From NCBI GenBank assembly GCA_034522055.1, contig JAXHLS010000002.1, positions 1,364,001 to 1,428,000 of the forward strand: a stretch of DNA of 64,000 bases, written 5' to 3'. How positions within the stretch are numbered: the stretch's first letter is position 1; each line of letters opens with the position of its first letter. The notes under the pieces were generated by a model. It did not search any database. It was not told the origin of the DNA and saw nothing but the letters and a program-made list of their open reading frames with translations. This document shows positions 1 to 64,000 of the stretch, one piece after another. This DNA comes from Gammaproteobacteria bacterium (GTDB taxonomy: Bacteria; Pseudomonadota; Gammaproteobacteria; JAABTG01). The translations under genes and the position numbers were made by a program.

Positions 1-157
1 GATTCCTCTCACTGCGAATGATAACAGGACTTATTAAGTATTTGGGAATGAACGTGCTGCGTTGTCGAATCCGGACTGGCAACGGGCCGCCGGTTGCCGG
101 AAGCAGCCGACCTACGCCTCTTCCACCAGCCCGTGTGCAGACCCTTCGCCCTGCCCC

Positions 158-1249
158 TCAGACGTTGAAACGGAAGTGGATGATGTCGCCGTCCCGGACC
201 ACGTAGTCCTTGCCTTCGAGGCGCCATTTACCGGCCTCCTTGGCACCCTGTTCGCCTTTGCAGGCGACGAAATCCTCGTAGCCCACCACCTCGGCGCGAA
301 TGAAGCCGCGCTCGAAATCCGTGTGGATGACGGCGGCGGCCTGGGGGGCGGTGGCCCCCACCCGGACGGTCCAGGCCCGGGCCTCCTTCTCACCGGCGGT
401 GAAATAGGTCTGCAGCCCCAGCAGGCGGTGACCGGCGCGGATCAGGCGATGGAGGCCGGGCTCGTCCAGTCCCATCTCCGCCAGAAACTCGGCGCGCTCC
501 CCGGCCTCCAGGGTGGCCAGCTCGGCCTCCACCGCGGCGCTGATGGGCACCACCTCCGCCCCTTCGGCCGCAGCGATGGCCCGCACGGTATCCAGGTAAG
601 GGTTGTCCGTGAAGCCGTCCTCGGCCACGTTGGCAATGTAAAGCGTGGGCTTCAGAGTCAGCAGGAACAGGGGGCGCAGGGCGGCACGCTCCTCCTCCGT
701 CAGGTCGATGGCGCGGGCCGGCCTGCCGGTATCCATCTCCGCTTCCACCCGTTCCAACAGGCCGAATTGGGCGCGCGCCACCTTGTCGCCGCTCTTGGCC
801 ACCTTTTCCACCCGCTGGCGGGCCTTCTGCACCGTTTCCAGATCCGCCAGGGCCAGTTCGGTGTTGATCACCTCGATATCCGCCGCCGGATCCACCCGCC
901 CCTCCACGTGGATGACATCGGAATCCTCGAAGCAGCGCACCACATGACACACGGCCTGGGTCTCGCGGATGGTGGCCAGGAACTTGTTGCCGAGCCCCTC
1001 CCCCTGGGCCGCGCCCTTGACGAGGCCCGCGATGTCAACGAACTCCATGGTGCTGGTGATGACCTGCCGCGGCTTGACGATGGCCGCGATGGCGTCGAGG
1101 CGCGGATCGGGGATCGGCACCACACCGACGTTGGGATCGATGGTACAGAAGGGGTAATTCTCCGCCGCGATACCGTTGGCGGTGAGGGCATTGAACAGGG
1201 TCGACTTGCCCACATTGGGCAGGCCGACGATTCCGCATTTGAAACCCAT
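158..1249 (-). CDS. ychF: Ribosome-binding ATPase YchF (Obg-like, OLA1 family)
   Basis: 363-residue P-loop NTPase of the Obg/YchF family, a cytosolic protein that binds ribosomes and, unlike most relatives, prefers ATP to GTP. The G1 loop GLPNVGKST lies at residues 9-17. The usual NKxD specificity motif is replaced by the YchF-type NVAE near residue 203, which fits ATP use. The C-terminal 80 residues form the TGS domain. Length is normal for the family. It is the last gene of a minus-strand run (prs, rplY, pth, ychF), 30 bp after pth, the arrangement common in gammaproteobacteria. No strong U-tract terminator is visible in the 157 bp downstream. Confidence 0.97.
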
Positions 1250-1279
1250 GAATGGTCTTCCGGCTGGTACTGTGGCTGA

Positions 1280-1852
1280 CTAGGGGGCGCTGTGGAGGGC
1301 GTGCATGGCCTTCTCCCAGGCCCCCTCCTGCACCATGGGGAATACCTTGATGGCACGGTCGATGGCATCCTCCATGAGCCGGGCCTCCTCCCGGGTCGGG
1401 CGCTCGAGCACATGGCCCACCACCCGTTCCCGATCCCCCGGATGGCCGACGCCGACGCGCAGGCGGCGAAAATCCCGCTGGCCCAGGGCCGCCATGATGT
1501 CCCGCAACCCGTTATGGCCGCCATGGCCGCCGCCGTGCTTGAGGCGTACGGTACCGGCCGGCAGGTCCAGATCATCGTGGACCACCAGCAGTTCATCCGC
1601 CGGCAGGCGATAGTAGTTCATGAGGGCCGCCACCGATTGGCCGCTGCGGTTCATGAAGGTGGCGGGTTTGAGGAGCCGGCAGGGAGGTTGTCCCAGTTCC
1701 GCCACCTCGCCGTGAAACCGTCCCACGCTGCGAAACACGGCCCCGCCGGCGGCGAGACGGTCCACGAACCAGAAACCCGCGTTGTGGCGGGTGTCCGCAT
1801 AGGCGGACCCCGGGTTTCCGAGGCCCGCCACCACTGCGATGGGCGATGACAC
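1280..1852 (-). CDS. pth: Peptidyl-tRNA hydrolase
   Basis: 190-residue bacterial Pth, which cleaves the ester bond of peptidyl-tRNAs released early from ribosomes and so recycles tRNA. Near the N-terminus the conserved GLGNPG (residues 10-15) is followed by DTRHNAGF, with the catalytic His at residue 23. The second catalytic region VHDDLDLPAG and the GGHGGHNGL stretch are also present. It lies 15 bp downstream of rplY and 30 bp upstream of ychF in the same direction, the usual rplY-pth-ychF order, so co-transcription is likely. Confidence 0.97.
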   Translation of the reverse strand: MSSPIAVVAGLGNPGSAYADTRHNAGFWFVDRLAAGGAVFRSVGRFHGEVAELGQPPCRLLKPATFMNRSGQSVAALMNYYRLPADELLVVHDDLDLPAGTVRLKHGGGHGGHNGLRDIMAALGQRDFRRLRVGVGHPGDRERVVGHVLERPTREEARLMEDAIDRAIKVFPMVQEGAWEKAMHALHSAP

Positions 1853-1867
1853 CTGGCCCGCCGGGCG

Positions 1868-2521
1868 CTACTCGTTGTCCGGCTCGGACTCGCCCTCGGC
1901 TTCGCCCCCGGCCTCGCCCCCTTCCTCGCCCTCTTCCTCGTCCACTTCCTCCGCCATGGCCTGGGTCACCGACACCACCGGCTGCTCGAGGACGGTGTTG
2001 GGGGTGAGTTCCACGCCCTCGGGCAGTTGGACGTCACCCACCTGGATGATGTCACCGACCTCGGTGGTCCCCAGGTCCACTTCGATGAACTCAGGCAGGT
2101 CCTTGGCCAGGCAGCTGATCTCCAAATCCGTGATGTGGTGCTGGATGAGACCATTGCTCAGCTTCCTGCCGGGGCACTTGTCCTCGTTGGTGAAGTGGAT
2201 CGGCACCTGCATGGTCAGCTTATGGGTGGCGTCCACCCGCAGGAAATCGGCGTGGAGAATGGTGGGATGGGAGGGATGGCGTTGCATGTCCTTCAGCACC
2301 ACCTGTTCCCGGGCGCCGGCCACGTTGAGGGTAAGGACGTGGGAGTAAAAGGCCTCGTTCTGCAGGTGCAGCAGCATCTCGTTGTGGTTCACCGCCACGG
2401 TCCGTGGCGCCTTGCTCGAACCATACACGATGGCCGGGAATTTGCCGGCCCGACGCAGGCGGCGGCTCGCACCCTTCCCCATGTCGTCGCGCGCTTCGGC
2501 GTTGAGTTCAAAGTTTTCCAT
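1868..2521 (-). CDS. rplY: 50S ribosomal protein L25, long (Ctc/TL5) form
   Basis: 217-residue L25 of the long Ctc/TL5 type, which binds 5S rRNA in the large ribosomal subunit. The first roughly 95 residues are the L25 domain with the KGASRRLRRAGKFPAIVYG start typical of the family. The rest is the TL5 beta domain, ending in a very acidic tail of Glu-rich repeats, a feature seen in salt-adapted and many other proteobacteria. The start is supported by a GGAG ribosome-binding site a few bases upstream. It sits between prs and pth in one transcription unit. Confidence 0.96.
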   Translation of the reverse strand: MENFELNAEARDDMGKGASRRLRRAGKFPAIVYGSSKAPRTVAVNHNEMLLHLQNEAFYSHVLTLNVAGAREQVVLKDMQRHPSHPTILHADFLRVDATHKLTMQVPIHFTNEDKCPGRKLSNGLIQHHITDLEISCLAKDLPEFIEVDLGTTEVGDIIQVGDVQLPEGVELTPNTVLEQPVVSVTQAMAEEVDEEEGEEGGEAGGEAEGESEPDNE

Positions 2522-2631
2522 CAGTTTCTCCAGTTTTTACGCCCTATGGCGCTCGCACCCGGGGTCCCGCGACCAGGCATACCCGGGCACCATAAGCCGG
2601 GCCCGCGGGCGCCGGCGACAAATAATGTGTG

Positions 2632-3573
2632 TCAGTCCATGAACAGGGAACTCAGGGACTCGTCGTTGTTGATGCGGCGGAGACTCTCCGCCAGCAGTTC
2701 CGCCAGGCTCAGCTGGCGAATCTTGGTGCAGGCCTCCGCCTCGGCACTCAGCGGGATGGTATCCGTTACCACCAGCTCGTCCAGGGCCGAGCCGGCCACG
2801 TTGGCGACCGCCGGCCCCGACAACACCGGGTGTGTGCAATAGGCCGCCACCTTGGCCGCCCCATGTTCCTTGAGGGCCCCCGCCGCCTGGGCCAGGGTGC
2901 CCGCCGTGTCCACCAGGTCGTCGATGATGACGCAATTACGCCCTTTCACGTCGCCGATGATGTTCATGATCTGGGCCTCGTTGGCCCGCGGCCGGCGCTT
3001 GTCGATGATGGCCAGGTCCGCATCGTCGAGACGCTTAGCCAGGGCCCGCGCCCGCACCACACCCCCGACATCGGGCGACACCACGATGAGATCGTCGCCC
3101 TTGTACTTGCGCCACACGTCGCCGAGCAGGATGGGCGAGCCGTAGACGTTGTCCACGGGGATGTTGAAAAAGCCCTGGATCTGATCGGCATGGAGATCCA
3201 CCGTCAGGGCCCGATCCGTCCCGACGGTCGCGATCATATCGGCCACCACCTTGGCGGTAATGGCCACCCGCGCCGAGCGCGGGCGGCGGTCCTGGCGCGC
3301 ATAGCCGAAGTATGGCAGCACCGCGGTGATGCGCCCTGCGGAGGCCCGTTTCAGGGCATCCACCATCACCAGCAACTCCATCAGGTTGTCGTTGGTGGGG
3401 GCACAGGTGGACTGGACCACGAAGATGTCGCGCCCGCGCACATGCTCCATGATCTCCACCATCACCTCGCCATCGCTGAAGCTGCTGACGACGGCCTTGC
3501 CAAGGCCCACGCCCAGATGACGGGCGATAGCGGACGCCAATTTCGGGTTGGAGTTCCCGCTGAAGACCATCAT
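2632..3573 (-). CDS. prs: Ribose-phosphate pyrophosphokinase
   Basis: Makes PRPP from ribose 5-phosphate and ATP for nucleotide, histidine, tryptophan and NAD synthesis. 313 residues from the chosen ATG, close to the 315 of E. coli Prs. The flexible loop YARQDRR, the [11 protein letters not shown] stretch and the PRPP loop [12 protein letters not shown] are all present. The frame can be extended to a GTG at 3594, but homologues begin at MMVFSGN, and an AGGA lies eight bases before the ATG at 3573. It follows tRNA-Gln on the same strand, with about 370 bp of repeat-rich DNA between, and precedes rplY. Confidence 0.96.
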
Positions 3574-3654
3574 TCCGGCGTTCCTGGACAACACGACTCC
3601 CCATACTCAAAAACAATGTACTCAAAAATCAATCAATGCCCCGTCGGGGCTTCT

Positions 3655-3731
3655 CAGGTTCTCATCCCGGCACCCTGCCCCGGCGGTGCAACGGCCTGCG
3701 GCCGTTGCGATTTGGCTGGGGTGCCAGGATT
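3655..3731. repeat. First copy of a 77-bp direct repeat carrying the tRNA-Gln 3' end
   Basis: 75 of 77 bases match 3887-3963. The copy contains the last 19 bases of the tRNA-Gln gene, including the encoded CCA, plus the 58 bp that follow it, with the hairpin CAACGGCC-TGC-GGCCGTTG. The match stops abruptly inside the T-arm sequence, so this is a 3' fragment and not a second tRNA. It lies between prs and tRNA-Gln. Confidence 0.9.
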
Positions 3732-3736
3732 ACTGC

Positions 3737-3870
3737 GTGCATCCCTGTACTCCGCCCTGCGGGCCGCCGCTGCGCGGCGTTCCGATTTGTTGTCTCGCCG
3801 CGTCCATGCGGCTCGCCCTTCGGGCGCCCTGCGGGCGACCAATTCCGTTCCCGACGGAATTGTCCCGGCA
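3737..3870. repeat. Degenerate relative of the 201-bp TTAA repeat family
   Basis: The block between the two tRNA-3'-end repeats shares phrases with the centre of the full-length copies elsewhere in the window: CATCCCTGTACTCC, CCCTGCGGGCCGC and a hairpin CAATTCCGT-TCCCG-ACGGAATTG at 3840-3862. Full copies have CAAATCCGT / ACGGATTTG, so one base pair of the stem has changed on both sides while the loop is identical. The terminal TTAA ends are not seen. Confidence 0.6.
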
Positions 3871-3886
3871 AATCGGTCGAACCTTC

Positions 3887-3963
3887 CAGGTTCTCATCCT
3901 GGCACCCTGCCCTGGCGGTGCAACGGCCTGCGGCCGTTGCGATTTGGCTGGGGTGCCAGGATT
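3887..3963. repeat. Second copy of the 77-bp direct repeat, overlapping tRNA-Gln
   Basis: Partner of 3655-3731, offset by 232 bp. This copy is continuous with the intact tRNA-Gln. It also contains an inverted copy of the tRNA T-arm: 3886-3907 and 3951-3972 form a 22-bp inverted repeat with two mismatches, flanking the GC-rich hairpin at 3919-3939. The hairpin follows the tRNA 3' end on the minus strand and could act in 3'-end formation, but no U-tract follows it. Confidence 0.85.
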
Positions 3964-4021
3964 CGAACCTGGGAATGCCGGGATCAAAACCCGGTGCCTT
4001 AGACCTCTTGGCTACACCCCA
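3945..4021 (-). tRNA. glnU: tRNA-Gln (anticodon UUG)
   Basis: Minus-strand cloverleaf. The 7-bp acceptor stem is TGGGGTG/CACCCCA, the anticodon stem is CCGGG/CCCGG around the loop TTTTGAT (anticodon TTG), and the T-arm is CCAGG-TTCGAAT-CCTGG. The discriminator G is followed by a genome-encoded CCA at 3945-3947. It lies 13 bp downstream of ispE and upstream of prs, the classic gammaproteobacterial ispE-tRNA-Gln-prs order. The gene symbol is given by analogy. Confidence 0.97.
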
Positions 4022-4034
4022 AAAGACGACGCTC

Positions 4035-4898
4035 TCAACCATCACCCAGCGGTGAATGTGCCAGGCTTCTTGTCACCATGATACGCCAGCGCGACGGCAG
4101 GCGGCGCGCGACAGCACGCGCGTGGTGCTCGGATTCCGCCGCCAGGAATACCGAGGCACCGGTGCCCGTGAGGCGGGCCGGGCCAAACTCCCCGAGGCGC
4201 CGCAGGGCCTCGGCCACCTCGGGATACCGCCGCCTCACCAGCGGCTCGCAGTCGTTGCGCGTCGCTGCCATCAGGTCCGCGACGGCCATGGTCGCACCAT
4301 CCGGAAAAAAGCGCAGCATTTTCAGGGGTTCGGCGTCCCGTGTCAATTCCGGGTCCTGGAAGACCTCCGCGGTGGAGACGTGGCAATCCGGTGTCACCAC
4401 CAGGAACCAGCAAGACGCCAGGGCCACCGGCGCCAGGCGCTCGCCTATGCCCTCTCCCCAGGCCGTACGGCCGGCCACGAACACCGGCACGTCCGCCCCC
4501 AGCGCCGTGCCCAGTCGGGCGAGGTCGGCGCGGCTCCAGCCGAGGCCCCATAAGGCATTGGTGGCCACCAGCACGGTCGCGGCATCCGAACTGCCGCCGC
4601 CCAGACCGCCCCCCATGGGCAGCCGCTTGGTGACGGCGATGTCGACCCCCAGGGGCGTACCGGAGGCCTCCTTGAGCAATCGCGCCGCACGCACCCCGAG
4701 GTCCGCCTCCGGCGCCACCCCCGGCAGCCCGCTGAGACGACGTATCTCGCCATCCTCACGCACCGACAACCGCACCTCGTCGGCGGCCTCGATGAGTTGA
4801 AAGACGGTCTGTAACTCATGGTAGCCATCGTCCCGCCGCCCGGTGATGTGCAGGAACAGATTCAGCTTGGCGGGGGCACTCCAGAACAGGGGCTTCAT
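4035..4898 (-). CDS. ispE: 4-diphosphocytidyl-2-C-methyl-D-erythritol kinase
   Basis: Fourth-step kinase of the MEP isoprenoid pathway, phosphorylating CDP-methylerythritol at the 2-hydroxyl with ATP. 287 residues, the normal size. GHMP-kinase motifs are visible: APAKLNLFLHI at the N-terminus with the conserved Lys, the glycine-rich ATP loop LPMGGGLGGGSSDAA near residues 93-107, and the C-terminal motif LTGTGASVF. Its start overlaps the lolB stop by four bases, so the two are probably translationally coupled. tRNA-Gln lies just downstream. Confidence 0.97.
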   Translation of the reverse strand: MKPLFWSAPAKLNLFLHITGRRDDGYHELQTVFQLIEAADEVRLSVREDGEIRRLSGLPGVAPEADLGVRAARLLKEASGTPLGVDIAVTKRLPMGGGLGGGSSDAATVLVATNALWGLGWSRADLARLGTALGADVPVFVAGRTAWGEGIGERLAPVALASCWFLVVTPDCHVSTAEVFQDPELTRDAEPLKMLRFFPDGATMAVADLMAATRNDCEPLVRRRYPEVAEALRRLGEFGPARLTGTGASVFLAAESEHHARAVARRLPSRWRIMVTRSLAHSPLGDG

Positions 4899-5479
4899 GC
4901 CCGGCCGGGCTCCCAGCGGGAGATCACGATGTGGAGGGAAAAGCGTTCCGTCTCCAACCGTATCCTGCGCGGCAGGGCGATGCCGGTGTCCTTACCGTAG
5001 TCCAGGTAACGGATGTGCCACCCCGCCTGGCGCAACTCCACCAGACGGCCCGCCTCATCCTCCACGCGTGCCCTGATTTCCCATCGGGGGTCGGGTCGCC
5101 CCACCATCCAGTGGCGCATGCCGTCCACGGGCACCCGCCAGCCCAGGATATCCAGCATCAGGGCCTCCGGCTCGGCGGCGGCGTACTCCTTCCCATCCGC
5201 CGTGCGCAGCACCACCCCTGCGGCATCGCCCCGCAACCCCAGGGTACCCTGCCCCAGGGGGGCGATGAGACGGATGCCATAGGCATCCCCCTGCTGGCGC
5301 CAGACCAGGGTGGCCTGCCAGGATTCTTCGTCCGCCTGGATATGGATGCGCCCGGTGGCCGTCCAGGTGGTGAGCCGTTCGAGGCCCCCCCGGTATGCCG
5401 GCGCCTCGCCATCCCGGTCCGGGACCACGGTACAGCCGCCCAACAGCAGGGCCAGGCAGGTGACGGCGAGACGGGTCAC
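4895..5479 (-). CDS. lolB: Outer-membrane lipoprotein insertase LolB
   Basis: 194-residue lipoprotein that accepts lipoproteins from periplasmic LolA and inserts them in the outer membrane. The N-terminus is a lipoprotein signal peptide with lipobox LLGGC (Cys at about residue 16). The body has the LolB pattern, with TWTATGRIHIQ, W-containing beta strands and a short WRVPVDGM region before LRHW-like residues. The stop overlaps ispE and the start overlaps the upstream TPR gene by four bases. The position before ispE is typical of lolB and supports the call. Confidence 0.9.
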   Translation of the reverse strand: MTRLAVTCLALLLGGCTVVPDRDGEAPAYRGGLERLTTWTATGRIHIQADEESWQATLVWRQQGDAYGIRLIAPLGQGTLGLRGDAAGVVLRTADGKEYAAAEPEALMLDILGWRVPVDGMRHWMVGRPDPRWEIRARVEDEAGRLVELRQAGWHIRYLDYGKDTGIALPRRIRLETERFSLHIVISRWEPGRA

Positions 5480-7212
5480 GGAACGAAACGCTTGATGACC
5501 TCCAGCAGACGCCGGTCATCGGGGGTGTGCTCCAGGGCATTGTCCCACACCGCGCGGGCCTCTTCCTTGCGGCCCGCCACCCACAGCACCTCACCCAGGT
5601 GAGCCGCCACTTCCACGTCATCGGAGAGGCTGGCCGCACGTCTGAGATACTCCAGGGCCTCATCGTGACGCCCGAGCCGGTAAAGCACCCAACCCATGCT
5701 GTCGAGGATGTAGTAGTCGTCCGGGCGCTGCTTGAGGGCCCGTTGGATGTAATCATGGGCCTCCTCGTAGCGGTCCGTACGGTCCGCCAGGGTATAGCCC
5801 AGGGCGTTGAGGGCCTGAACATGGGTGGGATCCGCGTCGAGGATGGCGCGCAGGTCGCGTTCCAGAAGATCGATGCGCCCCATCTTCTCCGCCAGCATGG
5901 CGCGAGCATAGCGCAGGTCGGCGTTGTCCGGGTATTCCGCCAGGCCGCGGTCATAGGTTGCCATGGCCGCCTCGAGGGAGCCCTTGTCGGCCTGCAGCTC
6001 GGCCTCCACCATGGCCACCCGCGCCGCCTGCTGCTCGTTGCGGGTATTGATGCCATGCAGATGGGCCAGGGCCGCCGCCAGCCCGTTCTCGTCCGCCAGC
6101 AGGGCGGCCGTCCTGAGCTGGGCATCGAGGTAGTGCTGCCCCCGATCCACTGCGTCATAATGTTCCAGGGCCACGTCCATGTCCTTGCGCGCTACCGCGA
6201 TCTGGCCGAGATAGAAATGGGCCGTGCGCTCCTTCTCCCCCAGTTCCAGGAGGCGCTCGAAGGCTCCGGCCGCCTCATCCACGCGGTTGGTCTGGAGCAA
6301 CAGCAGGGCACGGGCGAAGATCACGTCGGCATTTGCCGGGGCCTTGCGCTCGAGGGTCGAGAACTGTTCGAGGGCCTGATCATAGCGCTTCGCCGACACC
6401 AGCAGGCGCGCGTAGGGCAGGCGAATACTGGCGTCGTCCGGCCGGGATGCCACCATGCGCTCCATGATCTCCAGGGCCCGGGGCAGCTTGTCCTGCTCCT
6501 GGAGTACCTGCACCAGGAGCAGGTTGGCGGCCTGATGGTCGGGCTCCGTGGCCAGGAACTCCTGCAGCAGCTCCTCCGCCAAGGCGTTATCCTTCACCCG
6601 CACGGCGAAGGTGGCCCAGGCGAGAAGAGCCTCCGGGTCGTCGCGACGACTCTCCATGAAGCGCGCCATCACCGCTTTCGCCGCCTCCTTGTCGCGTTCC
6701 CGGGCCAGGGTTTCCATGACGACCCGGTAACCATGGGCATCGGGGCCCTTCCAGCCGTCCATCATCCGGTTCAAGGCCGCCACCGCCGCGGACTCGTCGC
6801 CACTGCGCACGTAGAGTGCCGACAGCACCCGCTGGGCCTCCCTGTTGTCCGGCTGCTGCTCCGTCCACAGGGTGGCGGCCTCGCGGGCGCCCTCGTCGTC
6901 CTTGGAGAAAATGGCGATACGCAACGCCCTCTCGCTCACCTCGGGGTCGCCGGTGGCCCGCGCTACTTCCAAGTAGTTGGCCACCGCCACATCGAGGGCC
7001 CCGCGGTGGCCCGCCACTTCGGCCACCAGCAGCTTGTAGATGGTCTCGGCGCGCTCACTCACGGGGGTGGTCACGGGCTCGGGCAGGGCCACCCGGCCGG
7101 CATCGCGCCCGGAGGAAACACCGGCACACCCGGACACGACCAGGGCGATGGACAAGAGCCACCCCGCCCGAAGGGCGCCGGCGGTCGGGTTGGAGGTAAT
7201 CAATCGGAACAT
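5476..7212 (-). CDS. Tetratricopeptide-repeat lipoprotein
   Basis: 578 residues. A lipoprotein signal peptide with lipobox VVSGC at about residues 25-29 is followed by a long array of TPR helical pairs, for example LGYTLADRTDRYEEAHDYI and DSMGWVLYRLGRHDEALEYL. Proteins of this kind stand immediately upstream of lolB in many gammaproteobacteria and probably act as periplasmic or outer-membrane scaffolds; no specific role is established. Start and stop fit the lolB-ispE operon (four-base overlap with lolB). The gene is divergent from hemA, with 173 bp between the two starts as shared promoter space. Confidence 0.85.
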   Translation of the reverse strand: MFRLITSNPTAGALRAGWLLSIALVVSGCAGVSSGRDAGRVALPEPVTTPVSERAETIYKLLVAEVAGHRGALDVAVANYLEVARATGDPEVSERALRIAIFSKDDEGAREAATLWTEQQPDNREAQRVLSALYVRSGDESAAVAALNRMMDGWKGPDAHGYRVVMETLARERDKEAAKAVMARFMESRRDDPEALLAWATFAVRVKDNALAEELLQEFLATEPDHQAANLLLVQVLQEQDKLPRALEIMERMVASRPDDASIRLPYARLLVSAKRYDQALEQFSTLERKAPANADVIFARALLLLQTNRVDEAAGAFERLLELGEKERTAHFYLGQIAVARKDMDVALEHYDAVDRGQHYLDAQLRTAALLADENGLAAALAHLHGINTRNEQQAARVAMVEAELQADKGSLEAAMATYDRGLAEYPDNADLRYARAMLAEKMGRIDLLERDLRAILDADPTHVQALNALGYTLADRTDRYEEAHDYIQRALKQRPDDYYILDSMGWVLYRLGRHDEALEYLRRAASLSDDVEVAAHLGEVLWVAGRKEEARAVWDNALEHTPDDRRLLEVIKRFVP

Positions 7213-7385
7213 AGGCCTGGATTATCCCTAATCAGCATGGTGCGGCGCCACCGTGGCCCTACGCGGCGCGCACCATGGCTCCGGGCAACTACCCACAAAT
7301 TTTTCTGACGAGACTGGTATTCTTGTATTTACCCTTGCCATCTCCCAAACTCTCCGGTTGCCCTAACAGGGTTGACAATGCCTCG

Positions 7386-8660
7386 ATGACGCTCTTCGCA
7401 TTCGGTATCAATCACAAGACCGCGCCGCTGGCCATCCGGGAGCGCGTCAATATCGGACCGGAGGCCGTGGGCATCGCTTTGCGCGACCTCGCCGACCTTA
7501 CCAGCGTCCAGGAAGCGGTCATACTTTCGACCTGCAACCGCACCGAACTCTACTGCGGCCTGACCGGATCCAATGGGACACGCATCGCCCTCGATTGGTT
7601 CAAAGACTACCACCGTCTGGCGGACCATGAGGTCCAACCCTATGTCTACACCCACGAGACCCGCGGCACCGTTCGGCACGTGCTACGCGTGGCCGCAGGC
7701 CTCGACTCCATGGTGTTGGGGGAGCCCCAGATCCTCGGCCAGGTCAAGGACGCCTACCACAAGGCCTGCGAGACCGGCACCGTGGGCAAACGCCTGGGCA
7801 GGCTGTTCCAGCACAGTTTCTCGGTCGCCAAACAGGTACGCACGGATACCGCCATCGGTTCGAGCCCGGTCTCCGTGGCCTTTGCCGCAGTACGCCTGGC
7901 CCACCAGATCTTCGACAACCTGGCGGAGCAGACCGCTTTGCTCATCGGTGCCGGCGAGACCATCGAGCTGGCGGCCCGCCACCTGCGGGAAAACGGCATC
8001 AAGCGCCTGGTGGTGGCCAACCGTACCGTAGAGCGGGCCCGGGAACTCGCCAACGAACTCGACGGCTACGCCATCGCCCTGCCCGAGATCCCGGCCCATC
8101 TGGCCGAGGCCGACATCGTCATCAGCTCCACCGCGAGTCCCCTGCCCATCCTCGGCAAGGGCAGCGTCGAACAGGCCATCCGCCGGCGGCGCCACAAGCC
8201 CATCCTCATGGTGGATATCGCCGTGCCCCGCGACATCGAGCCCGAGGTGGGCGAACTCGAGGACATCTACCTGTACACGGTGGACGACCTGCGCGACATA
8301 GTGGACGAGGGCCTGCGCTCCCGCCAGGAGGCCGCCGTCCAGGCCGAGGAGATCATCGACCTCCAGGTATCCCACTTCCTGAGCTGGCTGCGCTCCCAGG
8401 ATGTGGTGGACAGCATCGTCACCTACCGCCAGCAGTCCGAAGCGGCCCGGGACGAGGTCCTCGCCAAGGCCGAGCGCATGCTCGCCAAGGGGGAGGCCCC
8501 GGAACGGGTCGTCGACTACCTCGCCCATGTCCTCACCAACAAGCTCATCCACACCCCCTGTACGGAGCTGCGCAAGGCCAGTGCCGCCGGCGACACCGAT
8601 ACCGTCAGCACGGGGCTGCGCCTGCTCGGCATCACCGCCAAACGGTACCCGCCGCGATGA
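7386..8660 (+). CDS. hemA: Glutamyl-tRNA reductase
   Basis: First committed step of C5-pathway tetrapyrrole synthesis, reducing Glu-tRNA(Glu) to glutamate-1-semialdehyde with NADPH. 424 residues from the ATG at 7386. An in-frame extension to 7275 is rejected because homologues begin [14 protein letters not shown]. The catalytic Cys is residue 50 in STCNRTELY. The NADPH-binding region [15 protein letters not shown] and the C-terminal dimerisation helices are present. Overlap with prfA by four bases indicates coupling. hemA-prfA-prmC is the standard gammaproteobacterial order. Confidence 0.97.
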
Positions 8661-9739
8661 AGGCATCGATGGAGGACAAGCTCGCCGACGTCGCGGATCG
8701 GCTCACGGAGTTGAGCGCCCTGCTGTCGGAACCTTCGGTGATCGCCGACCAGGACCGTTTCCGTGCCTATGCCATGGAATACGCCGAGATCGACCCCGTG
8801 GTGGCCTGTTACCGGAAATACACAGACGCCGGGGCGGAGGTGGCCGCCGCCGAGGAGATGCTCAAGGACGGCGACCCGGAAATCCGTGAACTCGCCCGGG
8901 AGAGCCTGGCTGAAGGCCAGTCCCGGCAGGAGGCCCTGGAGGCCGAGCTCAACCGCCTGTTGCTGCCCCGGGACCCCGCGGACAACCGCAACACCTTCCT
9001 GGAGATCCGCGCCGGCACCGGCGGCGACGAGGCCGCCCTGTTCGCCGGCGACCTGTTCCGCATGTACAGCCACTACGCCGAGACCCGGGGCTGGACGGTG
9101 GAGGTGCTATCCGAGAGCCTGGGCGAACACGGCGGCTACAAGGAGATCATCTGCCGTATCCTGGGCAAAGACGTCTACGCCCGGCTCAAGTTCGAATCCG
9201 GCGCCCATCGCGTGCAGCGGGTGCCGGAGACCGAGTCCCAGGGCCGCATCCACACCTCCGCCTGCACCGTGGCGGTGCTGCCCGAGGCCGATGATATCGA
9301 CGAGGTGGAGGTCAACCCGGCGGATCTGCGGGTGGATACCTATCGCGCCTCCGGCGCCGGCGGCCAGCACGTCAACAAGACCGATTCCGCTATCCGTCTC
9401 ACCCACCTGCCTACGGGCATCGTGGTGGAATGCCAGGACGAGCGCTCCCAGCACAAGAACCGGGCCCGCGCCCTCAGCCTGCTGCAGGCCCGGCTGCTGG
9501 AGCAGCAGCGCAGCGCCCAGGCCCGGGAGGAGGCGGCGACCCGCAAGAGCCTGGTGGGCAGCGGCGACCGCTCCGAGCGCATCCGCACCTACAACTTTCC
9601 CCAGGGGCGGGTCACCGACCACCGAATCAACCTCACCCTGTACAAGCTGGATGACATCGTGGCCGGCAACCTGGACCTGCTCATCGACACCCTGATCAAC
9701 GAACACCAGGCCGAGCAGCTGGCCGCCCTGGCCGGTTGA
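8657..9739 (+). CDS. prfA: Peptide chain release factor 1
   Basis: 360-residue class I release factor that reads UAA and UAG and triggers peptide release. The GGQ motif lies in [13 protein letters not shown], and the RF1-type PxT tripeptide appears as PET in [12 protein letters not shown] (a PxT, not the SPF of RF2). The start ATG overlaps the hemA stop (ATGA). The downstream prmC encodes the methyltransferase that modifies the GGQ glutamine, so enzyme and substrate are encoded side by side. Confidence 0.98.
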
Positions 9740-9753
9740 GGGGTGCATCCGCG

Positions 9754-10635
9754 ATGAGGGACCGGCCGCCCGCCCACGCCGGGAGCATCGCCGGCGCCCT
9801 GGGCTGGGCCACTGCCCTTCTCGATGGCGACAACCCGCGCCTGGAGGCGGCGGTACTCCTCGGCCATTGCCTGGGACGGCCCCGCAGCCACCTCCTCGCA
9901 TGGCCGGACAAGCCCCTCGACGAATCGGTGCGCCGCTGCTTCGAGGCCTTGGTGGCGCGCCGGCGGCAGGGGGAGCCCGTCGCCTATCTCACCGGCCGGC
10001 GTGAGTTCTGGTCCCTGGACCTCGTGGTCACGCCGGCCACCCTCATCCCGCGCCCGGAGACCGAGACCCTGGTGGAGCGTGCCCTGGCCCGCCTGCCCGA
10101 GGAAACGCCCCTGCGGGTGGCGGATCTGGGTACCGGCAGCGGCGCCGTGGCCCTCGCCCTGGCCCGCGAGCGCCCCCATGCCACCATCGTGGCCACCGAC
10201 ATCTCCGAGACGGCCCTGGCGGTGGCGGCCCACAACCGGCGGGGCCTGGCCTCCGACAACGTGTCCCTGGTACGAACCGACTGGTGCCGGGGCCTGCGGG
10301 GCTTGCAACTGGTGGTCACCAACCCACCTTACGTGGCGTGCGGTGACCCCCACCTGCGGCGCGGCGATGTGCGCTTCGAGCCCGCCGCTGCCCTGGCCTC
10401 CGGCGCCGAGGGCCTGGACGACATCCGCCGCATCGTCGGCGACCTCCCCGCCTGCATGAACGCGGGATGGCTGCTCACCGAGCACGGCCACACCCAGGGC
10501 CCGGCCGTGCGCCGGCTCATGCAGGAGGCCGGCCTCGCGGCGGTGGCCTCCCACCCGGATCTCGCGGGCCGGGAACGGGTCACCGAGGGCTGGTGGTCAG
10601 GCGAGGGCGGCTTGATTCCCCCTCGCAACGGCTGA
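9754..10635 (+). CDS. prmC: Release factor glutamine methyltransferase
   Basis: Methylates the glutamine of the GGQ loop in release factors. 293 residues from the ATG at 9754, which has GAGGGG about nine bases upstream. A TTG overlapping the prfA stop is in frame but less likely. The N-terminal helical substrate-binding domain is followed by the SAM-binding domain: motif I ADLGTGSGAVALALA and the catalytic NPPY in VVTNPPYV. The C-terminal region after GRERVTEGWW is slightly different from typical PrmC but ends at the usual length. Confidence 0.95.
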   Translation: MRDRPPAHAGSIAGALGWATALLDGDNPRLEAAVLLGHCLGRPRSHLLAWPDKPLDESVRRCFEALVARRRQGEPVAYLTGRREFWSLDLVVTPATLIPRPETETLVERALARLPEETPLRVADLGTGSGAVALALARERPHATIVATDISETALAVAAHNRRGLASDNVSLVRTDWCRGLRGLQLVVTNPPYVACGDPHLRRGDVRFEPAAALASGAEGLDDIRRIVGDLPACMNAGWLLTEHGHTQGPAVRRLMQEAGLAAVASHPDLAGRERVTEGWWSGEGGLIPPRNG

Positions 10636-10696
10636 ATAATCCCAGCCACGCCCTCGAGGCCCCGGCAAGCGCCGGCGGCCCTTCCGCCGGGCCGGC

Positions 10697-11137
10697 ATGG
10701 AGGAAGCATTGGCGCCCATGAATACGCCGGATCAAGAACCGGACCAAGAGATCGTCAAGCACCGGGAGATCCGCTTCCAGGCCCCCCACTCGGATCCCGA
10801 TCAGGCACGGTCCGCGGTGTTCCTGCTCGGGGACGCCGACGGCATAATCAGCCTGGAGGCCGCCGATCCCCTGGTGCTCAGGCTCAGCTACGACGTGCGG
10901 TACATCACCCTCCAGGATATCGAAGGGGCCCTGGAGGGTGTCGGTTTCCACCTGGACAACAGCCTGATGTCGAAACTGCGGCGCACCGTCTGGCATTACG
11001 CCGACGAGACCCAGCGCGACAACATGGGTTGCCGCAACGACTCCAATTGCACCGCCCGCATCTTCGTGAACCGCTACCAGCGGACCACCCACGGCTGCCG
11101 CGACGACCGTCCCTCCCACTGGCGCCGCTATCTCTAG
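10697..11137 (+). CDS. Conserved hypothetical protein, ferredoxin-like (HMA-like) fold suspected
   Basis: 146 residues, function not recognised. Residues about 35-85 alternate strand-helix-strand in the way of a small heavy-metal-associated or ACT-like domain (VFLLGDADGIISLEAADP, then LSYDVRYITLQDIEGALEGV), but the CxxC of metal-binding HMA domains is absent. The C-terminal part holds three Cys residues (MGCRNDSNC and HGCRDD) and many Arg residues. The alternative start at 10718 has GGAGGAAG upstream and would give 139 residues. It lies 25 bp before moeB on the same strand, so a link with sulfur transfer or Moco biology is possible but unproven. Confidence 0.6.
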   Translation: MEEALAPMNTPDQEPDQEIVKHREIRFQAPHSDPDQARSAVFLLGDADGIISLEAADPLVLRLSYDVRYITLQDIEGALEGVGFHLDNSLMSKLRRTVWHYADETQRDNMGCRNDSNCTARIFVNRYQRTTHGCRDDRPSHWRRYL

Positions 11138-11162
11138 CCCGGCGCCCCTGCGCCGCCCCACC

Positions 11163-11915
11163 ATGAACGACATCGAGCGCCAGCGTTACAGCCGCCAGAT
11201 CTTCCTCCCCCAGATAGGCGAGGCCGGCCAGCAGCGGCTGGTGGACGCCCGGGTCATGGTGGTGGGTCTCGGCGGCCTGGGCTCGCCGGTGGCCATGTAT
11301 CTGGCGGCGGCCGGAGTGGGGACCCTGGTGCTGGTGGACTTCGACCGTGTGGAACTCTCCAACCTGCAACGCCAGATCATCCATGGCGAGGCGGACGTGG
11401 GCCGTCTCAAGGTGGAATCGGCGGCCGCCACCATCGCCGGTCTCAACCGGGATACCGGCGTGGAGACCATCCCTCGCGCCCTCGACGACGAGGAACTCGT
11501 GGAGACCACCCGCGGCTGCCAGGTGGTGGTGGACGCCAGCGACAACTTCGAGACCCGCTACGCCCTCAACCGGGCCTGCGTGAGCACCGGGGTGCCCCTG
11601 GTATCCGGGGCCGCCACCGCCTGGGACGGCCAGGTCGCGGTGTTCGATCCCCGGCGCGACGGCAGCCCTTGCTACCACTGCCTCTACCCGGACGACGGCG
11701 GTCCGGGGGAGACCTGCGATCAGGCCGGCATCTTCGCGCCCCTGCTGGGCATGGTGGGCAGCACTCAGGCCGCCGAGGTACTGAAGCTCATCATCGGCAC
11801 CGGCGAGACCCTGGCGGGCCGCCTGATGCTCCTGGATGCCCTGGGCATGAGCATCCGTATCCTGGGGATCCCGCGGGATCCGGGTTGCCCGGTGTGCGGC
11901 ACGCAACCACACTGA
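11163..11915 (+). CDS. moeB: HesA/MoeB/ThiF-family adenylyltransferase
   Basis: 250-residue E1-like enzyme that adenylates the C-terminal glycine of a ubiquitin-like sulfur carrier (MoaD or ThiS). The nucleotide-binding loop GLGGLGSP is near residues 34-41, with the adenylation motif SDNFETRY. Two zinc-binding CxxC pairs are present (CYHC and C-terminal CPVC). Length and start RQRYSRQIFLPQIGE fit MoeB. No moeA, thiS or moaD is adjacent, so MoeB versus ThiF cannot be decided from this window. It is convergent with tatD, four bases apart. Confidence 0.9.
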   Translation: MNDIERQRYSRQIFLPQIGEAGQQRLVDARVMVVGLGGLGSPVAMYLAAAGVGTLVLVDFDRVELSNLQRQIIHGEADVGRLKVESAAATIAGLNRDTGVETIPRALDDEELVETTRGCQVVVDASDNFETRYALNRACVSTGVPLVSGAATAWDGQVAVFDPRRDGSPCYHCLYPDDGGPGETCDQAGIFAPLLGMVGSTQAAEVLKLIIGTGETLAGRLMLLDALGMSIRILGIPRDPGCPVCGTQPH

Positions 11916-11919
11916 ATCC

Positions 11920-12705
11920 TCAGGCGCGGGGACTGAAAAGACGCCGGGCGTTCGCCGTTGTCGCCCGCGCGACCTCCGCCACCGCCATGCCCCGCACCTC
12001 GGCCATGGCCGCCAGCACATCGGTCACCCGGGCAGGCTCGTTGCGCACCCCCTGGTGCCCCGCCACGGGCTGATCGGGCGCATCCGTCTCCAGCACCAGA
12101 CCCTCCAGGGGCACCGCCGCCACCACCCGGCGCAGACGCCGGGCCCGCGGGTAGGTGAGGGGCCCGCCGATCCCCAGCAGGAAGCCGTTGTCCAGGAGTT
12201 GCCGGGCCTGCTGCTCGCTGCCCGAAAAACTATGGGCCACGCCCCGCACCCCGGGATGGCGACGTACGCATTTCAGCACGTCATCCAGGGCCTTGCGGCC
12301 GTGGACGATGAGGGGCAGGTCGTAATCCCGCGCCAGCCGGATGTGGGCCTCGAAGATATCGAGTTGGCGGTCGCGGTCCAGCCCCTCCACGTAGTAATCC
12401 AGGCCACACTCCCCCACCGCCACCGGACTCTCGGCCTCGAGCCAGCGGGCCAGCTCCGTGAGATGTTCATCACGATGGTGGGCCAGGTACATGGGATGCA
12501 GGCCATAGGCGGGCAACAGCCCGTCGAAGGCGGCGCATACGGCCTTGAGACGCGGCCAGGTGGCGGCACTCACCGCCGGCACCACCTGGGTGGTGACCCC
12601 TGCCGTGCGGGCGCGACCAATGACGGCCGCACGGTCGCCGGCGAACAGGTCGTCGTCCATATGACAGTGACTGTCCCAGATTTCCACGCCTATCTCCAGG
12701 CTCAT
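11920..12705 (-). CDS. TatD-family metal-dependent hydrolase
   Basis: 261-residue TIM-barrel phosphoesterase/DNase of the TatD family. The metal-binding DSHCHMDDDLF lies near residue 11, with VGECGLDYY (conserved Glu), PLIVHGRKA (His), GVAHSFSG (His) and LETDAPD (Asp) following in order, so all metal ligands of the family are present. It may act as a 3'-5' exonuclease or a D-aminoacyl-tRNA deacylase-like enzyme; several paralogues usually exist and which one this is cannot be told. It is divergent from the gene at 12786. Confidence 0.92.
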   Translation of the reverse strand: MSLEIGVEIWDSHCHMDDDLFAGDRAAVIGRARTAGVTTQVVPAVSAATWPRLKAVCAAFDGLLPAYGLHPMYLAHHRDEHLTELARWLEAESPVAVGECGLDYYVEGLDRDRQLDIFEAHIRLARDYDLPLIVHGRKALDDVLKCVRRHPGVRGVAHSFSGSEQQARQLLDNGFLLGIGGPLTYPRARRLRRVVAAVPLEGLVLETDAPDQPVAGHQGVRNEPARVTDVLAAMAEVRGMAVAEVARATTANARRLFSPRA

Positions 12706-12785
12706 GGGGCCATCCCACCCGTTATCCTGCGCACATTGCTATAGTTCACCGTGCTTCATACGTCACCGGAGTCGAACACTACCCC

Positions 12786-13304
12786 ATGGGCCGTCTGCAA
12801 CAGCTACAGGTCACCTATGCGCCGGAGGAGGATCGCATACTGCTCCGGGTCAATACCACGGAACGGGAAGAGTTCCGCTTCTGGCTGACCCGCCGCCTGG
12901 TGCTGCGCCTGCTGGCGGGCCTCACCCGCAGTCTGGCCCGGCAACCCGACGTCGGCGCCCACCCCGACCCCGAGGCGCGACGGGAGGTATTCAGGTTTCG
13001 CCGGGAACAGGCCCTGGCCAAGGCGGACTTCAAGACCACCTATCGGGAAGGCGCCGAACGCTTCCCCCTGGGGGAACAGCCCGTGCTGGTGACCGGCGTC
13101 AGGCTGCGCCGGCAGGCCGAGGGGCGCTGGCTGCTGGTGCTCCAGCCCGCCGGCGGCCAAAACACGGAGATCGTGCTCAAGGAGGACATGGTGTATTCCC
13201 TGCACAGTCTGTTGCTCAAGACCGCCGAGGGCGCCGGTTGGGGCAAGGCCCAGGCGCCCCAGGCGCCTGCCGGGGAAGTACCGGAGGGTGTCACCATCAA
13301 CTGA
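12786..13304 (+). CDS. Conserved hypothetical protein
   Basis: 172 residues, no signal peptide or membrane segment, function not recognised. The N-terminus (LQVTYAPEEDRILLRVNT) and the central FRFWLTRRLVLRLLAGL helix resemble an uncharacterised proteobacterial family in which a short beta sheet precedes an amphipathic helix and a second beta region. It is rich in Arg and Gln, and its tail is Ala/Pro-rich and low in complexity. It stands alone, followed by about 590 bp of REP-type repeats. Confidence 0.65.
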   Translation: MGRLQQLQVTYAPEEDRILLRVNTTEREEFRFWLTRRLVLRLLAGLTRSLARQPDVGAHPDPEARREVFRFRREQALAKADFKTTYREGAERFPLGEQPVLVTGVRLRRQAEGRWLLVLQPAGGQNTEIVLKEDMVYSLHSLLLKTAEGAGWGKAQAPQAPAGEVPEGVTIN

Positions 13305-13343
13305 TGGAGGTGCGTCCTCCGGGCCCAGGCCAGCGCTGCACCC

Positions 13344-13780
13344 TGTCGGGCTGAAGCCCGACCTACAAATATCTCCCACCGCCCGTTCCAGCGGCACGGA
13401 TGTGGGTCGGAATTCATTCCGACATTCAAGCCCGCCGCAGGCACCTCGGGCCGGGTCGCAACCAGCCAAGGGCTGTCGGGCTGAAGCCCGACCTACAAAA
13501 AGCGTAACCGCGAAAGACGCAAGTGACGCCAAAAGGAAGAAGGTCAGGGAGGAGTGGCAGTTTGAAAAGGCGCAGCGGATCCACCGTTTCGGCGTCAGCA
13601 GAGCGGACGCACGGGTGGTAATCTTTTCCCCTTTCCCATTTCCCATTTCCCCTGGGGAGAAGGACAGAGGCGTAGGTCGGCTGCTCCTGGCAGCCGACGG
13701 AAGCTCGGCATACAGAGAACCATCGCTCATGCCCATGTCTCGGCGGCTAACTTGGAGGCCGGGATTCATCCCGACATTCA
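13344..13780. repeat. Cluster of five REP-like palindromes
   Basis: The 591 bp between two genes hold five related palindromes: 13344-13367 and 13474-13497 (TGTCGGGCT-GA-AGCCCGACCTACA), 13401-13427 (GTCGGAAT-TC-ATTCCGAC), 13672-13698 (GTAGGTCGGCTGC-TCCTG-GCAGCCGAC) and 13757-13780 (CGGGAT-TC-ATCCCG). They share a GTAGGTCGG head and a Cys-Asp-Ala-like CGACATTCA tail, as in GTAG-type REP elements of gammaproteobacteria. No RAYT transposase is in the window. Around 13504-13550 there is a stretch of the GCGAAAGACGCAAGTGACGCC kind that also looks like a dispersed repeat. I see no convincing gene in this gap. Confidence 0.85.
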
Positions 13781-13895
13781 GACACCGCCCCATGCTACCT
13801 CCATCCATGCGGTCCCCCGGCCGCGCTTGTACGCTGGCGCCCGGTGGACCAAACTTCCACTGAGAGATGCTGATTACCCAGGAGAGACGCCCCCC

Positions 13896-14435
13896 ATGCC
13901 CACCCGCGAACCCGACGACCACTTGAGCGACCGCCTGATCCAGGCCTACGAGAAGATGCTGGAACGCACCCGCCTGCGTATCGACCAGGCGGAGCAGGAC
14001 CTGCCCCATATGCAGGAGCGGGTGGCCGAGGCGCGGGAGAAGGCGGTGGAACTGGGTGAGCTGACCCGCGAGGAGGCCGAGCGTGTCGCCGAATACCTCA
14101 AGCGTGACCTGCGGGACGCCGCCGAGTACATGGTGGAGTCGGGGCGCGAGCTGCGGGACTGGTGGCGTTTCGACCTCGGCCTCATCGAGGAGCGCATGCT
14201 GGAACTGTTCACCGACGTGGCGGACCGCACCCGCCTGGAGTTGGACCGCCTGGCCGCCCGGGCCCGCGCCGCGGGCATGCGCCACACCGGCGAGATCACC
14301 GCCCCTGGCGTCCTCAAATGTACCCAATGCGGCAAGGAGATGCACTTCAAGCGCACCGGGCACATTCCCCCCTGCCCGGCCTGTCACGGCACCGAGTTCC
14401 AGCGCCAACCCAAACCCCAGGCACGCGCTGAATAG
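13896..14435 (+). CDS. Zinc-ribbon protein, YbeL/DUF1451 family
   Basis: 179 residues from the ATG at 13896; the frame extends upstream but into repeat DNA. The N-terminal two thirds are charged helices likely to form a coiled coil (residues about 10-120, with YEKMLERTRLRIDQAEQDL). The C-terminal zinc ribbon has CTQCGK and CPACHG about 17 residues apart. The family is widespread, small and cytosolic, with no settled function; E. coli YbeL is the reference member. Confidence 0.85.
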   Translation: MPTREPDDHLSDRLIQAYEKMLERTRLRIDQAEQDLPHMQERVAEAREKAVELGELTREEAERVAEYLKRDLRDAAEYMVESGRELRDWWRFDLGLIEERMLELFTDVADRTRLELDRLAARARAAGMRHTGEITAPGVLKCTQCGKEMHFKRTGHIPPCPACHGTEFQRQPKPQARAE

Positions 14436-14614
14436 TGCAGCGCATCCACTGCGGTTCATGGACGCCGACACCCTGCTGGCGGGGCTCGCCCCCGCCCCCG
14501 CCATCGCCGCCGTGCCCCTGCCGGCGGTGGCCTGGCTGTTCACCCCCCGCGGTGCCCGGCCTCGGGGCCCTGGTCAGACGCCGCCGCCCGCGGGAGGTCT
14601 GACTGGCCGGGCTG

Positions 14615-15607
14615 TCAGGGCAGGGCCCGCAGGGGCGGTTCGTCCATCAGGGCCACCTGCTCCCGGAGGTTCAGGATCAGGTCCTGCCAGTAGCGGGGGC
14701 TGGCGAACCACGGAAATGCGGCGGGAAAGGCGGGGTCGCTCCAGCGCCGGGCCAGCCAGGCCGTATAATGGATCATGCGCAGGGTGCGCAGGGCCTCCAC
14801 CAGGTGCAACTCGGCGGCATCGAAACTGCTGAACATCTCATAGCCCTCCAGCAGGGCGTCCAACTGGCGGGTCATGTCGGCCCGCTCCCCGGACAGGCAC
14901 ATCCACAGGTCCTGGATGGCGGGCCCGGTCCGGCAGTCATCGAAATCCACGAAATGGGGGCCGTCGTCGGTCCACAACACGTTGCCGGCATGGCAGTCGC
15001 CGTGAAGGCGTAATTGGCGCCCCGCGCCCGCACGGCGGTAACACTGGGCCACCTGCCCCAGCGCATAGTCCATCACCGCGGCCAGGGCCTCCACCAGCTC
15101 GTCCGGCACCCAATGGAGATCGAAGAGATACCGCCGGGGCGCCTCGCCGAAGGTCTCGATGGTGAGGGCGGGGCGATGGGCGAAGGGCCTAACGCGTCCC
15201 ACGGCATGGAGGCGTCCGATGAAGCGCCCCATCCACTCCAGGGTTTCGAGGTCATCGAATTCGGGCGAGCGCCCCCCCTGGCGGGGGAACACACTGAAGC
15301 GGAAGTCCCCGAAGCGATGCAATACCTCGCCTGCATACGCCATTGCAGGCACCACCGGCAGCTCCGCGGCTGCCAGTTCGGCGACGAATTCGTGTTCCTC
15401 GAGAATGGCTGCATCGGTCCAGCGCGCGGGGCGATAGAACTTCACCACCACCGGCGGCCCCCGGTCCATACCCACCTGGTATACCCGGTTTTCATAGCTG
15501 CTCAGCGCCAGCAGGCGCCCATCCGTGGACAAGCCGATGCTCTCGACGGCGTCCAGCACCGTATCGGGCCCCAAAGTGGCGTAGGGCGTGGAAGAAGACT
15601 CGGACAT
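14615..15607 (-). CDS. srkA: Stress-response serine/threonine kinase SrkA (YihE)
   Basis: 330 residues from the ATG at 15607 (MSESSSTPYATLGPD); a longer in-frame extension upstream has no homology-like content. It has the APH/choline-kinase-like fold: nucleotide-loop region SYENRVYQVGM, the catalytic LHGDCHAGNVLW and the metal-binding FVDFDDC. In E. coli SrkA limits Cpx-linked stress death, and it is cytosolic. The gene is not next to dsbA here. There is no obvious operon partner; the gap of about 240 bp on its 5' side leads to the sulfur-globule terminator. Confidence 0.93.
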   Translation of the reverse strand: MSESSSTPYATLGPDTVLDAVESIGLSTDGRLLALSSYENRVYQVGMDRGPPVVVKFYRPARWTDAAILEEHEFVAELAAAELPVVPAMAYAGEVLHRFGDFRFSVFPRQGGRSPEFDDLETLEWMGRFIGRLHAVGRVRPFAHRPALTIETFGEAPRRYLFDLHWVPDELVEALAAVMDYALGQVAQCYRRAGAGRQLRLHGDCHAGNVLWTDDGPHFVDFDDCRTGPAIQDLWMCLSGERADMTRQLDALLEGYEMFSSFDAAELHLVEALRTLRMIHYTAWLARRWSDPAFPAAFPWFASPRYWQDLILNLREQVALMDEPPLRALP

Positions 15608-15853
15608 GGGCGTATTGTGCATCCCGTTGCATGGTCGGCCCTGAACCGGCGCGCTGGCGCCGTCGGGGTACGTCCCGTTTGTTTTACCACCAGCCCCCGG
15701 CATCGGCGGGCCCGATCCGTCCATACGCCGGCAGGACGAAAGTACCCACCCACACCGCCGCCACCCCGGCAGTGCTTCCCGAGGCCGTCCGGTGCCCTTG
15801 GTTATGCTGGCGATGTAGTGTACTCATGTCTCTCCCGGAGTGGTTGACATAAA

Positions 15854-15879
15854 AAAGGCCCCACCATGGTGGGGCCTTT
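15854..15879 (-). terminator. Rho-independent terminator of the sulfur globule gene
   Basis: A perfect 26-base palindrome AAAGGCCCCACC-AT-GGTGGGGCCTTT followed, on the minus strand, by a run of six T residues (15851-15856). It lies 45 bp past the stop of the gene at 15924. The symmetry and the shorter T run on the plus side mean it could also stop transcripts from the other direction. Confidence 0.92.
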
Positions 15880-15923
15880 CATCTTCAGGAATAACCCCCA
15901 GGGAAGAGGGTGGTCCGGAAGCC

Positions 15924-16328
15924 TTACTGCGCAGGGGCCTGCTGGCCGCCCTGCTGGGCACCACCGCCCTGGGCTGGGTAACCGCCCATGCCCGGATGAG
16001 GCATCACGCCCGGGGCGCCGTAGCCCGGGTAGCCGCCATAGGCGGGGGCGCCGTAGCCGGGCGCACCATAGCCCGGATAGCCGCCGTAACCGTAGCCCGG
16101 ATAGCCGCCATAGTAGGGGGCGCCATAGCCACGGCCATAGCCGCGACCGGAACCGCTACCCGTCCAGCTCATGTTGCCGCTGCCGAACATGTCGCCGAAA
16201 CCATCGCCCATGCCACTCCAGGGACCGCCGCCGTAGCCGGGGCCGCCCCACCATGCGCTGGCGGCAAAGGGGAGCGCGGAAAACGACAGCAGGGCCGCGG
16301 AAGCGACTGCGAGTTTTAACTTCTTCAT
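15924..16328 (-). CDS. Sulfur globule protein-like Gly/Tyr-rich secreted protein
   Basis: 134 residues. A clear Sec signal peptide ([14 protein letters not shown], cleavage after SAWA-like FAASA near residue 24) is followed by a mature part made almost entirely of Gly, Tyr, Pro and Ala, with repeats of GGYPGYG and APGYGAP. This composition, size and signal peptide match the SgpA/SgpB envelope proteins that coat intracellular (periplasmic) sulfur globules in purple sulfur bacteria. A strong GGAGG site precedes the ATG and a strong terminator follows, so it is a monocistronic, probably highly expressed gene. The function is inferred from composition, not from a catalytic motif; other Gly/Tyr-rich surface proteins are a possible alternative. 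Confidence 0.8.
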
Positions 16329-16443
16329 AAAACTGACCTCCAGTGTTGTTATTGAAAAGACGGTAGTATTCCACCATACCGCCGGTTTGCGGGCGGCCCC
16401 TCGGCCGTTGCCGCGAACAAAGTAAGCCGGGCGACCACCTTAG

Positions 16444-16929
16444 TCAGTGGCTGTGGCCGTCCCCGCCGTGAACATGACCGTGTTCCACTTCCTCTTCGCT
16501 GGCATCGCGTACCTGCTCGATGGACACGTCGAAATATAGCTCTTCGCCGGCCAGTGGGTGATTGATGTCGATCTCCACCGTATCATCACCCACTTTTACG
16601 ACCCGCACGTGACGCACATGGCCCTCTTCCGTCTGTGCCTGCAGATGCAGGCCCGGCTCGAGGTTCTCGATGTTATCGAATGCCGCGCGAGGCACCTCCT
16701 GGAACAGTTCAGGCAGCACCGGGCCATAGCCTTCCTCGGGCGCCACGGTGACTGACACCTGCTCGCCGGTGGCCTTTCCTTCCAAGGCCTTCTCCAACCC
16801 GCTCACGAGCTGATTGACCCCATGTATGTAGACGAGGGGATCCTGCCCCTCGGATGAGTCGATGACTTCACCCTGATTGTTGGCCAGGGTGTAGTGGATA
16901 GTCACCACGCGATGCTTTTGAATCTGCAC
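16444..16929 (-). CDS. slyD: FKBP-type peptidyl-prolyl isomerase SlyD
   Basis: 161 residues from a GTG start (MQIQKHRVVTIHYTL). It is a cytosolic prolyl isomerase and chaperone, and a nickel-binding metallochaperone in E. coli. The FKBP core is interrupted by the insert-in-flap domain as in SlyD (region from EVPRAAFDNIENLEPG to VKVGDDTVEID). The end has a short His-rich tail HGHVHGGDGHSH that could bind Ni or Zn. Upstream in-frame sequence has no family similarity, so the GTG is preferred. The gene stands alone. Confidence 0.93.
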   Translation of the reverse strand: MQIQKHRVVTIHYTLANNQGEVIDSSEGQDPLVYIHGVNQLVSGLEKALEGKATGEQVSVTVAPEEGYGPVLPELFQEVPRAAFDNIENLEPGLHLQAQTEEGHVRHVRVVKVGDDTVEIDINHPLAGEELYFDVSIEQVRDASEEEVEHGHVHGGDGHSH

Positions 16930-17827
16930 GCCTATGGGCTCCTTTTGGTTTCTGTCTCGAGACGGCTCGAAAGCACGACACCCTGATAGCCAGGTGCCGG
17001 CCGGAATGGTCGCGCCAGGAAGCACTAGATTGAGTCCGCGTCAAAACCAAGAAGCACTCGGGAGCGGTGTCGAGAGAGGTAGCGCAGAAGCAGTAGTGAT
17101 CCATTGGTTAGGACCATACGCGATCAGGGGGCGAATTTAAAGGCATGAGCAATGGAACCGTCATCGCCGCGGACCATGCGGCCGGATACGTAGAAACACG
17201 GACGGTCCCGCGCACCGGCGCCGGCGCAATCGCCTCCTCCTGGATTATTATGACATTCACCGCGAACCGGCTCGACAGGACCTCGCATGAGCGCGGCCAC
17301 GCCGGATACCGCGACAGCTTATCATGAACAACTTAATTAGTTGATTCTAATGGAAATAATGAAAACATAGTCTAAGCTGTCAACTCGTTAACGTGAAAGT
17401 CGCGAAGCACGAACTCCCCCTCTCCCTTTGGGAGAGGGACGGGGTGAGGGAACGAACATGGCGATACACGCCCCTCTTTGCATCATCCGGGGCACTGCGC
17501 ATCGCCATGATCGTCAGGCGAACAGAGACTAAGGAAAGAGGACCGCCGCCATGAGACACACGGGTCTGATCGACGACCGTTATTTCTGTATGAGCCCTTT
17601 GTACATGCCCTCCGATTGGCACATCCCGGCCTGGTTTGCAAAGATCAGAAACGGACCGCCCCTCGGACCATGCTCCTCTCTCGACCGTATCGCCGAGCAG
17701 ACGAGCCGCTATGTGGCCAGCCATCCTGTCCCGGAGGAGCGCAATCGTAATGGCTATGGCAGCGATTTCGTCGGCCCCATGAGAAAGGAGAGGCGCCGGG
17801 TGAGCCGACCCTGAGTGCGGTCGGTAT
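16930..17827. other. Gene-poor interval of about 900 bp
   Basis: No convincing gene. It contains a lower-GC block near 17320-17390 with a short dyad CAACT-TAATT-AGTTG (17329-17343), a shortened copy of the TTAA repeat (17388-17510) and an 87-codon open frame at 17551-17814 that resembles nothing I know and lacks a good ribosome-binding site. Confidence 0.6.
17388..17510. repeat. Short variant of the TTAA-bounded repeat family
   Basis: It begins TTAACGTGAAAGTCGCG and ends ATCGCCATGA, as do full copies, but is about 120 bp long. The inner segment (CAAATCCGT hairpin to the GCAGGATGCCC phrase) is missing and is replaced by a compact TCCCTTTGGGAGAGGGA palindrome. The terminal GTTAA is not preserved on the right side. 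Confidence 0.75.
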
Positions 17828-18568
17828 TTACTCGGTGTGTCCCGGCCCTTCTCCACGGACGCCTCCGGCCCCGGGACGCGCCGCGCCGGAGATGGGCCGG
17901 TCCGGGGGGGCCGTGTCGAAGGTGACATCCACCGAGCGGCCGGCCACCGGTGGTTCGGGCCCCAGGGGCTGCACCGAGACATGGAAATATCGGTTGCCGT
18001 TGATCATGGCGGAGATGAAGGCACCCTTGCCTTTCAGGTCATGGACGACGGCCGTGACCACGTGAGCCGCCATCAGCCATACCAGCAGAGACACCGCGCC
18101 GCCGTGCACGGCGGCCGGGCTGAGACCGGCGATTAGATAAGGTGCCTCGTGGAAAATGCCACTGATGGCCGCCACCAGGATAAGTGCGGCGAGCAGGGGA
18201 TACAGAAGTGCCCACAGAGGATTGTGGGCATACCAGTTCGGTAACGGCGCCTTGCCGAGACTGACATAGAACGACAGGGTCTGGCGGGCCCCTTGAAGCA
18301 GGGTGCTTTTGGGAACGAAGGAGCGCCAATTGTCCGGACCCTGCCTGAACAAAAGGGCCAGACGACAAAGGACCAGTACCAATACCGCCTGGCCCGTCAT
18401 GAGGTGCCAATCGCGCCAGAAGTCCGGATCCCTGACGCCCTGCCCCATGAGCCAGCCACTCGCCAGTTGAAAGACCACGCCCGCGGCCAACGACCAGTGC
18501 AAGGCACGCAGCGCACCGGACCACACGGGGACGCGGCGAATCTTTTCCTCCAACATCGATCTCTCCAA
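17828..18568 (-). CDS. Cytochrome b561/b-type, membrane-bound
   Basis: 246 residues with four predicted membrane helices and His residues in the right helices for two b hemes: LRALHWSLAAG, WHLMTGQAVL, a third helix region ending FHEAPYLIAG, and WLMAAHVVTAVVHDL. This is the cytochrome b/b6 (Ni-Fe hydrogenase b-type / cytochrome b561) superfamily, which passes electrons between quinone and a periplasmic partner. No partner reductase is adjacent. The last 45 residues are Pro/Gly-rich and outside the domain. A small membrane protein gene lies 153 bp upstream on the same strand. Confidence 0.85.
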   Translation of the reverse strand: MERSMLEEKIRRVPVWSGALRALHWSLAAGVVFQLASGWLMGQGVRDPDFWRDWHLMTGQAVLVLVLCRLALLFRQGPDNWRSFVPKSTLLQGARQTLSFYVSLGKAPLPNWYAHNPLWALLYPLLAALILVAAISGIFHEAPYLIAGLSPAAVHGGAVSLLVWLMAAHVVTAVVHDLKGKGAFISAMINGNRYFHVSVQPLGPEPPVAGRSVDVTFDTAPPDRPISGAARPGAGGVRGEGPGHTE

Positions 18569-18721
18569 GCTATGCCGCGGTCGTCGCCGGAACCCTGCGC
18601 GGGTCGAAGCGTCGCCGGCTCTCTGTCTATGGGGGATTTGCCGGAATCATACCGAGCCACGGCCCGTATGAGCCGCCGCGGCGGGATGATGGTGAATGCG
18701 TGGTGGGCGAGGAGGGCCGGG

Positions 18722-19078
18722 CTAAGGACGCCGCGGATTCTTGCCCAGATGGCCGGCGAATTTCGAGACGTGGGGCATGAGGGGGCGGTGGCGCCGGCCA
18801 CGGAAGGCGTGGACACAGTGTTTGTCCTCATGGGCGTTCTCGGAGAAGCCGAGACACAGCAATCCAAAGATGAGGAGGGTATCCATGAGCGCCGCGGTAC
18901 CGAAAAGCAAGCCATGGATGAGTACGTTCTGACCGAGCCAGTCCAGAACCGCCAGTTGGAAGTTCAGCAACGACCACACGGTTCCAATGAACAAGGTGAC
19001 GCCGAGTACGGCAAAGGTGAGCTGCGCCCACTCATGGCGCAGGCAAAAGCCCTTCAACGTGAAACATACATTTGTCAT
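18722..19078 (-). CDS. Small two-helix membrane protein of unknown function
   Basis: 118 residues, function not recognised. Two hydrophobic segments of membrane length lie at about residues 19-41 (LTFAVLGVTLFIGTVWSLL) and 53-76 (LIHGLLFGTAALMDTLLIFG), followed by a His/Arg-rich soluble tail (HAFRGRRHRPLMPH). It is transcribed toward the cytochrome b gene, so it may be an accessory subunit. The tail could bind heme or metal through His, which is only a guess. Confidence 0.55.
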   Translation of the reverse strand: MTNVCFTLKGFCLRHEWAQLTFAVLGVTLFIGTVWSLLNFQLAVLDWLGQNVLIHGLLFGTAALMDTLLIFGLLCLGFSENAHEDKHCVHAFRGRRHRPLMPHVSKFAGHLGKNPRRP

Positions 19079-19474
19079 GCGTCTTACCTCCGCTGAGGCG
19101 ATCCGCGACGGATCAAATCAGCATTTTCTTGAATCCTTATACACTAACCATAGCAGGGCAATTCCCGAAAATCCAAGGAATCCATCCCTTTTTGGTGCAG
19201 GGTATACGTTTACAGGACTTTTCCCTGCCCCATATCAATTCAGATTAACTCTCATGGCAATACGTGCCGCCCAAGATGATGAAATAAGGGAGGCTTGGTC
19301 CGCGAGGGCCGTTGGGAGATAGATGGGGCCTCGCCGTGCACCGCGAACCGACCTACCCAGGGAAAACCAGGGCGCGGCAACGGCGACGACGAGAGGCCAC
19401 ACCCCGGTGGGTGGATGGCTCCACCGCTCCCGTCACGCCGGATGGCGCGACCGGGACCGGGGCGACGACTGCCC
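19079..19474. other. Intergenic interval of about 400 bp with a truncated TTAA repeat
   Basis: No gene is seen. Bases 19245-19290 (TTAACTCTCATGGCAATACG and the following GATGATGAAAT) match one end of the TTAA repeat family in inverted orientation. The rest of the repeat is absent. The AT-rich stretch at 19110-19180 may hold the promoter of the small membrane protein gene. Confidence 0.6.
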
Positions 19475-20311
19475 TCAGGGCTTTCGAAAATGCATGATGC
19501 CCCAGGCGAGATAGCCGTTGGCGCCGGCATCCACCCAGTGGCCCAGGCCCTTGATCATGCGGTCGATGTAATCCTCGGACACCTTGCCCTCGAGGGCCTC
19601 CCGGTGGTTGGCGAGTTCCTGGCGCACGCGGGTGTAGTGACGCACCAGCTGGGGCGTCAGGTCCTCGATCTCCACCTCCTGCCAGCCAAGGCGCGCGGCC
19701 TGCTCGCGATAGAAGGCGAAGGAACCCAGGCTATCCAGGTGGATGCGCTCCAGCACGGGATCGATGACCCCCGGGGGACAGTCGTCCGCCTGCATGGGAT
19801 CCGTGAACAGGATGTCACCGCCGGGCTTCAGCACCCGGTCCACCTCGTCCAGCACGCGGGCCCGCTGGCCCGAGTGGAGAATAGAGTCCTGGGACCAGGC
19901 GACATCGAAGCTGCCGTCGGCGGAAGGGATCTCCTCGAAGCTGCCGTCGATGACCTCCATGAGGTGACTGAGCCCCTGCTGTTCCGAGATCTCGCGATTG
20001 CGCCGGTTCTGGGCCTCGCTGAGGTTCAGGCAGGTGACGTGGCACCCGAAGGTGCGGGCCAGCCAGCGGCCCGCACCGCCATAGCCGGCTCCCAGGTCGA
20101 TGACCCGATGCTCCGGCCCCAGGCCCTTGAGGCGTGCGCCAATGGTGGCCACGGTGCGCTCCGATGCCACCCGGATGTCCTCGTCATCCGACTGGTAGAT
20201 GCCCACATGGATGTCCTCGCCACCCCAGATGTGGAAATAGAAGTTGTCCGCGTCGTCGCTGTTGTAGTACTCCCGCGCGGTGCTGACGACTTCAGAATAA
20301 TTGGCACTCAT
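19475..20311 (-). CDS. Sarcosine/dimethylglycine N-methyltransferase (SDMT)
   Basis: 278 residues. It uses SAM to methylate sarcosine and dimethylglycine, the last two steps of glycine betaine synthesis from glycine. SAM motif I is VIDLGAGYGGAGRWLA (about residues 70-85). The N-terminal stretch YYNSDDADNFYFHIWGGEDI is a signature of the Ectothiorhodospira/Halorhodospira-type SDMT, and the C-terminus ends in YLAWGIMHFRK as in homologues. Its start overlaps the GSMT stop by four bases (ATGA), which supports translational coupling. The genes together give de novo betaine, a major osmoprotectant of halophilic sulfur bacteria. Confidence 0.95.
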   Translation of the reverse strand: MSANYSEVVSTAREYYNSDDADNFYFHIWGGEDIHVGIYQSDDEDIRVASERTVATIGARLKGLGPEHRVIDLGAGYGGAGRWLARTFGCHVTCLNLSEAQNRRNREISEQQGLSHLMEVIDGSFEEIPSADGSFDVAWSQDSILHSGQRARVLDEVDRVLKPGGDILFTDPMQADDCPPGVIDPVLERIHLDSLGSFAFYREQAARLGWQEVEIEDLTPQLVRHYTRVRQELANHREALEGKVSEDYIDRMIKGLGHWVDAGANGYLAWGIMHFRKP

Positions 20312-21123
20312 TCCGTGTCCTCCTCGATGTATTTCTTCTCGGCCACATGGATGAAGAAGTCCGGCTCACCCTCCTTGTAGGTCTCCTTGAAGTCGCCATA
20401 GGTGGTGACGCGCTGGAAACCCACCTCCTTCATGAGGCGCTGGGTATAGGCCTTGCGCAGCGGGAACATGTTGAGGTGATAGGTGGATCCGTCGCTGAAT
20501 TCATAGCGGAAGCGGGCCAGGGACTCGTCCACATGCTCCGGGGTGGCGGACACGTCGTCGCCGCAATAGTAATAGTTGTGGGAGGGCTCCACCTGATGGT
20601 CCAGCAGGGCATCGTAGTTGCGCTGGTCCAGGATCAGGATGCCGTCATGACGCAGGGTGGCGTAGTACTCCGCCAGGGCCTTGCGGCGGTCCTTCTCGCT
20701 GTGGAGATGGGTGAAGGAGTTGCCGAGGCAGATCACCGCATCATACAGATCGTGGACGTCCTGGTTGAGCCAGCGCCAGTCGGCGTGGACGGTACGCAGG
20801 ATCTGGCCCCTCTTGCGGGCGTTCTCGAAGGCCTTGGCCAGCATCTCGGGGCTGCCGTCGGCGCTGGTGACTTCGAAACCGGCCTGCATCAGGCGCACGG
20901 AATGGAACCCCGTACCCGTGGCCACGTCGAGGACCTTCTTCGCCCCGTGCTTGCGCAACTCCTCGATGAAGAACTCACCCTCGGCCTCGGCGCGGCCCTC
21001 CCAGTCGATGAGGTCGTCCCATTTCTGGACGAAAGAGTGGACGTATTCCTCGGTGTACTGGTCCGTCTCGCGGACATCGAGGGGGTTGGCTCCGTAATCC
21101 TGTTCTTTATGGACGTTTAACAT
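20308..21123 (-). CDS. Glycine/sarcosine N-methyltransferase (GSMT)
   Basis: 271 residues. It catalyses glycine to sarcosine to dimethylglycine with SAM, the first two steps of the betaine pathway. The SAM-binding loop is VLDVATGTGFHS (about residues 65-76). The N-terminus TDQYTEEYVHSF and the Tyr/His-rich part near NYYYCGDD match the halophile GSMT family. AGGAGAT lies about six bases before the ATG at 21123. The gene begins 201 bp downstream of the amidotransferase gene, with a GC hairpin between, so it may be read from its own promoter or from the upstream cluster. Confidence 0.95.
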   Translation of the reverse strand: MLNVHKEQDYGANPLDVRETDQYTEEYVHSFVQKWDDLIDWEGRAEAEGEFFIEELRKHGAKKVLDVATGTGFHSVRLMQAGFEVTSADGSPEMLAKAFENARKRGQILRTVHADWRWLNQDVHDLYDAVICLGNSFTHLHSEKDRRKALAEYYATLRHDGILILDQRNYDALLDHQVEPSHNYYYCGDDVSATPEHVDESLARFRYEFSDGSTYHLNMFPLRKAYTQRLMKEVGFQRVTTYGDFKETYKEGEPDFFIHVAEKKYIEEDTE

Positions 21124-21249
21124 AAATTATCTCCTGTTCAGTGAGTGAATCATGGGCGACGCCGTTCCCGGGTTAAGTCGGGAGGGCCGTCGCCGTGGAC
21201 CTTGCTTCCTGGTCGACGCGGGTCCGCGCCCGCGTGGTGGCATGCCGCT

Positions 21250-21268
21250 GGCGCCGGGATCCGGCGCC
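21250..21268. other. GC-rich hairpin between the amidotransferase and GSMT genes
   Basis: Stem GGCGCCGG / CCGGCGCC with a three-base loop GAT. It has no U-tract, so it is not a classic terminator. It could weaken or attenuate read-through from the upstream cluster into the betaine genes. Confidence 0.4.
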
Positions 21269-21324
21269 GCCAGCCCGCGCGCCCGTAGTCTGGGGGCGGA
21301 TGCGCGGGGGCTTACCTGGGCGGG

Positions 21325-23334
21325 CTACGGATGCCAGCCCAACTGCCGGGCCTGCTCGCGGGCACGCCTGGGGATATCCCCCTTCACGAAATCCCTGTGA
21401 AGGATCTGGACGCCCAGCAGATGATTGATAAGCGCATCCAATTGGATCTGCGCCGCCGCCGTGGTATTGGGCGACTCGTGCTCCTCGAAGACCCCCGCCA
21501 CGCCATCCACGTTCAGCAGACCGGCATCTTCGATGGCCTGGGGACTGAGATGGCGGTCGGCAAGCACACGCATGGCCTGCCATTTCCTGGGATCGGTATG
21601 GGCGGGCGGCGCCATGAAGGCGAACTTCTCCCGCTTGTAGAGGGTATCGGGCAGGAGCCCCTTCATGGCCTCCCGTAACACGTACTTCTCGATGCGCCCG
21701 TGGATGCGCATGGTCGGCGGCAGGGTCGCCGCGAACTCCGCCAGATGATGGTCCAGGAAGGGCGGCCGGGCCTCCATGGAATTGGCCATGTCCACCCGGT
21801 CACCCCCCCAGGTGAGGATCTGTCCCTCCAGCATGGTCTTGATCCAGACGTACTGGGCCTTGTCCAAGGGATGCCGGCCCCGCAGGGCCTCGCTGTTCAG
21901 TTCCCGGGCGATGGCCTCGCCGGGGTCATAGCCCCTCAGGGCCTCGCGATGATCGTGGTGCAGCACGGCGGGCACCCGGGCGCTGCTGGCCAGCCACGGC
22001 TGCAGGCATGAGGGCGTGAAGCCGATGAGACTGTCCAGGGCCGGGTTATGTACCTCCTCCTCGGCCAGCATGGCGCCGCGGAAGGTCTCGTTGCTGTCGG
22101 ACAGTATGCGTTCCCATTCGCGCCGCTCGTCCGCCGGCAGGTGATCCAGGCCGTGGCGGAACATGTCGCGGCGAAATGCCGGGTAACCGCCGAACAGCTC
22201 GTCCGAGCCCTCGCCCGTCATCACCACCTTGTAGCCCACCTCGTTGACCCGCCGGCTCATGAGCAGCTTGGCCACCCCCAGGGTGTTGTAGATGGTGCGC
22301 TCGGTGTGCCACAGGGTCTCCTCGAAGTGCTCGTAGAGATGGCCCGACTCGATGCGCAGGATCTCCTGGTCGGCCCCCGTGGCCTCGGCCATCTCGGTGG
22401 CGATGGGGGTCTCGTCGTAGACCTCGCTGTCGAAGCCGATGGTGAAGGCCTTGACGGGATTCTGGGAGGCCGCGGCCGCGAGGCCGAGGATGGAGCAGGA
22501 ATCGATGCCCCCGGACAAATAGCAGCCCACCGGCACGTCGGCGGTCATGCGCAGTTGCACCGCGTCGACCAACTGCTCGCGGGTGCCCTCGATCCAGGGG
22601 GCCTCATCGGCTACGTGGATACGACTGGCATCCTCTTCGGGGAAGGGCACGTCCCAGTAGCACCATTCCTTGACATCCAGCCGGCCGTCCCGGCGGCGCA
22701 CCGTCAGCACGTGGCCGGGCTGCACCTGCCGGACCCCGGCGAAGGCCGTCTGGCCGGGCACCACCGTCTGCATCAGCTGGTGGAACAGGCCCGCGGAATC
22801 GAAGCGACATTCCACCTCGGGATGGGCGAAGATCACCTTGAGTTCCGAGCCGAACACCACGCCGCCGTCGATCTCGGTCCAGTACAGGGGCTTGATGCCG
22901 AAACGGTCGCGCACCAGGTGGAGGGTATCCTCGTCGCGGTCATAGAGGGCAAAGGCGAACTCGCCCCGCAGGTGGGGCACGGTGCCCTCCATGCCCAGGC
23001 GCGGGTGGAGATGCATGACGATTTCGGAATCGCTCTTGGTGCGGAACACCGCCCCCCGCGCCGTCAGATCGGCGCGGATACGCTGATAGTCGTAGAGTTC
23101 GCCGTTCTTGGTCAGCATGAGGCGCTTGTCCGCGCTGACGAAGGGCTGGCGCCCCCGGTTCTGGTCGAGGTCGATGATGGACAGCCGCGCGTGGCTCAAG
23201 CCCACCCCCTCCATGGCCTGCCAGCCGTAGCCGTCGGGGCCGCGGTGGTATTGGATGGCCGCCATGGCCACCAGGGTCTCGGGATCGACGGGGCGTTCCC
23301 GATCGGCGTAGATGTATCCTGCGATTCCGCACAT
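21325..23334 (-). CDS. Glutamine-dependent amidotransferase, asparagine synthase (AsnB) family
   Basis: 669 residues, longer than E. coli AsnB (about 554). The N-terminal glutaminase domain has the catalytic Cys2 (MCGIAGYIYADRE) and the RLSIIDL and NGELYDY motifs. The synthetase domain has the PP-loop SGGIDS in VGCYLSGGIDSCSILGLA (about residue 260) and the downstream GEGSDELFGGYPAF. It should transfer glutamine-derived ammonia to an adenylated carboxylate. The stop-to-start spacing to the carbamoyltransferase-like gene is only nine bases, so the two are co-expressed. Ordinary asparagine synthesis is possible, but the neighbours suggest another amino-acid amide (see findings). Confidence 0.9.
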   Translation of the reverse strand: MCGIAGYIYADRERPVDPETLVAMAAIQYHRGPDGYGWQAMEGVGLSHARLSIIDLDQNRGRQPFVSADKRLMLTKNGELYDYQRIRADLTARGAVFRTKSDSEIVMHLHPRLGMEGTVPHLRGEFAFALYDRDEDTLHLVRDRFGIKPLYWTEIDGGVVFGSELKVIFAHPEVECRFDSAGLFHQLMQTVVPGQTAFAGVRQVQPGHVLTVRRRDGRLDVKEWCYWDVPFPEEDASRIHVADEAPWIEGTREQLVDAVQLRMTADVPVGCYLSGGIDSCSILGLAAAASQNPVKAFTIGFDSEVYDETPIATEMAEATGADQEILRIESGHLYEHFEETLWHTERTIYNTLGVAKLLMSRRVNEVGYKVVMTGEGSDELFGGYPAFRRDMFRHGLDHLPADERREWERILSDSNETFRGAMLAEEEVHNPALDSLIGFTPSCLQPWLASSARVPAVLHHDHREALRGYDPGEAIARELNSEALRGRHPLDKAQYVWIKTMLEGQILTWGGDRVDMANSMEARPPFLDHHLAEFAATLPPTMRIHGRIEKYVLREAMKGLLPDTLYKREKFAFMAPPAHTDPRKWQAMRVLADRHLSPQAIEDAGLLNVDGVAGVFEEHESPNTTAAAQIQLDALINHLLGVQILHRDFVKGDIPRRAREQARQLGWHP

Positions 23335-23343
23335 GATTATTGG

Positions 23344-24402
23344 TTACGCAAAGCTCTTCAAAATCGTTGAAAGGAGCGCCATGCGCATATACACGGCGCC
23401 GCGGGCCTGGGCGAAGTACCAGTTATGGGGCGTGGCATCGAGGTCGCGGGACAGCTCTTCGCCGCGCGCCAGGGGATGCATGATGATGGCGTCGGGCTTG
23501 AGGGGCGAGTCGGCATCCAGACGATAACGGGCCCCCAGTTCCTCGTAGTTGCCACTCACCCAGGCGATGGCGTTGATGTAGATCACGTCGAGGTGGGGCA
23601 ACTCGGCGTCGAAATCCTGTGTCGTGCGTACCTTGAGGCCCACCTCCTCCAGTTCTTCCCGCTGCCCCTCGGCGAAGGGCTCCTGCTCGTCGCTCACCAC
23701 CACCAGCTCTTCCAGGGCGGGGGCGAACAGGGACAGGTAGATGAGCAGGCTGCGCACCGTACGCATGCGCCCCGGCACCCCCACGATGCCGAAACGGATC
23801 TTCTCCGTGAGATCGATATCGTCGCCGCACAGCTCCGGGCGCCATTTCAGCAGGGCGTAGATATCCGCCATCGCCTGGGTGGGATGCTCGTCGGTGCCGT
23901 TGCCGGCATTGACGATGGGTACGCGCAGGGACTCCAGCATCTCATACACCGCCTGTTCGTCGCCGTCTCTCAACACCACCAGGTCGCCGTAGTGATTGAG
24001 CATCTCGCCGATGTCATAGAGCGACTCCCCCTTGGCGATGCCGGTGGAGGCCGGATCGGTGATGGACATGATGTCCCCGCCCAGGCGGTGCCAGGCGCTC
24101 TCGAAGGACAGTCGGGTGCGCGTACTGGGCTCGTAGAACGCGCTGATCAGGATCTTGCCCGTGAGGGGCCGCACCTGATGCTGAGGCTGGGTCTCGTAGC
24201 GGGCAGCCAGGCGGGTGAGCTGCAGCAGCTGCTGGCGGCTGAACTGCCGTGCAGACACCACCGGCCGGTTCACCAGGTCCAGCAGGTGGGTCAGATCCTC
24301 CGGGATCCTGTCCAGCAGGGCGCGCGGGCGCTCGAAGCCCTGGACATCCAGCGGCTGCTCCTCCAGGGGATCGCGCAATCGGGGGTTGAGATGGTTCACC
24401 AC
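23344..24402 (-). CDS. Aspartate/ornithine carbamoyltransferase-family protein, probably with a different substrate
   Basis: 352 residues from a GTG start, with an N-terminal extension of about 40 residues before the fold. The carbamoyl-phosphate site is intact: FYEPSTRTRLSFESA, the KGESLYD lysine (E. coli PyrB Lys84), VLRDG (Arg105) and DEHPTQA (His134/Gln137). The aspartate-binding strand, in PyrB MTRVQKER with Arg229 and Gln231, reads INAIAWVSGN here, and the HPLPR loop reads HPLARG. A second amino-acid substrate other than aspartate is therefore likely. The frame overlaps a 40-codon membrane peptide gene upstream and runs nine bases into the amidotransferase. It is unlikely to be the housekeeping pyrB. 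Confidence 0.85.
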   Translation of the reverse strand: MVNHLNPRLRDPLEEQPLDVQGFERPRALLDRIPEDLTHLLDLVNRPVVSARQFSRQQLLQLTRLAARYETQPQHQVRPLTGKILISAFYEPSTRTRLSFESAWHRLGGDIMSITDPASTGIAKGESLYDIGEMLNHYGDLVVLRDGDEQAVYEMLESLRVPIVNAGNGTDEHPTQAMADIYALLKWRPELCGDDIDLTEKIRFGIVGVPGRMRTVRSLLIYLSLFAPALEELVVVSDEQEPFAEGQREELEEVGLKVRTTQDFDAELPHLDVIYINAIAWVSGNYEELGARYRLDADSPLKPDAIIMHPLARGEELSRDLDATPHNWYFAQARGAVYMRMALLSTILKSFA

Positions 24403-24518
24403 AGATGTCCTCGCTTCCAGTCACGAATCAGCAGGCCAAGCAGCAGGATCGGGGCGACGACGGTGACCGCGAGGGCCGCCAGCACCAGGATCTCGAAGGC
24501 TCCGGAAGAAATGGTCAT
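24396..24518 (-). CDS. 40-residue single-span membrane peptide
   Basis: A short gene that starts in an ATGA overlap with the symporter stop and ends inside the start region of the carbamoyltransferase-like gene (TGA at 24396-24398). It encodes MTISSGAFEIL followed by one hydrophobic helix (LVLAALAVTVVAPILLLGLL) and a short basic tail IRDWKRGHLW. Sodium/solute symporters often have a tiny partner subunit encoded next to them, so it may be an accessory of the transporter at 24515. The tight overlaps on both sides support translation. Confidence 0.7.
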   Translation of the reverse strand: MTISSGAFEILVLAALAVTVVAPILLLGLLIRDWKRGHLW

Positions 24519-25981
24519 GTCATTGCCCCTCCATCTGCGCCAGGCATCTGCGCCGGGTGGGTCTCGTTCAGGGTCTCCCAGTCGAACATGCGGGGCGCCA
24601 GCCAGGTGGAGAGCAGCACACAGGCCATGGATACCGCGGCACCCACCAGGGCGGCCACGTAGAAACCGATGGCGAAATAGCCGTAGAGGCCGGCGGCGCT
24701 GCCCAGCACCATGCCGGCGATGGCGCCGGTGGGGTTCACGCGCCGCCAGAACAGCCCCGCGGCGATGGGCCAGATGGTGCTGGCCACGAAGGCGCCGGTG
24801 AAATAGAGCAACTCCGCCAGGGTGGTGAGGCGCGGCGCGCACAGCAGCCACGTCAGCACCCCGAGACCGACGATGATCCACGAGGTGGCACGCCGCATCT
24901 CGGTGGCGCTGGCGTGGGGCTTGAAATGGCGCCGGTAGATATCCTCCACCACCAGGATGCTGGTGGCCGCCAGCAGGGAGTCGAGGCTGGACGACAGGGC
25001 CGAGAACACCATGATGAGCACCAGCACCGCCCCCGTGACCCCGAGGATCTTGGCCGCCACCATGGGTCCCACCATGTCGGCGGCGGGTACGTTGAGGGCC
25101 AGGGCCGGCGTGGCCAGGGCCACGAAGCCCGCGACCACCGGGATGGGGGCCCACAGGATGCCGGCGAGGGTGTAGGCCTTGAAGCCCACCCCGGGCCGGA
25201 AAGAGAAGGCGCGACTCCACCACACGTTGGAGTGGAAGATCTCGCCCACGCCGAACAGCAGGTTGTTGAACAGGAACATGATGGCCGCCGGCATCATCAG
25301 GTTGAGCAGCTCCGGGCGTTCCTCCAGCACCGTCTGATGGATCTCGTCGAACCCCACCTTCTCGATGGCGAGGAAGGCGATGACCACCAGCCCCGACAGG
25401 ATCAGCAGGGCCTGGATGAAATCGGTGCCGATGACCGCGCGGAAGCCCCCCAGAAGAGTATAGGCCACGCAGATGGTGAGGATGACCGTCATGCCGTAAT
25501 GGTAGGGGATGCCGGTGAGGGCATGGATGAGGATCCCCCCGGCCATGCCCATGCTCACCAGCCAGCCCAGGCTGTAGAACAGGGAGATGGCGAGGAACAC
25601 CCGCCACGCCGTATTGCCGTAACGGATGCGCACGAAATCGCCGCTGGTATAGCCGTTGGGCATGAGCCTGCGGATACGCCGCGCCAGGGGCGCGAACATC
25701 AACAGGCCCACCGAGCCCAGGGAGTACCCCAGCATGCCCCAGATCCCCATCTGGAAGGCGAGCTGGGGCGCCGCCATGGTGGTGTTGCTGGTCACCCAGG
25801 TGGCCATGGCGGTGGCGGTACCGAGAGCGAGGCCCACGCCCCGCCCCGCCAGCACGTAGTCGTCCAGCTTCTTGGCATGACGCCCCCAGTACCAGCCCAG
25901 GGCCACCCACACCATGCTGAACAGGGCGAGGATCAGCCAGCCGATGCGGGCATCCAGGATGGCGCTGTTGACGGCATTCAT
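24515..25981 (-). CDS. Sodium/solute symporter (SSS, SLC5 family)
   Basis: 488 residues with about 13 membrane helices, the LeuT-fold SSS family that couples uptake of sugars, amino acids, choline or vitamins to sodium. Family landmarks include the sodium-site region near ATAMATWVTSNTTMAAP, the GGFRAVIGTDFIQ loop and the SALSSSLDSLLAATSI helix. The substrate cannot be read from the sequence. It overlaps the isochorismatase-like gene upstream by four bases and the 40-residue peptide downstream by four, so it is part of the same transcription unit. Uptake of the solute handled by the neighbouring enzymes is the simplest role. Confidence 0.92.
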   Translation of the reverse strand: MNAVNSAILDARIGWLILALFSMVWVALGWYWGRHAKKLDDYVLAGRGVGLALGTATAMATWVTSNTTMAAPQLAFQMGIWGMLGYSLGSVGLLMFAPLARRIRRLMPNGYTSGDFVRIRYGNTAWRVFLAISLFYSLGWLVSMGMAGGILIHALTGIPYHYGMTVILTICVAYTLLGGFRAVIGTDFIQALLILSGLVVIAFLAIEKVGFDEIHQTVLEERPELLNLMMPAAIMFLFNNLLFGVGEIFHSNVWWSRAFSFRPGVGFKAYTLAGILWAPIPVVAGFVALATPALALNVPAADMVGPMVAAKILGVTGAVLVLIMVFSALSSSLDSLLAATSILVVEDIYRRHFKPHASATEMRRATSWIIVGLGVLTWLLCAPRLTTLAELLYFTGAFVASTIWPIAAGLFWRRVNPTGAIAGMVLGSAAGLYGYFAIGFYVAALVGAAVSMACVLLSTWLAPRMFDWETLNETHPAQMPGADGGAMT

Positions 25982-26724
25982 GAGGTCACCACCTCCACCA
26001 GTTCCGCCAGGGCCTCTTCGGCGGTGAGGACGCGGGCGTAGCGATCCTTCATGGTGGTGATGGTGGCCTTCTGCAGGTCCGGGGTCACGGTGGCGCAGCC
26101 GTCGGCGATCAGGGTCACGTAGAAACCCAGATCACAGGCATCGCGAATCGCCGTGGACACGCACTCGTTGCTGTACACCCCCACCACGAACAGCCCGGTG
26201 ATGCCGAGGTTGCGCAGCAGGTATTCCAGGTTGGTCGAAGTGAACACCCCGCTCGCCGTCTTATTGAGGACGATCTCATCGCCCTGGGGCGCCACCTCCT
26301 CGAGGAACTCCGCCTCCTTGGAACCGGGCGGCGCGTGGAGGCCCAGCCGCTTGTGGCCGGCGCTGCGGTCCCGGCCATCGAGGGTGAGGGACTGGATGCG
26401 GGTGTGGATCACCTCCAGCTCGCGGCTGCGGAAGGCATCCTGGAGGCGCCGCACGTTGGGCAGCACCACGTACTCGAGGCGGTCGAAATAGTACTCCTGG
26501 GCCTCGGGCGGCACCCCCGAGGCCTCCACGTCGGCGAACACCCCGTAGTCCCGGGCCGCGTCCAGATACTGCATGTCGATACACAGCAGGGCGGTATGGT
26601 GGGTGGCCAGGGAGCGGGTGACGGCCGGCGAGTGGGTAATGGACTTGCGGTAGGTATCCCGCAGGGGATCCACGTCCAGAAAGTGCTTCACCTCCGTCGG
26701 TCTCGGGTTCATTTCGTCGCTCAT
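25978..26724 (-). CDS. Isochorismatase-like cysteine hydrolase (amidohydrolase)
   Basis: 248 residues from the ATG at 26724. The Asp-Lys-Cys triad is visible: Asp in LLCIDMQYLD (about residue 50), Lys in IVLNKTASGVF and nucleophile Cys in GVYSNECVSTAIRDAC. Family members hydrolyse amides or carbamoyl groups, for instance N-carbamoylsarcosine amidase, ureidoacrylate hydrolase and nicotinamidase. The N-terminal 40 residues are extra. Between the symporter and an N-carbamoyl-amino-acid hydrolase, removal of an amide or ureido nitrogen is the best guess. The four-base overlap with the symporter and 11 bp to the next gene indicate one operon. Confidence 0.88.
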   Translation of the reverse strand: MSDEMNPRPTEVKHFLDVDPLRDTYRKSITHSPAVTRSLATHHTALLCIDMQYLDAARDYGVFADVEASGVPPEAQEYYFDRLEYVVLPNVRRLQDAFRSRELEVIHTRIQSLTLDGRDRSAGHKRLGLHAPPGSKEAEFLEEVAPQGDEIVLNKTASGVFTSTNLEYLLRNLGITGLFVVGVYSNECVSTAIRDACDLGFYVTLIADGCATVTPDLQKATITTMKDRYARVLTAEEALAELVEVVTS

Positions 26725-26735
26725 GGTCCCGGCCC

Positions 26736-27971
26736 TCAGGCCGCCAGCCGGCGGATGGTGTTCAGCAGGACATTGGCACCCAGCTCGATGTCGTCCCAGG
26801 CGGTCCACTCGGCCGCGGAATGGCTGCGGCCCTCCTTGCTGGGCACGAAGATCATGCCCGACGGCGCGATGGCGGCGAGGATCTGGGCATCGTGGGCGGC
26901 GCCGCTGTGCAGCCGCATGGACTCCACCCCCGCCGCCGCCGCGGCCTGCTCCACCGCCCCCACCACCGTGGAGGCACACTGCACCGGCGCCACCTCGCTC
27001 AGCACCTGGAACTCGAACATCAGGTTGCGGCGCCGCGCGATGGCGGACAGGGTGCGCCGAAAGGCCTCCCCCAGGTGCCCCAGGGTCTCGGGATCGGTGT
27101 CCCGCACGTCCAGGGAGAATATGGCCTGGCCCGGCACCACGTTGGCCGCACCGGGCAGGAGCTGCACCCGCCCCACCGTGGCCACGCTGCGCGGGCTGCC
27201 ATGTTCCTCGAGGACGCGCTCGACCTCGGTGGCGAATTCGGCCAGCCCCAGCAGGGCATCCTGGCGCATGTTCATGGGGGTGGTGCCGGCATGGTTGGCC
27301 ACCCCGGTGAGGCGCACCTCCCACTTGAACAGGCCGGCGATGGCCTCCACCACTCCCAGGGAGATCCCCTTACGGTCCAGCACCGGACCCTGCTCGATGT
27401 GGAGTTCCACGTAGGCATGGATGGACTCGGGCCGGCGCTGGGCGCGCAGCGTGCTGTGGGCATCGAGACCGCGGGACGCCATGGCATCCACCAGGGTCAC
27501 CCCGGTCAGGTCGCGGGCCCCGTGGATATACTCTGGGGTCACTTGTCCCGCCATGGCCTGGGACCCCAGCAGACCGCCGAAGCGCCCCTCCTCGTCGGTG
27601 AAGGAAACGCCCTCCACGGGCCGGGACAAGGCCACACCCTGCTCCTTCAGCACCCGCAGCGCCTCCAGGGCACATACGACGCCCAGGGCGCCGTCCAGGT
27701 AACCCGACGCGGGTACGGTATCCAGGTGCGAACCCGACATCACGCTTGGCTTGCCCTCCTGCCAGCCGAGGCGCGCGAACAGGTTCGCGGCCCCGTCCTG
27801 GTGGAAATCCAGGCCCGCCGCCATTACCCGCTCCTGGAACCAGGCCCGGCCGGCCATGTCGCCGTCGGAGAAGGCCATGCGGTAGACGCCATGGTCCTCG
27901 CCGCGACCGATGCCGGAGAGTGCTTCCAGATCGGCGCGTAGCCGCTCGCCATTGACCCGTAATTCATCCAT
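26736..27971 (-). CDS. M20-family N-carbamoyl-L-amino-acid / allantoate amidohydrolase
   Basis: 411-residue zinc hydrolase of the HyuC/AllC branch of peptidase family M20, which releases carbon dioxide and ammonia from N-carbamoyl amino acids or ureides. Metal ligands are seen in SGSHLDTVPASGYLDGALG and FTDEEGRFGG, and a late His in RSHSAAEW. The dimerisation-domain motif ELHIEQGP and GVANHAGTTPM are diagnostic of the carbamoylase/allantoate group rather than of ordinary peptidases. The start overlaps the upstream membrane-protein stop by one base. With the isochorismatase-like enzyme it forms a likely ureide-degrading pair. Confidence 0.92.
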   Translation of the reverse strand: MDELRVNGERLRADLEALSGIGRGEDHGVYRMAFSDGDMAGRAWFQERVMAAGLDFHQDGAANLFARLGWQEGKPSVMSGSHLDTVPASGYLDGALGVVCALEALRVLKEQGVALSRPVEGVSFTDEEGRFGGLLGSQAMAGQVTPEYIHGARDLTGVTLVDAMASRGLDAHSTLRAQRRPESIHAYVELHIEQGPVLDRKGISLGVVEAIAGLFKWEVRLTGVANHAGTTPMNMRQDALLGLAEFATEVERVLEEHGSPRSVATVGRVQLLPGAANVVPGQAIFSLDVRDTDPETLGHLGEAFRRTLSAIARRRNLMFEFQVLSEVAPVQCASTVVGAVEQAAAAAGVESMRLHSGAAHDAQILAAIAPSGMIFVPSKEGRSHSAAEWTAWDDIELGANVLLNTIRRLAA

Positions 27972-28393
27972 CAGGATGCATCCTCCCGGGCGCCATGCAC
28001 GATGAGGCCGAGGGTGGACAGGAAGACGACGCCGCCGATGCCGAAGAACAGGAAGGCACGCGACAGGGGATGGTGCTCCACGGTCACCACCACGGCCTCA
28101 CTCCATGCCACCGGCCGGCCGTCTTCCAGGGCGGCGAGGCGAAAGTGGGAGATACCGTCGGGCTGCCCGGACAGAACGCGCGCGCGGTCGGGTCCCTCGT
28201 ATTCCGTCTGGGGGCTCTCGAATGCCGCCGTGGAGGCCCGCTCCAGGCGCACCAGGGGGGTCTCCGCCTGCCACTCGAGGCGGAAATAACCGGCGGTGGC
28301 CCGCGCCGCGTCGGTTTCGAGCACGGGGGCCGCCGCAACGGGCGCGACGGCCCCCAGCAGCAACGCCCAGGCGACGAGACGGCCGCGCGCCAC
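27971..28393 (-). CDS. Small secreted/membrane-anchored protein, first gene of the cluster
   Basis: 140 residues, function not recognised. A signal peptide (ARGRLVAWALLLGAVAPVAAA) is followed by a beta-rich domain of about 80 residues with a fibronectin-III-like look (YFRLEWQAETPLVRLERAS), then a C-terminal membrane helix (AFLFFGIGGVVFLSTLGLIV) and a short tail. A periplasmic domain anchored in the inner membrane is thus predicted. It is the first gene of the operon with the carbamoylase, so it is presumably regulated by the divergent MarR protein. A role in sensing or in helping the transporter is possible. Confidence 0.6.
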   Translation of the reverse strand: MARGRLVAWALLLGAVAPVAAAPVLETDAARATAGYFRLEWQAETPLVRLERASTAAFESPQTEYEGPDRARVLSGQPDGISHFRLAALEDGRPVAWSEAVVVTVEHHPLSRAFLFFGIGGVVFLSTLGLIVHGAREDAS

Positions 28394-28459
28394 CCGCGTG
28401 GCGCCGTGGCGGTACGCTTGCTCTAAGATGGTGTTTCTATAGACGATTTTTGCTGTCCC

Positions 28460-28479
28460 ATGAATTTTAAAGGATTCAT
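28460..28479. promoter_or_regulatory. Candidate MarR operator in the divergent promoter region
   Basis: In the 227-bp space between the marR start and the cluster, the dyad ATGAAT-TTTAAAGG-ATTCAT (20 bp) stands in an AT-rich stretch unlike the surrounding GC-rich DNA. Size and symmetry fit a MarR-type site. Another small hairpin, CCATG-TAAAGG-CATGG, lies near 28514-28529. No promoter hexamers are assigned. Confidence 0.35.
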
Positions 28480-28620
28480 TTTAACCCAAAAGAAACCATA
28501 AGTAACTTTAGCCCATGTAAAGGCATGGATGGTTTAAGCGGCTGTAAATGATGCAAAAATGATTTTGGCACCGATTGAGCATACGATTCGGGCCCGAAAC
28601 AGATTGAGGTATTTCCTGCC

Positions 28621-29148
28621 ATGTCGAGCACCTCTCGGGTCGACGAGATCCTGATCGCCCTGCGCCGCGTCATGCGGGCAGTGGACCTGCATTCCCGCAG
28701 CCTGGTACAGACCCACGGCCTCACCGGCCCCCAGGCCCTCATTCTCAAAGCCTTGACCGACAAGCCCCTCATCGCGGGGGTGTTGGCGGAGCGCGTGAGC
28801 CTCAGTCAGGCCACGGTCACGGATATCCTGAACCGATTGGAGCAACGGAGTCTGATCAAACGCACACGCTCGGAGGAGGACCGCCGGCGGGTGATCGTGG
28901 AGGCCACGGGCGCCGGCAAGGCACTGCTCGCCACCTCGCCCCCGCTGCTGCAGGAGCGCTTCGCCAAGCGCTTCGAGGAACTGGCGGACTGGGAGCAGAC
29001 CACCCTGCTGGCCGCCCTGCAACGCATCGCCGCCATGATGGACGCCGAAGACCTGGATGCCGCGCCCCTGCTCTCCATCGGCTCCGTGCGGGCATCGCCC
29101 GAGGCCCTGAAGAGCGTCCTCGGGCCAGAGGAGGAGGCGCCCTCCTGA
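28621..29148 (+). CDS. MarR-family transcriptional regulator
   Basis: 175 residues, winged helix-turn-helix. The recognition region AERVSLSQATVTDILNRLEQRSLIKR and the wing RTRSEEDRRRVIVEATGAG are typical, flanked by the N- and C-terminal dimerisation helices. MarR proteins usually repress divergent genes and release DNA on binding a small ligand. It is divergent from the carbamoyl/amide cluster and shares its 227-bp promoter region, so it is likely that cluster's regulator. It is not adjacent to a drug pump. Confidence 0.92.
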   Translation: MSSTSRVDEILIALRRVMRAVDLHSRSLVQTHGLTGPQALILKALTDKPLIAGVLAERVSLSQATVTDILNRLEQRSLIKRTRSEEDRRRVIVEATGAGKALLATSPPLLQERFAKRFEELADWEQTTLLAALQRIAAMMDAEDLDAAPLLSIGSVRASPEALKSVLGPEEEAPS

Positions 29149-29210
29149 TGGCGTGCTCCCCGGGGGAAGCGGCCATCAACCAACCTTCCGGGGCGCGATG
29201 CCCCGGGGCG

Positions 29211-29831
29211 CTATGCCGTACGCCGGCGGGCGGCGCGGCGTTGCAGGCCCAAGAGGCCGAGGCCGGCCACCAGCAGGGCCGGCGTCAGGGGTTCCGGTAC
29301 CTGGTGAGCGCGGGTCACCTGGAGGTTGTCCCACCACACGCTGTTGTCCGGGGTCGCCATCACCATGGCGCTGGTGATACCGGCGGCCTGCACCGAAAGG
29401 GTGGCCCAGGTGGGCCCGCCCGCGGGGTCTGCCACCAGGGTGTCGCCGGCAAACCCGAGGGCCGCGCCGCCGCCGGGGCCGAAGACGTACAGGTACCCCG
29501 TGTCCGCGTCGGCGGCGGCATCGGCGAAGTCGATGGATACCCCGTCCACCGCGGTGGAGAACTCGAACACGAAGCTTGCGCCGTTGAGGGACTCCAGGCT
29601 GCGGCCGCCGAAGCCCGCCGGCACCCCGCCGCCGCCATCGGCGAAGCGGAAGTCGGTGGCCGTGGGGTCACCCTGGCCGATGGTGACTGTCAGGCCCGCC
29701 GCGGTCACGTCATGGGGCGCGGTGTGGGAGGCCACGGCCTGGGATTCGAAATCGAAGCCGATGACGGTGGCCCACGCGCCGCCGGCGAAGCCGGTGAGGG
29801 CCAAGAGTACCAGTAATTTAATGCTTCTCAT
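29211..29831 (-). CDS. PEP-CTERM sorting-domain protein
   Basis: 206 residues. A signal peptide (SIKLLVLLALTGFAGGAWA) is followed by a beta-rich, low-Lys body of the galactose-binding-like type (VSIDFADAAADADTGYLYVFG) and a C-terminal exosortase sorting signal: VPEP, then the hydrophobic TPALLVAGLGLLGL and the Arg cluster RRAARRR. Such proteins go to the outer surface or extracellular matrix after exosortase cleavage. The exosortase itself is not in this window. Its binding partner or substrate is unknown. Confidence 0.88.
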   Translation of the reverse strand: MRSIKLLVLLALTGFAGGAWATVIGFDFESQAVASHTAPHDVTAAGLTVTIGQGDPTATDFRFADGGGGVPAGFGGRSLESLNGASFVFEFSTAVDGVSIDFADAAADADTGYLYVFGPGGGAALGFAGDTLVADPAGGPTWATLSVQAAGITSAMVMATPDNSVWWDNLQVTRAHQVPEPLTPALLVAGLGLLGLQRRAARRRTA

Positions 29832-29855
29832 TGCAGGGCATCCCGCGAATAGTTG

Positions 29856-30056
29856 TTAACTCTCATGGCGATACGCGCCACCCGAAATGATGAAAGAGGA
29901 GCGCGTATCGCCATGTTCGTTCCCTCACCCCATCCCTGTACTCCGGGCATCCTGCCCTTCGCCCTGCGGGCCGCGCCAGGGCGCGTTCAAATCCGTTCCC
30001 GACGGATTTGTCCCAGAGGGAGAGGGGGAGTTCGTGCTTCGCGACTTTCACGTTAA
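29856..30056. repeat. Full 201-bp TTAA-bounded repeat
   Basis: It starts TTAACTCTCATGGCGATACGC and ends CTTTCACGTTAA, in the opposite orientation to the copies at 34974 and 52878. Its length of 201 bp is the same as the copy at 34974. The inner hairpin CAAATCCGT-TCCCG-ACGGATTTG is present. The repeat overlaps the 3' end of the upstream PEP-CTERM-type gene and supplies its stop codon. Confidence 0.9.
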
Positions 30057-30663
30057 AGGTCTGGGCCCGCAATTGACGGCGACGCCTCATGAGGCCGAGA
30101 AAACCGATGGCCGAGGCCAGCAGCCACACGGAGTTGGGCACGGGCACGGCCCCCACGCCGGCCGTCCGGGTGTTGACCGTGAGGTCGGCGATGCTGAACC
30201 CGGCACCCGTCCCGTCGAAACCGGCGAAGGTGAAGGTGCGGGCGAGCCAGCCCCGGGCCTCGAACTCCCCGCTGGCAGCCGCCGAGCCGGCCGTGAAGGC
30301 GAAGTCCCCCAGCACATCGCCATCACCGTAGATCCGCACGGCGGCCGGCTGCGCCGCCATGCCGGAGAAGTTGACCCGGGCGAGAGCCACCGGCGCCGCG
30401 CCGAAATCGAAGGTCAGGGACTCGCCGTCGCCCACCAGCAGCCCGGCGGCGGGGCCGGCGTTCGACACCCCGAGGAACCCGGTCTGGTACAAAGCGTCGC
30501 CGCTGGCCGTCACGGCCAGGGAGAGATCGCCGGAGGTCACCACGAGGGGTTCGCTCATACCCCAGCCCAGCAGATCGAAATCCACCAGGGCGGCGGGGGC
30601 CGCCAGGGGAAATACCGCCAGGGCGATGGCCAGGAGCCTGTGCTTGTTGCGGGTGAAGGACAT
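29863..30663 (-). CDS. PEP-CTERM/VPLPA-type surface protein with a repeat-derived tail
   Basis: 266 residues in the present frame. After a signal peptide (AIALAVFPLAAPAAL) comes a beta-rich body of about 180 residues, then the sorting signal VPVPNSVWLLASAIGFLGLMRRRR (here split: VPVP-N, helix, Arg run), where such proteins normally end. The frame then continues for about 65 residues through the TTAA repeat (NVKVAKHELPLSLWDKS onward). The tail has no family match and its codons are dictated by the repeat. The native stop was probably lost on insertion; exosortase sorting might be impaired. Function is unknown. Confidence 0.75.
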   Translation of the reverse strand: MSFTRNKHRLLAIALAVFPLAAPAALVDFDLLGWGMSEPLVVTSGDLSLAVTASGDALYQTGFLGVSNAGPAAGLLVGDGESLTFDFGAAPVALARVNFSGMAAQPAAVRIYGDGDVLGDFAFTAGSAAASGEFEARGWLARTFTFAGFDGTGAGFSIADLTVNTRTAGVGAVPVPNSVWLLASAIGFLGLMRRRRQLRAQTFNVKVAKHELPLSLWDKSVGNGFERALARPAGRRAGCPEYRDGVRERTWRYALLFHHFGWRVSP

Positions 30664-30887
30664 GACGTTTCCTCGGTCTTCATCAGGGGACGTGCACCTG
30701 CGCGTCTCTCCGGTAGTTGACTGCAGCCTAGGGGGCTTTATAAGGAAACGCTGTGTCCGCAGTCACACAAAGCGTGAATATGGACACCTAACTTATTGAA
30801 TGTGTGGCGAGTTGAGCGGTCAGCGTGTGACCCGGTCCACAGCGGGCGTTTCCGTTGCGAGCCCGGAAAGAGCACAAGGGAGGCCGA

Positions 30888-32102
30888 CTACCCGGTCGCG
30901 GCCTCGGTGCGGGGAAGCGCGAAGGAGAGCAGGGCCGCCAGCACCAGGAAGGCGCTGGACCCCAGCAGACAGCCCGTCAGGCCCCACTGTTGATAGGCCC
31001 AGCCGGACAGCACCGTGCCCAACAGGCGCCCGCCGGCGTTGGCCATGTAATAGAACCCCACGTTCATGGCCACCTTGTCGTGGTCCGAATACGCGAGAAT
31101 GAGGTAGGAGTGCACCGCCGAGTTCATGGCGAACACCACGCCGAAGACCGCGAGGCCCACCATCAACACCGTCGCCGGCGCCCAGCCGGCCACCAGGGCC
31201 GCGGCGATGGCCGCCGGCACCACGGCCAGCAGCCAGGCCAGAGTGCGCGCCGTGGCACCATCGGGACTGCGGGCCCGGTCCCGGCCGCGCAGGAAGCGGG
31301 GCGCCGCCGCCTGCACCATGCCGTAGCCGATGATCCACAGGGCCAGGAATCCCCCCACCGCGGAGAAACCCCAGCCCAGGCGGTCGTAGAGGAACACCGG
31401 CAGGGCCACCACGAACCACACGTCCCGGGAGCTGAACAGGAAGAACCGCGCCGCCGACAGCCAGTTGATCTCCGCGGTCTTGGAGAACACCCCCGAGAAC
31501 TTGGGCCGGGCCTTGGTCTTGCCGAGGTGGCGGGGCAGCAGGACCACCATGAACACCAGCACCACCGCCAGGCCCCCCGCCAAGCCGAGGAGGGCACCGC
31601 GGAAGCCGATGAGGTCCAGCAACAGGGCACCGAGGAAGTAGCCGGCCCCCTTGAGGGCATTCTTGGAGCCCGTGAGGGCCGCCACCCAGCGGAACAGGCG
31701 CGTGTCGGCCCCATCGGCGACCATCAGCCGCACGCTCGCCTTGGCGCTCATCTTGTTGAGGTCCTTGGCGATCCCCGACAGGGCCTGGGCGGTCATGACG
31801 TAGGGTACCGTCAGCCACGCATCGGGCACCGTCAGCATGGCCAAGGCGAACACCTGCAGGGCCATGCCCATGTGCATGGTGAGGTTGAGGCCGATGCGCG
31901 CCCCCAGCCAGCCCCCGACCAGATTGGTGACCACGCCGAAGAACTCGTAGAACAGGAACAGCATGGCCACCTCGAAGGGGCTGTATCCGAGGTTGTGGAA
32001 ATACAGCACCACCAGCATGCGGATGGCGCCGTCGGTGACGGTGAAGCCCCAATACCCGGCGGTGACCACCAGGTAGTTGCGCACGTCGACGGCCGGGGTC
32101 AC
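30888..32102 (-). CDS. arsJ: ArsJ organoarsenical (1-arseno-3-phosphoglycerate) efflux MFS transporter
   Basis: 404 residues from a GTG at 32102, with about 12 membrane helices, MFS fold. The N-terminal [20 protein letters not shown] and the central [17 protein letters not shown] are characteristic of ArsJ. It exports 1-arseno-3-phosphoglycerate made by the partner dehydrogenase, giving arsenate resistance. The GTG start overlaps the TGA stop of the dehydrogenase gene (GTGA), which ties the two together. An earlier in-frame ATG at 32156 lies inside the dehydrogenase and is less likely. No arsC or arsB is nearby. Confidence 0.92.
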
Positions 32103-33094
32103 AGCGCCATGGCCACCTTGCGCGCCAGTTCCATCATGCGGTTCACGTAGCCCCACTCGTTGTCATACCACGCCAGGATTTTGAGCTGGGTGCCATCCAC
32201 CACCATGGTGCTGGGGGCGTCCACCACGGCGGAGCGGGGGTCGTTGGTGTAGTCCACGGACACCAGAGGGCGTTCCTCGTAGCCCAGGATACCGGCCAGC
32301 TCTCCCGCCGCCGCGGCCTCGAAGTGGGCATTCACTTCGTCGCGCTCCACCGGTCGCTCCATCTCGAGCACCAGATCCGTCAGGGAGGCGTTGAGCAGGG
32401 GCACGCGCACGGCGAGTCCGTTCAAACGTCCTTTAAGCTCAGGAAATATCTCGGTAATGGCCTTGGCGGACCCCGTTGTGGTGGGGATCAGGGACTGGCC
32501 GCAGGCGCGGGCGCGGCGCAGGTCCTTGTGACCGCGATCCACGATGGTCTGGGTGTTGGTGATGTCGTGGATGGTGGTCATGGTGCCGTGGCGGATCCCC
32601 ACCTGCTCCTGCATGACCTTGATGACGGGGGCCAGGCAGTTGGTGGTGCAGGAGGCGGCCGTCAGGAGGTCGTGAACCCGGGGGTCGTAGAGGTGATCGT
32701 TGACCCCGTAGACCACGTTCAGGGCCCCCGCCACCGGGGCAGCCACCACCACCTTCTTCACCCCTTGCTCGAAGTAGGGCTGCAGGGCCTCCACGGTGCG
32801 AAAGCGCCCCGTGGCCTCCACCACGATGTCGCAGTCCGACCAGTCGGTGGCGGCGACGGCCGCGTTGCCGGTGTAGACGAGGCCCTGGCCGTCCACCGTC
32901 AGCCCCTGGTCGTCTCCGCGGCATTCACGATCCCAGCGCCCGTGGACCGAATCGAACACCAGCAGGTGGGCGGAACCGGCGGCGTCCGTCGCCGTCTCGT
33001 TGACCCGCACGAAGCGCAGGCCCTCCATGCCCCAGGCCGCTCGCAGGGCGAGGCGTCCCATGCGGCCGAAGCCGTTGATGCCCACCTTTGCCAT
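32099..33094 (-). CDS. ArsJ-associated glyceraldehyde-3-phosphate dehydrogenase
   Basis: 331-residue GAPDH of the type paired with ArsJ. With arsenate it forms 1-arseno-3-phosphoglycerate, which ArsJ then exports. The NAD-binding start [15 protein letters not shown], the catalytic Cys in [10 protein letters not shown] (about residue 149), the HDITNTQTI stretch and WYDNEWGY near the C-terminus are all present. Coupling to arsJ through the GTGA overlap separates it from the glycolytic or Calvin-cycle enzyme. The start is preceded by an AGG-type site. It is divergent from the mla operon, with a short dyad between them. Confidence 0.92.
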
Positions 33095-33136
33095 AGAAAT
33101 AACCTCCGTCGATCATGATCCGGCTGCGTGGACACA

Positions 33137-33148
33137 ATATGTGCATAT
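33137..33148. promoter_or_regulatory. Short dyad upstream of the arsJ-associated gapdh
   Basis: ATATG-TG-CATAT, about 42 bp upstream of the gapdh start, in a locally AT-rich spot. ArsR-type repressors bind short AT-rich dyads of this kind, but there is no arsR in the window, so this is only a candidate. Confidence 0.25.
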
Positions 33149-33271
33149 CCGTATTTCAGGCACATGACAGGCCGAGCGGTGGTCGCCACCCGACGACACG
33201 ACAAGGCTTCGACGGACGCCCGTTTTCCGCTACCCTACGGTCCCCCCAACGGAATCCACTCGCCTGCCCCC

Positions 33272-34111
33272 GTGATCCTGGAACCCCTCGTCCCCGGCGA
33301 CGACTCAGAACTACCCACGGTCACCGGCCCCGCCATCGAGGTGCGGGACCTGGTGACCCACTACGGGCCGCGACAGGTGCTCAAAGGGGTGGGCCTGACG
33401 GTGGAGCCCGGCGAGATCCGGGTCATCATGGGGGGCTCCGGCTCCGGCAAGTCCACCCTGCTGCGCTCCATCCTGGGCCTGCTCCGGCCTACCGCCGGCA
33501 CCATCCGCATCCTCGGCGAGGAGATCTTCCCGCCACGCCGCGGGGCCCTGGAGACGGTGCGCAGACACATGGGTGTGGCCTTTCAAGGGGGCGCCCTGCT
33601 CAGCTCCCTGTCGGTGGGGGACAACATCAGCCTGCCCCTGCGCCGCCATACCCGGCTGGATGCGCGGACCATCCGCGTGATGACCCGCATCAAGCTGGAG
33701 ATGGTGAACCTGGCGGGCTTCGAGGACCTCATGCCGGCCGAACTCTCGGGAGGCATGGTGAAGCGCGCGGCCCTGGCCCGGGCGGTGATCATGGACCCCA
33801 AACTGCTGTTCTTCGACGAACCCTCGGCCGGCCTCGACCCCGTGACCTCGGCCGAACTGGACGAACTCATCCTGCGCCTGCGCCGGGCCATGGGCATGAC
33901 CATCGTGGTGGTGACCCACGAGCTGGAAAGCGCCTTCAAGATCGCCGACCGCATCTCGGTGCTGGGCCATGGCGAGGTCCTGGAGGAGGGCACCGTGGAG
34001 GCCATACGGGCCAGCGACAACGCGGAGATCCAGAATATGCTGAACCGCAAGCCCCGGGACGAGGCACCCGACCCGGAAGATTACCTCGACCGCCTCACGG
34101 GGGGTCTCTAG
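33272..34111 (+). CDS. mlaF: MlaF, ATPase of the phospholipid-transport ABC system
   Basis: 279 residues from a GTG at 33272; the open frame runs further upstream but without homology. It powers the MlaFEDB inner-membrane complex that moves phospholipids between inner and outer membranes. Walker A is MGGSGSGKSTLLR, the Q-loop region VAFQGGALLSSLSV, the signature LSGGMVKRAALARA, Walker B LLFFDEPSAGLDP and the H-loop VVTHE. It is followed by mlaE, mlaD and mlaC. mlaB (the STAS subunit) is not in the window. Confidence 0.93.
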   Translation: MILEPLVPGDDSELPTVTGPAIEVRDLVTHYGPRQVLKGVGLTVEPGEIRVIMGGSGSGKSTLLRSILGLLRPTAGTIRILGEEIFPPRRGALETVRRHMGVAFQGGALLSSLSVGDNISLPLRRHTRLDARTIRVMTRIKLEMVNLAGFEDLMPAELSGGMVKRAALARAVIMDPKLLFFDEPSAGLDPVTSAELDELILRLRRAMGMTIVVVTHELESAFKIADRISVLGHGEVLEEGTVEAIRASDNAEIQNMLNRKPRDEAPDPEDYLDRLTGGL

Positions 34112-34178
34112 GGTGGCGCCGGTGAGGCCTCACATAACCAGTCCGGCCGGCCATCCCCCTGGCGGAGAACACTAGCCC

Positions 34179-34967
34179 ATGCGTCGTTTCATCGACAGAC
34201 TGGGGGACGACACCCTCTACTACGGCTCGCAGGCCGGCCTCATGTTCCGCGTACTGACGGGCGCCCTCACCAGCCTCGCGCGCCCGCCCTACGACCTGCC
34301 CGCCATCCTGCGCCAGGTCCATTTCATCGGTGCCCGCTCCCTGCTGGTGATCCTGGTGTCCGGCTTCTTCACCGGCATGGTGCTGTCCCTGCAGTTCTAC
34401 AACACCCTGGAGCGCTTCGGCACCGTCGACCTCCTGGGCTCGGCGGTGGCCCTCGCCCTGCTCCGCGAGCTGGGACCGGTGATGGCCGCCCTGATGGTGA
34501 TCGCCCGCGCCGGCTCCGCCATGACCGCCGAGATCGGCATCATGCGCACCAGCGAGCAGATCGACGCCATCGAGTGCATGGCCATCAACCCCCTCCAGTA
34601 CCTCATCGGCCCCAAGATCATCGCCACTATCATCTCCCTGCCCGTCCTCACCCACATCTTCGACGTCATCGGCATCGTGGGCGGCTGGCTGGTGGCGGTG
34701 GTGCTCTTCGGCATGAGCCAGGGCGCCTATTTCGAAGGCATGTACGACGGCACCGAGTGGGCCGACGTCCACATGGGGCTGGTGAAGTCCGTGGTGTTCG
34801 GCCTGCTCATCGGCTGGATCGCCACCAGCAAGGGCTACCTGCTGCACACCGACCGCAGCGGTGCCTACGGCGCGGAGGGCGTGAGCCGCACCACCACCAA
34901 TGCCGTGGTGCTGTCGGCCATCGCCATCCTGTTCGCCGACTACCTCATCGGGGCCCTATTGCTTTAG
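34179..34967 (+). CDS. mlaE: MlaE, permease of the phospholipid-transport ABC system
   Basis: 262 residues of the MlaE/YrbE family with about five or six membrane helices. Typical stretches are FIGARSLLVILVSGFFTGMV, the coupling region GPVMAALMVIARAGSAM and GIMRTSEQIDAIECM, followed by NPLQYLIGPKI. It forms the membrane part of the MlaFEDB complex. A 68-bp space separates it from mlaF. Seven bases after its stop begins a 201-bp dispersed repeat that separates it from mlaD. Confidence 0.95.
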   Translation: MRRFIDRLGDDTLYYGSQAGLMFRVLTGALTSLARPPYDLPAILRQVHFIGARSLLVILVSGFFTGMVLSLQFYNTLERFGTVDLLGSAVALALLRELGPVMAALMVIARAGSAMTAEIGIMRTSEQIDAIECMAINPLQYLIGPKIIATIISLPVLTHIFDVIGIVGGWLVAVVLFGMSQGAYFEGMYDGTEWADVHMGLVKSVVFGLLIGWIATSKGYLLHTDRSGAYGAEGVSRTTTNAVVLSAIAILFADYLIGALLL

Positions 34968-34973
34968 GCCATA

Positions 34974-35174
34974 TTAACGTGAAAGTCGCGAAGCACGAAC
35001 TCCCCCTCTCCCTCTGGGACAAATCCGTCGGGAACGGATTTGAACGCGCCTCGGCGCGGCCCGCAGGGCGAAGGGCAGGATGCCCGGAGTACAGGGATGG
35101 GGTGAGGGAACGAACATGGCGATACGCGCTCCTCTTTCATCATCTTGGGCGGCGCGTAGCGCCATGAGAGTTAA
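34974..35174. repeat. Full 201-bp TTAA-bounded repeat inside the mla operon
   Basis: It begins TTAACGTGAAAGTCGCG and ends CGCCATGAGAGTTAA, 201 bp in all. It contains the CAAATCCGT-CGGGA-ACGGATTTG hairpin (35020-35042) and the TCCCTCTCCC motif. It lies between mlaE and mlaD, which are normally nearly adjacent, so it looks like an insertion. Short partial homology with the other copies extends over the whole length. Confidence 0.92.
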
Positions 35175-35220
35175 GCCGATGCCGGGGCACCCGGCGTTTC
35201 ATTCTGGAGAACTGAACACC

Positions 35221-35667
35221 ATGACCAGATTCAACACGGAAACGGTGGTGGGGCTTTTCCTGCTCGCCGGCATCGCCGCCTTCGCCTGGCTCACCATCGC
35301 CCTGGGGGACGTGGACGTCCTCGACGACCGGAGCTATACCGTCAAGGCGCGCTTCACCTCGGTGTCCGGGCTCAAGGAGGGATCGCCGGTGGAGATCGCC
35401 GGCGTACCCGTGGGCAAGGTGCAGGCCATCGACTTCGACCCCGGCCGCTACGAGGCCGTGGTGTCCCTGCGCATCCCCAACCATATCGAACTCCAGGACG
35501 ACGCCATCGCCTCGGTGCGCAGCACCGGCATCATCGGCAGCAAGTTCGTCAAGATTACGCCCGGCGGGTCGCCGGACATCCTCGCACCCGGCGACGAGAT
35601 CGTCGAGACCGAGGCCTCCGTCAGCCTCGAGGAACTCATCAGCAAATACATCTTCGAAACCAAGTAA
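35221..35667 (+). CDS. mlaD: MlaD, substrate-binding MCE-domain protein
   Basis: 148 residues from the ATG at 35221. One N-terminal membrane helix (VVGLFLLAGIAAFAWLTIAL) anchors a single periplasmic MCE domain (YTVKARFTSVSGLKEGSPV, then GVPVGKVQAIDF and GSKFVKITPGG). MlaD forms a hexameric ring that passes phospholipids between MlaC and MlaFE. Size matches the E. coli-type protein without a long C-terminal extension. The upstream repeat leaves only 46 bp for a ribosome-binding region. Confidence 0.95.
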   Translation: MTRFNTETVVGLFLLAGIAAFAWLTIALGDVDVLDDRSYTVKARFTSVSGLKEGSPVEIAGVPVGKVQAIDFDPGRYEAVVSLRIPNHIELQDDAIASVRSTGIIGSKFVKITPGGSPDILAPGDEIVETEASVSLEELISKYIFETK

Positions 35668-35713
35668 TCCACCACCGCCTCCCCCCATCCACCTACCACT
35701 ACGGAAGACCGCC

Positions 35714-36331
35714 ATGACAGCCATCACCATCCCCTTCATCCGTCGTCTCGGCCTCGCCGCCCTCCTGCTCCTCGGCAGCGGCCCGACGTGGGCCAGCGAC
35801 GGGCCCCGGGAGGTCATCCGCTCCACCGTCGACGCCGTCATCGAGGTGCTCGCCGACGACTCCCTGGAGCGTGACCAGCGCATCGACAGGATCCGCCGCC
35901 TCATGCATGAGCGCTTCGATTTCCTCACCATGTCGCGCAGCGTGCTGGCCCGTAACTGGCGTGATGCCTCCCCGGCCCAGCAGGAACGTTTCACTGAGCT
36001 GTTCCCGGAACTGTTACTGCATACCTACATGGCGGGCCTGGAGGGTTATACGAACGAAGTGGTGGAGATCGAGGATACCCGCATGAAAGGCCAGGCCAAG
36101 GCCTCCGTGGCCACGAAGATCCTCTCGGGCGACAAGGCCATCCCCGTCTCCTATCGTCTGCGGGAGAACGATAGTGAATGGCAGATCTACGATGTCACCG
36201 TGGAGGGCGTGAGCCTGGTGAACAACTACCGGGGCTCCTTCGGCAGCATCGTCAGCAACGACGGCATGGACGGGCTGCTGAAGACCCTGGCCACCAAGGT
36301 GGAGGAACTGCGGCGACCCCCGGAGGGCTGA
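35714..36331 (+). CDS. mlaC: MlaC, periplasmic phospholipid shuttle
   Basis: 205 residues. A signal peptide (RLGLAALLLLGSGPTWA) is followed by the MlaC fold with IDRIRRLMHERFDF and the NDSEWQIYDVTVEGVSLVNN region. It carries phospholipid between the outer-membrane MlaA complex and MlaD. It is the last gene of the mlaFEDC unit. Forty-six bases separate it from mlaD. A REP element lies about 100 bp downstream. Confidence 0.93.
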   Translation: MTAITIPFIRRLGLAALLLLGSGPTWASDGPREVIRSTVDAVIEVLADDSLERDQRIDRIRRLMHERFDFLTMSRSVLARNWRDASPAQQERFTELFPELLLHTYMAGLEGYTNEVVEIEDTRMKGQAKASVATKILSGDKAIPVSYRLRENDSEWQIYDVTVEGVSLVNNYRGSFGSIVSNDGMDGLLKTLATKVEELRRPPEG

Positions 36332-36431
36332 ACGCCCGCTCCTTGCCATTCTCCCCGGGAATGGGGGTTACCGTAACGCTAAACCCGGAACGCGACACGG
36401 TCATCGACCCCGCCCATTCCTTGGGCACGAA

Positions 36432-36458
36432 TGTAGGTCGGGATTCATCCCGACATTC
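36432..36458. repeat. REP-like palindrome
   Basis: TGTAGGTCGGGAT-TC-ATCCCGACATTC, the same type as the cluster at 13344-13780. It lies between mlaC and the diguanylate cyclase gene. Flanking bases (GGGCACGA before, CCGA after) also resemble those of the copy at 13401. Confidence 0.85.
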
Positions 36459-36572
36459 AAACCGATTCGCCGAGGGGGCCTCCGGGGGCTCAACGCCTAA
36501 ACCGGGCGCGGCGGGTGCCGCTATGGGGTGTATCCATCCATAGGAACCAGGCTCCCAAGGAGATATCGAGCC

Positions 36573-37958
36573 ATGATCTTGCCGCGAATCACCAAGACCC
36601 TCTTTCTCGATCTGGCCATCTGGATGGTCGGCTTCGGGCTGCTCATCGGGGCCACCTTTCCCCTGTTCGCCCTGATGCTGGGGATCCGCCCGGAGCACGC
36701 CCTCAATCTCCGCTTCTACCTCGCGACCCTGGGTGCGGGGCTCGCCGCCGGCGGACTCAATTTCCTGCTCGCCCGCCTCGTGGTGAGGCCGCGCCTGGGT
36801 CTGCTGGGCCAGCGCATGCATGTGGTGGCGGACGCCATCCGCCAAGGCACCTACGACGACGACCAGCAGGCCTGCACCGTGGACCAATGCCTGGTGGATA
36901 TGGACTCCACGGACGAACTCGGGGAGGCGGCCGGGGCCTTCAACGGCCTGGTGAGGGCCATCTTCCGCTCCTACGAGGTGGAGTCGGCGGTCAGCGACTT
37001 CTCGCGGGTGCTGTCCAGCGAGCTGGACGTGCAACCCCTGGCCACCCTGGCGCTGGACCAGCTCATGGGCCACACCGGGGCCGGGGCCGGCGCCGTGCTC
37101 GTCAACCAGGGCGGCGCGCTGACGGTGGTGGCGAGCCACGGCTTGGTGGACACCACCACCCTGGCGGCGAGCGACCACGTCCGCCGCGCCCTGCGCAGCG
37201 GCAGGATCGTCACCCTGCACTATCCTCCCGCCCTGAAACTGGAGGCCCTGCTGGCCGAGTTCGCCCCCCTGGAGGCCTACGTCACGCCCATCGACTTCAA
37301 GACCACACCCCTCGGCGTGGTGGTGCTGGCCACCGCGCAGCCCTTTTCACCGGATGCCTGCAAGCTCCTGGAACTTTTCCGGCAGAGCTTCGGCGTGGCC
37401 CTCAACAATGCCCTCGCCCATCACGACATGAAGCGCCTGGCGGCCCTGGACGCCCTCACCGGGACCTACAACCGGCGCTTCGGCCTGTCCCGCCTGCGGG
37501 AGGAGTTCAAGCGGGCGGTGCGCTCCAAGAGCCCCCTGGGAGTGATGATGGCGGACATCGACCACTTCAAGCCGGTCAACGACACCTATGGTCACCTGGT
37601 GGGCGACCGTGTGCTGATCTCCGTGACCCAGACCCTGCGCCAGGGCCTGCGGGATGGCGACGTGCTGGTACGCTGGGGCGGCGAGGAGTTCCTGGTCATC
37701 CTGCCCGGCGGCTCCATCGACGACTGCCGGCAGGTCGCCGAGCGCATCCGCCAGCGGGTGAAGGAGACCCGCTTCACGGACGAGGACCAGACCTTCCACG
37801 TCACCCTGAGCATCGGCGTCGCCTCCTATCCAGAGACCGATGTGGAGGAAGAGCAGCGCCTCGTGGGGCTGGCCGACGATGCCCTCTACGCCGCCAAGCA
37901 CCAGGGCCGCGACCGCGTGGTGACCGACTCCGGCATCGAGCCCCGCCCAACCCCCTGA
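36573..37958 (+). CDS. Membrane-bound HAMP-GAF-GGDEF diguanylate cyclase
   Basis: 461 residues from the ATG at 36573, with AAGGAGA about ten bases upstream. Two membrane helices (about residues 8-30 and 45-67) are followed by a HAMP-like segment, a GAF-like domain (about 140-290) and the GGDEF domain. The active-site motif is RWGGEEF, with the inhibitory RxxD site RDGD five residues before it, so the enzyme looks active and c-di-GMP-inhibited. It should make c-di-GMP. It has no linked effector. Confidence 0.93.
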   Translation: MILPRITKTLFLDLAIWMVGFGLLIGATFPLFALMLGIRPEHALNLRFYLATLGAGLAAGGLNFLLARLVVRPRLGLLGQRMHVVADAIRQGTYDDDQQACTVDQCLVDMDSTDELGEAAGAFNGLVRAIFRSYEVESAVSDFSRVLSSELDVQPLATLALDQLMGHTGAGAGAVLVNQGGALTVVASHGLVDTTTLAASDHVRRALRSGRIVTLHYPPALKLEALLAEFAPLEAYVTPIDFKTTPLGVVVLATAQPFSPDACKLLELFRQSFGVALNNALAHHDMKRLAALDALTGTYNRRFGLSRLREEFKRAVRSKSPLGVMMADIDHFKPVNDTYGHLVGDRVLISVTQTLRQGLRDGDVLVRWGGEEFLVILPGGSIDDCRQVAERIRQRVKETRFTDEDQTFHVTLSIGVASYPETDVEEEQRLVGLADDALYAAKHQGRDRVVTDSGIEPRPTP

Positions 37959-38058
37959 CGAGGACCAGGCTCCGGAGCCCCGGGCGTGCCTTCAGGCCAG
38001 GGATGACCCTCCTCTCGACCTGTCGGCTCGGGGTGGCGGCCGTTGCGCCGGCTCCACG

Positions 38059-39051
38059 CTACGGGAGGCCGGCCTCCGGACCGGCCGGCTCCGCCGCGCA
38101 GGTGGCGCCGGCCCCCAGCCAGAAGTCCAGGCGCTTGCCCAGGAACTCGTGCCAGCCCATGTAGTGGGAACCGTCGCAGGAGAAGTTGAGGCCCACCATG
38201 CCGTTGAAGATGTTGAGGGAGCCGGAGCGCAGGTAGATGGTCTCGTCCATGAAGCGCAGGTCGCGAAAGGTATGGAACACCTCCGCCACCTGCTCCAGGG
38301 AGAGCACCGCCTCGTCGGGATAGGCGCGCTGAGGATAGGCCAGGCAGATCCCCGGGTCCGTGAGGTCCTCGTAGTCCAGCAGGCGGTAGCGGAAAGGGTC
38401 GTCCCGCAACCACAGGGTGGCCCGGGAGCTGGAGAAGTGCAGCTTGCCGTGGAACACGCCGTGGGCCGCCACCAGCTCCGTCACCAGGTCCAGCACCTCG
38501 TCGATGCGGGCATCCATGAGGCTCTCCACCCGTTGCTGGTTGAACAAGCCGCCGCGGATGGCCGGGTCGCCCTTGAGCTGCATCCACTGGTCCGGCTGCT
38601 GGTAGAGTTCCCGGGTCAGGGGCAGTTCCCGCAGGTCGAAGTCCGCACCCAGAAAGCCCAGCAGGGTGCCGTCCGCCCGCGTCAGGCGCTGCACCGCGGT
38701 CAGAGTGGGGCGCCGCCGGTTGCGGCTGATGTAGGCCGACGACATGGAGAACTCGGTGCCGGCCAGGGCCGCGGCCATGTAGGGCCGGGCGCTGCGATCC
38801 CGTCCGGCCTGGTCCGGATGGGGGCCTTCCGGGGATACATTGGCCGTTATCTGGTGGGCCCGCTGGTCGAGCACGTAGAGGTATTTGCAGGACGGCAGGG
38901 CGGCCAGAGCCTCCGCGAGCAGTCTCTCCAGGGCCTCCCGGTCGCCCCACGCCTCGCCGCAGGGGCCCACCAGCCGCGCCAGGGCCGTGGCCAGGCGCCC
39001 CTGGAGCAGCAGGCGCTGGCGGGCCACCGCCGTTTTCGTCGCTTCACTCAT
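38059..39051 (-). CDS. PDC-sensor-domain protein without an output domain
   Basis: 330 residues from the ATG at 39051, preceded by GAGAAGG. The N-terminal half resembles the double-PAS (PDC/dCache) sensor fold seen in chemoreceptors and histidine kinases: YLYVLDQRAHQITANVS, RPYMAAALAG, AYISRNRRRPTLTAV and LLGFLGADFDL. There is no membrane helix, HAMP, kinase or GGDEF part, so it is a cytosolic, stand-alone sensor. The C-terminal half (about 160-320) has no match I recognise, ending in a Cys-containing low-complexity tail. Function is unknown. Confidence 0.7.
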   Translation of the reverse strand: MSEATKTAVARQRLLLQGRLATALARLVGPCGEAWGDREALERLLAEALAALPSCKYLYVLDQRAHQITANVSPEGPHPDQAGRDRSARPYMAAALAGTEFSMSSAYISRNRRRPTLTAVQRLTRADGTLLGFLGADFDLRELPLTRELYQQPDQWMQLKGDPAIRGGLFNQQRVESLMDARIDEVLDLVTELVAAHGVFHGKLHFSSSRATLWLRDDPFRYRLLDYEDLTDPGICLAYPQRAYPDEAVLSLEQVAEVFHTFRDLRFMDETIYLRSGSLNIFNGMVGLNFSCDGSHYMGWHEFLGKRLDFWLGAGATCAAEPAGPEAGLP

Positions 39052-39220
39052 AACCTTCTCCCGAGGATGCCGTTGGAACACGCGCCCTGGGGCTGCGGCT
39101 GCACCCTCACCATGACCATGCCTCAGGGCCGGCGATGGCGCAACAGCCGGCCCGAGGACGGGGTTGGCCCGCCCCGGGCGCCATGATGCAGGGCGCGCGG
39201 CGGCCGTTTAGACTGGGCCC

Positions 39221-39634
39221 ATGGCTGATCTGTTTGTCTACGGCACCCTCATGGACCCGGACATCATGGGCGCCGTGGCCGGACGCTGCCGCCGCCTGGC
39301 CGCCGCCACCCTTCCCGGCCATCGCCGGCTGGCGGTGCGGGACGCGCCCTACCCCGGCATCGTGCCGGCCCCGGCCCACAACGTGGAAGGCGTGGTCTAC
39401 ACCGCCATCGGCCCACGGGGCCTGGTGCGTCTCGACCGCTTCGAGGGCGAGATGTATAAGCGGGTGCGGGTACGGGTGACCCTGGCCAACGGCAGCCGCC
39501 GCACCACCTTCACCTACGTCATCAAGAGGGCCTTCCGGGACCGCCTCGAGCCGCGCGCATGGGACCCCGAGGCCTTCCTGGCGCACGACAAGGCGGCATT
39601 CCAGAAGCGCTACACGGGTTTCAAACGGACGTGA
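39221..39634 (+). CDS. Gamma-glutamylcyclotransferase-like (AIG2 family) protein
   Basis: 137 residues. The family starts with the YGTL motif, here LFVYGTLMDPDI, and has a catalytic Glu in RFEGEMYKRV. Members cleave gamma-glutamyl amine or peptide bonds to 5-oxoproline or act on unknown substrates. The gene stands alone between the sensor gene and an OmpA-type lipoprotein gene. The substrate cannot be given. Confidence 0.85.
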   Translation: MADLFVYGTLMDPDIMGAVAGRCRRLAAATLPGHRRLAVRDAPYPGIVPAPAHNVEGVVYTAIGPRGLVRLDRFEGEMYKRVRVRVTLANGSRRTTFTYVIKRAFRDRLEPRAWDPEAFLAHDKAAFQKRYTGFKRT

Positions 39635-39660
39635 CCCAGGGCGCCGCCCACCGCAGGGGG

Positions 39661-40365
39661 TCAGTAACGCGGTGACTCGAAGGCTCGCTGCTCCTCGCCC
39701 TCCACGATGGGCTTGACGAAGATCTCCACCCGCCGGTTCAACTGGCGGCCGGCCTCGGTATCGTTGGTGGCCCGCGGCTCACGCTCCCCCCGGCCCTCGG
39801 TGCGCAGGCGGGCCGCGGGCACGCCGGTGGCGACAAGGTAATCCGCCACGCTCTCGGCGCGGCGCTCCGACAGGCGCTGGTTATAGTCGTCCCGACCGAC
39901 ACTGTCGGTGTGGCCCACCACGTGCACGACGGTGCGCTCGTACTTGTCGATGACCCGGGCCAGCTTGTCCAGGGAGGGCCGGAAGGCGGGTTTGATGGTG
40001 GCGCGATCGAAATCGAAGGAGACCTCGGAATCCAGGGTCAGCTTCAGGGTATCGTCGCGCAGTCGCTCGACCTCCATCTCATGGGCCGCCCGCTCCTCGG
40101 CCAGGGCCGCCTCGAAGTCCTGTTGCTGGTTGTCCATGTAGTTGCCCACGGCGCCGCCGGCCAGGGCCCCCGCCGCGGCACCCACCCAGCGCCCGGCGGA
40201 GTCGTCCAGCTGGTGGCCGAGCACCGCCCCCGCCACGGCGCCGGTGGCGGCGCCTATCTTGGCACGACGGTTGGGATCATCGGTTGCACAGCCAGTGGCA
40301 ACGGTGAGGGTCAGGGCGATAAGCATCGCCGCAAGCGGTCGGATATGGGTCATGGGCATCGTCAT
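39661..40365 (-). CDS. OmpA-family lipoprotein with glycine zipper
   Basis: 234 residues. The lipoprotein signal peptide has lipobox VATGC (about residue 26). Next is a glycine-zipper segment (IGAATGAVAGAVLGHQL and VGAAAGALAGGAVGNYM), then a coiled region, then an OmpA/MotB peptidoglycan-binding domain with VVGHTDSVGRDDYN and QRLSERRAESVADYL. The architecture is that of YiaD/PAL-like outer-membrane lipoproteins that tie peptidoglycan to the outer membrane. The promoter is probably the 30 bp between it and the RND gene, or internal. Confidence 0.9.
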   Translation of the reverse strand: MTMPMTHIRPLAAMLIALTLTVATGCATDDPNRRAKIGAATGAVAGAVLGHQLDDSAGRWVGAAAGALAGGAVGNYMDNQQQDFEAALAEERAAHEMEVERLRDDTLKLTLDSEVSFDFDRATIKPAFRPSLDKLARVIDKYERTVVHVVGHTDSVGRDDYNQRLSERRAESVADYLVATGVPAARLRTEGRGEREPRATNDTEAGRQLNRRVEIFVKPIVEGEEQRAFESPRY

Positions 40366-40395
40366 GGTTGCTGAACACGCTCCTAAGGTAACAAA

Positions 40396-43300
40396 TCAAG
40401 CCGCCGCCTGCTCCTCCTCAAGGCGCCGCTGCAGCGCCTTGGGCGAGGCCGTATGGCGGGCCAGCAGAACGTAGGCCACGGGCACGATGAACAGGGTGAA
40501 GAGGGTCGCCGCCAGGGCGCCGTAGAGGATCACCGTGCCGATGACCGTGCGCGCCTCCTGGCCGGCACCGGAGGACAGCAGCAGGGGCAGGGAGCCCGCC
40601 GCGGTGGTGATGCCGGTCATGACGATGGGGCGGAAGCGCACCCGGCAGGCCTCCGCCAGGGCGGCGTGGAACTCGATGCCGTCGTCCCGCAACTGGTTGG
40701 CGAACTCGACGATGAGGATGCCGTTCTTGGCCGCCAGGCCCACCAGCATGATGAGACCGATCTGGCTATAGAGGTTCAGGGTCTGGCCGCTCAGATACAG
40801 CCCCAGCAGGGCCCCGGCCATGGCCAGGGGCACCGTGAGCATGATCACCAGGGGATGGAGCCAGCTCTCGAACTGGGCCGCCAGCACCAGGAACACCACC
40901 GCCGCCCCCAGCACCAGCACGAACAGGATGGACTGGCCGGCGGCCTTGAAGTCCCGGGACTGGCCCTTGTAGTCGACGATCACCTGGCCCGGCAGGTGGC
41001 GCACCAGGCCCTCCAGGTAGGCCAGGGCGTCCCCCAGCACCAGGCCGTCCTCCAGGTTGGCCTCGATGGTGATGGCACGCACGCGGTTGTAGCGGTTGAG
41101 CTTGACCGAGTCCGCCAGCTCCTCCAGTTCCACCAAGCTGGCCAGGGGGATGAGCCGGCCGCTGCGCTCCGAGCGCACGTACAGGTTGGCCAGGTCCGCG
41201 GCGGTGCGCTGGTCGGCCCGCTCGCCCTCGAGGATGACATCGTACTCCTCGCCGTCCTCCAGGAAGGTGGTGACCCGCCGCGAGCCCAGCATGGTCTCCA
41301 GGGTGCGGCCGATCTCGCCCACCGTCACGCCGAGATCCGAGGCGCGGTCGTAGTCCACCTGCACCTGGAGCTGGGGCTTGGTCTCCTTGTAGTCCCAGTC
41401 CACCCCCGTGAGGCCGGGGTTCGAACGCTCGATGTGGTCCAACAGAATATCCCGCCACGCCACCAGCTCCTCGTAGCTGCCGCCGCCGATGACGAACTGC
41501 ACCGGCTTCTGGATGCGCGCACCGAAGCCCTGGCGCATCACCGGAAAGGCCCGCACCCCGCTCAGATCGGCCAGCCGGGCGCGCACGTCATCCATGATCT
41601 CCCAGGCCGAGCGCCGGGCCTTCCAGTCGTTCAGCACGTTGATGACGATGCCGCTGTTGAAGATCTGCAGGGTGCTGAAGCCGCGCGGCGCGCGTACCAG
41701 CAGGCGGGTGATCTCGCCGGCCTCCACCAGGGGCATGAGGCGGGTCTCGATCTCGTCCATGTACTCCTTCATGTAGGCGTAGGAGGCCCCCTCCGGGCCG
41801 TTCACCAGCACGAAGAAGGCGCCGCGGTCCTCCTTGGGGGCGTATTCGTCGGGGATGGCGTTCAGCAGCCAGTGGGCGCCGCCGAGGATCCCCAGGAACA
41901 CCAGCCCCACCACCCATTTGTGGGCGAGGGCGCCCCGCAGCATCCACAGGTAACCGTCCCGCAGGCGCCCGAAGCCCACGTCCACGCCATGGGCCAGGCT
42001 CGCCCGGCCGCTGTCCCGGGGCAGGATCTGGGAGGCCAGCATGGGGGCCAGGGACAGGGCCACGAAGCTCGAGAAGCCCACCGCCGCCGCCATGGTGAGG
42101 GCGAACTCGGAGAACAGCCGGCCCACGTCGCCCTGGAGGAAGGCGATGGGCACGAACACCGCCACCAGCACGATGGTGGTGGCGATGACCGCGAAGGCCA
42201 CCTGGCGGGTACCCCGGTAGGCCGCCACCAGGCGGGTCTCGCCATATTCCTCCATGCGCCGGTGAATGTTCTCCAGCACCACGATGGAGTCGTCCACCAC
42301 CAGGCCGATGGCCAGCACCAGGGCCAGCAGGGTGAGGATGTTTATGGAGAAACCGAGGAACAGCAGCACCAGGCAGGTGGCCACCAGGGACACCGGCACC
42401 GTCACCGCCGGTACCAGGGTGGCGCGGACGCTGCCGAGGAACAGGAAGATCACCACCACCACCAGCACCACGGCGATGCCGAGGGTCTTGTAGACCTCGC
42501 GGATGGCGCCCTTGACGAACACCGAGCTGTCGAAACTCTGCTTGATCTCCATGCCCGCGGGCAGGGCGGGGCGGATGCGCTCGGCCTCCGCCTGGGCGGC
42601 CTGGGCCACGGCGATGGTGTTGGCGGTGGACTGCTTGATGATGCCGATCCCCACCATGGGCACGCCGTTGCCACGGAAGAAGGTACGGGTCTCCTCCGCC
42701 CCCTTCTCCACCCGCGCCACGTCGGCCAGGCGCACCAGGTAGCCGTCATCCCCGCGGGCCAGCACCAGGCGGGCGAAGTCGTCGGCGGTCTGGAAGGAGC
42801 GGGCCACCCGCACCGTGAACTGGCGGTCCACGGAATCCAGGCTGCCGGCGGGCAGCTCCAGGTTCTCCGCCCGCAGGGCCTGCTCCACGTCGCTCACCGC
42901 CAGCCCGCGGGCCGCCAGGGCCTTGCGGTCGAGCCAGATGCGCATGGCGAAGGTCTGGGCCCCGCCCACCCGCACTCGGGCCACCCCGTCCAGCACCGAG
43001 AAGCGGTCCACCAGGTAGCGGCGGGCGTAATCCGACAGCTCCGGCACCGTCATGCGGTCGCTCACCAGGTTGAGCCACATGATGACGTCCTCGTTGCTGT
43101 CCACCTTGGTGATCTCGGGCGGCTCGGCCTCGTCCGGTAGTTCGTCCATGACCGCCGCCACGCGGTCGCGGATATCGTTGGCGGCGCCGTCGATGTCGCG
43201 GTCGATGCGAAAGCGCACGGTGATGGCCGAGCGCCCGTCCTCGCTCACGGACTCGGTGTACTCGATGCCCTCTACGCCGGCGATGCGGTCCTCGATGACC

Positions 43301-43494
43301 TGGGTGACGCGGCTCTCCACCACGTTGGCGGCGGCCCCGCGGTAGACCGTCTCGACGGACACCACCGGCGGGTCGATGTCCGGGTACTCCCGCAACGGCA
43401 GGCGGTCGAAGGCCAGCAGCCCGAAGGCGAGCAGCAGCAGGGACATGACCGTGGCGAACACCGGCCGGGTGACGGACACATCGGACAGGATCAC
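40396..43494 (-). CDS. RND efflux permease (HAE1/AcrB-type)
   Basis: 1032 residues with the usual 12 membrane helices and two large periplasmic loops. The proton-relay residues are present: DD in LAIGLVVDDSIVVLENIHR (helix 4) and Lys in VGLAAKNGILIVEF (helix 10). It forms a trimeric pump with the adaptor gene at 43491, with which it overlaps by four bases. No outer-membrane TolC-type gene is adjacent, so the pump probably uses a TolC encoded elsewhere. Substrates cannot be predicted. Confidence 0.95.
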   Translation of the reverse strand: MILSDVSVTRPVFATVMSLLLLAFGLLAFDRLPLREYPDIDPPVVSVETVYRGAAANVVESRVTQVIEDRIAGVEGIEYTESVSEDGRSAITVRFRIDRDIDGAANDIRDRVAAVMDELPDEAEPPEITKVDSNEDVIMWLNLVSDRMTVPELSDYARRYLVDRFSVLDGVARVRVGGAQTFAMRIWLDRKALAARGLAVSDVEQALRAENLELPAGSLDSVDRQFTVRVARSFQTADDFARLVLARGDDGYLVRLADVARVEKGAEETRTFFRGNGVPMVGIGIIKQSTANTIAVAQAAQAEAERIRPALPAGMEIKQSFDSSVFVKGAIREVYKTLGIAVVLVVVVIFLFLGSVRATLVPAVTVPVSLVATCLVLLFLGFSINILTLLALVLAIGLVVDDSIVVLENIHRRMEEYGETRLVAAYRGTRQVAFAVIATTIVLVAVFVPIAFLQGDVGRLFSEFALTMAAAVGFSSFVALSLAPMLASQILPRDSGRASLAHGVDVGFGRLRDGYLWMLRGALAHKWVVGLVFLGILGGAHWLLNAIPDEYAPKEDRGAFFVLVNGPEGASYAYMKEYMDEIETRLMPLVEAGEITRLLVRAPRGFSTLQIFNSGIVINVLNDWKARRSAWEIMDDVRARLADLSGVRAFPVMRQGFGARIQKPVQFVIGGGSYEELVAWRDILLDHIERSNPGLTGVDWDYKETKPQLQVQVDYDRASDLGVTVGEIGRTLETMLGSRRVTTFLEDGEEYDVILEGERADQRTAADLANLYVRSERSGRLIPLASLVELEELADSVKLNRYNRVRAITIEANLEDGLVLGDALAYLEGLVRHLPGQVIVDYKGQSRDFKAAGQSILFVLVLGAAVVFLVLAAQFESWLHPLVIMLTVPLAMAGALLGLYLSGQTLNLYSQIGLIMLVGLAAKNGILIVEFANQLRDDGIEFHAALAEACRVRFRPIVMTGITTAAGSLPLLLSSGAGQEARTVIGTVILYGALAATLFTLFIVPVAYVLLARHTASPKALQRRLEEEQAAA

Positions 43495-44561
43495 CGGGCG
43501 CTCTCCGCGACATCACCCCGCAACAGCTCCGCCAGGCTGCGGGAGCCGTCATCCACCGCCCGCACCGTCACCGGCTGCCCGGGCCGGGCGCGCAGGGTGC
43601 CGTGGGTGATCACCTGCTCCCCCGCCGCCAGGCCCTCCAGCACCTCCACCTCGCCGGTGCGGCGGGAGCCGATGCGCACCGCCCGGCGCTCCGCCCGGTG
43701 GCCGTCCCCGGCGGGCACCGCCACCAGCACGAACTGATCGCGGCCCACGGGCATCAGGGCCCCTTCCAGGATCACCAGGGTGCGGCGGGGATTCTTGCGC
43801 AGGGTCACCTGCATGAGCATGCCGGGCTTGAGCAGCCCCTCGGCGTTGTCCAGCAACACCCGCACCACCACCGAACGGGTGACCGGATCCACGCGGCTGT
43901 CGATGGAGTGCACCTCGCCGCTGAAGCGGCTCTCCCCATAGGCGCTGGTCACCGCCTCGACGCCGAGACCGGGGACGAGGGTGGCCAGATGGATGCTGGG
44001 CACCGCCAGGTCCAGCTTCATGACGGACAGGTCATCCAGGGTGGTGATGAGGTCCCCCGGCTCCACCAGGGCCCCCACGCTGATGTTGCGCAGCCCCACC
44101 ACCCCCGCGAAGGGGGCCTTCACCAGGCGGTTGGCGAGGCGGGACTCGATGGCCGCCACCCGGGCGCGGGCCGTCTCCCATTCCCGCAGGCGCTCGTCCA
44201 GCAGGGACTCGGCGGCGGTACCCTGGGCCACCAGGGACTTGACGCGCCGGTACTGGCGCTCGGCCTCGCCGGCCAAAGCCCGCGCTTCCAGCAGTTGCGC
44301 CCGCTGCTCGGCATTCACCAGCTCCGCCAGCAGCTGCCCCTTCTCGACGCGATCACCATCGTCGAAATGCAGGGCCCCCACCTTCTCGGTGACGGAGGCC
44401 GTGAGGGCCACCGACTCGTTGGCCCGCAGGGTACCGAGGGCCTCGATGCGGTCCTCGAAGGGGGCCTCCTCCACCGTGGCGACGATGACCGGGATGGGGG
44501 GTGGGGCCGCCGCCACGCCGGTATAAGCCGCCCACAGGGCGATGCCGAACCATGTTCGCAT
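43491..44561 (-). CDS. RND periplasmic adaptor (membrane fusion protein)
   Basis: 356 residues. A signal peptide (IALWAAYTGVAAA) is followed by the lipoyl-like half domain (LHFDDGDRVEKGQLLAEL), a coiled-coil hairpin (about residues 100-165) and the beta-barrel and membrane-proximal domains (VDPVTRSVVVRVLLDN). It links the RND permease to an outer-membrane channel. The ATGA overlap with the permease gene shows coupling. The start is followed upstream by a 150-bp space before the DUF58 gene. Confidence 0.93.
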   Translation of the reverse strand: MRTWFGIALWAAYTGVAAAPPPIPVIVATVEEAPFEDRIEALGTLRANESVALTASVTEKVGALHFDDGDRVEKGQLLAELVNAEQRAQLLEARALAGEAERQYRRVKSLVAQGTAAESLLDERLREWETARARVAAIESRLANRLVKAPFAGVVGLRNISVGALVEPGDLITTLDDLSVMKLDLAVPSIHLATLVPGLGVEAVTSAYGESRFSGEVHSIDSRVDPVTRSVVVRVLLDNAEGLLKPGMLMQVTLRKNPRRTLVILEGALMPVGRDQFVLVAVPAGDGHRAERRAVRIGSRRTGEVEVLEGLAAGEQVITHGTLRARPGQPVTVRAVDDGSRSLAELLRGDVAESAR

Positions 44562-44713
44562 TATCGTTGTTACCTTCGTCTTCGTTGTCGTGTCACGCCA
44601 AGGGCCGAACAGGCGGTCACTCCCGGCGCACTAGGAGCGCGCTTGCGCGCGAATGCCGTGGCCCGTTCGCGCCCGAGGGCCATCTATCAGTGGACCGCCG
44701 GGGCGGGGAAAGG

Positions 44714-46018
44714 TTACAACGCGCCGCCGGCCTTGATGGCAAGGTAGGCGTTGACCATGGCCACCGACAACCGGGGCGGGGTCACATCCACCACCGGCAC
44801 GCCGCCCTGGCGCAGCATACCCAGGGCATGGTCGCGCTCGGCCATGTAGTCATGGGCCGCCGCCACCCGCAGGGCATCCGGCAGGGTCTCGACGGGGGCC
44901 TCCATGACCTCGTCCAGCACCACCTCCCGCAGGCTCGTGACCACCACCAGATGACGGCGCCGCAGCAGGGCCACGGCCTGGCGGAGCTCCTCCTGCTCCT
45001 CGCCGTGGAGGTTGGTCACCAGCACCACCAGGGCGCGCTTGCGCTGGCGCGCCATGAGGTCGGTGGCCGCCGCCACGTAGTCGGCCACCGTCAGGGTGGG
45101 CTGCAGATCATAGAGGGTGTTGAGGAGCAGGGTCAGGGTGGTGGCGCCCTTGCGGGGCGAAAGCCAGCGGGCCTCTCCGCCGAAGCTGGACACCCCCACC
45201 GCGTCGCCCTTGCGCAGGGCCACGTAGCTCATGAGCAGCATGGCGTTGAGGGCCTGATCGAAATGAGACAGGGTGCCGTCCCGGGTGCGCATGCGGCGGC
45301 CGCAATCCAGCAGGAACACCAGGGTCTGGTCGCGCTCGTCCTGGTACTCCTTCGAGATCAGCCGGCGCATGCGGGCGGTGGCGCGCCAGTCGATCTGGCG
45401 CAGGGCATCGCCCTGGCGGAACTCCCGCAGCTGGTGGAACTCGGAGCCCTCGCCGCGGCGCCGGCGCTTGAGGGCCCCGAACACCGACAGCTGCTGGTCC
45501 AGGGCATACACCGCATAGGGGCTCACCGCGGCGAAGTCCGGGTACACCCGCACCACCGACTTGTGGTGCAGCCGGCGGGTGCGCTGCCACAAGCCGAGGG
45601 GCGAGCCCTTCTTAAGTTGCACCACGGGAAACCGGTGCTCGCCCCGGACCCGGGGGCGGCAGCGGTAATCCAGCGCCGTCCAGCCCCCGGCGGCCGCCTC
45701 CAGGCGGCGTGGCAGGCCCTCCATCTCCATGGCCGCGGGGGCGTGGTCCGTGATGTCCACCCGGCAGGTCCGCCGGCCCGGGTTGTGGATGCGCAGGGTC
45801 ACCGTACTGAGGACCCCCAGGGGCAGGGAGCCCGCCACCCGCCGCTCCACCGCCAGGGGCGCCTCCGCCGCCAGCCCCAGGGCATCGGCCATGGCGACCA
45901 CCACCACGAAGCCCAGCCAGCCCGCCCACAGCCCCGCCGGCAGAACCCCCAGGGGAAGAAGCAGCCCCAGCAGGGCGGCCACGGCCACCAGGGCCAGCAG
46001 GCGCGGCGTGGGGATCAC
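44714..46018 (-). CDS. DUF58-domain protein
   Basis: 434 residues. Two N-terminal membrane helices (about 5-40) are followed by a beta-rich region (VERRVAGSLPLGVLSTVTLR) and the DUF58 domain, a von-Willebrand-factor-A-like fold with the family motif REFRQGDALRQIDWRATAR (about residues 190-210) and LVFLLDCGRRM, the metal-site-like segment. DUF58 proteins occur with MoxR ATPases. The start overlaps the moxR stop by four bases. The exact function is not known. Confidence 0.9.
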   Translation of the reverse strand: MIPTPRLLALVAVAALLGLLLPLGVLPAGLWAGWLGFVVVVAMADALGLAAEAPLAVERRVAGSLPLGVLSTVTLRIHNPGRRTCRVDITDHAPAAMEMEGLPRRLEAAAGGWTALDYRCRPRVRGEHRFPVVQLKKGSPLGLWQRTRRLHHKSVVRVYPDFAAVSPYAVYALDQQLSVFGALKRRRRGEGSEFHQLREFRQGDALRQIDWRATARMRRLISKEYQDERDQTLVFLLDCGRRMRTRDGTLSHFDQALNAMLLMSYVALRKGDAVGVSSFGGEARWLSPRKGATTLTLLLNTLYDLQPTLTVADYVAAATDLMARQRKRALVVLVTNLHGEEQEELRQAVALLRRRHLVVVTSLREVVLDEVMEAPVETLPDALRVAAAHDYMAERDHALGMLRQGGVPVVDVTPPRLSVAMVNAYLAIKAGGAL

Positions 46019-47013
46019 GTGCGAGGGGCCTCGATGCGGGCCATGATGGCCTCCAGCACGTCGTCGGGCTCGCGGCCCTCGAGTTCCAGTTCCGGGGCCA
46101 GCAGGATGCGGTGGCGCAGCACCGCCGGCAGCACCGCCTTGATGTCGTCGGGGAGCGCGTAGCCGCGGCCCGCCATGAGGGCGCGGGCGCGGGCGGTGCG
46201 CACCAGGGCGATGCCGCCGCGGGGCCCGGCGCCGATACGCACCCCCGGCCAGTCGCGGGTGGCGCGCACCAGACGCACGCCGTAGTCATGGACGGCATCG
46301 TCCACCCGCACCCGGGCGGACGCCTGCTGGAGGCGGATCACGGTATCCGGGTCGATCACCCGGGGCACCCGGGAGACGTCGAGCTGGTCGCCCACCCGAG
46401 CCCCGGTGACGGCGCGCACCATGCGGGACTCCTCGGCCTCGGAGGGGTAGTCGATGCGCAGCTTCAAAAGGAAGCGGTCGACCTGGGCCTCGGGCAGGGG
46501 GTAGGTGCCCTCCTGTTCGATGGGGTTCTGGGTGGCGATGGTCATGAAGGGCCGGGGCACGGCCATGGCCTGGCCCTCGATGCTCACCTGTTGCTCCTGC
46601 ATCACCTCCAGCAGGGCGGACTGGGTCTTGGCCGGCGCGCGATTGATCTCGTCCGCCAGCAGCAGGCTGGTGAAGGCGGGGCCCTTGCGCACCGTGAAAC
46701 GCTCGTTTTTCATGTCGTAGAGCACATGGCCGGTGATGTCCGTGGGCATCAGGTCGGGGGTGAACTGGATGCGCGCGAAGGCCCCGTCATAGGTCTTGGC
46801 CAGGGCCCGCGCCAGTAGGGTCTTGCCCAGGCCAGGCACCCCCTCCAGCAGCACGTGGCCGGCCGCCAGCAGAGCGGTGAGGAGCATGTCCACCACCTCC
46901 TCCTGGCCCACCACGGCACGGCCCACGGCTTCCCGCAAGCGTGCGGCGATGGCCCCGGCCTCCTCCACCGCGGCCCCCGACAGGGGGGCGGAGGTCTCGT
47001 CTTGCTCGTTCAT
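46015..47013 (-). CDS. MoxR-family AAA+ ATPase
   Basis: 332 residues. Walker A is GVPGLGKTLLARAL (about 42-55), Walker B LLLADEINRAPAKTQSALLE, then the sensor and arginine-finger region. MoxR ATPases act as chaperones that assemble or activate complexes and are nearly always encoded beside a vWA/DUF58 protein, as here. It overlaps the DUF58 and DUF4350 genes by four bases on each side. Targets here are unknown. Confidence 0.94.
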   Translation of the reverse strand: MNEQDETSAPLSGAAVEEAGAIAARLREAVGRAVVGQEEVVDMLLTALLAAGHVLLEGVPGLGKTLLARALAKTYDGAFARIQFTPDLMPTDITGHVLYDMKNERFTVRKGPAFTSLLLADEINRAPAKTQSALLEVMQEQQVSIEGQAMAVPRPFMTIATQNPIEQEGTYPLPEAQVDRFLLKLRIDYPSEAEESRMVRAVTGARVGDQLDVSRVPRVIDPDTVIRLQQASARVRVDDAVHDYGVRLVRATRDWPGVRIGAGPRGGIALVRTARARALMAGRGYALPDDIKAVLPAVLRHRILLAPELELEGREPDDVLEAIMARIEAPRT

Positions 47014-48143
47014 AGTCGCTTCCTTATGGCTTCCAGGGTGGCGACCCGTTCCACGAACTCCTGGGGAGACGGGCGCCGGAGGGGCTCGAGGGCCGCGGCC
47101 ACCTGTGGGCCCGGCAGGCCGCTCATGCGGGCGATCATGCGTACCTGTTCGTCATGGGGACGGCGGCCGAACCCCCCGGCCCGCCCCGCGGCACGGGCCA
47201 CCAGGGCGCGGCGCTGGGCCTCCAGCAGGCCCTCGGCCCGACCGCGGCGCCACAGGAACCAGCCGGCCGCCTCGATGTGCTCCAGCAGACTGCGCCGCGG
47301 CGCCTCCGGCGCACCGGCGAGGCGGCCGAAGCGATGACCCCGCCACCACAGGAACAGCGCCGCCATGAGGGCGAGGGACAGCAGGGTCTCGGGGATGCGT
47401 TGCCACAGCCACGCCGCCAGGCCGGGCATCCCGGGATCCCGGGCGAAGGCCACCCGCGGTGCCGTTCCGCCGGGGGCCAGCAGGCGCACCAGCAATTCGG
47501 CATGATCGTGCTCACCCAGCCGGCGGTTGGTGAAGGGATCGAGGGTCGCCAGGGCCGTCACCCGGCCCCGGCCCACCCGCCCCTCCAGCACCAGGGCGCC
47601 GTAAACATCCGCCGCCAGGTCGCGGTATCCCGCCCCGCCGGCGAGGCGGGTCGTGCCGCGGAACTCCGCCTTCAGCACGGCCCCGTCGAGGGCCATGGTA
47701 ACGGCCCCCGGGGAGGTGGTGTCGTCCGCACGGTGGCTGCCGAGGCCGAGGGCCGCAAACAACGGATCGGCATCATCGTCGCCGCCCGCCGGCGCCGGCA
47801 CCACCAGATGGCCGCCGCCGGACACCCAGTCCAGCAACGGCGCCAGCAGGGGGCCGGCGAGGCCGGGACGGGGGCCGGCGACCACCAGCACATCCACCTC
47901 CGCCGGCGGTCCCTCGCCCCAGGGATGAGCGCGCAGGCGGCGCACCGGCACGCCCATGCGGCCTAGCAGGCGGGTGGCCGCCAGGTAGGGGTCGCGGGCC
48001 GCCTCGCCCCGGGGCCCCGTCTCCACCTCGATCTCGACCCATGCGCCCTGGTTGTAGACCCACAGCCCCAGGGCACCCAGGGCACCCAGGGCACCCAGGG
48101 ACAGTACCAGGACCAGCCCCCATGCCACCATCCGCGGGCTCAT
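47010..48143 (-). CDS. DUF4350-domain membrane protein
   Basis: 377 residues from the ATG at 48143. A signal-anchor helix (VLVLSLGALGALGALGLWV) contains an in-frame triple repeat LGA. Then comes a Rossmann-like domain (VDVLVVAGPRPGLAG, LLDWVSGGGHLVVPAP), a second membrane helix near residue 270 (LLSLALMAALFLWWRG) and an Arg-rich cytosolic tail. It fits the DUF4350 family found in these MoxR clusters. The overlap with the DUF4129 gene and with moxR (four bases each) supports one operon. Confidence 0.85.
   Translation of the reverse strand: MSPRMVAWGLVLVLSLGALGALGALGLWVYNQGAWVEIEVETGPRGEAARDPYLAATRLLGRMGVPVRRLRAHPWGEGPPAEVDVLVVAGPRPGLAGPLLAPLLDWVSGGGHLVVPAPAGGDDDADPLFAALGLGSHRADDTTSPGAVTMALDGAVLKAEFRGTTRLAGGAGYRDLAADVYGALVLEGRVGRGRVTALATLDPFTNRRLGEHDHAELLVRLLAPGGTAPRVAFARDPGMPGLAAWLWQRIPETLLSLALMAALFLWWRGHRFGRLAGAPEAPRRSLLEHIEAAGWFLWRRGRAEGLLEAQRRALVARAAGRAGGFGRRPHDEQVRMIARMSGLPGPQVAAALEPLRRPSPQEFVERVATLEAIRKRL
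48071..48100. repeat. Tandem 9-bp repeat in the DUF4350 signal-anchor region
   Basis: GGGCACCCA occurs three times in a row on the plus strand (48071-48097), encoding Leu-Gly-Ala units on the minus strand. A unit of nine bases keeps the reading frame on slippage, so the helix length could vary between strains. Confidence 0.85.
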
Positions 48144-49579
48144 GGCCTCCCCTCTGCCCGCGGCCAACCCCGCAGCAGGTCCTCGAACTCCGCCTGCCGG
48201 GGTAGTTGCCGGGCATAGGCGGCGGCCTGCCACAGCCGGGTGACGCGCGCCACATAGGCGTAATCCCCCGCCGGCAGGGCTCCATGCAGGGCCGCCAGCA
48301 CCTCGTCCTCGGTGGCGCTGTCCCGGACCCCGGCGCCGGCGGCGGCGAGGCAGCCGCGGTAGAGCAGCGACAGGGCGGCGCGGCGGCGGCCCGCGGCCCA
48401 CAACTCGCGGGCCGCCGCCGGGACATCCGCGGGCAGGGGGGCCTGCTGCGCGTCGCCGGCGAAACGCGGGGCGGCGGGTATGGCCGTCTCCCGGGGCCGG
48501 CGGCGGCCCCGCGGCAGCCAGCGCCGGCCATAGTACAAGGCGGCCACCACCAGGGCGGCGGCCATCCCCCACAGCAGGCCCTCGGTGGCGCGGGCGAGCC
48601 ACAACACCCAGCGGGCGATGCCTTCCGGATCCAGGGAGGGCTCCTCGTCCGCCGACTCGCCGCGCCAGCGCCAGACGGTGAAGCGGCGGGTGGTGTCGAA
48701 ATCCTCGTGGGCCAGCACCTCGGCGGCGACCACGCCCGCCTCGCCGCTGGGACGCCGGCCGTCGTGGACGGGGGTGTCGAAGGCGCTCGCCCCGGCCTGG
48801 GGCAGGGGCACCAGCACCACGGCCAGCACCAGGGCGGCCGTGCCCGCCAGGCGGGCCGCGATGCGGCGCAGCCGCAGCTCGATGTCCCAGCCCTCCAGCT
48901 CGCTGCGCCGGTTGAGATAGATGGCGAAGCCGGCGGCCACGTAGAAGGGCTCCACCACCAGGAAACCCGCCATCAGCAGCAGGTTCCACAACAGCGCCTC
49001 GGGCCCCGTGGCCGCGGTCAGACGGTCGATGACGTCCACGTCCATGCCGGCGGGGACCATGACCGCCGCCAGCACGACGACGCCTATGACCAGGATCACC
49101 TCCATGTGCACACACACCAGGGTGAGGAGCGCGGCCTGGCTGCGGCCGCGCCGGGCCAGGGTGCGCAGGCGTTCCCGGCGGGCCCGGCCGTGCAGCCGCT
49201 CCAACTGCATGATGGGGGTGCGGAAGGAACGGATGGTGTCGAGGCGCAACAGCGACAGCTGCAGCCCCAAGCCATTGCTCATGAGGCCGGGCAGGGCCCG
49301 CAGGGTCTGGCCGGTGGCCGGCAGGGCACCGAACAGGCCCTGGCTGTAGACATGGAGCAGCAGGCGGTCGAACAGGGGTTTGAGCCACCACATCACCACG
49401 GGCACCCAGGCCGGCGAGGACCACAGCAGCAGGCTGACGACGCCGTAGACACTCAGCACCAGCAGCAGGAAGGGTGGGTATACGGCACGCCACCATGCCT
49501 GGGTCATGGCGAGGCCCAGATCGCTGGCCTCCCAGGGCGAGCGCGGGCGCAGGGCGACGGTGACGTCAGCGAGGCGCAT
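48140..49579 (-). CDS. DUF4129-domain multi-pass membrane protein
   Basis: 479 residues. At least four or five membrane helices in the first 260 residues (for example FLLLVLSVYGVVSLLLW, VILVIGVVVLAAVMVPAG) and one at about 325-345 are followed by the cytosolic DUF4129 region with AARELWAAGRRRAALSLLYR and VRDSATEDEV. The family stands in MoxR/DUF58 clusters and resembles the C-terminal domain of transglutaminase-like proteins, though no transglutaminase domain is present. Start overlaps with the SpoIIM-like gene and stop with the DUF4350 gene. Confidence 0.85.
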   Translation of the reverse strand: MRLADVTVALRPRSPWEASDLGLAMTQAWWRAVYPPFLLLVLSVYGVVSLLLWSSPAWVPVVMWWLKPLFDRLLLHVYSQGLFGALPATGQTLRALPGLMSNGLGLQLSLLRLDTIRSFRTPIMQLERLHGRARRERLRTLARRGRSQAALLTLVCVHMEVILVIGVVVLAAVMVPAGMDVDVIDRLTAATGPEALLWNLLLMAGFLVVEPFYVAAGFAIYLNRRSELEGWDIELRLRRIAARLAGTAALVLAVVLVPLPQAGASAFDTPVHDGRRPSGEAGVVAAEVLAHEDFDTTRRFTVWRWRGESADEEPSLDPEGIARWVLWLARATEGLLWGMAAALVVAALYYGRRWLPRGRRRPRETAIPAAPRFAGDAQQAPLPADVPAAARELWAAGRRRAALSLLYRGCLAAAGAGVRDSATEDEVLAALHGALPAGDYAYVARVTRLWQAAAYARQLPRQAEFEDLLRGWPRAEGRP

Positions 49580-50531
49580 GGTCGCGGCCCGCCAGCACCA
49601 GATAAGCCATGAGCAGCAGCCACAGGGCCACGCCCACGCCGTACTTCACCGCCGGGGCCGGGGTCGTGAGGGAGGACCAGAAGGCCTCCACGAAGGCCGC
49701 CGCCAGGAACAGCAGGGCGGCGCCGTAGATGAGACGCACCCCCACCACCGCGTCCTCCCGCAACGCCCGCAGGCGAGTGCGCGGGCCGGGCGCCACCAGG
49801 GCCCAGCCGAGGCGCAGGCCCGCCGCCCCCGAAAGCACGATGGCCGTGAGTTCGAAGGCACTGTGGCCGGCGACGAAGCCCCAGAAGGTATGGATGTAGC
49901 CGATGGCCGTGAGATGGCCGGCCACCGCGCCGATGTGGATGCCGTTCAGGGCCAGGAAGAACAGGGTGCCGAGGCCGGCGGGCAGGCCACCGGCGAAGGT
50001 GCGAAAGCCGATGCCGGTGTTGTTGCGCAGATAGAAGCCGAACATCATGACGTCGCTGTCGGCGCCCCGCGCCTGGCCCACCCGGCGGTGCTCGCCGGGG
50101 CTGTACATGGCCTCCATGCGCCGCACCTCCTCGCCATCCATCACCGTGTAGACCAGTTCGGGCCGGAACTGCAGGGCCACCAGCAACATGAGTAACGGCC
50201 CCAGGAAGCACAGTGCGGAGGCCAGCACGAAGGGCCACTCCCGGCGCACCAGCCGCGGATAACCGCGAGTGAGGAAATCCCCGAGCGGGCGCCACAACGG
50301 CCGGCGGGCGCCGTAGAAACGCTGGTGGCCCTCCAGCACCAGGCCGTGCAGGCGCTCCACCACCCCGCTGCTGTAATGGCGGGCCCGGGCCAGGGCATAG
50401 TGGTGGCAGACACGGCGGTAGAGGGCGGGCAGGGCGGCGACGTCCGCCGGCGGCGCGCCCCGGTCGCGCAGGACCGCGGCCAGCCGTTGCCACTCTTCCT
50501 CATGGAGGGCCACGAAACGGTCCTGGTTCAT
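49566..50531 (-). CDS. SpoIIM-like (stage II sporulation protein M) membrane protein
   Basis: 321 residues. A soluble N-terminal helical part (to about residue 100, with RRVCHHYALARARHYSSG) is followed by five or six membrane helices with the SpoIIM-domain look (NNTGIGFRTFAGGLPAGLGTL, YIHTFWGFVAGHSAFELTAI). The HSAFELTA motif is conserved in the family. This organism does not sporulate; in Gram-negatives the gene is a fixed part of the MoxR/DUF58 cluster. Role unknown. Confidence 0.88.
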   Translation of the reverse strand: MNQDRFVALHEEEWQRLAAVLRDRGAPPADVAALPALYRRVCHHYALARARHYSSGVVERLHGLVLEGHQRFYGARRPLWRPLGDFLTRGYPRLVRREWPFVLASALCFLGPLLMLLVALQFRPELVYTVMDGEEVRRMEAMYSPGEHRRVGQARGADSDVMMFGFYLRNNTGIGFRTFAGGLPAGLGTLFFLALNGIHIGAVAGHLTAIGYIHTFWGFVAGHSAFELTAIVLSGAAGLRLGWALVAPGPRTRLRALREDAVVGVRLIYGAALLFLAAAFVEAFWSSLTTPAPAVKYGVGVALWLLLMAYLVLAGRDHAPR

Positions 50532-51220
50532 CGTTCCCCCGCGTACCAGGCGGCGAAGCGGACCAAGGACTCCGCCGGGTCCCCGCTGCCGGCCACCAGG
50601 GGGCCGGTGAGGGCCGCCAGCTCCCGGGCCCGCTCATCGGACAGCAGCTGGCGCCGCTCGGCGAAATCGAGCACCGCCTGGCGCTCCTCCGCCCGCAACT
50701 CGAAGGGCGGAGCGGCCCCTTCGATGCGGGGCATCCCCTCCCGGGGCCGCGGGTCCCGGCCGTACACCACCAGGGTGCCGGCGGCCACGTCCCCGAGGCG
50801 CCTGAAGTCACGGTTCAGCATCATGGCCACCAGCCCCACGCCATAGAACAGGGGCAAGAAATCCACGAAGCGCAGCAGGTTGCGGATCAGGGAGGCCGCC
50901 AGGGTCACGGGGGTACCGTTGTCGGCGATGACTCGCAGGCCCAGGGAACGCTTGCCCGGGGTCGCGCCATGGAACAGGACCTCACCCACCACCGGATAGA
51001 ACCACTCGCCGAGGAACAGCAGCACCAGGAACAGGCCGGTGCCGAAACGCCCCATGGGCAGCAGCACCAGGGCCAGCACGATATAGAAACCCAGCCGGAT
51101 GAGGACATCCAACGCCCACGCCAGTCCGCGGGCCACGGGCCCTGCCACCTGCAGCCCCAGCTCCACCCCTTCGGGGGTCTCCAGATATTTCAGCGTATCG
51201 ATCATCCCCAGCACATTCAT
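50528..51220 (-). CDS. RDD-family membrane protein
   Basis: 230 residues from the ATG at 51220. About three or four membrane helices (GFYIVLALVLLPMG, FLVLLFLGEWFYPVV) carry the RDD pattern: Arg in PVARGLAWALD and the Asp-containing loops ending DFRRLGDVAAGTLVVY, with TPGKRSLGLRV in between. It is the first gene of the six-gene cluster and overlaps the SpoIIM-like gene by four bases. Function unknown; some RDD proteins move ions. Confidence 0.85.
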   Translation of the reverse strand: MNVLGMIDTLKYLETPEGVELGLQVAGPVARGLAWALDVLIRLGFYIVLALVLLPMGRFGTGLFLVLLFLGEWFYPVVGEVLFHGATPGKRSLGLRVIADNGTPVTLAASLIRNLLRFVDFLPLFYGVGLVAMMLNRDFRRLGDVAAGTLVVYGRDPRPREGMPRIEGAAPPFELRAEERQAVLDFAERRQLLSDERARELAALTGPLVAGSGDPAESLVRFAAWYAGER

Positions 51221-51388
51221 GGCCTGACGGGGGCACCCTCCCGCGGACACCGTGGCTCGCGGCGCCGACGCGAGCGGGACTTCCGTCAGACTTAACGTGA
51301 AAGAACCCGGCCTTTGGGCGAGCGCGATTCTGGCGTGACGCATGCCGGGCGCAAGGAACGTTGGCGGGTTGTCAGTCTACAGAACGAC

Positions 51389-51844
51389 TCAGGCAGCGAT
51401 GTAGCCGTGTTTGGCCAGCATCTTCAGCCAGCGAGGCGCGTTGCGGCCGACCATCAGTGCTTCGTAATCGACGGTGCGATCCTGATAGGGTGTCATGTTG
51501 GTGAGCATGGCATAGACGATACGCAGCATCTTGTGGGCCAGGGCGATGATGGAGCGCTTGTGTCCCTTACGTATGGACAGGGCGGAGAACTTGTCCTTGA
51601 GGGCGCAGCGGGTTCGTGAGGCGGCCTGGGCGAACTCGCACAACAGGCGTCGCACCCAAGCATTGCCCTTGCGCGTGCGTCCGCGCTTGCGTTTGCCGGC
51701 ACTCTCGTTATTGCCGGGACAGATCCCGACCCAGGAAGCCAGGCGTTCGGCGCTGCCGAAGCTGTCCATGTCGGTGCCGATTTCCACCAGCAGCATGGCG
51801 GCGCCCATGCGGTCGATGCCGGGAACGGTTTCCAGCAGGCTCAT
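51389..51844 (-). pseudogene. IS110 transposase, C-terminal part (transposase_20 domain)
   Basis: 151 residues. It holds the C-terminal transposase_20 domain: TVPGIDRMGAAMLLVEIG, SAERLASWVGICPGNNESAG (the conserved Ser is in the ESAG motif) and KGNAWVRRLLCEFA. Its ATG overlaps the TGA of the N-terminal frame (ATGA). One added C in the CCCC run just before the break would fuse the two into the normal LAPWEAQMSLLETVPGI sequence. So this is either a frameshift mutation or a -1 slippage site; translational re-initiation at the ATGA could also give a separate protein. Confidence 0.8.
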
Positions 51845-52602
51845 CTGCGCCTCCCAGGGGCAAGGCCATCGAGCAGTTCCTGTGCGAAGCGGGCCATCGT
51901 GGCTTCCAGGTACTCGATATGCGCCATGATCTCGTTGAGCACGAAGCGGTGCTTTGCGCTGAGTTCTTCCGGTTGCAGGGCTTCGAACAGATCCTCACGG
52001 CTGGCCCGCAGGCGTCCGGCGCGATTGAGGATGGCATCGATGGGCGCATCGGCCAGCAGGGCCTTGACCATGGCCCGTGCAGCCTGCCCATGCAGATCGG
52101 AGACCAGCACATTCAGGCGGATCCCGGCATCGGCCAGCACCTTGTGTAGCCGGTTCTTCTCCGCGGCCAGCATTCCACCCAACTTCTGGTGCTGCCGGGA
52201 GATCAGGCGCAGGTGACGGATGTCGGCCGGAGGAATGAACGAGGCCCGCACCAGGCCCGCCCGCGCCAGCGTAGCCAGCCACTGGGCATCGGAGATGTCC
52301 GTCTTGCGGCCGGGCACGTTCTTGACATGACGGGCATTGACCACCCAGGCCGCGATGCCTACTCGCTCCAATGCCGCATAGGGGCTCTTCCAGTAAATCC
52401 CCGTGCTTTCCATGACAACGATGTCCGGGGCGAACCCGTGTGCCCACTCTGCCAGTGCCCGACGCTCCCGCTTGAAGCCACCAAACTCGCGTTGTTCCAC
52501 TGCCACACTGCCATCGGCTTGCTCGGTCAGGGCGCAGGCCGTGATCTTGTTCTGGTGCACATCCAGACCGATGACCCGCTGGTGAATCGGGGTGATGTCC
52601 AT
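51841..52602 (-). pseudogene. IS110 transposase, N-terminal part (DEDD catalytic domain)
   Basis: 253 residues from the ATG at 52602, which has a strong AGGAGG site. The RuvC-like DEDD residues are seen in VIGLDVHQNK (Asp), VVMESTGIYW (Glu) and KTDISDAQW (two Asp). It ends prematurely at LAPGRRR, where relatives continue into the C-terminal domain. IS110 transposases with bridge RNA carry out programmable recombination, but the split frame makes activity here doubtful. Confidence 0.85.
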
Positions 52603-52671
52603 GCTGACCTCCTGAGGCTGACGCACTATCATTGATGATGTGCTGTCGCCAAGGGCGCCGCCATTCAACGG

Positions 52672-52696
52672 CCTGTCGGAAACCGACGGCTCTTTT
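52672..52696 (+). terminator. Terminator-like hairpin upstream of IS110
   Basis: CCTGTCGG-AAA-CCGACGG followed by CTCTTTTT on the plus strand. It lies in the non-coding 5' region of the IS element, where it could block outside transcription into the element or belong to the bridge-RNA region. Confidence 0.45.
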
Positions 52697-52877
52697 TAAC
52701 GTGCGCTGTCCATGACCGGTTCAGGCCATGCCAAGCAATCTGGGGTACGAGTGAATGGTGGCGGGTCGAGTCAACTTGCGCGGTCTAGCGCCATCAAAAA
52801 GTATCGCGACCTCTGCCCACGGCGACGGCACCCCTATTATCTTTCATTATCGGGGGTGCCTCACAGATGCATGAGAG

Positions 52878-53081
52878 TTAACGTGAAAGTCGGGAAGCAC
52901 GAACTCCCCCTCTCCCTCTGGGACAAATCCGTCGGGAACGGATTTGAACGCGCCTCGGCGCGGCCCCGAAGGGGCGAAGGGCAGGATGCCCGAAGTACAG
53001 GGATGGGGTGAGGGAACGAACATTGGCGATACGCGCTCCGCTTTCATCATTTCGGGTGGCGCGTCTCGCCATGAGAGTTAA
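52878..53081. repeat. TTAA-bounded repeat, about 204 bp, with adjoining partial copies
   Basis: It begins TTAACGTGAAAGTCGGG and ends CGCCATGAGAGTTAA. The bases just before it, ATGAGAG, look like the end of another copy. The TTAA at 53078 is shared with a further partial copy, so two or three copies are in tandem with common TTAA junctions. Confidence 0.9.
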
Positions 53082-53128
53082 CGTGTAAGTCGCGAAGCAC
53101 GTTCTCCCCCTCTCCCTCTGGGAGAAGA
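53078..53128. repeat. Truncated tandem copy of the TTAA repeat
   Basis: It starts at the TTAA shared with the previous copy, reads TTAACGTGTAAGTCGCGAAG, then continues through CTCCCTCTGGGAGAAG and stops. About 50 bp of the left end remain. Confidence 0.8.
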
Positions 53129-53192
53129 GCTTCAGCTTATCGTTTTTCGTTGTATTCGTGGCCTGTCCGCGTGTTGATCAAAAAAGCATGAT

Positions 53193-53360
53193 CTCTCACG
53201 GAGGCACAGAGGCACGGAGAAAGGCGAGAACAACCATAGTTCCGCAACCCTCGCAGCTTCCGTGACGGCTTCCCGTCCCCGGGAAGGACTCCACTCGCCG
53301 GGCAGGTCCGCCGGGCCCATCCAACAAAAAAATCTCCGTGCCTCTGTGCCTCCGTGAGAG
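53193..53360. repeat. 168-bp element with perfect 28-bp inverted repeats
   Basis: The arms 53193-53220 and 53333-53360 are exact inverse complements (CTCTCACGGAGGCACAGAGG and on). About 112 bp of unrelated sequence lie between. Sequences like CGGAGGCACAGAGGCACGGAG recur in many environmental genomes, so this is probably a MITE-like or other dispersed repeat. A further repeat phrase of the TTCTTGGCGCTCTTGGCG kind follows at 53373-53391. No coding frame in this interval is convincing. Confidence 0.85.
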
Positions 53361-53493
53361 GAATATTTGCTGTTCTTGGCGCTCTTGGCGAGAGGAAATT
53401 CTCCTCTCTACACCCACAAATTCTGCTGACGAGGCAAAATGAAAGGAGGGGTACGATGCCGGGAGTAGCGCCCGCCATGAACGGGGAGGAGCC

Positions 53494-54579
53494 TCAGTCG
53501 GCGTCCCCGAGGACCCGCCGCTCCACGCGGTTGCGGCCCCCGGCCTTGGCGCGATAGAGGGCGCGGTCGGCCCCGTCCAGCAGCCCGGCGCCGTCTTCGT
53601 CGGCCGCCAGTTCCGCCACGCCGATGGACACCGTGACCTCCATGGGGCTATCGACCCCCGCCACCTCGATGGGCTGCGCCGCCAGATGGGCGCGCAGGCG
53701 TTCGGCCAGTACCGCCGCCTCCGCCGCCGCGGTCTGGGGCAGCAGCAGCGCGAACTCCTCGCCGCCGTAACGCACCGCCACGTCGCTGGCCCTTAGCAGT
53801 TCGGTGATACGGTCCGCCAGGTGCCGCAGCACGGCATCGCCGGCGGCGTGGCCGTGGCGGTCGTTGATGCGTTTGAAGTGGTCCACGTCCAGGAACATGC
53901 ACGACAGAGGCATCCCGTGACGGCGCGCCCGGGACACCTCCTCGGCGAGCCTGGCCTCCAGGTAACGCCGGTTGTAGAGGCCCGTGAGGGGATCGGTGCG
54001 GCCGTAGTGGCGCAGGCGTTCCTGGTTGAGAGCATTCTCCAGGCACACCGTGGCCACCATGGCCAGGTGGTCGAGGAAGTCGGTGCCCAGGTGGGGCTGA
54101 TAGCGCAGGGGATCCCGGCTGCCCAGGGCCAGCACACCGCGGTTACGCCCGCCCCGGACCAGGGGCAGCAGGGCCGCACTGTGAAGCTCCTCCAGGCGCT
54201 CTCCGAAATAGCCGCCGTGCTCCGCCGCATGGACCGGCCCCAGCTGGGGCGTGGTGCCCTCGTGGCCGGGCCACTCGGGCAGCGGCGTCAGGCGCACCGC
54301 CGGCAGCTCCGCCAGAGGCACCCCCGCGCGTTCCAGGGCATCGGCGATCTCGCCACCGGGGTCCACCACGGTGAGGGCCACGGCATCCAGGCCGAAGCTG
54401 CGCAGGGTGCCCTCGGTCAACTGGCGGAGCAGGCCATGGAGGGAATCCACGGCCATGAGGGTAAGCTCGTGGCGCTGGAAGCGCCGCAGCACGTATTCGT
54501 TGCGGCGCGCCACCACGCGCAGCTGATGGGGCTCCCCTCCTCCGCCATCGAGGGCCTGGTTGTCCTGTGGTTCGTTCAC
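53494..54579 (-). CDS. DUF484/GAF-GGDEF diguanylate cyclase
   Basis: 361 residues without membrane helices. The N-terminal part (about 20-190) looks like the DUF484/GAF-type sensory domain (RRNEYVLRRFQRHELTLM, LLPLVRGGRNRGVLALGS). The GGDEF domain begins at TDPLTGLYNRRYLEARL; the active site is RYGGEEF, with the I-site RASD upstream. It should make c-di-GMP and sense a soluble signal. It is divergent from the HD-GYP gene, so a synthesis/breakdown pair may be regulated together. Confidence 0.93.
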   Translation of the reverse strand: MNEPQDNQALDGGGGEPHQLRVVARRNEYVLRRFQRHELTLMAVDSLHGLLRQLTEGTLRSFGLDAVALTVVDPGGEIADALERAGVPLAELPAVRLTPLPEWPGHEGTTPQLGPVHAAEHGGYFGERLEELHSAALLPLVRGGRNRGVLALGSRDPLRYQPHLGTDFLDHLAMVATVCLENALNQERLRHYGRTDPLTGLYNRRYLEARLAEEVSRARRHGMPLSCMFLDVDHFKRINDRHGHAAGDAVLRHLADRITELLRASDVAVRYGGEEFALLLPQTAAAEAAVLAERLRAHLAAQPIEVAGVDSPMEVTVSIGVAELAADEDGAGLLDGADRALYRAKAGGRNRVERRVLGDAD

Positions 54580-54730
54580 CGCTGTGGTCTCTCAAAAAGT
54601 CTTACGCCGCCCCGGTGCCCGTGGCCCCGCGTACAGCCATCGTATTATGGTGCGCGGTCTACGATAATTCCTCGATGTGCCCGCGGCGGCACTCCATCAA
54701 CCCAGGCCGTTCGGGAGGCGTATACCATCC

Positions 54731-55876
54731 ATGACCCACCACACCGCCAACCCCCCCATCCTCATCATCGACGACACCGGCGATGCCGCGGCCTTCCTGC
54801 GCGACGCCCTCGCCGCGGACTTCGAACTCAGCGTCGTGCCGCGGGACCAGGCCGCGGCCTTCGCCACCGGGGAACCCCCACCGTGGGCCATCCTGGTGAA
54901 CCTGGCCCCCGACACCGCGGCCGGCCATGCCCTGTGCCGCCGCCTCGCCAACCCCGGCCCACCGGTCATCGCCGTGGCCCTGGGGGCCCCGGCCGGCGAC
55001 GAGGTGGCGGCCTTCGAGGCCGGGGCCGCCGATGTCTTGCGCCACAGCATACCCGCCCTGGCCCGCGCCCGGGTGCATCATCACGTGCGCCGGGCCATGG
55101 GCCCCCAGCGGCAGGAGGCCATGCGGCTCGCCCATTGGCTCGGCCACGGCGCCGAATTCAGGGAGGACGACAGCGGCCGGCACGTGGTGCGGGTGGGCAG
55201 CTATGCCCGGCGGCTCGGGCTGGCGGCAGGGATGGACGAGGACACGGTGGAACTGCTCGCCATCACCGCACCCCTGCACGATATCGGCAAGGTCGGTATC
55301 CCCGATCATATCCTGCTCAAGCCCGGCCGCCTCGACCCCGACGAGTGGGAGATCATGAAGACTCATACCACCCTCGGTGCCCGCATCATCGGTACGCCCG
55401 ACACCCCCCTGGCCCGCATGGCCCTGGACGTGGTGTTGACCCACCACGAACGCTGGGACGGCACGGGCTATCCCGAGGGCCTGGCGGCCGAGAACATCCC
55501 CCTGGCCGGGCGCGTCATGGCCATCGTGGACGTGTTCGACGCCCTCACCAGCAGCCGTCCCTACAAGGAGGCCTGGCCCCTGGACAAGGCGGTGGCCCTC
55601 ATCAAGCGCGAGGCCGGCACCCTCTTCGACCCCGAGTTGGTCAGGCGCTTCGGCGCCATCATGAACGACATGCTCAATGTCCGGCTGCAGTTCGGCGAAC
55701 GGCCGGACAAGGCCCCCCCGCGGGGAGTGAGCCACGTTCAGATGAAGCGGGCAGGACCCTCGCCCAGCGGGGTCTCGCGGCGGCGGGAACGTTCCGGCAG
55801 GCGCCGGGCATCCTTCAGCCGCCCGAGATCCGCCGCGTCGGGGACCCAGCCCGCCTCCATGACCTCACGGGGATAG
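54731..55876 (+). CDS. HD-GYP phosphodiesterase with a degenerate receiver domain
   Basis: 381 residues from the ATG at 54731. The N-terminal part is receiver-like (PILIIDDTGDAAAFLRDAL), but the phospho-acceptor position reads AILVNLAPD with Asn instead of Asp, and the conserved Lys motif is missing, so it is probably not phosphorylated. The HD-GYP domain is complete: APLHDIGKVGIPDHILLKPG and HHERWDGTGYPEGL. It should hydrolyse c-di-GMP. The last 50 residues are Arg/Ser-rich and overlap an opposite small frame, so the true C-terminus is less certain. Confidence 0.9.
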   Translation: MTHHTANPPILIIDDTGDAAAFLRDALAADFELSVVPRDQAAAFATGEPPPWAILVNLAPDTAAGHALCRRLANPGPPVIAVALGAPAGDEVAAFEAGAADVLRHSIPALARARVHHHVRRAMGPQRQEAMRLAHWLGHGAEFREDDSGRHVVRVGSYARRLGLAAGMDEDTVELLAITAPLHDIGKVGIPDHILLKPGRLDPDEWEIMKTHTTLGARIIGTPDTPLARMALDVVLTHHERWDGTGYPEGLAAENIPLAGRVMAIVDVFDALTSSRPYKEAWPLDKAVALIKREAGTLFDPELVRRFGAIMNDMLNVRLQFGERPDKAPPRGVSHVQMKRAGPSPSGVSRRRERSGRRRASFSRPRSAASGTQPASMTSRG

Positions 55877-55941
55877 GACACCTCACGAGGCGCCACCTTG
55901 TCGGCATCGGGCCGGGAGACCCGGGAATCGATCGGAACCAT
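55738..55941 (-). CDS. Small hypothetical protein convergent with the HD-GYP gene
   Basis: 67 residues from the ATG at 55941, which has an unusually good site, CGGAGGTTATAC, directly before it. The protein is charged (VPIDSRVSRPDADKVAPRE, LKDARRLPERSRRRE) with no membrane segment. Its 3' half overlaps the HD-GYP tail on the other strand. No family is recognised. The ribosome-binding site and the sensible composition favour it being real, but the overlap leaves doubt. Confidence 0.45.
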   Translation of the reverse strand: MVPIDSRVSRPDADKVAPREVSYPREVMEAGWVPDAADLGRLKDARRLPERSRRRETPLGEGPARFI

Positions 55942-56370
55942 GTATAACCTCCGGGGCGCCGCGGCGGGCCCGTCTTGCATTCAATAACGCGGATGCAAGC
56001 GCCGAGCCACATCACCAGGACTCGGGTTTTCAATGGCTTGCACCGGCTGCCGCCGGGCACTGTAAAAAACTCCGACAATAGAGCCGAACCGCGAAAAGCG
56101 CATACCCCGCTGCAGATCATCACCTGACGATGACAACGGGCGCAGTTGTACAGGCGTGCAGAGTTCTCCATCGGCGACCCAGGCCGATGAGGACTCGGAC
56201 GTGTAAGTCGCTGGCGTAATGGGTGAGTTGGCGAACAATCGCAGTGAGCGCATCCGTTACGGTGGCAACGCCATCGTGGTCAGAACGGGGTTTGGTACGC
56301 CGCCTTACAAGGACCAGAGTTATGTAAATTAGGAGTTGAACTCCGTATTGGCATAAAATACGCTGTTTGC
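55942..56370. other. Intergenic interval of about 430 bp
   Basis: No gene or clear repeat is seen. The second half is less GC-rich than the window as a whole, ending in AT-rich sequence before the ATPase gene, where its promoter probably lies. It may be part of the same acquired segment as that gene. Confidence 0.5.
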
Positions 56371-57528
56371 ATGATTCCACGACTCATGCAAACCGAGCTG
56401 CTTGTCCAGCTTCGGGAGTACCCGATTGTCACAGTCATCGGGCCGCGTCAGGCAGGCAAAACCACGCTGGTGCGCGCGGCGCTGCCGGATTACGCCTATG
56501 TCAGTCTGGAAACCCCGGAGAACCGCCAGTTTGCCACCGAAGACCCGAAAGCCTTCCTGAAACAGTACCCCGGCAACGTCATTCTTGATGAGGTCCAGCG
56601 CACTCCGCTGTTGCTGAGCTATTTGCAGGGTGTCGTGGATGCGCAGCCGGAAAACGGGCAGTTCGTGCTGACCGGCTCGCATCAACTGGAGTTACGTGCC
56701 GCCATCACCCAGTCACTGGCCGGGCGCACCGGGATGTTGCACCTGTTGCCCCTGTCGATTGCCGAACTGGAAGCCGCCGACATCCGCTTCGATGCGTTCG
56801 AGGACTACATCCATCATGGTTTCATGCCGCGCGTATACGACCAGCAACAACGCCCGTACACCGCCTATGCCAACTACTACCAGACCTACGTGGAGCGCGA
56901 TGTACGCCAGTTGATCCAGCTCAAGGATGCCACGCTGTTTGAAAAATTCGTCAAACTGCTGGCGGGGCGCACCGGGCAACTCATCAATTACCAGTCGCTG
57001 GCGAATGATGTCGGGGTGGATGGCAAAACCATCAGGCAATGGCTGTCGATACTGGAGGCTTCGTTTGTGGTTTTCAAATTGCCGCCGTATTTCGAGAATT
57101 TTGGCAAGCGTGTGATCAAGTCGCCCAAGTACTATTTCACCGATGTCGGCCTGTTGGCCTATTTGCTGGACATTGAAAAGGCCGCGCAGGTAACGCGCGA
57201 CCCACTGGTCGGCAACCTGTTTGAAAATCTGGTGGTGCTGGAGGCGCTTAAGGCGCGTTATAACCGCGGGTTGACGCCCAATCTGTATTTCTTCCGTGAC
57301 AGCAATGGCGTGGAGGTTGATTTGTTATACAAATCCGGACGTGATCTGAGCGGAATCGGAATCAAGGCCGCGGCCACTTGGCACAGCAGTTTCAAACAAG
57401 GTTTGCAGCGCTTTGCGGCAAAGCATCATCCCCTCAGCAACCGTTATGTCGTCTATGCTGGTGAGGGAATGGCTTTCAGCGATGGTTTAGTGGCTCTTTC
57501 ATACCGCGAAGTTGCGGATATTTTCTGA
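56371..57528 (+). CDS. AAA_14/DUF4143 ATPase
   Basis: 385 residues. The P-loop is IGPRQAGKTTLV (about residues 24-35), followed by Walker B-like NVILDEVQRTP and the sensor LTGSHQLEL. The C-terminal DUF4143 domain is a restriction-endonuclease-like fold with the FENLVVLEALKARYN and SNGVEVDLLY motifs. The family is common in defence islands and mobile DNA, with no settled role. Its base composition is visibly less GC-rich than that of its neighbours, so transfer is likely. No antitoxin or partner is next to it. Confidence 0.9.
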   Translation: MIPRLMQTELLVQLREYPIVTVIGPRQAGKTTLVRAALPDYAYVSLETPENRQFATEDPKAFLKQYPGNVILDEVQRTPLLLSYLQGVVDAQPENGQFVLTGSHQLELRAAITQSLAGRTGMLHLLPLSIAELEAADIRFDAFEDYIHHGFMPRVYDQQQRPYTAYANYYQTYVERDVRQLIQLKDATLFEKFVKLLAGRTGQLINYQSLANDVGVDGKTIRQWLSILEASFVVFKLPPYFENFGKRVIKSPKYYFTDVGLLAYLLDIEKAAQVTRDPLVGNLFENLVVLEALKARYNRGLTPNLYFFRDSNGVEVDLLYKSGRDLSGIGIKAAATWHSSFKQGLQRFAAKHHPLSNRYVVYAGEGMAFSDGLVALSYREVADIF

Positions 57529-57580
57529 TGCATTTCAACCCCCCTCGCGGCCCTGCACCTCGCCGGCGTCACCGGGTCCA

Positions 57581-58168
57581 TTACCACGAAGAAACCTTCA
57601 GCACAATGGCCTCCATCCGCTCCTGCGCCAGACGATCCCGCACCCGGTAGGCCTCCTTGAGGCTGGGGAAGGGACCGAGGCGCACCCGGTGCCAGGTCCG
57701 GCGGCCGTCCACCGACACCGTCTGGATCGCGGCCTGCATGCCGAGCAGGGCAAGATTGGCCTTGAGCCGCTCGGCCTCGTCGGCGCCGCGGAAGGAGCCC
57801 ACCTGCAACAAATAGTTGCCGTCCTCCTTGGGCGGCTCCCGCGTCCCCCGCTCGGGCAGGGCCTCGGCGCTCACCGGCACCTCCATCTCGGGCAGGATGG
57901 AATAGAACTCGAACCGCGGCCTGGCGGCCGGGGCCTTGGCCGGTGGGGGCGGGGCGGTCGGCTCCTGCCGGGTGCCCGCGTCGTCCGCCTCACGGGGAGG
58001 GGCGCCGCCGGGGGCCTCCGCCATGGGCGAGTGGGCCGGCGGGTGGACGCTGAGATAGGTGAACAGGGCCACCAGCAGTCCCACGGCCAGACCCGTAACC
58101 AGCCACAGCCAGCAGGAGCCGCCCTTCGGGGGCGGCGGTGATCGGCGGTTCTTGTAGTCCCTGGCCAT
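57581..58168 (-). CDS. SPOR-domain protein, FtsN-like
   Basis: 195 residues. A short cytosolic part (ARDYKNRRSPPPPKGG) precedes one membrane helix (WLWLVTGLAVGLLVALFTYL), a Pro-rich periplasmic linker (about 45-115) and a C-terminal SPOR domain (YLLQVGSFRGADEAERLKA, WHRVRLGPFPSLKEAYRVRD), which binds denuded peptidoglycan at the septum. The topology matches FtsN, and it follows argS as ftsN-like genes often do. It lies nine bases after argS. Confidence 0.9.
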   Translation of the reverse strand: MARDYKNRRSPPPPKGGSCWLWLVTGLAVGLLVALFTYLSVHPPAHSPMAEAPGGAPPREADDAGTRQEPTAPPPPAKAPAARPRFEFYSILPEMEVPVSAEALPERGTREPPKEDGNYLLQVGSFRGADEAERLKANLALLGMQAAIQTVSVDGRRTWHRVRLGPFPSLKEAYRVRDRLAQERMEAIVLKVSSW

Positions 58169-58177
58169 CGCCCGCCC

Positions 58178-59938
58178 CTACATGGATTGCGGTGCCGACA
58201 CGCCCAGCAGGCCGAGGCCGTTGGCGATCACCTGACGCACCGCCAGGACCAGGTTGAGGCGGGCATGGCGCAGGTCGGGGTCCTCCACCAGCAGCTGGTG
58301 GGCGTTGTAATAGGTGTGAAAACCGTTGGCCAGTTCCCGCAGGTAGTGGACCAGTTGATGGGGCTCATGGGTCAGGGCGGCCCCTTCGACCACTTCCGGA
58401 TAGCGGTCCAGCAGGGTCACCAGATCCGCCTCGTGGCTCTCCCCCAATCGTGAAGCCGCCACGTTACCGGCGGCCCGGTCATGGACGAGGCCGCGCTCCT
58501 CCAACTGGTGCATGACGCTGCACACCCGGGCGTGGGCGTACTGCACGTAGTAGACGGGGTTGTCCGCCGACTGGGACTTGGCCAGATCCAGGTCGAAATC
58601 CAGGTGCTGTTCGCAACGGCGCATGACGTAGAAGAAGCGCGCGGCGTCGCGACCCACCTCCTTGCGCAACTGGCGCAGGGTGACGAACTGGCCGGAACGG
58701 GTGGACATCTGCACCTTCTCACCGCCGCGGTAGAGGTTGGCGAACTGCACCAGCAACACGTCGAGGCGTGCCGGGTCCTCCCCCAGGGCCGCGAGGGCCG
58801 CCTTGACCCGCGGTACGTAGCCATGATGGTCCGCCCCCCAGATGTCGATGACCCGCTCGAAGCCCCGTTCCAGCTTGTCGAGGTGGTAGGCGATGTCCGA
58901 GGCGAAATAGGTGGCCTGGCCATTCTCCCTGACTACCACCCGGTCTTTCTCGTCGCCGAAGGCGGTGGAGCGGAACCACCACGCCCCCTCCTGCTCGTAG
59001 AGATGTCCGCCGGCGCGCAGGCGTTCCACCGCCTTGTTCACGGCCCCCGACTCCACCAGGGAGCGCTCCGAGAACCACTGGTCGTAGACGGCACCGAACA
59101 GCCCCAGGTCGTCGCGGATGTCGTCCAGGATGGTGTTGAGGCCCAGCTCGAAGACGTAGCGGTAGCGATTGTCGCCGAGCAAGGCCTTGGCGCGGGCGAT
59201 GAGGGCGTCGATGTGCAGTTCCTTGTCGCCGCCGGCGGGTTCGTCCGCCACCACCCCCACGAATACCTCGGTCGCCCCGTGCCGATAGGCCTCGCCGTGC
59301 TCGCGGTGGAGGGTGGCGGCGATGTCCCACACGTAGTCGCCCTGGTAGCCGTTGCTGGGGAAGGGAAACTCCTCTCCGCACAGCTCCAGGTAACGCAGCC
59401 ATATGCTGGTGCCGAGGATGTCCATCTGGCGGCCGGCGTCGTTGACGTAGTACTCGCGGTGCACCTGGAAGCCCACGGCCTCCAGCAGGGAGGCCACCAC
59501 CGCACCGTAGGCGGCACCACGGCCGTGGCCCACGTGCAGGGGCCCGGTGGGATTGGCCGACACGAACTCCACCTGGATGCGCCGCCCCGCACCCACGGCA
59601 CCGCGGCCGAAGGCCTCACCCTGCTCCAGGATGCGCGGGATCACCGCCAGGGCGAATTCCGGCGCCAGGTGGAAGTTGATGAACCCGGGGCCGGCGACCT
59701 CCACCCGGGTCACGCCGTCGCTGGCGGGCAGGGCCGCCGCCAGGGCCTGGGCCAGCTCCCGGGGATTGCGCTTGGCCGCCTTGGCCAGCACCAGGGCCAG
59801 GTTGGTGGCCAGATCGCCGTGGGACTTATCCCGGGCGCGTTCCACATGGATGTCCACGGCGGCGTCGGCGGGCACCACGCCGTCGCGGCGCAGGACCTCG
59901 AGGGCCTCGTTCAACAGGGATTGGATGTGTTCTTTCAC
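58178..59938 (-). CDS. argS: Arginyl-tRNA synthetase
   Basis: 586 residues from a GTG at 59938, class I synthetase. The HIGH motif is HVGH in [15 protein letters not shown], and the KMSKS position reads VQMSTRSG as usual in ArgRS. The N-terminal Add1 domain and C-terminal anticodon-binding helices ([23 protein letters not shown]) are complete. No good ribosome-binding site is seen before the GTG; the first in-family residues [13 protein letters not shown] make this start the best choice. It precedes the SPOR gene. Confidence 0.95.
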
Positions 59939-59994
59939 GAAGACAGGGCCGGCAAAAAAGTGGGGTATTCTAGCAGCATGTGGGCCCGGGTCGG

Positions 59995-62211
59995 TCAACC
60001 CAGATCCTGAGGATCCACATCGACACTCCAGCGCACCCGCCGCACACCCGGCAGGGCCTCTATGGCCGGCAGCCACTGGGTCAGGGCCTGGTGGAGCGCC
60101 AGCCGCCCGGCGGCCAGGATCACCAGCTGGAAACGCCGCCGGTTGGCCACCCGCTCCACCGGCGCCGGGATGGGACCATGGACCTCGGCCCCCGTCACCG
60201 GCCGCGCCCGGGCCACCGCCACGGCGCCCTCGAGGAAGGCCACCACGTGTTCCTCCTGCCTCGCCTCGGCCCGCACCAGGGCCATGGCGCAGAAGGGCGG
60301 CAATTCGGCGGCCCGGCGCTCCCCCCGCAGGATGGGCACCGCCGCCCCGTAGCCCCCCGCCGCCAGGGCCTGCAACAAGGGGTGCTCCGGCTGATGGGTC
60401 TGCACCATCACCTCGCCGGCGGTATCGCCCCGCCCGGCCCGCCCCGCCACCTGCACGATGAGCTGGGCGAGGCGCTCGGGGGCCCGGTAATCCACCGCGC
60501 ACAGGCCGCCGTCGGCGTCCAGGATCCCCACCAGGGTCACCGCCGGAAAGTGATGTCCCTTGGCCACCATCTGGGTGCCGATGAGGATGTCCGCGCGGCC
60601 GCTGTGCACCTCGGCCAGGGCGTCCTCCAGGGCCCCCTTGCGGCGGGTGCTGTCGCGGTCCACCCGGACGATGCGGGCCTCGGGGAACGGCCCCCTCAGG
60701 GCCTCCTCGATACGCTCCGTGCCCTTGCCGAGAAAACGCAGCTCGGTGGAGCGGCATTCGGGGCAGTGCTCGGGCATGGGGGCGACGGCGCCGCAGTAGT
60801 GACAATGCTGGCGGCCGCTGGAACGATGAAAGACCAGGCGCGCATCGCAGTGGTCGCAGTGGGAAACCCAGCCACATTCATGGCACAGCAGCACCGGTGC
60901 CCAGCCCCGGCGGTTGAGGAACAGCAGGCTTTGCTCACCCCGGGCGATGCGGGCCGCCACCGCGGCCAGGAGTTCCTGGGACAACCCCTCCGCCAGGGGC
61001 CGCCCCCGCACATCCACCACCCGCAGGCGGGGCGGGGCGTGGCCGGTGACCCGGTGGGGCAGGACATGGTGCTGATAGCGCCCGGCCGCGGCGTTCTCCA
61101 GGGTCTCCAGGGATGGCGTGGCCGAGCCCAGAATCACGGGTATCCCCTCGCGGCGGGCCCGGGCCACCGCCAGGTCGCGGGCGGAGTAGCGAAAGCCCTC
61201 CTGCTGCTTGTAGGAGCCATCGTGTTCCTCGTCCACCACGATGACGCCGGGGCGCGCCAGGGGCGTGAACACGGCGGAGCGGGTCCCCAGCACCACCGCC
61301 GCCCGGCCCTCCCGGGCCGCCGCCCACGCCGCCAGGCGCTCATGATCCGTAAGCCTCGAGTGCATCACGACCACCGCGGCGCCGAAACGCTCCCTAAAGC
61401 GTTCGGCCATCTGCGGGGTGAGTCCGATCTCAGGCACCAGCACCAGGGCCTGGGCCCCAGCGTCCCGCAGATGCTCGATGTGGCGCAGGTAGACCTCGGT
61501 CTTGCCGCTGCCGGTGACGCCGTCCAGCAGCACGGCGGCAAAGCCCTCCAGCCCCGCCAGGCGCTCCAGCACCTCGCGCTGGGGAGTGGAGGGCGCCACC
61601 GCGGGCGGCGGTGGCGGGCGGGTGAGCGGCGGCGGGACCACGGTCTCCACCAGGCCCTTGGCCTCGAGGGCACGGGCGGGGGCCCGCCAACCGTCCATGG
61701 CGGCGGCCAACTCCGGCGGCGGCAGGCCTTGCGGGGCCGCCGCCAGCACGGCCAGCAGCCGTCGCTGGGCCGCCGCACGGGCCGGCACCGCGGCGGCGCC
61801 GGCATGGCCCGCGGCGGTGAGCCGCCAGACCTCGGCGGGCCGCGGCGAGGCGGGGCGTCCCTGGCGCAGGGCCGCCGGCAGGGCACTGGCGAACACCTCG
61901 CCCGGGGGGTGGTGGTAGTAATCCGCGGCCCACCGCAGCAGCTCGAACAGGGGTCGTGGCCACAGGGGAGCGTCGTCGAGCACCCGCGATGCCTGGCGCA
62001 GGCGATGGTCCGGCACCGTGGTGGCGCCGGCCACCGCCGTGAGGATGCCGACACGGCGCCCCGGCCCGAAGGGTACCTCGACGCGCACGCCGGGTGCGGG
62101 AGGGGGGCCGGTCCACGGTGCAGGAGGAAGATAGTCGAAGGCCTGCCGGAGGGGCGAGGGCACGGCCACCTGCCAAATGACGGGCCCGCCGGCGGGCGAT
62201 GGCCGGGTCAC
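59995..62211 (-). CDS. priA: Primosomal protein N' (replication restart helicase PriA)
   Basis: 738 residues. It reloads the replisome at stalled forks as a 3'-5' helicase. Walker A is [13 protein letters not shown], Walker [13 protein letters not shown], and eight zinc-binding Cys residues are seen in [13 protein letters not shown] and [17 protein letters not shown]. The N-terminal DNA-binding domain starts with [16 protein letters not shown]. The length is near that of E. coli PriA. It abuts an unknown gene (stop and start are directly adjacent). Confidence 0.97.
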
Positions 62212-62844
62212 TCAGACGAGGAGGCCGGCGTCGCCGGGTTCGGTGAGCAACGCCTCCACCTGCCTCATGGAGGCCCGCCGCATGGGCCGGCCATCCACCG
62301 GGCTGACGGGGGGCTGGCGGGCGGCGGGACCACAGAACACCGTGACGCCCACCGGGATGTCGCCGGCGACGAAACGGTATTCAGGTTGTTCCACGTTGGC
62401 GCCCCCGGCCTCCCGCAGGCGGCGGCTGGAGAGGTCGCTGGGGATGCCGTGATTCATGAGATACAGGCCCACGTCCTCGACGGTGTCGGCGAATACGTGC
62501 AGATTCACCTCGCTGTAGTGATCCGCCGTGCCCTCCAGCACCGGTCCCACGAGGCGGGGGCCGAAGGGCTCCAGCAAGCGCATGGCCTTCAGCCCCGCCT
62601 CCCGCAGGCGCCGCAGATGACGGGGCTGGGTGTCGGCGAGAAACAGCCGCTGGTATTCGGCGATAGCCTGCTGGATCTCCTCGTTCTTGGGCAGGGCGTG
62701 GCCATCGGCCGCCCCCAGGCGCTGGGCGGCCTTCTTCTTGGCCATCAAATAGCTCGGATTGCCCGATTCCACCATGATGCGCGCCGCCACCGCGGCGATC
62801 TGCTCCCGCAGGGCGGAGCCGGCATGTGCCTTCTTCTTAGCCAT
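62212..62844 (-). CDS. Conserved hypothetical protein
   Basis: 210 residues, function not recognised. It starts with a Lys-rich stretch (AKKKAHAGSALREQIAAVAA) and a second KKK block (YLMAKKKAAQRLG), then has a mixed alpha/beta part with HYSEVNLHVFADTVEDVGLYL. That region looks like a nucleotidyltransferase-type or NTP-binding fold, but no motif is decisive. It ends directly before the priA start, and mrcA lies upstream, so the three may be one transcript. Confidence 0.65.
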   Translation of the reverse strand: MAKKKAHAGSALREQIAAVAARIMVESGNPSYLMAKKKAAQRLGAADGHALPKNEEIQQAIAEYQRLFLADTQPRHLRRLREAGLKAMRLLEPFGPRLVGPVLEGTADHYSEVNLHVFADTVEDVGLYLMNHGIPSDLSSRRLREAGGANVEQPEYRFVAGDIPVGVTVFCGPAARQPPVSPVDGRPMRRASMRQVEALLTEPGDAGLLV

Positions 62845-62913
62845 CGATCATCGCCTATCGCACCGCGGCACCGTCCAGGGCGGGACAGCGCCCGTGTCGG
62901 CTCGAAGCGACCC

Positions 62914-64000
62914 TCAGAACAACTGCTCCGTGATGCTCCCCGACGACTCCCCACCGGCCGTCGCCGGCCCCTCCCAGTCCACCTGTTTGGTGGGGACATG
63001 GGCCTTGCGAAAGGTCTCGAAGATGGCCCCCGGAAAGTCCGAAGTGGCCAGCAGGCCGGTGGTGGGATCGATACGCACCGTCACCAGGCCCGGCGGCGGC
63101 GCCATGTCGCGACTCGGCATGTCTTCGAGGGCCTCGGCCATGAAGTCTATCCACACCGGCAGGGCCGCCCGCCCACCGGTCTCCCGCGCCCCCAGGGGGG
63201 CCAGCTTGTCGAAACCCACCCAGGCCGTGGCCACCATGGCCCCGTTGAAGCCGGAGAACCAGGCATCCCGCTGCTGGTTGGTGGTGCCGGTCTTGCCGGC
63301 GATGTCGTCACGGCCGAGGGCCAGGGCCTTGCGCCCGGTGCCGCGGCGGATCACGTCCTTCAGCATGGAGCGCAGGAGCCAGGCGTTCTCGGGGGGAATG
63401 GCACGGGGCGCGAGGCCGGCCAGCATCTCCGGGTCCGCTTCCTGCGCGTCGGCCTTCTCGATGGCCTGCCAGCACTCCGCGCACGCCACCGGTGGCGCGG
63501 CCTCGAAGACCACCTCGCCGCGGTAATCGGTGATCCTGTCGACAAAATAGGGCGTCACCCGGTGGCCGCCGTTGGCGAACACCGCAAAGCCCCTCGCCAC
63601 CTTGATGGGCTCCAGGTCCAGGGCCCCCAGAGCCAGGGAGAGGTTGCGGGGCAGCTCGTCCGGCGCAAAGCCGAAACGCTCCAGGAACCGCACGGTGTAG
63701 GGGATGCCGACGCGCTCCAGCACGCGGATGGACACCAGGTTGCGCGACTTGGTCAGGGCCTCCCGCAGGCGCGTGGGCCCGAAGAACTTGCCACTGTAGT
63801 TCTCGGGCCGCCACGATGCCTCCAGGCTCGTATCCTCGAACACCACCGGGGCATCGTTGATGAGGGAGGCGGGCGTCAGGCCGGATCCGAGGGCCGCCGA
63901 GTAAATGAAAGGCTTGAAGTTGGAACCCGGCTGGCGCTTCGCCTGGACGGCGCGGTTGAACTTGTTGAGGTAAAAGTCGAAACCACCCTGGAGGGCCCTC
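62914..64000 (-). CDS. mrcA: Penicillin-binding protein 1A, C-terminal part (runs past the window end)
   Basis: The 3' part of a class A PBP; about 360 residues are inside the window and the N-terminus, with the glycosyltransferase domain, lies beyond 64000. The transpeptidase motifs are all present: SxxK in GSNFKPF (active Ser), SRN in TKSRNLVSI and KTGTT in IAGKTGTTNQQRDAW. It cross-links peptidoglycan in the periplasm. The frame is open through the window edge, so the apparent ATG at 63846 is internal. Confidence 0.93.
   Translation of the reverse strand, partial: RALQGGFDFYLNKFNRAVQAKRQPGSNFKPFIYSAALGSGLTPASLINDAPVVFEDTSLEASWRPENYSGKFFGPTRLREALTKSRNLVSIRVLERVGIPYTVRFLERFGFAPDELPRNLSLALGALDLEPIKVARGFAVFANGGHRVTPYFVDRITDYRGEVVFEAAPPVACAECWQAIEKADAQEADPEMLAGLAPRAIPPENAWLLRSMLKDVIRRGTGRKALALGRDDIAGKTGTTNQQRDAWFSGFNGAMVATAWVGFDKLAPLGARETGGRAALPVWIDFMAEALEDMPSRDMAPPPGLVTVRIDPTTGLLATSDFPGAIFETFRKAHVPTKQVDWEGPATAGGESSGSITEQLF

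Follow-up and report, generated by a model that had tools for sequence, protein, structure and literature searches.

The window analysed here, a 64,000-nucleotide stretch of a gammaproteobacterial contig (JAXHLS010000002.1 of assembly GCA_034522055.1), contains a minus-strand operon in which the gene of an ATCase-like carbamoyltransferase is followed, after nine bases (23335-23343), by that of an AsnB-type glutamine amidotransferase (Table 1). Upstream of this pair lie genes for a small hydrophobic protein, a sodium:solute symporter, an isochorismatase-fold amidohydrolase, an M20 hydrolase and a 140-aa protein, and beyond them stands a divergent MarR-type gene, which is also kept in Thiogranum-type loci, Kordiimonas and Thalassotalea. 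Downstream, 201 bases separate the amidotransferase gene from a pair of betaine methyltransferase genes. D50, K155 and C188 of the isochorismatase-fold protein were invariant in 47 homologues, and the metal-ligand residues of the M20 hydrolase were likewise invariant. The 40-aa reading frame, which is translationally coupled to the symporter and carbamoyltransferase genes and is missed by ordinary gene calling, possibly encodes a small symporter subunit. Homologues of the 140-aa protein were found in 46 loci, encoded either first in the cluster or just before the symporter.

Table 1. Genes of the cluster and its surroundings in the window, with the basis of each assignment
Feature	Position	Strand	Basis
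Sarcosine/dimethylglycine N-methyltransferase (betaine synthesis)	19475..20311	-	NF041675 407 bits, cut-off 550; linked in 6 related loci
Glycine/sarcosine N-methyltransferase (betaine synthesis), downstream, possibly own unit	20308..21123	-	Over NF051855 cut-off; linked in 6 related loci
AsnB-type glutamine amidotransferase, proposed N-carbamoyl-glutamine alpha-amide (CGA) synthase	21325..23334	-	Pfam, NCBIfam, own clade, active-site columns, model and fold search
ATCase-like carbamoyltransferase, proposed glutamine N-carbamoyltransferase	23344..24402	-	Below all NCBIfam equivalog cut-offs; active-site columns; ATCase fold
40-aa hydrophobic ORF between symporter and carbamoyltransferase	24396..24518	-	Homologues at same place in 44 related loci; no family match
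Sodium:solute symporter (SSS family), proposed CGA uptake	24515..25981	-	Pfam SSF; present in most loci
Isochorismatase-fold amidohydrolase, proposed CGA amide hydrolase	25978..26724	-	Pfam isochorismatase; nearest NCBIfam is biuret amidohydrolase, below cut-off
M20 N-carbamoyl-amino-acid hydrolase, proposed N-carbamoyl-glutamine hydrolase	26736..27971	-	Above NF006771 and TIGR01879 cut-offs
140-aa protein, signal-like N terminus, C-terminal hydrophobic segment; first operon gene	27971..28393	-	Homologues in 46 related loci; no family match
Divergent MarR-type gene, possible operon regulator	28621..29148	+	MarR-type models below cut-off

According to the list of open reading frames of the window, the amidotransferase consists of 669 residues and begins with MCGIAG. 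Pfam assigned its N-terminal part to GATase_7/GATase_6 (E about 1e-38) and its C-terminal part to Asn_synthase (E = 3e-90). An earlier sequence-only reading had described the glutaminase Cys2 and the PP-loop as intact, and residue alignment bore this out: Cys2, R50, N75, G76, E77 and D99 (numbered as in E. coli AsnB, Met = 1) were all kept, and the loop reads SGGIDS, which is of the SGGxDS type. By its PurF-type glutaminase with Cys2 and its SGGxDS synthetase domain, the protein is a member of the AsnB type. The same reading had drawn attention to a length of more than 100 residues beyond AsnB, which is correct with respect to the E. coli enzyme (554 aa, a difference of 115 aa); however, length alone is of little weight, since other AsnB-type proteins of this genome are also long (633 and 593 aa). 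In a fold search, an AlphaFold model of the amidotransferase (mean pLDDT 81) gave the hydroxyamidotransferase TsnB9, E. coli AsnB (1ct9) and human ASNS (6gq3) as best matches; the alignments behind this model and that of the carbamoyltransferase consisted of window and scan-derived locus sequences only. Against the NCBIfam models, the protein passed the broad TIGR01536 (423 bits, cut-off 267), a match that is not discriminating because XrtA and TIGR03104 amidotransferases pass it equally well (491 and 440 bits, respectively), and it scored below the cut-offs of NF006949 (asparagine synthase B: 258 bits, cut-off 499), TIGR03104 (NAGGN: 313 bits, cut-off 570) and TIGR03108 (XrtA/PEP-CTERM: 393 bits, cut-off 817).

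In a maximum-likelihood tree of 52 proteins, the sampled amidotransferases that are paired with a carbamoyltransferase, together with that of Thiorhodospira sibirica, formed a single branch with a support of 100/100, separate from E. coli AsnB, the TIGR03104 proteins and the XrtA amidotransferases; support within the clade was mixed, some outgroup branches were long, and the E. coli AsnB row carried a short upstream extension that is unlikely to affect its position. The outgroup closest to the clade, an amidotransferase 39% identical and on a long branch, is encoded on plasmid pMNOD02 of Methylobacterium nodulans (L139:37-2001), where it adjoins monooxygenase and acyl-CoA dehydrogenase genes. 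The sequence-only reading had proposed a comparison with AsnB and NAGGN-type synthases in which the aspartate-binding residues are mapped, and this comparison yielded, along with the clade of its own, a consistent replacement: in 64/64 clade members T322 of E. coli AsnB is changed to N, R325 is deleted and C523 is changed to N, and T323 stays T. These four positions are cited among the aspartate/ATP-binding residues of E. coli AsnB (PMC5775275), and all four residues are present in the E. coli-type AsnB of Pseudoalteromonas luteoviolacea. The residue losses speak against E. coli-type aspartate binding by the amidotransferase. By itself, however, the loss of the aspartate site is no proof of a new substrate, because proteins of other AsnB branches show it too, among them L142, which bears the annotation asparagine synthase, and for this reason we did not accept the absence of T322 and R325 as sole proof.

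The carbamoyltransferase, 352 residues long, was compared with its homologues column by column. The carbamoyl-phosphate site (S52, T53, R54, T55, K84, R105, H134 and Q137) and R167 (ATCase numbering) were invariant in 70/70, R229 was replaced by A, S or T in 69/70, Q231 by A in 65/70 and P268 by A in 70/70. In ATCase, R167 contacts the alpha-carboxylate of aspartate, and R229 and Q231 contact its beta-carboxylate. Judged by these columns, the enzyme keeps the residues for carbamoyl phosphate and the alpha-carboxylate but no longer has a site for the beta-carboxylate of aspartate, a pattern that points to an alpha-amino acid acceptor whose side chain is uncharged and whose alpha-carboxylate is free; the side chain is not fixed by the carbamoyltransferase sequence, and glutamine is not singled out. 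A structural model (mean pLDDT 87) matched the fold of PALA-bound ATCase. The protein resembles PyrB in its fold and its complete carbamoyl-phosphate site, but it differs in the lost beta-carboxylate residues, in an N terminus about 47 aa longer than that of E. coli PyrB and in its score (186 bits versus a cut-off of 263). As PyrB and ArgF are encoded separately in this genome and the aspartate site is lost, the role of PyrB was rejected. The same genome also encodes a second unusual carbamoyltransferase-fold protein, 37% identical to that of the window (L083:973-2124, minus strand; C2:413739-414158 core), which adjoins ABC-transporter-like genes. Its carbamoyl-phosphate motif is broken (R54 to H, K84 to H and Q137 to N), and it is possibly a non-catalytic or re-purposed relative.

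A genome-collection scan with the carbamoyltransferase as query gave 71 loci, 69 of which were counted after leaving out a distant ATCase-like match (L077) and a cut fragment (L076). The carbamoyltransferase and amidotransferase genes were adjacent and co-directional in 62/69 loci. In two others (L048 and L060) only the M20 and isochorismatase genes lay between them in the same operon, in four the contig ended at the pair (two of these still showing the start of the amidotransferase), and in one, T. sibirica, the pair was unlinked, the amidotransferase (67.7% identical) being encoded elsewhere in the genome. When an even sample of 369 genomes of the class was examined, the carbamoyltransferase was found in 22 and the amidotransferase in the same 22 (Fisher's test, p about 1e-34 without correction for phylogeny), and the one further amidotransferase match was a contig-edge fragment from the window's own genus. 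The nine-base spacing, from which the sequence-only reading had argued for a common pathway, is as measured in the window, and the neighbourhood is beyond chance by the counts above, but the gap varies in size among loci (median about 95 bases). Carriers of the pair included Gammaproteobacteria, Alteromonas among them, Alphaproteobacteria, cyanobacteria, one spirochaete MAG and one Bacteroidota MAG, and the amidotransferase was 59-74% identical across phyla; the named isolates among the carriers come, as far as is known, from marine, saline or soda-lake habitats. Neither protein had a close relative in searches of plasmids. The core pair was the conserved part of the cluster, whereas several loci lacked the M20 and isochorismatase genes or had others in their place. 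In three distant lineages a P-II nitrogen sensor gene lay directly upstream of the cluster (L060:7616-7960, L073:5649-5978 and L048:7545-7847), an arrangement that suits a glutamine-consuming pathway.

N-carbamoyl-glutamine amide (CGA), an osmolyte that protects against salt, was described in the purple bacterium Ectothiorhodospira marismortui by Galinski and Oren in 1991, as cited in PMC1224877 and PMC3857566, and the latter presents it as a minor solute known so far from one organism. The type strain of this species is DSM 4180, with genome FOUO (PMC8877833); in the collection it appears under the name E. mobilis DSM 4180. That the 1991 work was carried out on exactly this strain we infer from its being the type strain. 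On contig FOUO01000006 of this genome (L029) the genes for the M20 hydrolase, the isochorismatase-fold protein, the carbamoyltransferase and the amidotransferase stand one after another, so that the candidate pair is present in the CGA-making species. E. mobilis DSM 237 has the cluster as well. Besides the carbamoyltransferase gene of the cluster, the genome has only two others of the family, three in all, and these two we take to be argF and pyrB. The symporter was not seen in the Ectothiorhodospira loci, E. marismortui included, and its lack of linkage in the known producer weighs against the CGA reading. T. sibirica, which carries both the carbamoyltransferase and the amidotransferase gene, appears in the survey of Imhoff (PMC7824335) as an organism without annotated osmotic-stress genes, for which CGA is named as a possible solute. 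Full-text searches of open-licence papers found no gene or enzyme for CGA, and in the literature searched there was no report of CGA from carriers other than E. marismortui. The solutes described for Thioalkalivibrio are betaine and, in some strains, sucrose, with no CGA reported, and the published table of salt-induced nitrogen genes of T. versutus D301 lists nitrogen assimilation genes, the cluster not being among them.

From glutamine the two activities would yield CGA, our proposed product, and we put the probability that the pair synthesises this compound at about 0.7. The carbamoyltransferase would carbamoylate L-glutamine at its alpha-amino group, with carbamoyl phosphate as donor, giving N-carbamoyl-glutamine; the amidotransferase would then activate the alpha-carboxyl group of this intermediate with ATP as an acyl-AMP, and ammonia from a second glutamine, released at Cys2, would displace AMP to give CGA. 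With both charges of the amino acid masked in this way, the product would be a neutral solute rich in nitrogen. Its import or retrieval would fall to the Na+ symporter, and at falling salt it would be converted back to glutamine by the isochorismatase-fold amidohydrolase and the M20 carbamoylase. Carbamoylation first and amidation second is the order that the residues suggest, because the carbamoyltransferase pattern implies an acceptor with a free alpha-carboxylate. The sequence-only reading had offered two substrates for amidation, glutamine and its carbamoyl derivative, without identifying the product with a known osmolyte or mentioning an organism that makes it. Carbamoyl-glutamine is now well supported at the level of sequence, by the clade, the residue loss, the co-occurrence and the presence in a known CGA producer, whereas free glutamine is less favoured, since the carbamoyltransferase keeps the arginine for the alpha-carboxylate. 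With somewhat less confidence, we also consider it probable that the cluster represents the first set of candidate genes for CGA, a self-contained module for making, importing and recycling the compound built from a re-purposed ATCase and AsnB, and that CGA is thus a widespread but overlooked osmolyte among Gammaproteobacteria of the sea and of soda lakes and also in some Alphaproteobacteria, cyanobacteria, spirochaetes and Bacteroidota.

The proposed pathway has a counterpart in that of NAGGN (AsnO and Ngg, PA3459-PA3460; TIGR03104 and TIGR03103), in which AsnO, an AsnB-type enzyme, amidates a masked glutamine dipeptide as the last step (PMC8070244). In both, an AsnB-type enzyme would mask the alpha-carboxyl group of an N-blocked glutamine derivative last, giving a neutral osmolyte, and a divergent MarR gene stands at the P. 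aeruginosa operon as it does at that of the window. The two differ in that the window amidotransferase belongs to a separate clade and stays far below the NAGGN cut-off, in that the N-blocking enzyme is a carbamoyltransferase here and the GNAT-type Ngg there, and in that a single glutamine rather than a dipeptide would be used; no Ngg (TIGR03103) was found in the cluster or over the cut-off in the genome. The XrtA/PEP-CTERM amidotransferase (TIGR03108) is likewise of AsnB type and of similar length, and the genome's own member (L001, 1073 bits) is 33% identical to the window protein, which nevertheless falls well short of that family's cut-off and lies in a separate clade. Assignment to either family was rejected on scores and tree, the genome having its own members of both. 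With AsnB and ASNS the protein shares the two-domain architecture, the Cys2 glutaminase, the SGGxDS loop and the fold, but it differs from E. coli AsnB in its additional 115 aa, an identity of about 29%, the replacement of T322, R325 and C523, its clade and its linkage to a carbamoyltransferase. A TIGR03104-branch protein scoring 961 bits is encoded elsewhere in this genome (L004:1480-3261, minus strand; C2:3276134-3277168 core), which has no Ngg over the cut-off, and E. marismortui also has a protein of that branch (L092); as no more than a guess, L004 may make another amide, for example glutathione amide.

Among the alternatives, the one that fares best, although we regard it as unlikely, is that the same two-step logic leads in all or some lineages to another N-carbamoyl amino-acid amide, derived for example from asparagine or a different uncharged amino acid. 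It would agree with carbamoyltransferase residues that indicate an uncharged side chain without singling out glutamine, and with literature in which E. marismortui is the only carrier reported to contain CGA; however, E. marismortui is known to make CGA and has no other candidate pair, and the strong conservation of both proteins across phyla suggests one product. Distinctly less probable is a catabolic cluster that scavenges carbamoyl- or hydantoin-type nitrogen by means of the symporter, the M20 hydrolase and the amidohydrolase, with the pair running the route or capturing its products. Three of the genes are indeed of transport or hydrolysis type, but it is the core pair that is conserved while the M20 and isochorismatase genes come and go, an amidotransferase that spends ATP would be of little use in a degradative route, and some loci have linked genes for betaine synthesis. 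Slightly more doubtful still is a reversed order, in which the amidotransferase makes the alpha-amide of glutamine first and the carbamoyltransferase then carbamoylates it; gene set and end product would be identical, but the invariant R167 implies that the acceptor should have a free alpha-carboxylate, and amidation is likewise the final step towards NAGGN (PMC8070244).

The supply of asparagine bears on the last alternative. GatB is present in this genome and no AsnS was found over the cut-off, so that asparagine can be made on tRNA. No protein over the cut-off for E. coli-type AsnB was found among those tested in this genome; P. luteoviolacea has such an AsnB in addition to its paired-clade amidotransferase. 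Since the tRNA route is available here and P. luteoviolacea has a separate enzyme, the amidotransferase is not needed for asparagine. That the protein is an ordinary asparagine synthetase lying next to the carbamoyltransferase by chance, as its TIGR01536 match and the want of an E. coli-type AsnB among the tested proteins might indicate, is very improbable and was rejected on the separate clade (TIGR01536 passing XrtA and TIGR03104 proteins too), the lost aspartate-site residues, the 22/22 co-occurrence and the GatB/AsnS result. The sequence-only reading had named clear membership of the asparagine-producing AsnB clade with all aspartate-site residues, combined with the lack of a second asparagine synthetase, as grounds for giving up its proposal. 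The second part does apply, as the genome has no second classical AsnB, but the objection has no force in substance, because clade and residues are unlike those of AsnB and the tRNA-dependent route to asparagine is available. Its claim that the enzyme serves the pathway of the carbamoyltransferase rather than general asparagine supply is supported by the separate clade, the residue loss, the near-obligate co-occurrence, GatB without an AsnS over the cut-off and the presence in the CGA producer.

If the assignment of the pair to CGA synthesis is true, a question that has stood open for more than 30 years, since CGA was described in 1991, would become testable with two purified proteins, and it would be a mistake to annotate the genes of this clade as asparagine synthase and aspartate carbamoyltransferase. 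Production of CGA, which has four nitrogen atoms per molecule, would be predicted for many haloalkaliphiles and marine bacteria, among them Thioalkalivibrio, the biodesulfurization bacterium, and marine Synechococcus. Two enzymes of primary metabolism would then have been re-purposed together, in parallel to the NAGGN pathway.

Follow-up and report, generated by a model that had tools for sequence, protein, structure and literature searches.

A carbamoyltransferase without aspartate side-chain ligands and its AsnB-family partner as the predicted synthesis pair for the osmolyte CGA in Gammaproteobacteria

Our analysis of a 64,000-nt stretch of a gammaproteobacterial genome (here referred to as the window) revealed an operon encoding CT, a carbamoyltransferase of the aspartate transcarbamoylase (ATCase) fold that lacks the ligands of the aspartate side chain, together with an AsnB-family amidotransferase. 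We propose, with a probability of roughly 0.75, that these two enzymes make CGA: CT would carbamoylate glutamine, AsnB would amidate the alpha-carboxylate, and the symporter and hydrolases of the operon would recover and degrade the product. CGA, an uncharged solute that serves Ectothiorhodospira marismortui as an osmolyte (PMC1224877), was described in 1991 by Galinski and Oren (cited in PMC3857566). It is stated for one organism only, E. marismortui being again named as the source (PMC3857566), and our literature search found no genes for CGA.

CT is a protein of 352 amino acids translated from a GTG start. Both PF02729 and PF00185 scored over the gathering threshold, and the carbamoyl-phosphate motif (STRTR...HPTQ) was intact. 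The top PDB matches were aspartate transcarbamoylases (2rgw and 1ml4), with approximately 30 to 36% identity to solved ATCases, and the AlphaFold2 model (mean pLDDT of 88) matched ATCase over about 300 residues with a Z of about 37. Nevertheless, CT passed none of the cut-offs of the curated models that it matched for ATCase, ornithine transcarbamylase (OTCase), YgeW and putrescine transcarbamylase. It reached 184 bits against a cut-off of 237 for TIGR00670 and 186 against 263 for NF002032 (both ATCase), 89 against 281 for TIGR00658 (OTCase, for which it also carries HPLA instead of the HCLP motif), 30 against 500 for TIGR03316 (YgeW) and 72 against 500 for TIGR04384 (putrescine carbamoyltransferase). 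An identity as an aspartate or ornithine transferase was thus rejected by the family models. Homology to ATCase begins only at residues 41 to 48, so that the N-terminal extension of about 40 residues, which the initial annotation had pointed out, is genuine, and conservation extends over its second half. The overlap of the GTG start with the end of a membrane-peptide gene, remarked on in the same place, amounts to 7 nt (GTGGTGA).

To define the active site, we aligned CT and 84 orthologues (85 sequences in total) to E. coli PyrB, and CT itself to solved ATCases. The STRTR motif falls on Ser52, Thr53, Arg54, Thr55 and Arg56 of ATCase, K124-G-E on Lys84, LR145 on Arg105, H173PTQ on His134 and Gln137, and R214-T-V on Arg167, whereas the equivalent of Ser80 is either Thr120 or Gly121, depending on gap placement. 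Ser52 to Arg56, Lys84, Arg105, His134 and Arg167 were invariant over all 85 sequences and Gln137 was kept in 84, which bears out the earlier claim that every carbamoyl-phosphate residue checked is retained. The segment Y275-I-N-A-I-A-W-V sits on YMTRVQKE, placing Ala278 at the position of Arg229 and Ala280 at that of Gln231, and the HPLPR of ATCase reads HPLAR in CT. Both changes had been read from the single protein; they proved to be a property of the whole clade. Position 229 holds Ala in 63 sequences, Ser in 13, Thr in 8 and Lys in 1 (Arg in 0/85), position 231 holds Ala in 79, Ser in 3, Val in 2 and Leu in 1 (Gln in 0/85), and position 268, Pro in ATCase, is Ala in 85/85. The two ligands are lost, not relocated in the alignment; beside their former positions, all sequences share two new residues, Asn277 and Trp281, and the 240s loop is three residues shorter than that of ATCase. 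In ATCase, Arg167 holds the alpha-carboxylate, while Arg229 and Gln231 hold the side chain of aspartate. A binding site that keeps Arg167 but not the ligands of a side-chain carboxylate fits a neutral alpha-amino acid, and the predicted substrate of CT is therefore one whose side chain carries no carboxylate. This supports, at the level of residues and with the activity itself inferred, the earlier suggestion of a transferase for an amino acid other than aspartate, for which no substrate had been named. Ala at 229 and 231 rules out the usual aspartate contacts, yet by itself is no proof of glutamine.

In the phylogenetic tree, the CT clade stood apart from PyrB and ArgF, with a group of degenerate paralogues as its sister; support was 100/100 for CT plus the paralogues and moderate (81/48) for a single origin of the CT clade alone. 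The genome of the window contains three other family members, namely ArgF (L001), an ordinary PyrB with LRLQNER (L002), for which the initial annotation had advised a search, and one such paralogue (G000:C2:413235-414236; L030:8215-9363). The latter is 37 to 39% identical, and with its carbamoyl-phosphate loop degenerate (NSRSHTR, KGE missing) it is probably a pseudo-enzyme; it lies beside SH3-like, ABC ATPase and permease genes, and relatives were found in five further genomes (G001, G002, G013, G180 and G289). Given its separate clade and degenerate loop, we rejected it as a partner of or alternative to CT. That CT itself might be a degenerate pseudo-enzyme was rejected because its carbamoyl-phosphate site is intact throughout the clade. 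One orthologue, from a Candidatus Tenderia metagenome-assembled genome (L083:10001-11038), carries a single in-frame stop codon, reflecting either decay or a sequencing error.

The operon runs in the order o140, M20 hydrolase, isochorismatase-type amidase, Na+/solute symporter, 40-amino-acid peptide, CT and AsnB, with a MarR gene in divergent orientation and two methyltransferase genes, GSMT and SDMT, following AsnB (Table 1).

Table 1. Features of the CT operon and its surroundings (positions within the window)
Feature	Position	Strand	Evidence
SDMT, sarcosine/dimethylglycine N-methyltransferase	19475..20311	−	NF041675 407 bits, below cut-off 550
GSMT, glycine/sarcosine N-methyltransferase (glycine betaine synthesis)	20308..21123	−	NF051855 500 bits, cut-off 350
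AsnB-family glutamine-hydrolysing amidotransferase	21325..23334	−	TIGR01536 423 bits; TIGR03104 313 bits, cut-off 570
CT, ATCase-fold carbamoyltransferase without Asp side-chain ligands	23344..24402	−	PF02729/PF00185, PDB matches, 85-sequence residue table, tree, AlphaFold2 model
40-aa single-helix membrane peptide, ending ...RDWKxGxLW	24396..24518	−	Conserved in 60 loci
Sodium:solute symporter (SSS)	24515..25981	−	PF00474; conserved beside CT
Isochorismatase-type cysteine amidase	25978..26724	−	PF00857
M20 hydrolase, N-carbamoyl-L-amino-acid hydrolase type	26736..27971	−	TIGR01879 399 bits, cut-off 204 (met)
o140, small protein with N- and C-terminal hydrophobic segments, first operon gene	27971..28393	−	Conserved
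Conserved block TTTTGGGTTAAAATGAAT upstream of operon	28474..28491	−	Similar block in L033, L037, L039, L041
MarR-family regulator, divergent	28621..29148	+	PF12802/PF01047; nearby in other loci

The AsnB protein keeps Cys2, SGGIDS and GEGSDELF, and its matches include lasso peptide cyclase models. A paralogue in the same genome (L152:6837-8651; G000:C2:2609836), 33% identical and located in a polysaccharide/glycosyltransferase region, is probably an XrtA/PEP-CTERM amidotransferase. The M20 hydrolase belongs to the hydantoinase/carbamoylase family of N-carbamoyl-L-amino-acid hydrolases (top PDB match, 3n5f, itself such an enzyme); it differs in being linked to the proposed synthesis of an N-carbamoyl compound and not tied to hydantoins, and its proposed role is removal of the carbamoyl group. 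Biuret, ureidoacrylate and N-carbamoylsarcosine amidases are among the solved relatives nearest to the isochorismatase-type amidase, for which we propose hydrolysis of the 1-amide, while the symporter is proposed to import the pathway product. The peptide gene overlaps both the symporter stop and the CT start, its C-terminal Trp is invariant, and an NCBIfam search returned no match; we propose that it is an accessory subunit of the symporter. Profile-model searches assigned o140 to no family, and it accompanies the symporter even where the hydrolases are absent. The block TTTTGGGTTAAAATGAAT, matched only once in the window, lies between the operon and the divergent MarR gene, whose product is proposed to regulate the operon, and is a candidate promoter or MarR operator.

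The link between CT and AsnB was examined in 369 gammaproteobacterial genomes, with a threshold for CT orthologues of E < 1e-110 (the next group appeared at 1e-80). CT orthologues were present in 22 genomes and AsnB orthologues in the identical 22, against 1.3 shared genomes expected (nominal hypergeometric p of 7e-36, not corrected for kinship). An AsnB of another genome (G154; 505 bits, no CT) was set aside, having unrelated neighbours. Both genes occurred together in 63 of the 64 named loci with enough sequence. In a second member of the genus (G001), the contig ends at the start of CT, and the missing AsnB is therefore not informative. The seven-gene order was found again in different families of Gammaproteobacteria, and 25 of the 54 named loci whose flanks are complete have exactly these seven genes. 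Others are devoid of whole modules: Ectothiorhodospira operons lack the transporter part and Idiomarinaceae operons the hydrolases. In Thiorhodospira sibirica, CT lies with the 40-amino-acid peptide and AsnB elsewhere, both being kept though unlinked. The transporter part, the hydrolases and CT-AsnB are thus separable modules, with CT-AsnB as the constant core. A diverged operon from another part of the phylum (L156; G494:C3:400500-419500; CT 46% and AsnB 49% identical) retains the order o140-SSS-CT-AsnB and reads NAIA at the 229 region, with an M20 gene nearby on the opposite strand.

The genomic context points to L-glutamine as the substrate and to an osmolyte pathway. The operon in the window adjoins betaine synthesis genes, and genomes with CT are enriched for GSMT (11/22 against 1.5 expected). 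The named hosts belong largely to marine or haloalkaliphilic genera. A link to the ectoine pathway was also considered and rejected, as ectoine synthase occurs in 2 of the 22 genomes, with 3.0 expected. Making CGA from glutamine requires carbamoylation of the alpha-amino group and amidation of the alpha-carboxylate, precisely the activities expected of the CT/AsnB pair. In further support of this, the documented producer carries both genes. Strain DSM 4180T is listed as the E. marismortui type strain (PMC7824335), a name merged by NCBI with E. mobilis, and the genome of Ectothiorhodospira mobilis DSM 4180 (L071) encodes M20 hydrolase, amidase, CT and AsnB in a row. It contains three PF02729 genes, which leaves CT as the only one besides ArgF and PyrB; carbamoyltransferases outside PF02729 are not covered by this count, and an unrelated enzyme might make CGA in this strain. 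No CGA was seen when E. marismortui extracts were examined by Raman spectroscopy, though that study lacked a reference spectrum (PMC3857566). For Thioalkalivibrio strains that carry the operon, the published solutes are glycine betaine along with some sucrose, without mention of CGA; these reports neither exclude nor support it. Our search of the literature on Thioalkalivibrio and Kangiella brought up no mention of the operon.

The pathway that we propose builds on the observed fold, residues, operon, co-occurrence and occurrence in the producer strain; substrate, reactions and step order are inferred, as are transport, degradation and regulation, which rest on gene family and position. CT would transfer the carbamoyl group from carbamoyl phosphate onto the alpha-amino group of L-glutamine, with Arg214 (the Arg167 equivalent) gripping its alpha-carboxylate and Ala replacing the Arg and Gln that serve the aspartate side chain. 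Because Arg167 is kept, this step probably comes first. The AsnB-type enzyme would then activate the alpha-carboxylate with ATP and amidate it, a second glutamine supplying the ammonia. Leaked CGA would be taken back by the symporter with its small peptide, perhaps with the help of o140. When salt falls, the isochorismatase-type amidase would open the 1-amide and the M20 hydrolase would free glutamine. The MarR repressor may control the operon.

This scheme parallels the operon for the osmolyte N-acetylglutaminylglutamine amide (NAGGN), in which an AsnB-type amidotransferase performs the last step, a hydrolase gene is present and a MarR repressor is encoded in divergent orientation (PMC8070244). 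The NAGGN pathway (asnO-ngg, PA3459-PA3461) likewise yields an uncharged glutamine-derived osmolyte whose alpha-carboxylate is capped by an AsnB-family enzyme, and amidation is predicted to be the last step for CGA as well. The two differ in the N-terminal cap, which would be a carbamoyl group added by an ATCase-type enzyme here and is an acetyl/dipeptide from Ngg in NAGGN. Moreover, AsnB of the CT operon failed the NAGGN amidotransferase model (313 against 570 bits for TIGR03104), and the operon has no Ngg-type gene.

The same two-step chemistry could act on another neutral amino acid, such as Asn or Ala, and yield a different N-carbamoyl amino-acid amide osmolyte. The residues show merely that no side-chain carboxylate is bound by Arg229/Gln231, and the diverged G494 copy could differ in substrate; we nevertheless consider this unlikely, as the producer strain has the glutamine derivative as its documented solute and encodes just one such CT. 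The M20 hydrolase, the isochorismatase-type hydrolase and the symporter would also fit a nitrogen-scavenging ureide pathway, in which an imported N-carbamoyl compound is opened by the hydrolases and CT runs in reverse to give carbamoyl phosphate, and the cluster around E. coli YgeW, which includes a hydantoinase and a kinase, does look catabolic. This appears quite improbable, however, for the operon has no carbamate kinase and the gene that constantly accompanies CT encodes a synthetase that uses ATP, whereas the hydrolases can be missing, as in Idiomarinaceae and T. sibirica.

AsnB-like enzymes, including those behind the lasso peptide cyclase matches, also occur in natural-product clusters, and the pair might make a ureido-amide specialised metabolite or signal instead of an osmolyte. 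The absence of other biosynthetic genes, the linkage to betaine synthesis and the match to the producer leave this with very little weight. Finally, CT could be a divergent but true aspartate carbamoyltransferase with a different set of aspartate ligands, considering that its nearest solved structures are all ATCases. We regard this as barely credible: CT shares with PyrB the fold, the carbamoyl-phosphate site, Lys84 and Arg167, but both aspartate side-chain ligands are missing clade-wide, the 240s loop, residue 268, the conserved extension and the AsnB partner set it apart, its scores fall under the ATCase cut-offs, and a separate PyrB exists in its own genome and in the sampled carriers.

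CGA was previously known as a molecule, and its synthesis by CT and AsnB would add two genes and a mechanism, with dozens of named, often culturable carriers in which the prediction can be tested directly. If it holds, a textbook enzyme family would gain a new transferase specificity, and genes that standard annotation likely calls PyrB and asparagine synthase would be explained. T. sibirica, said to be without annotated osmotic stress genes (PMC7824335), would acquire a candidate solute. CGA would then probably be in wide use as an osmolyte among marine and soda-lake Gammaproteobacteria, including Thioalkalivibrio, Ectothiorhodospira, Kangiella, Idiomarinaceae and Thiodiazotropha symbionts, and in a few bacteria outside the class.
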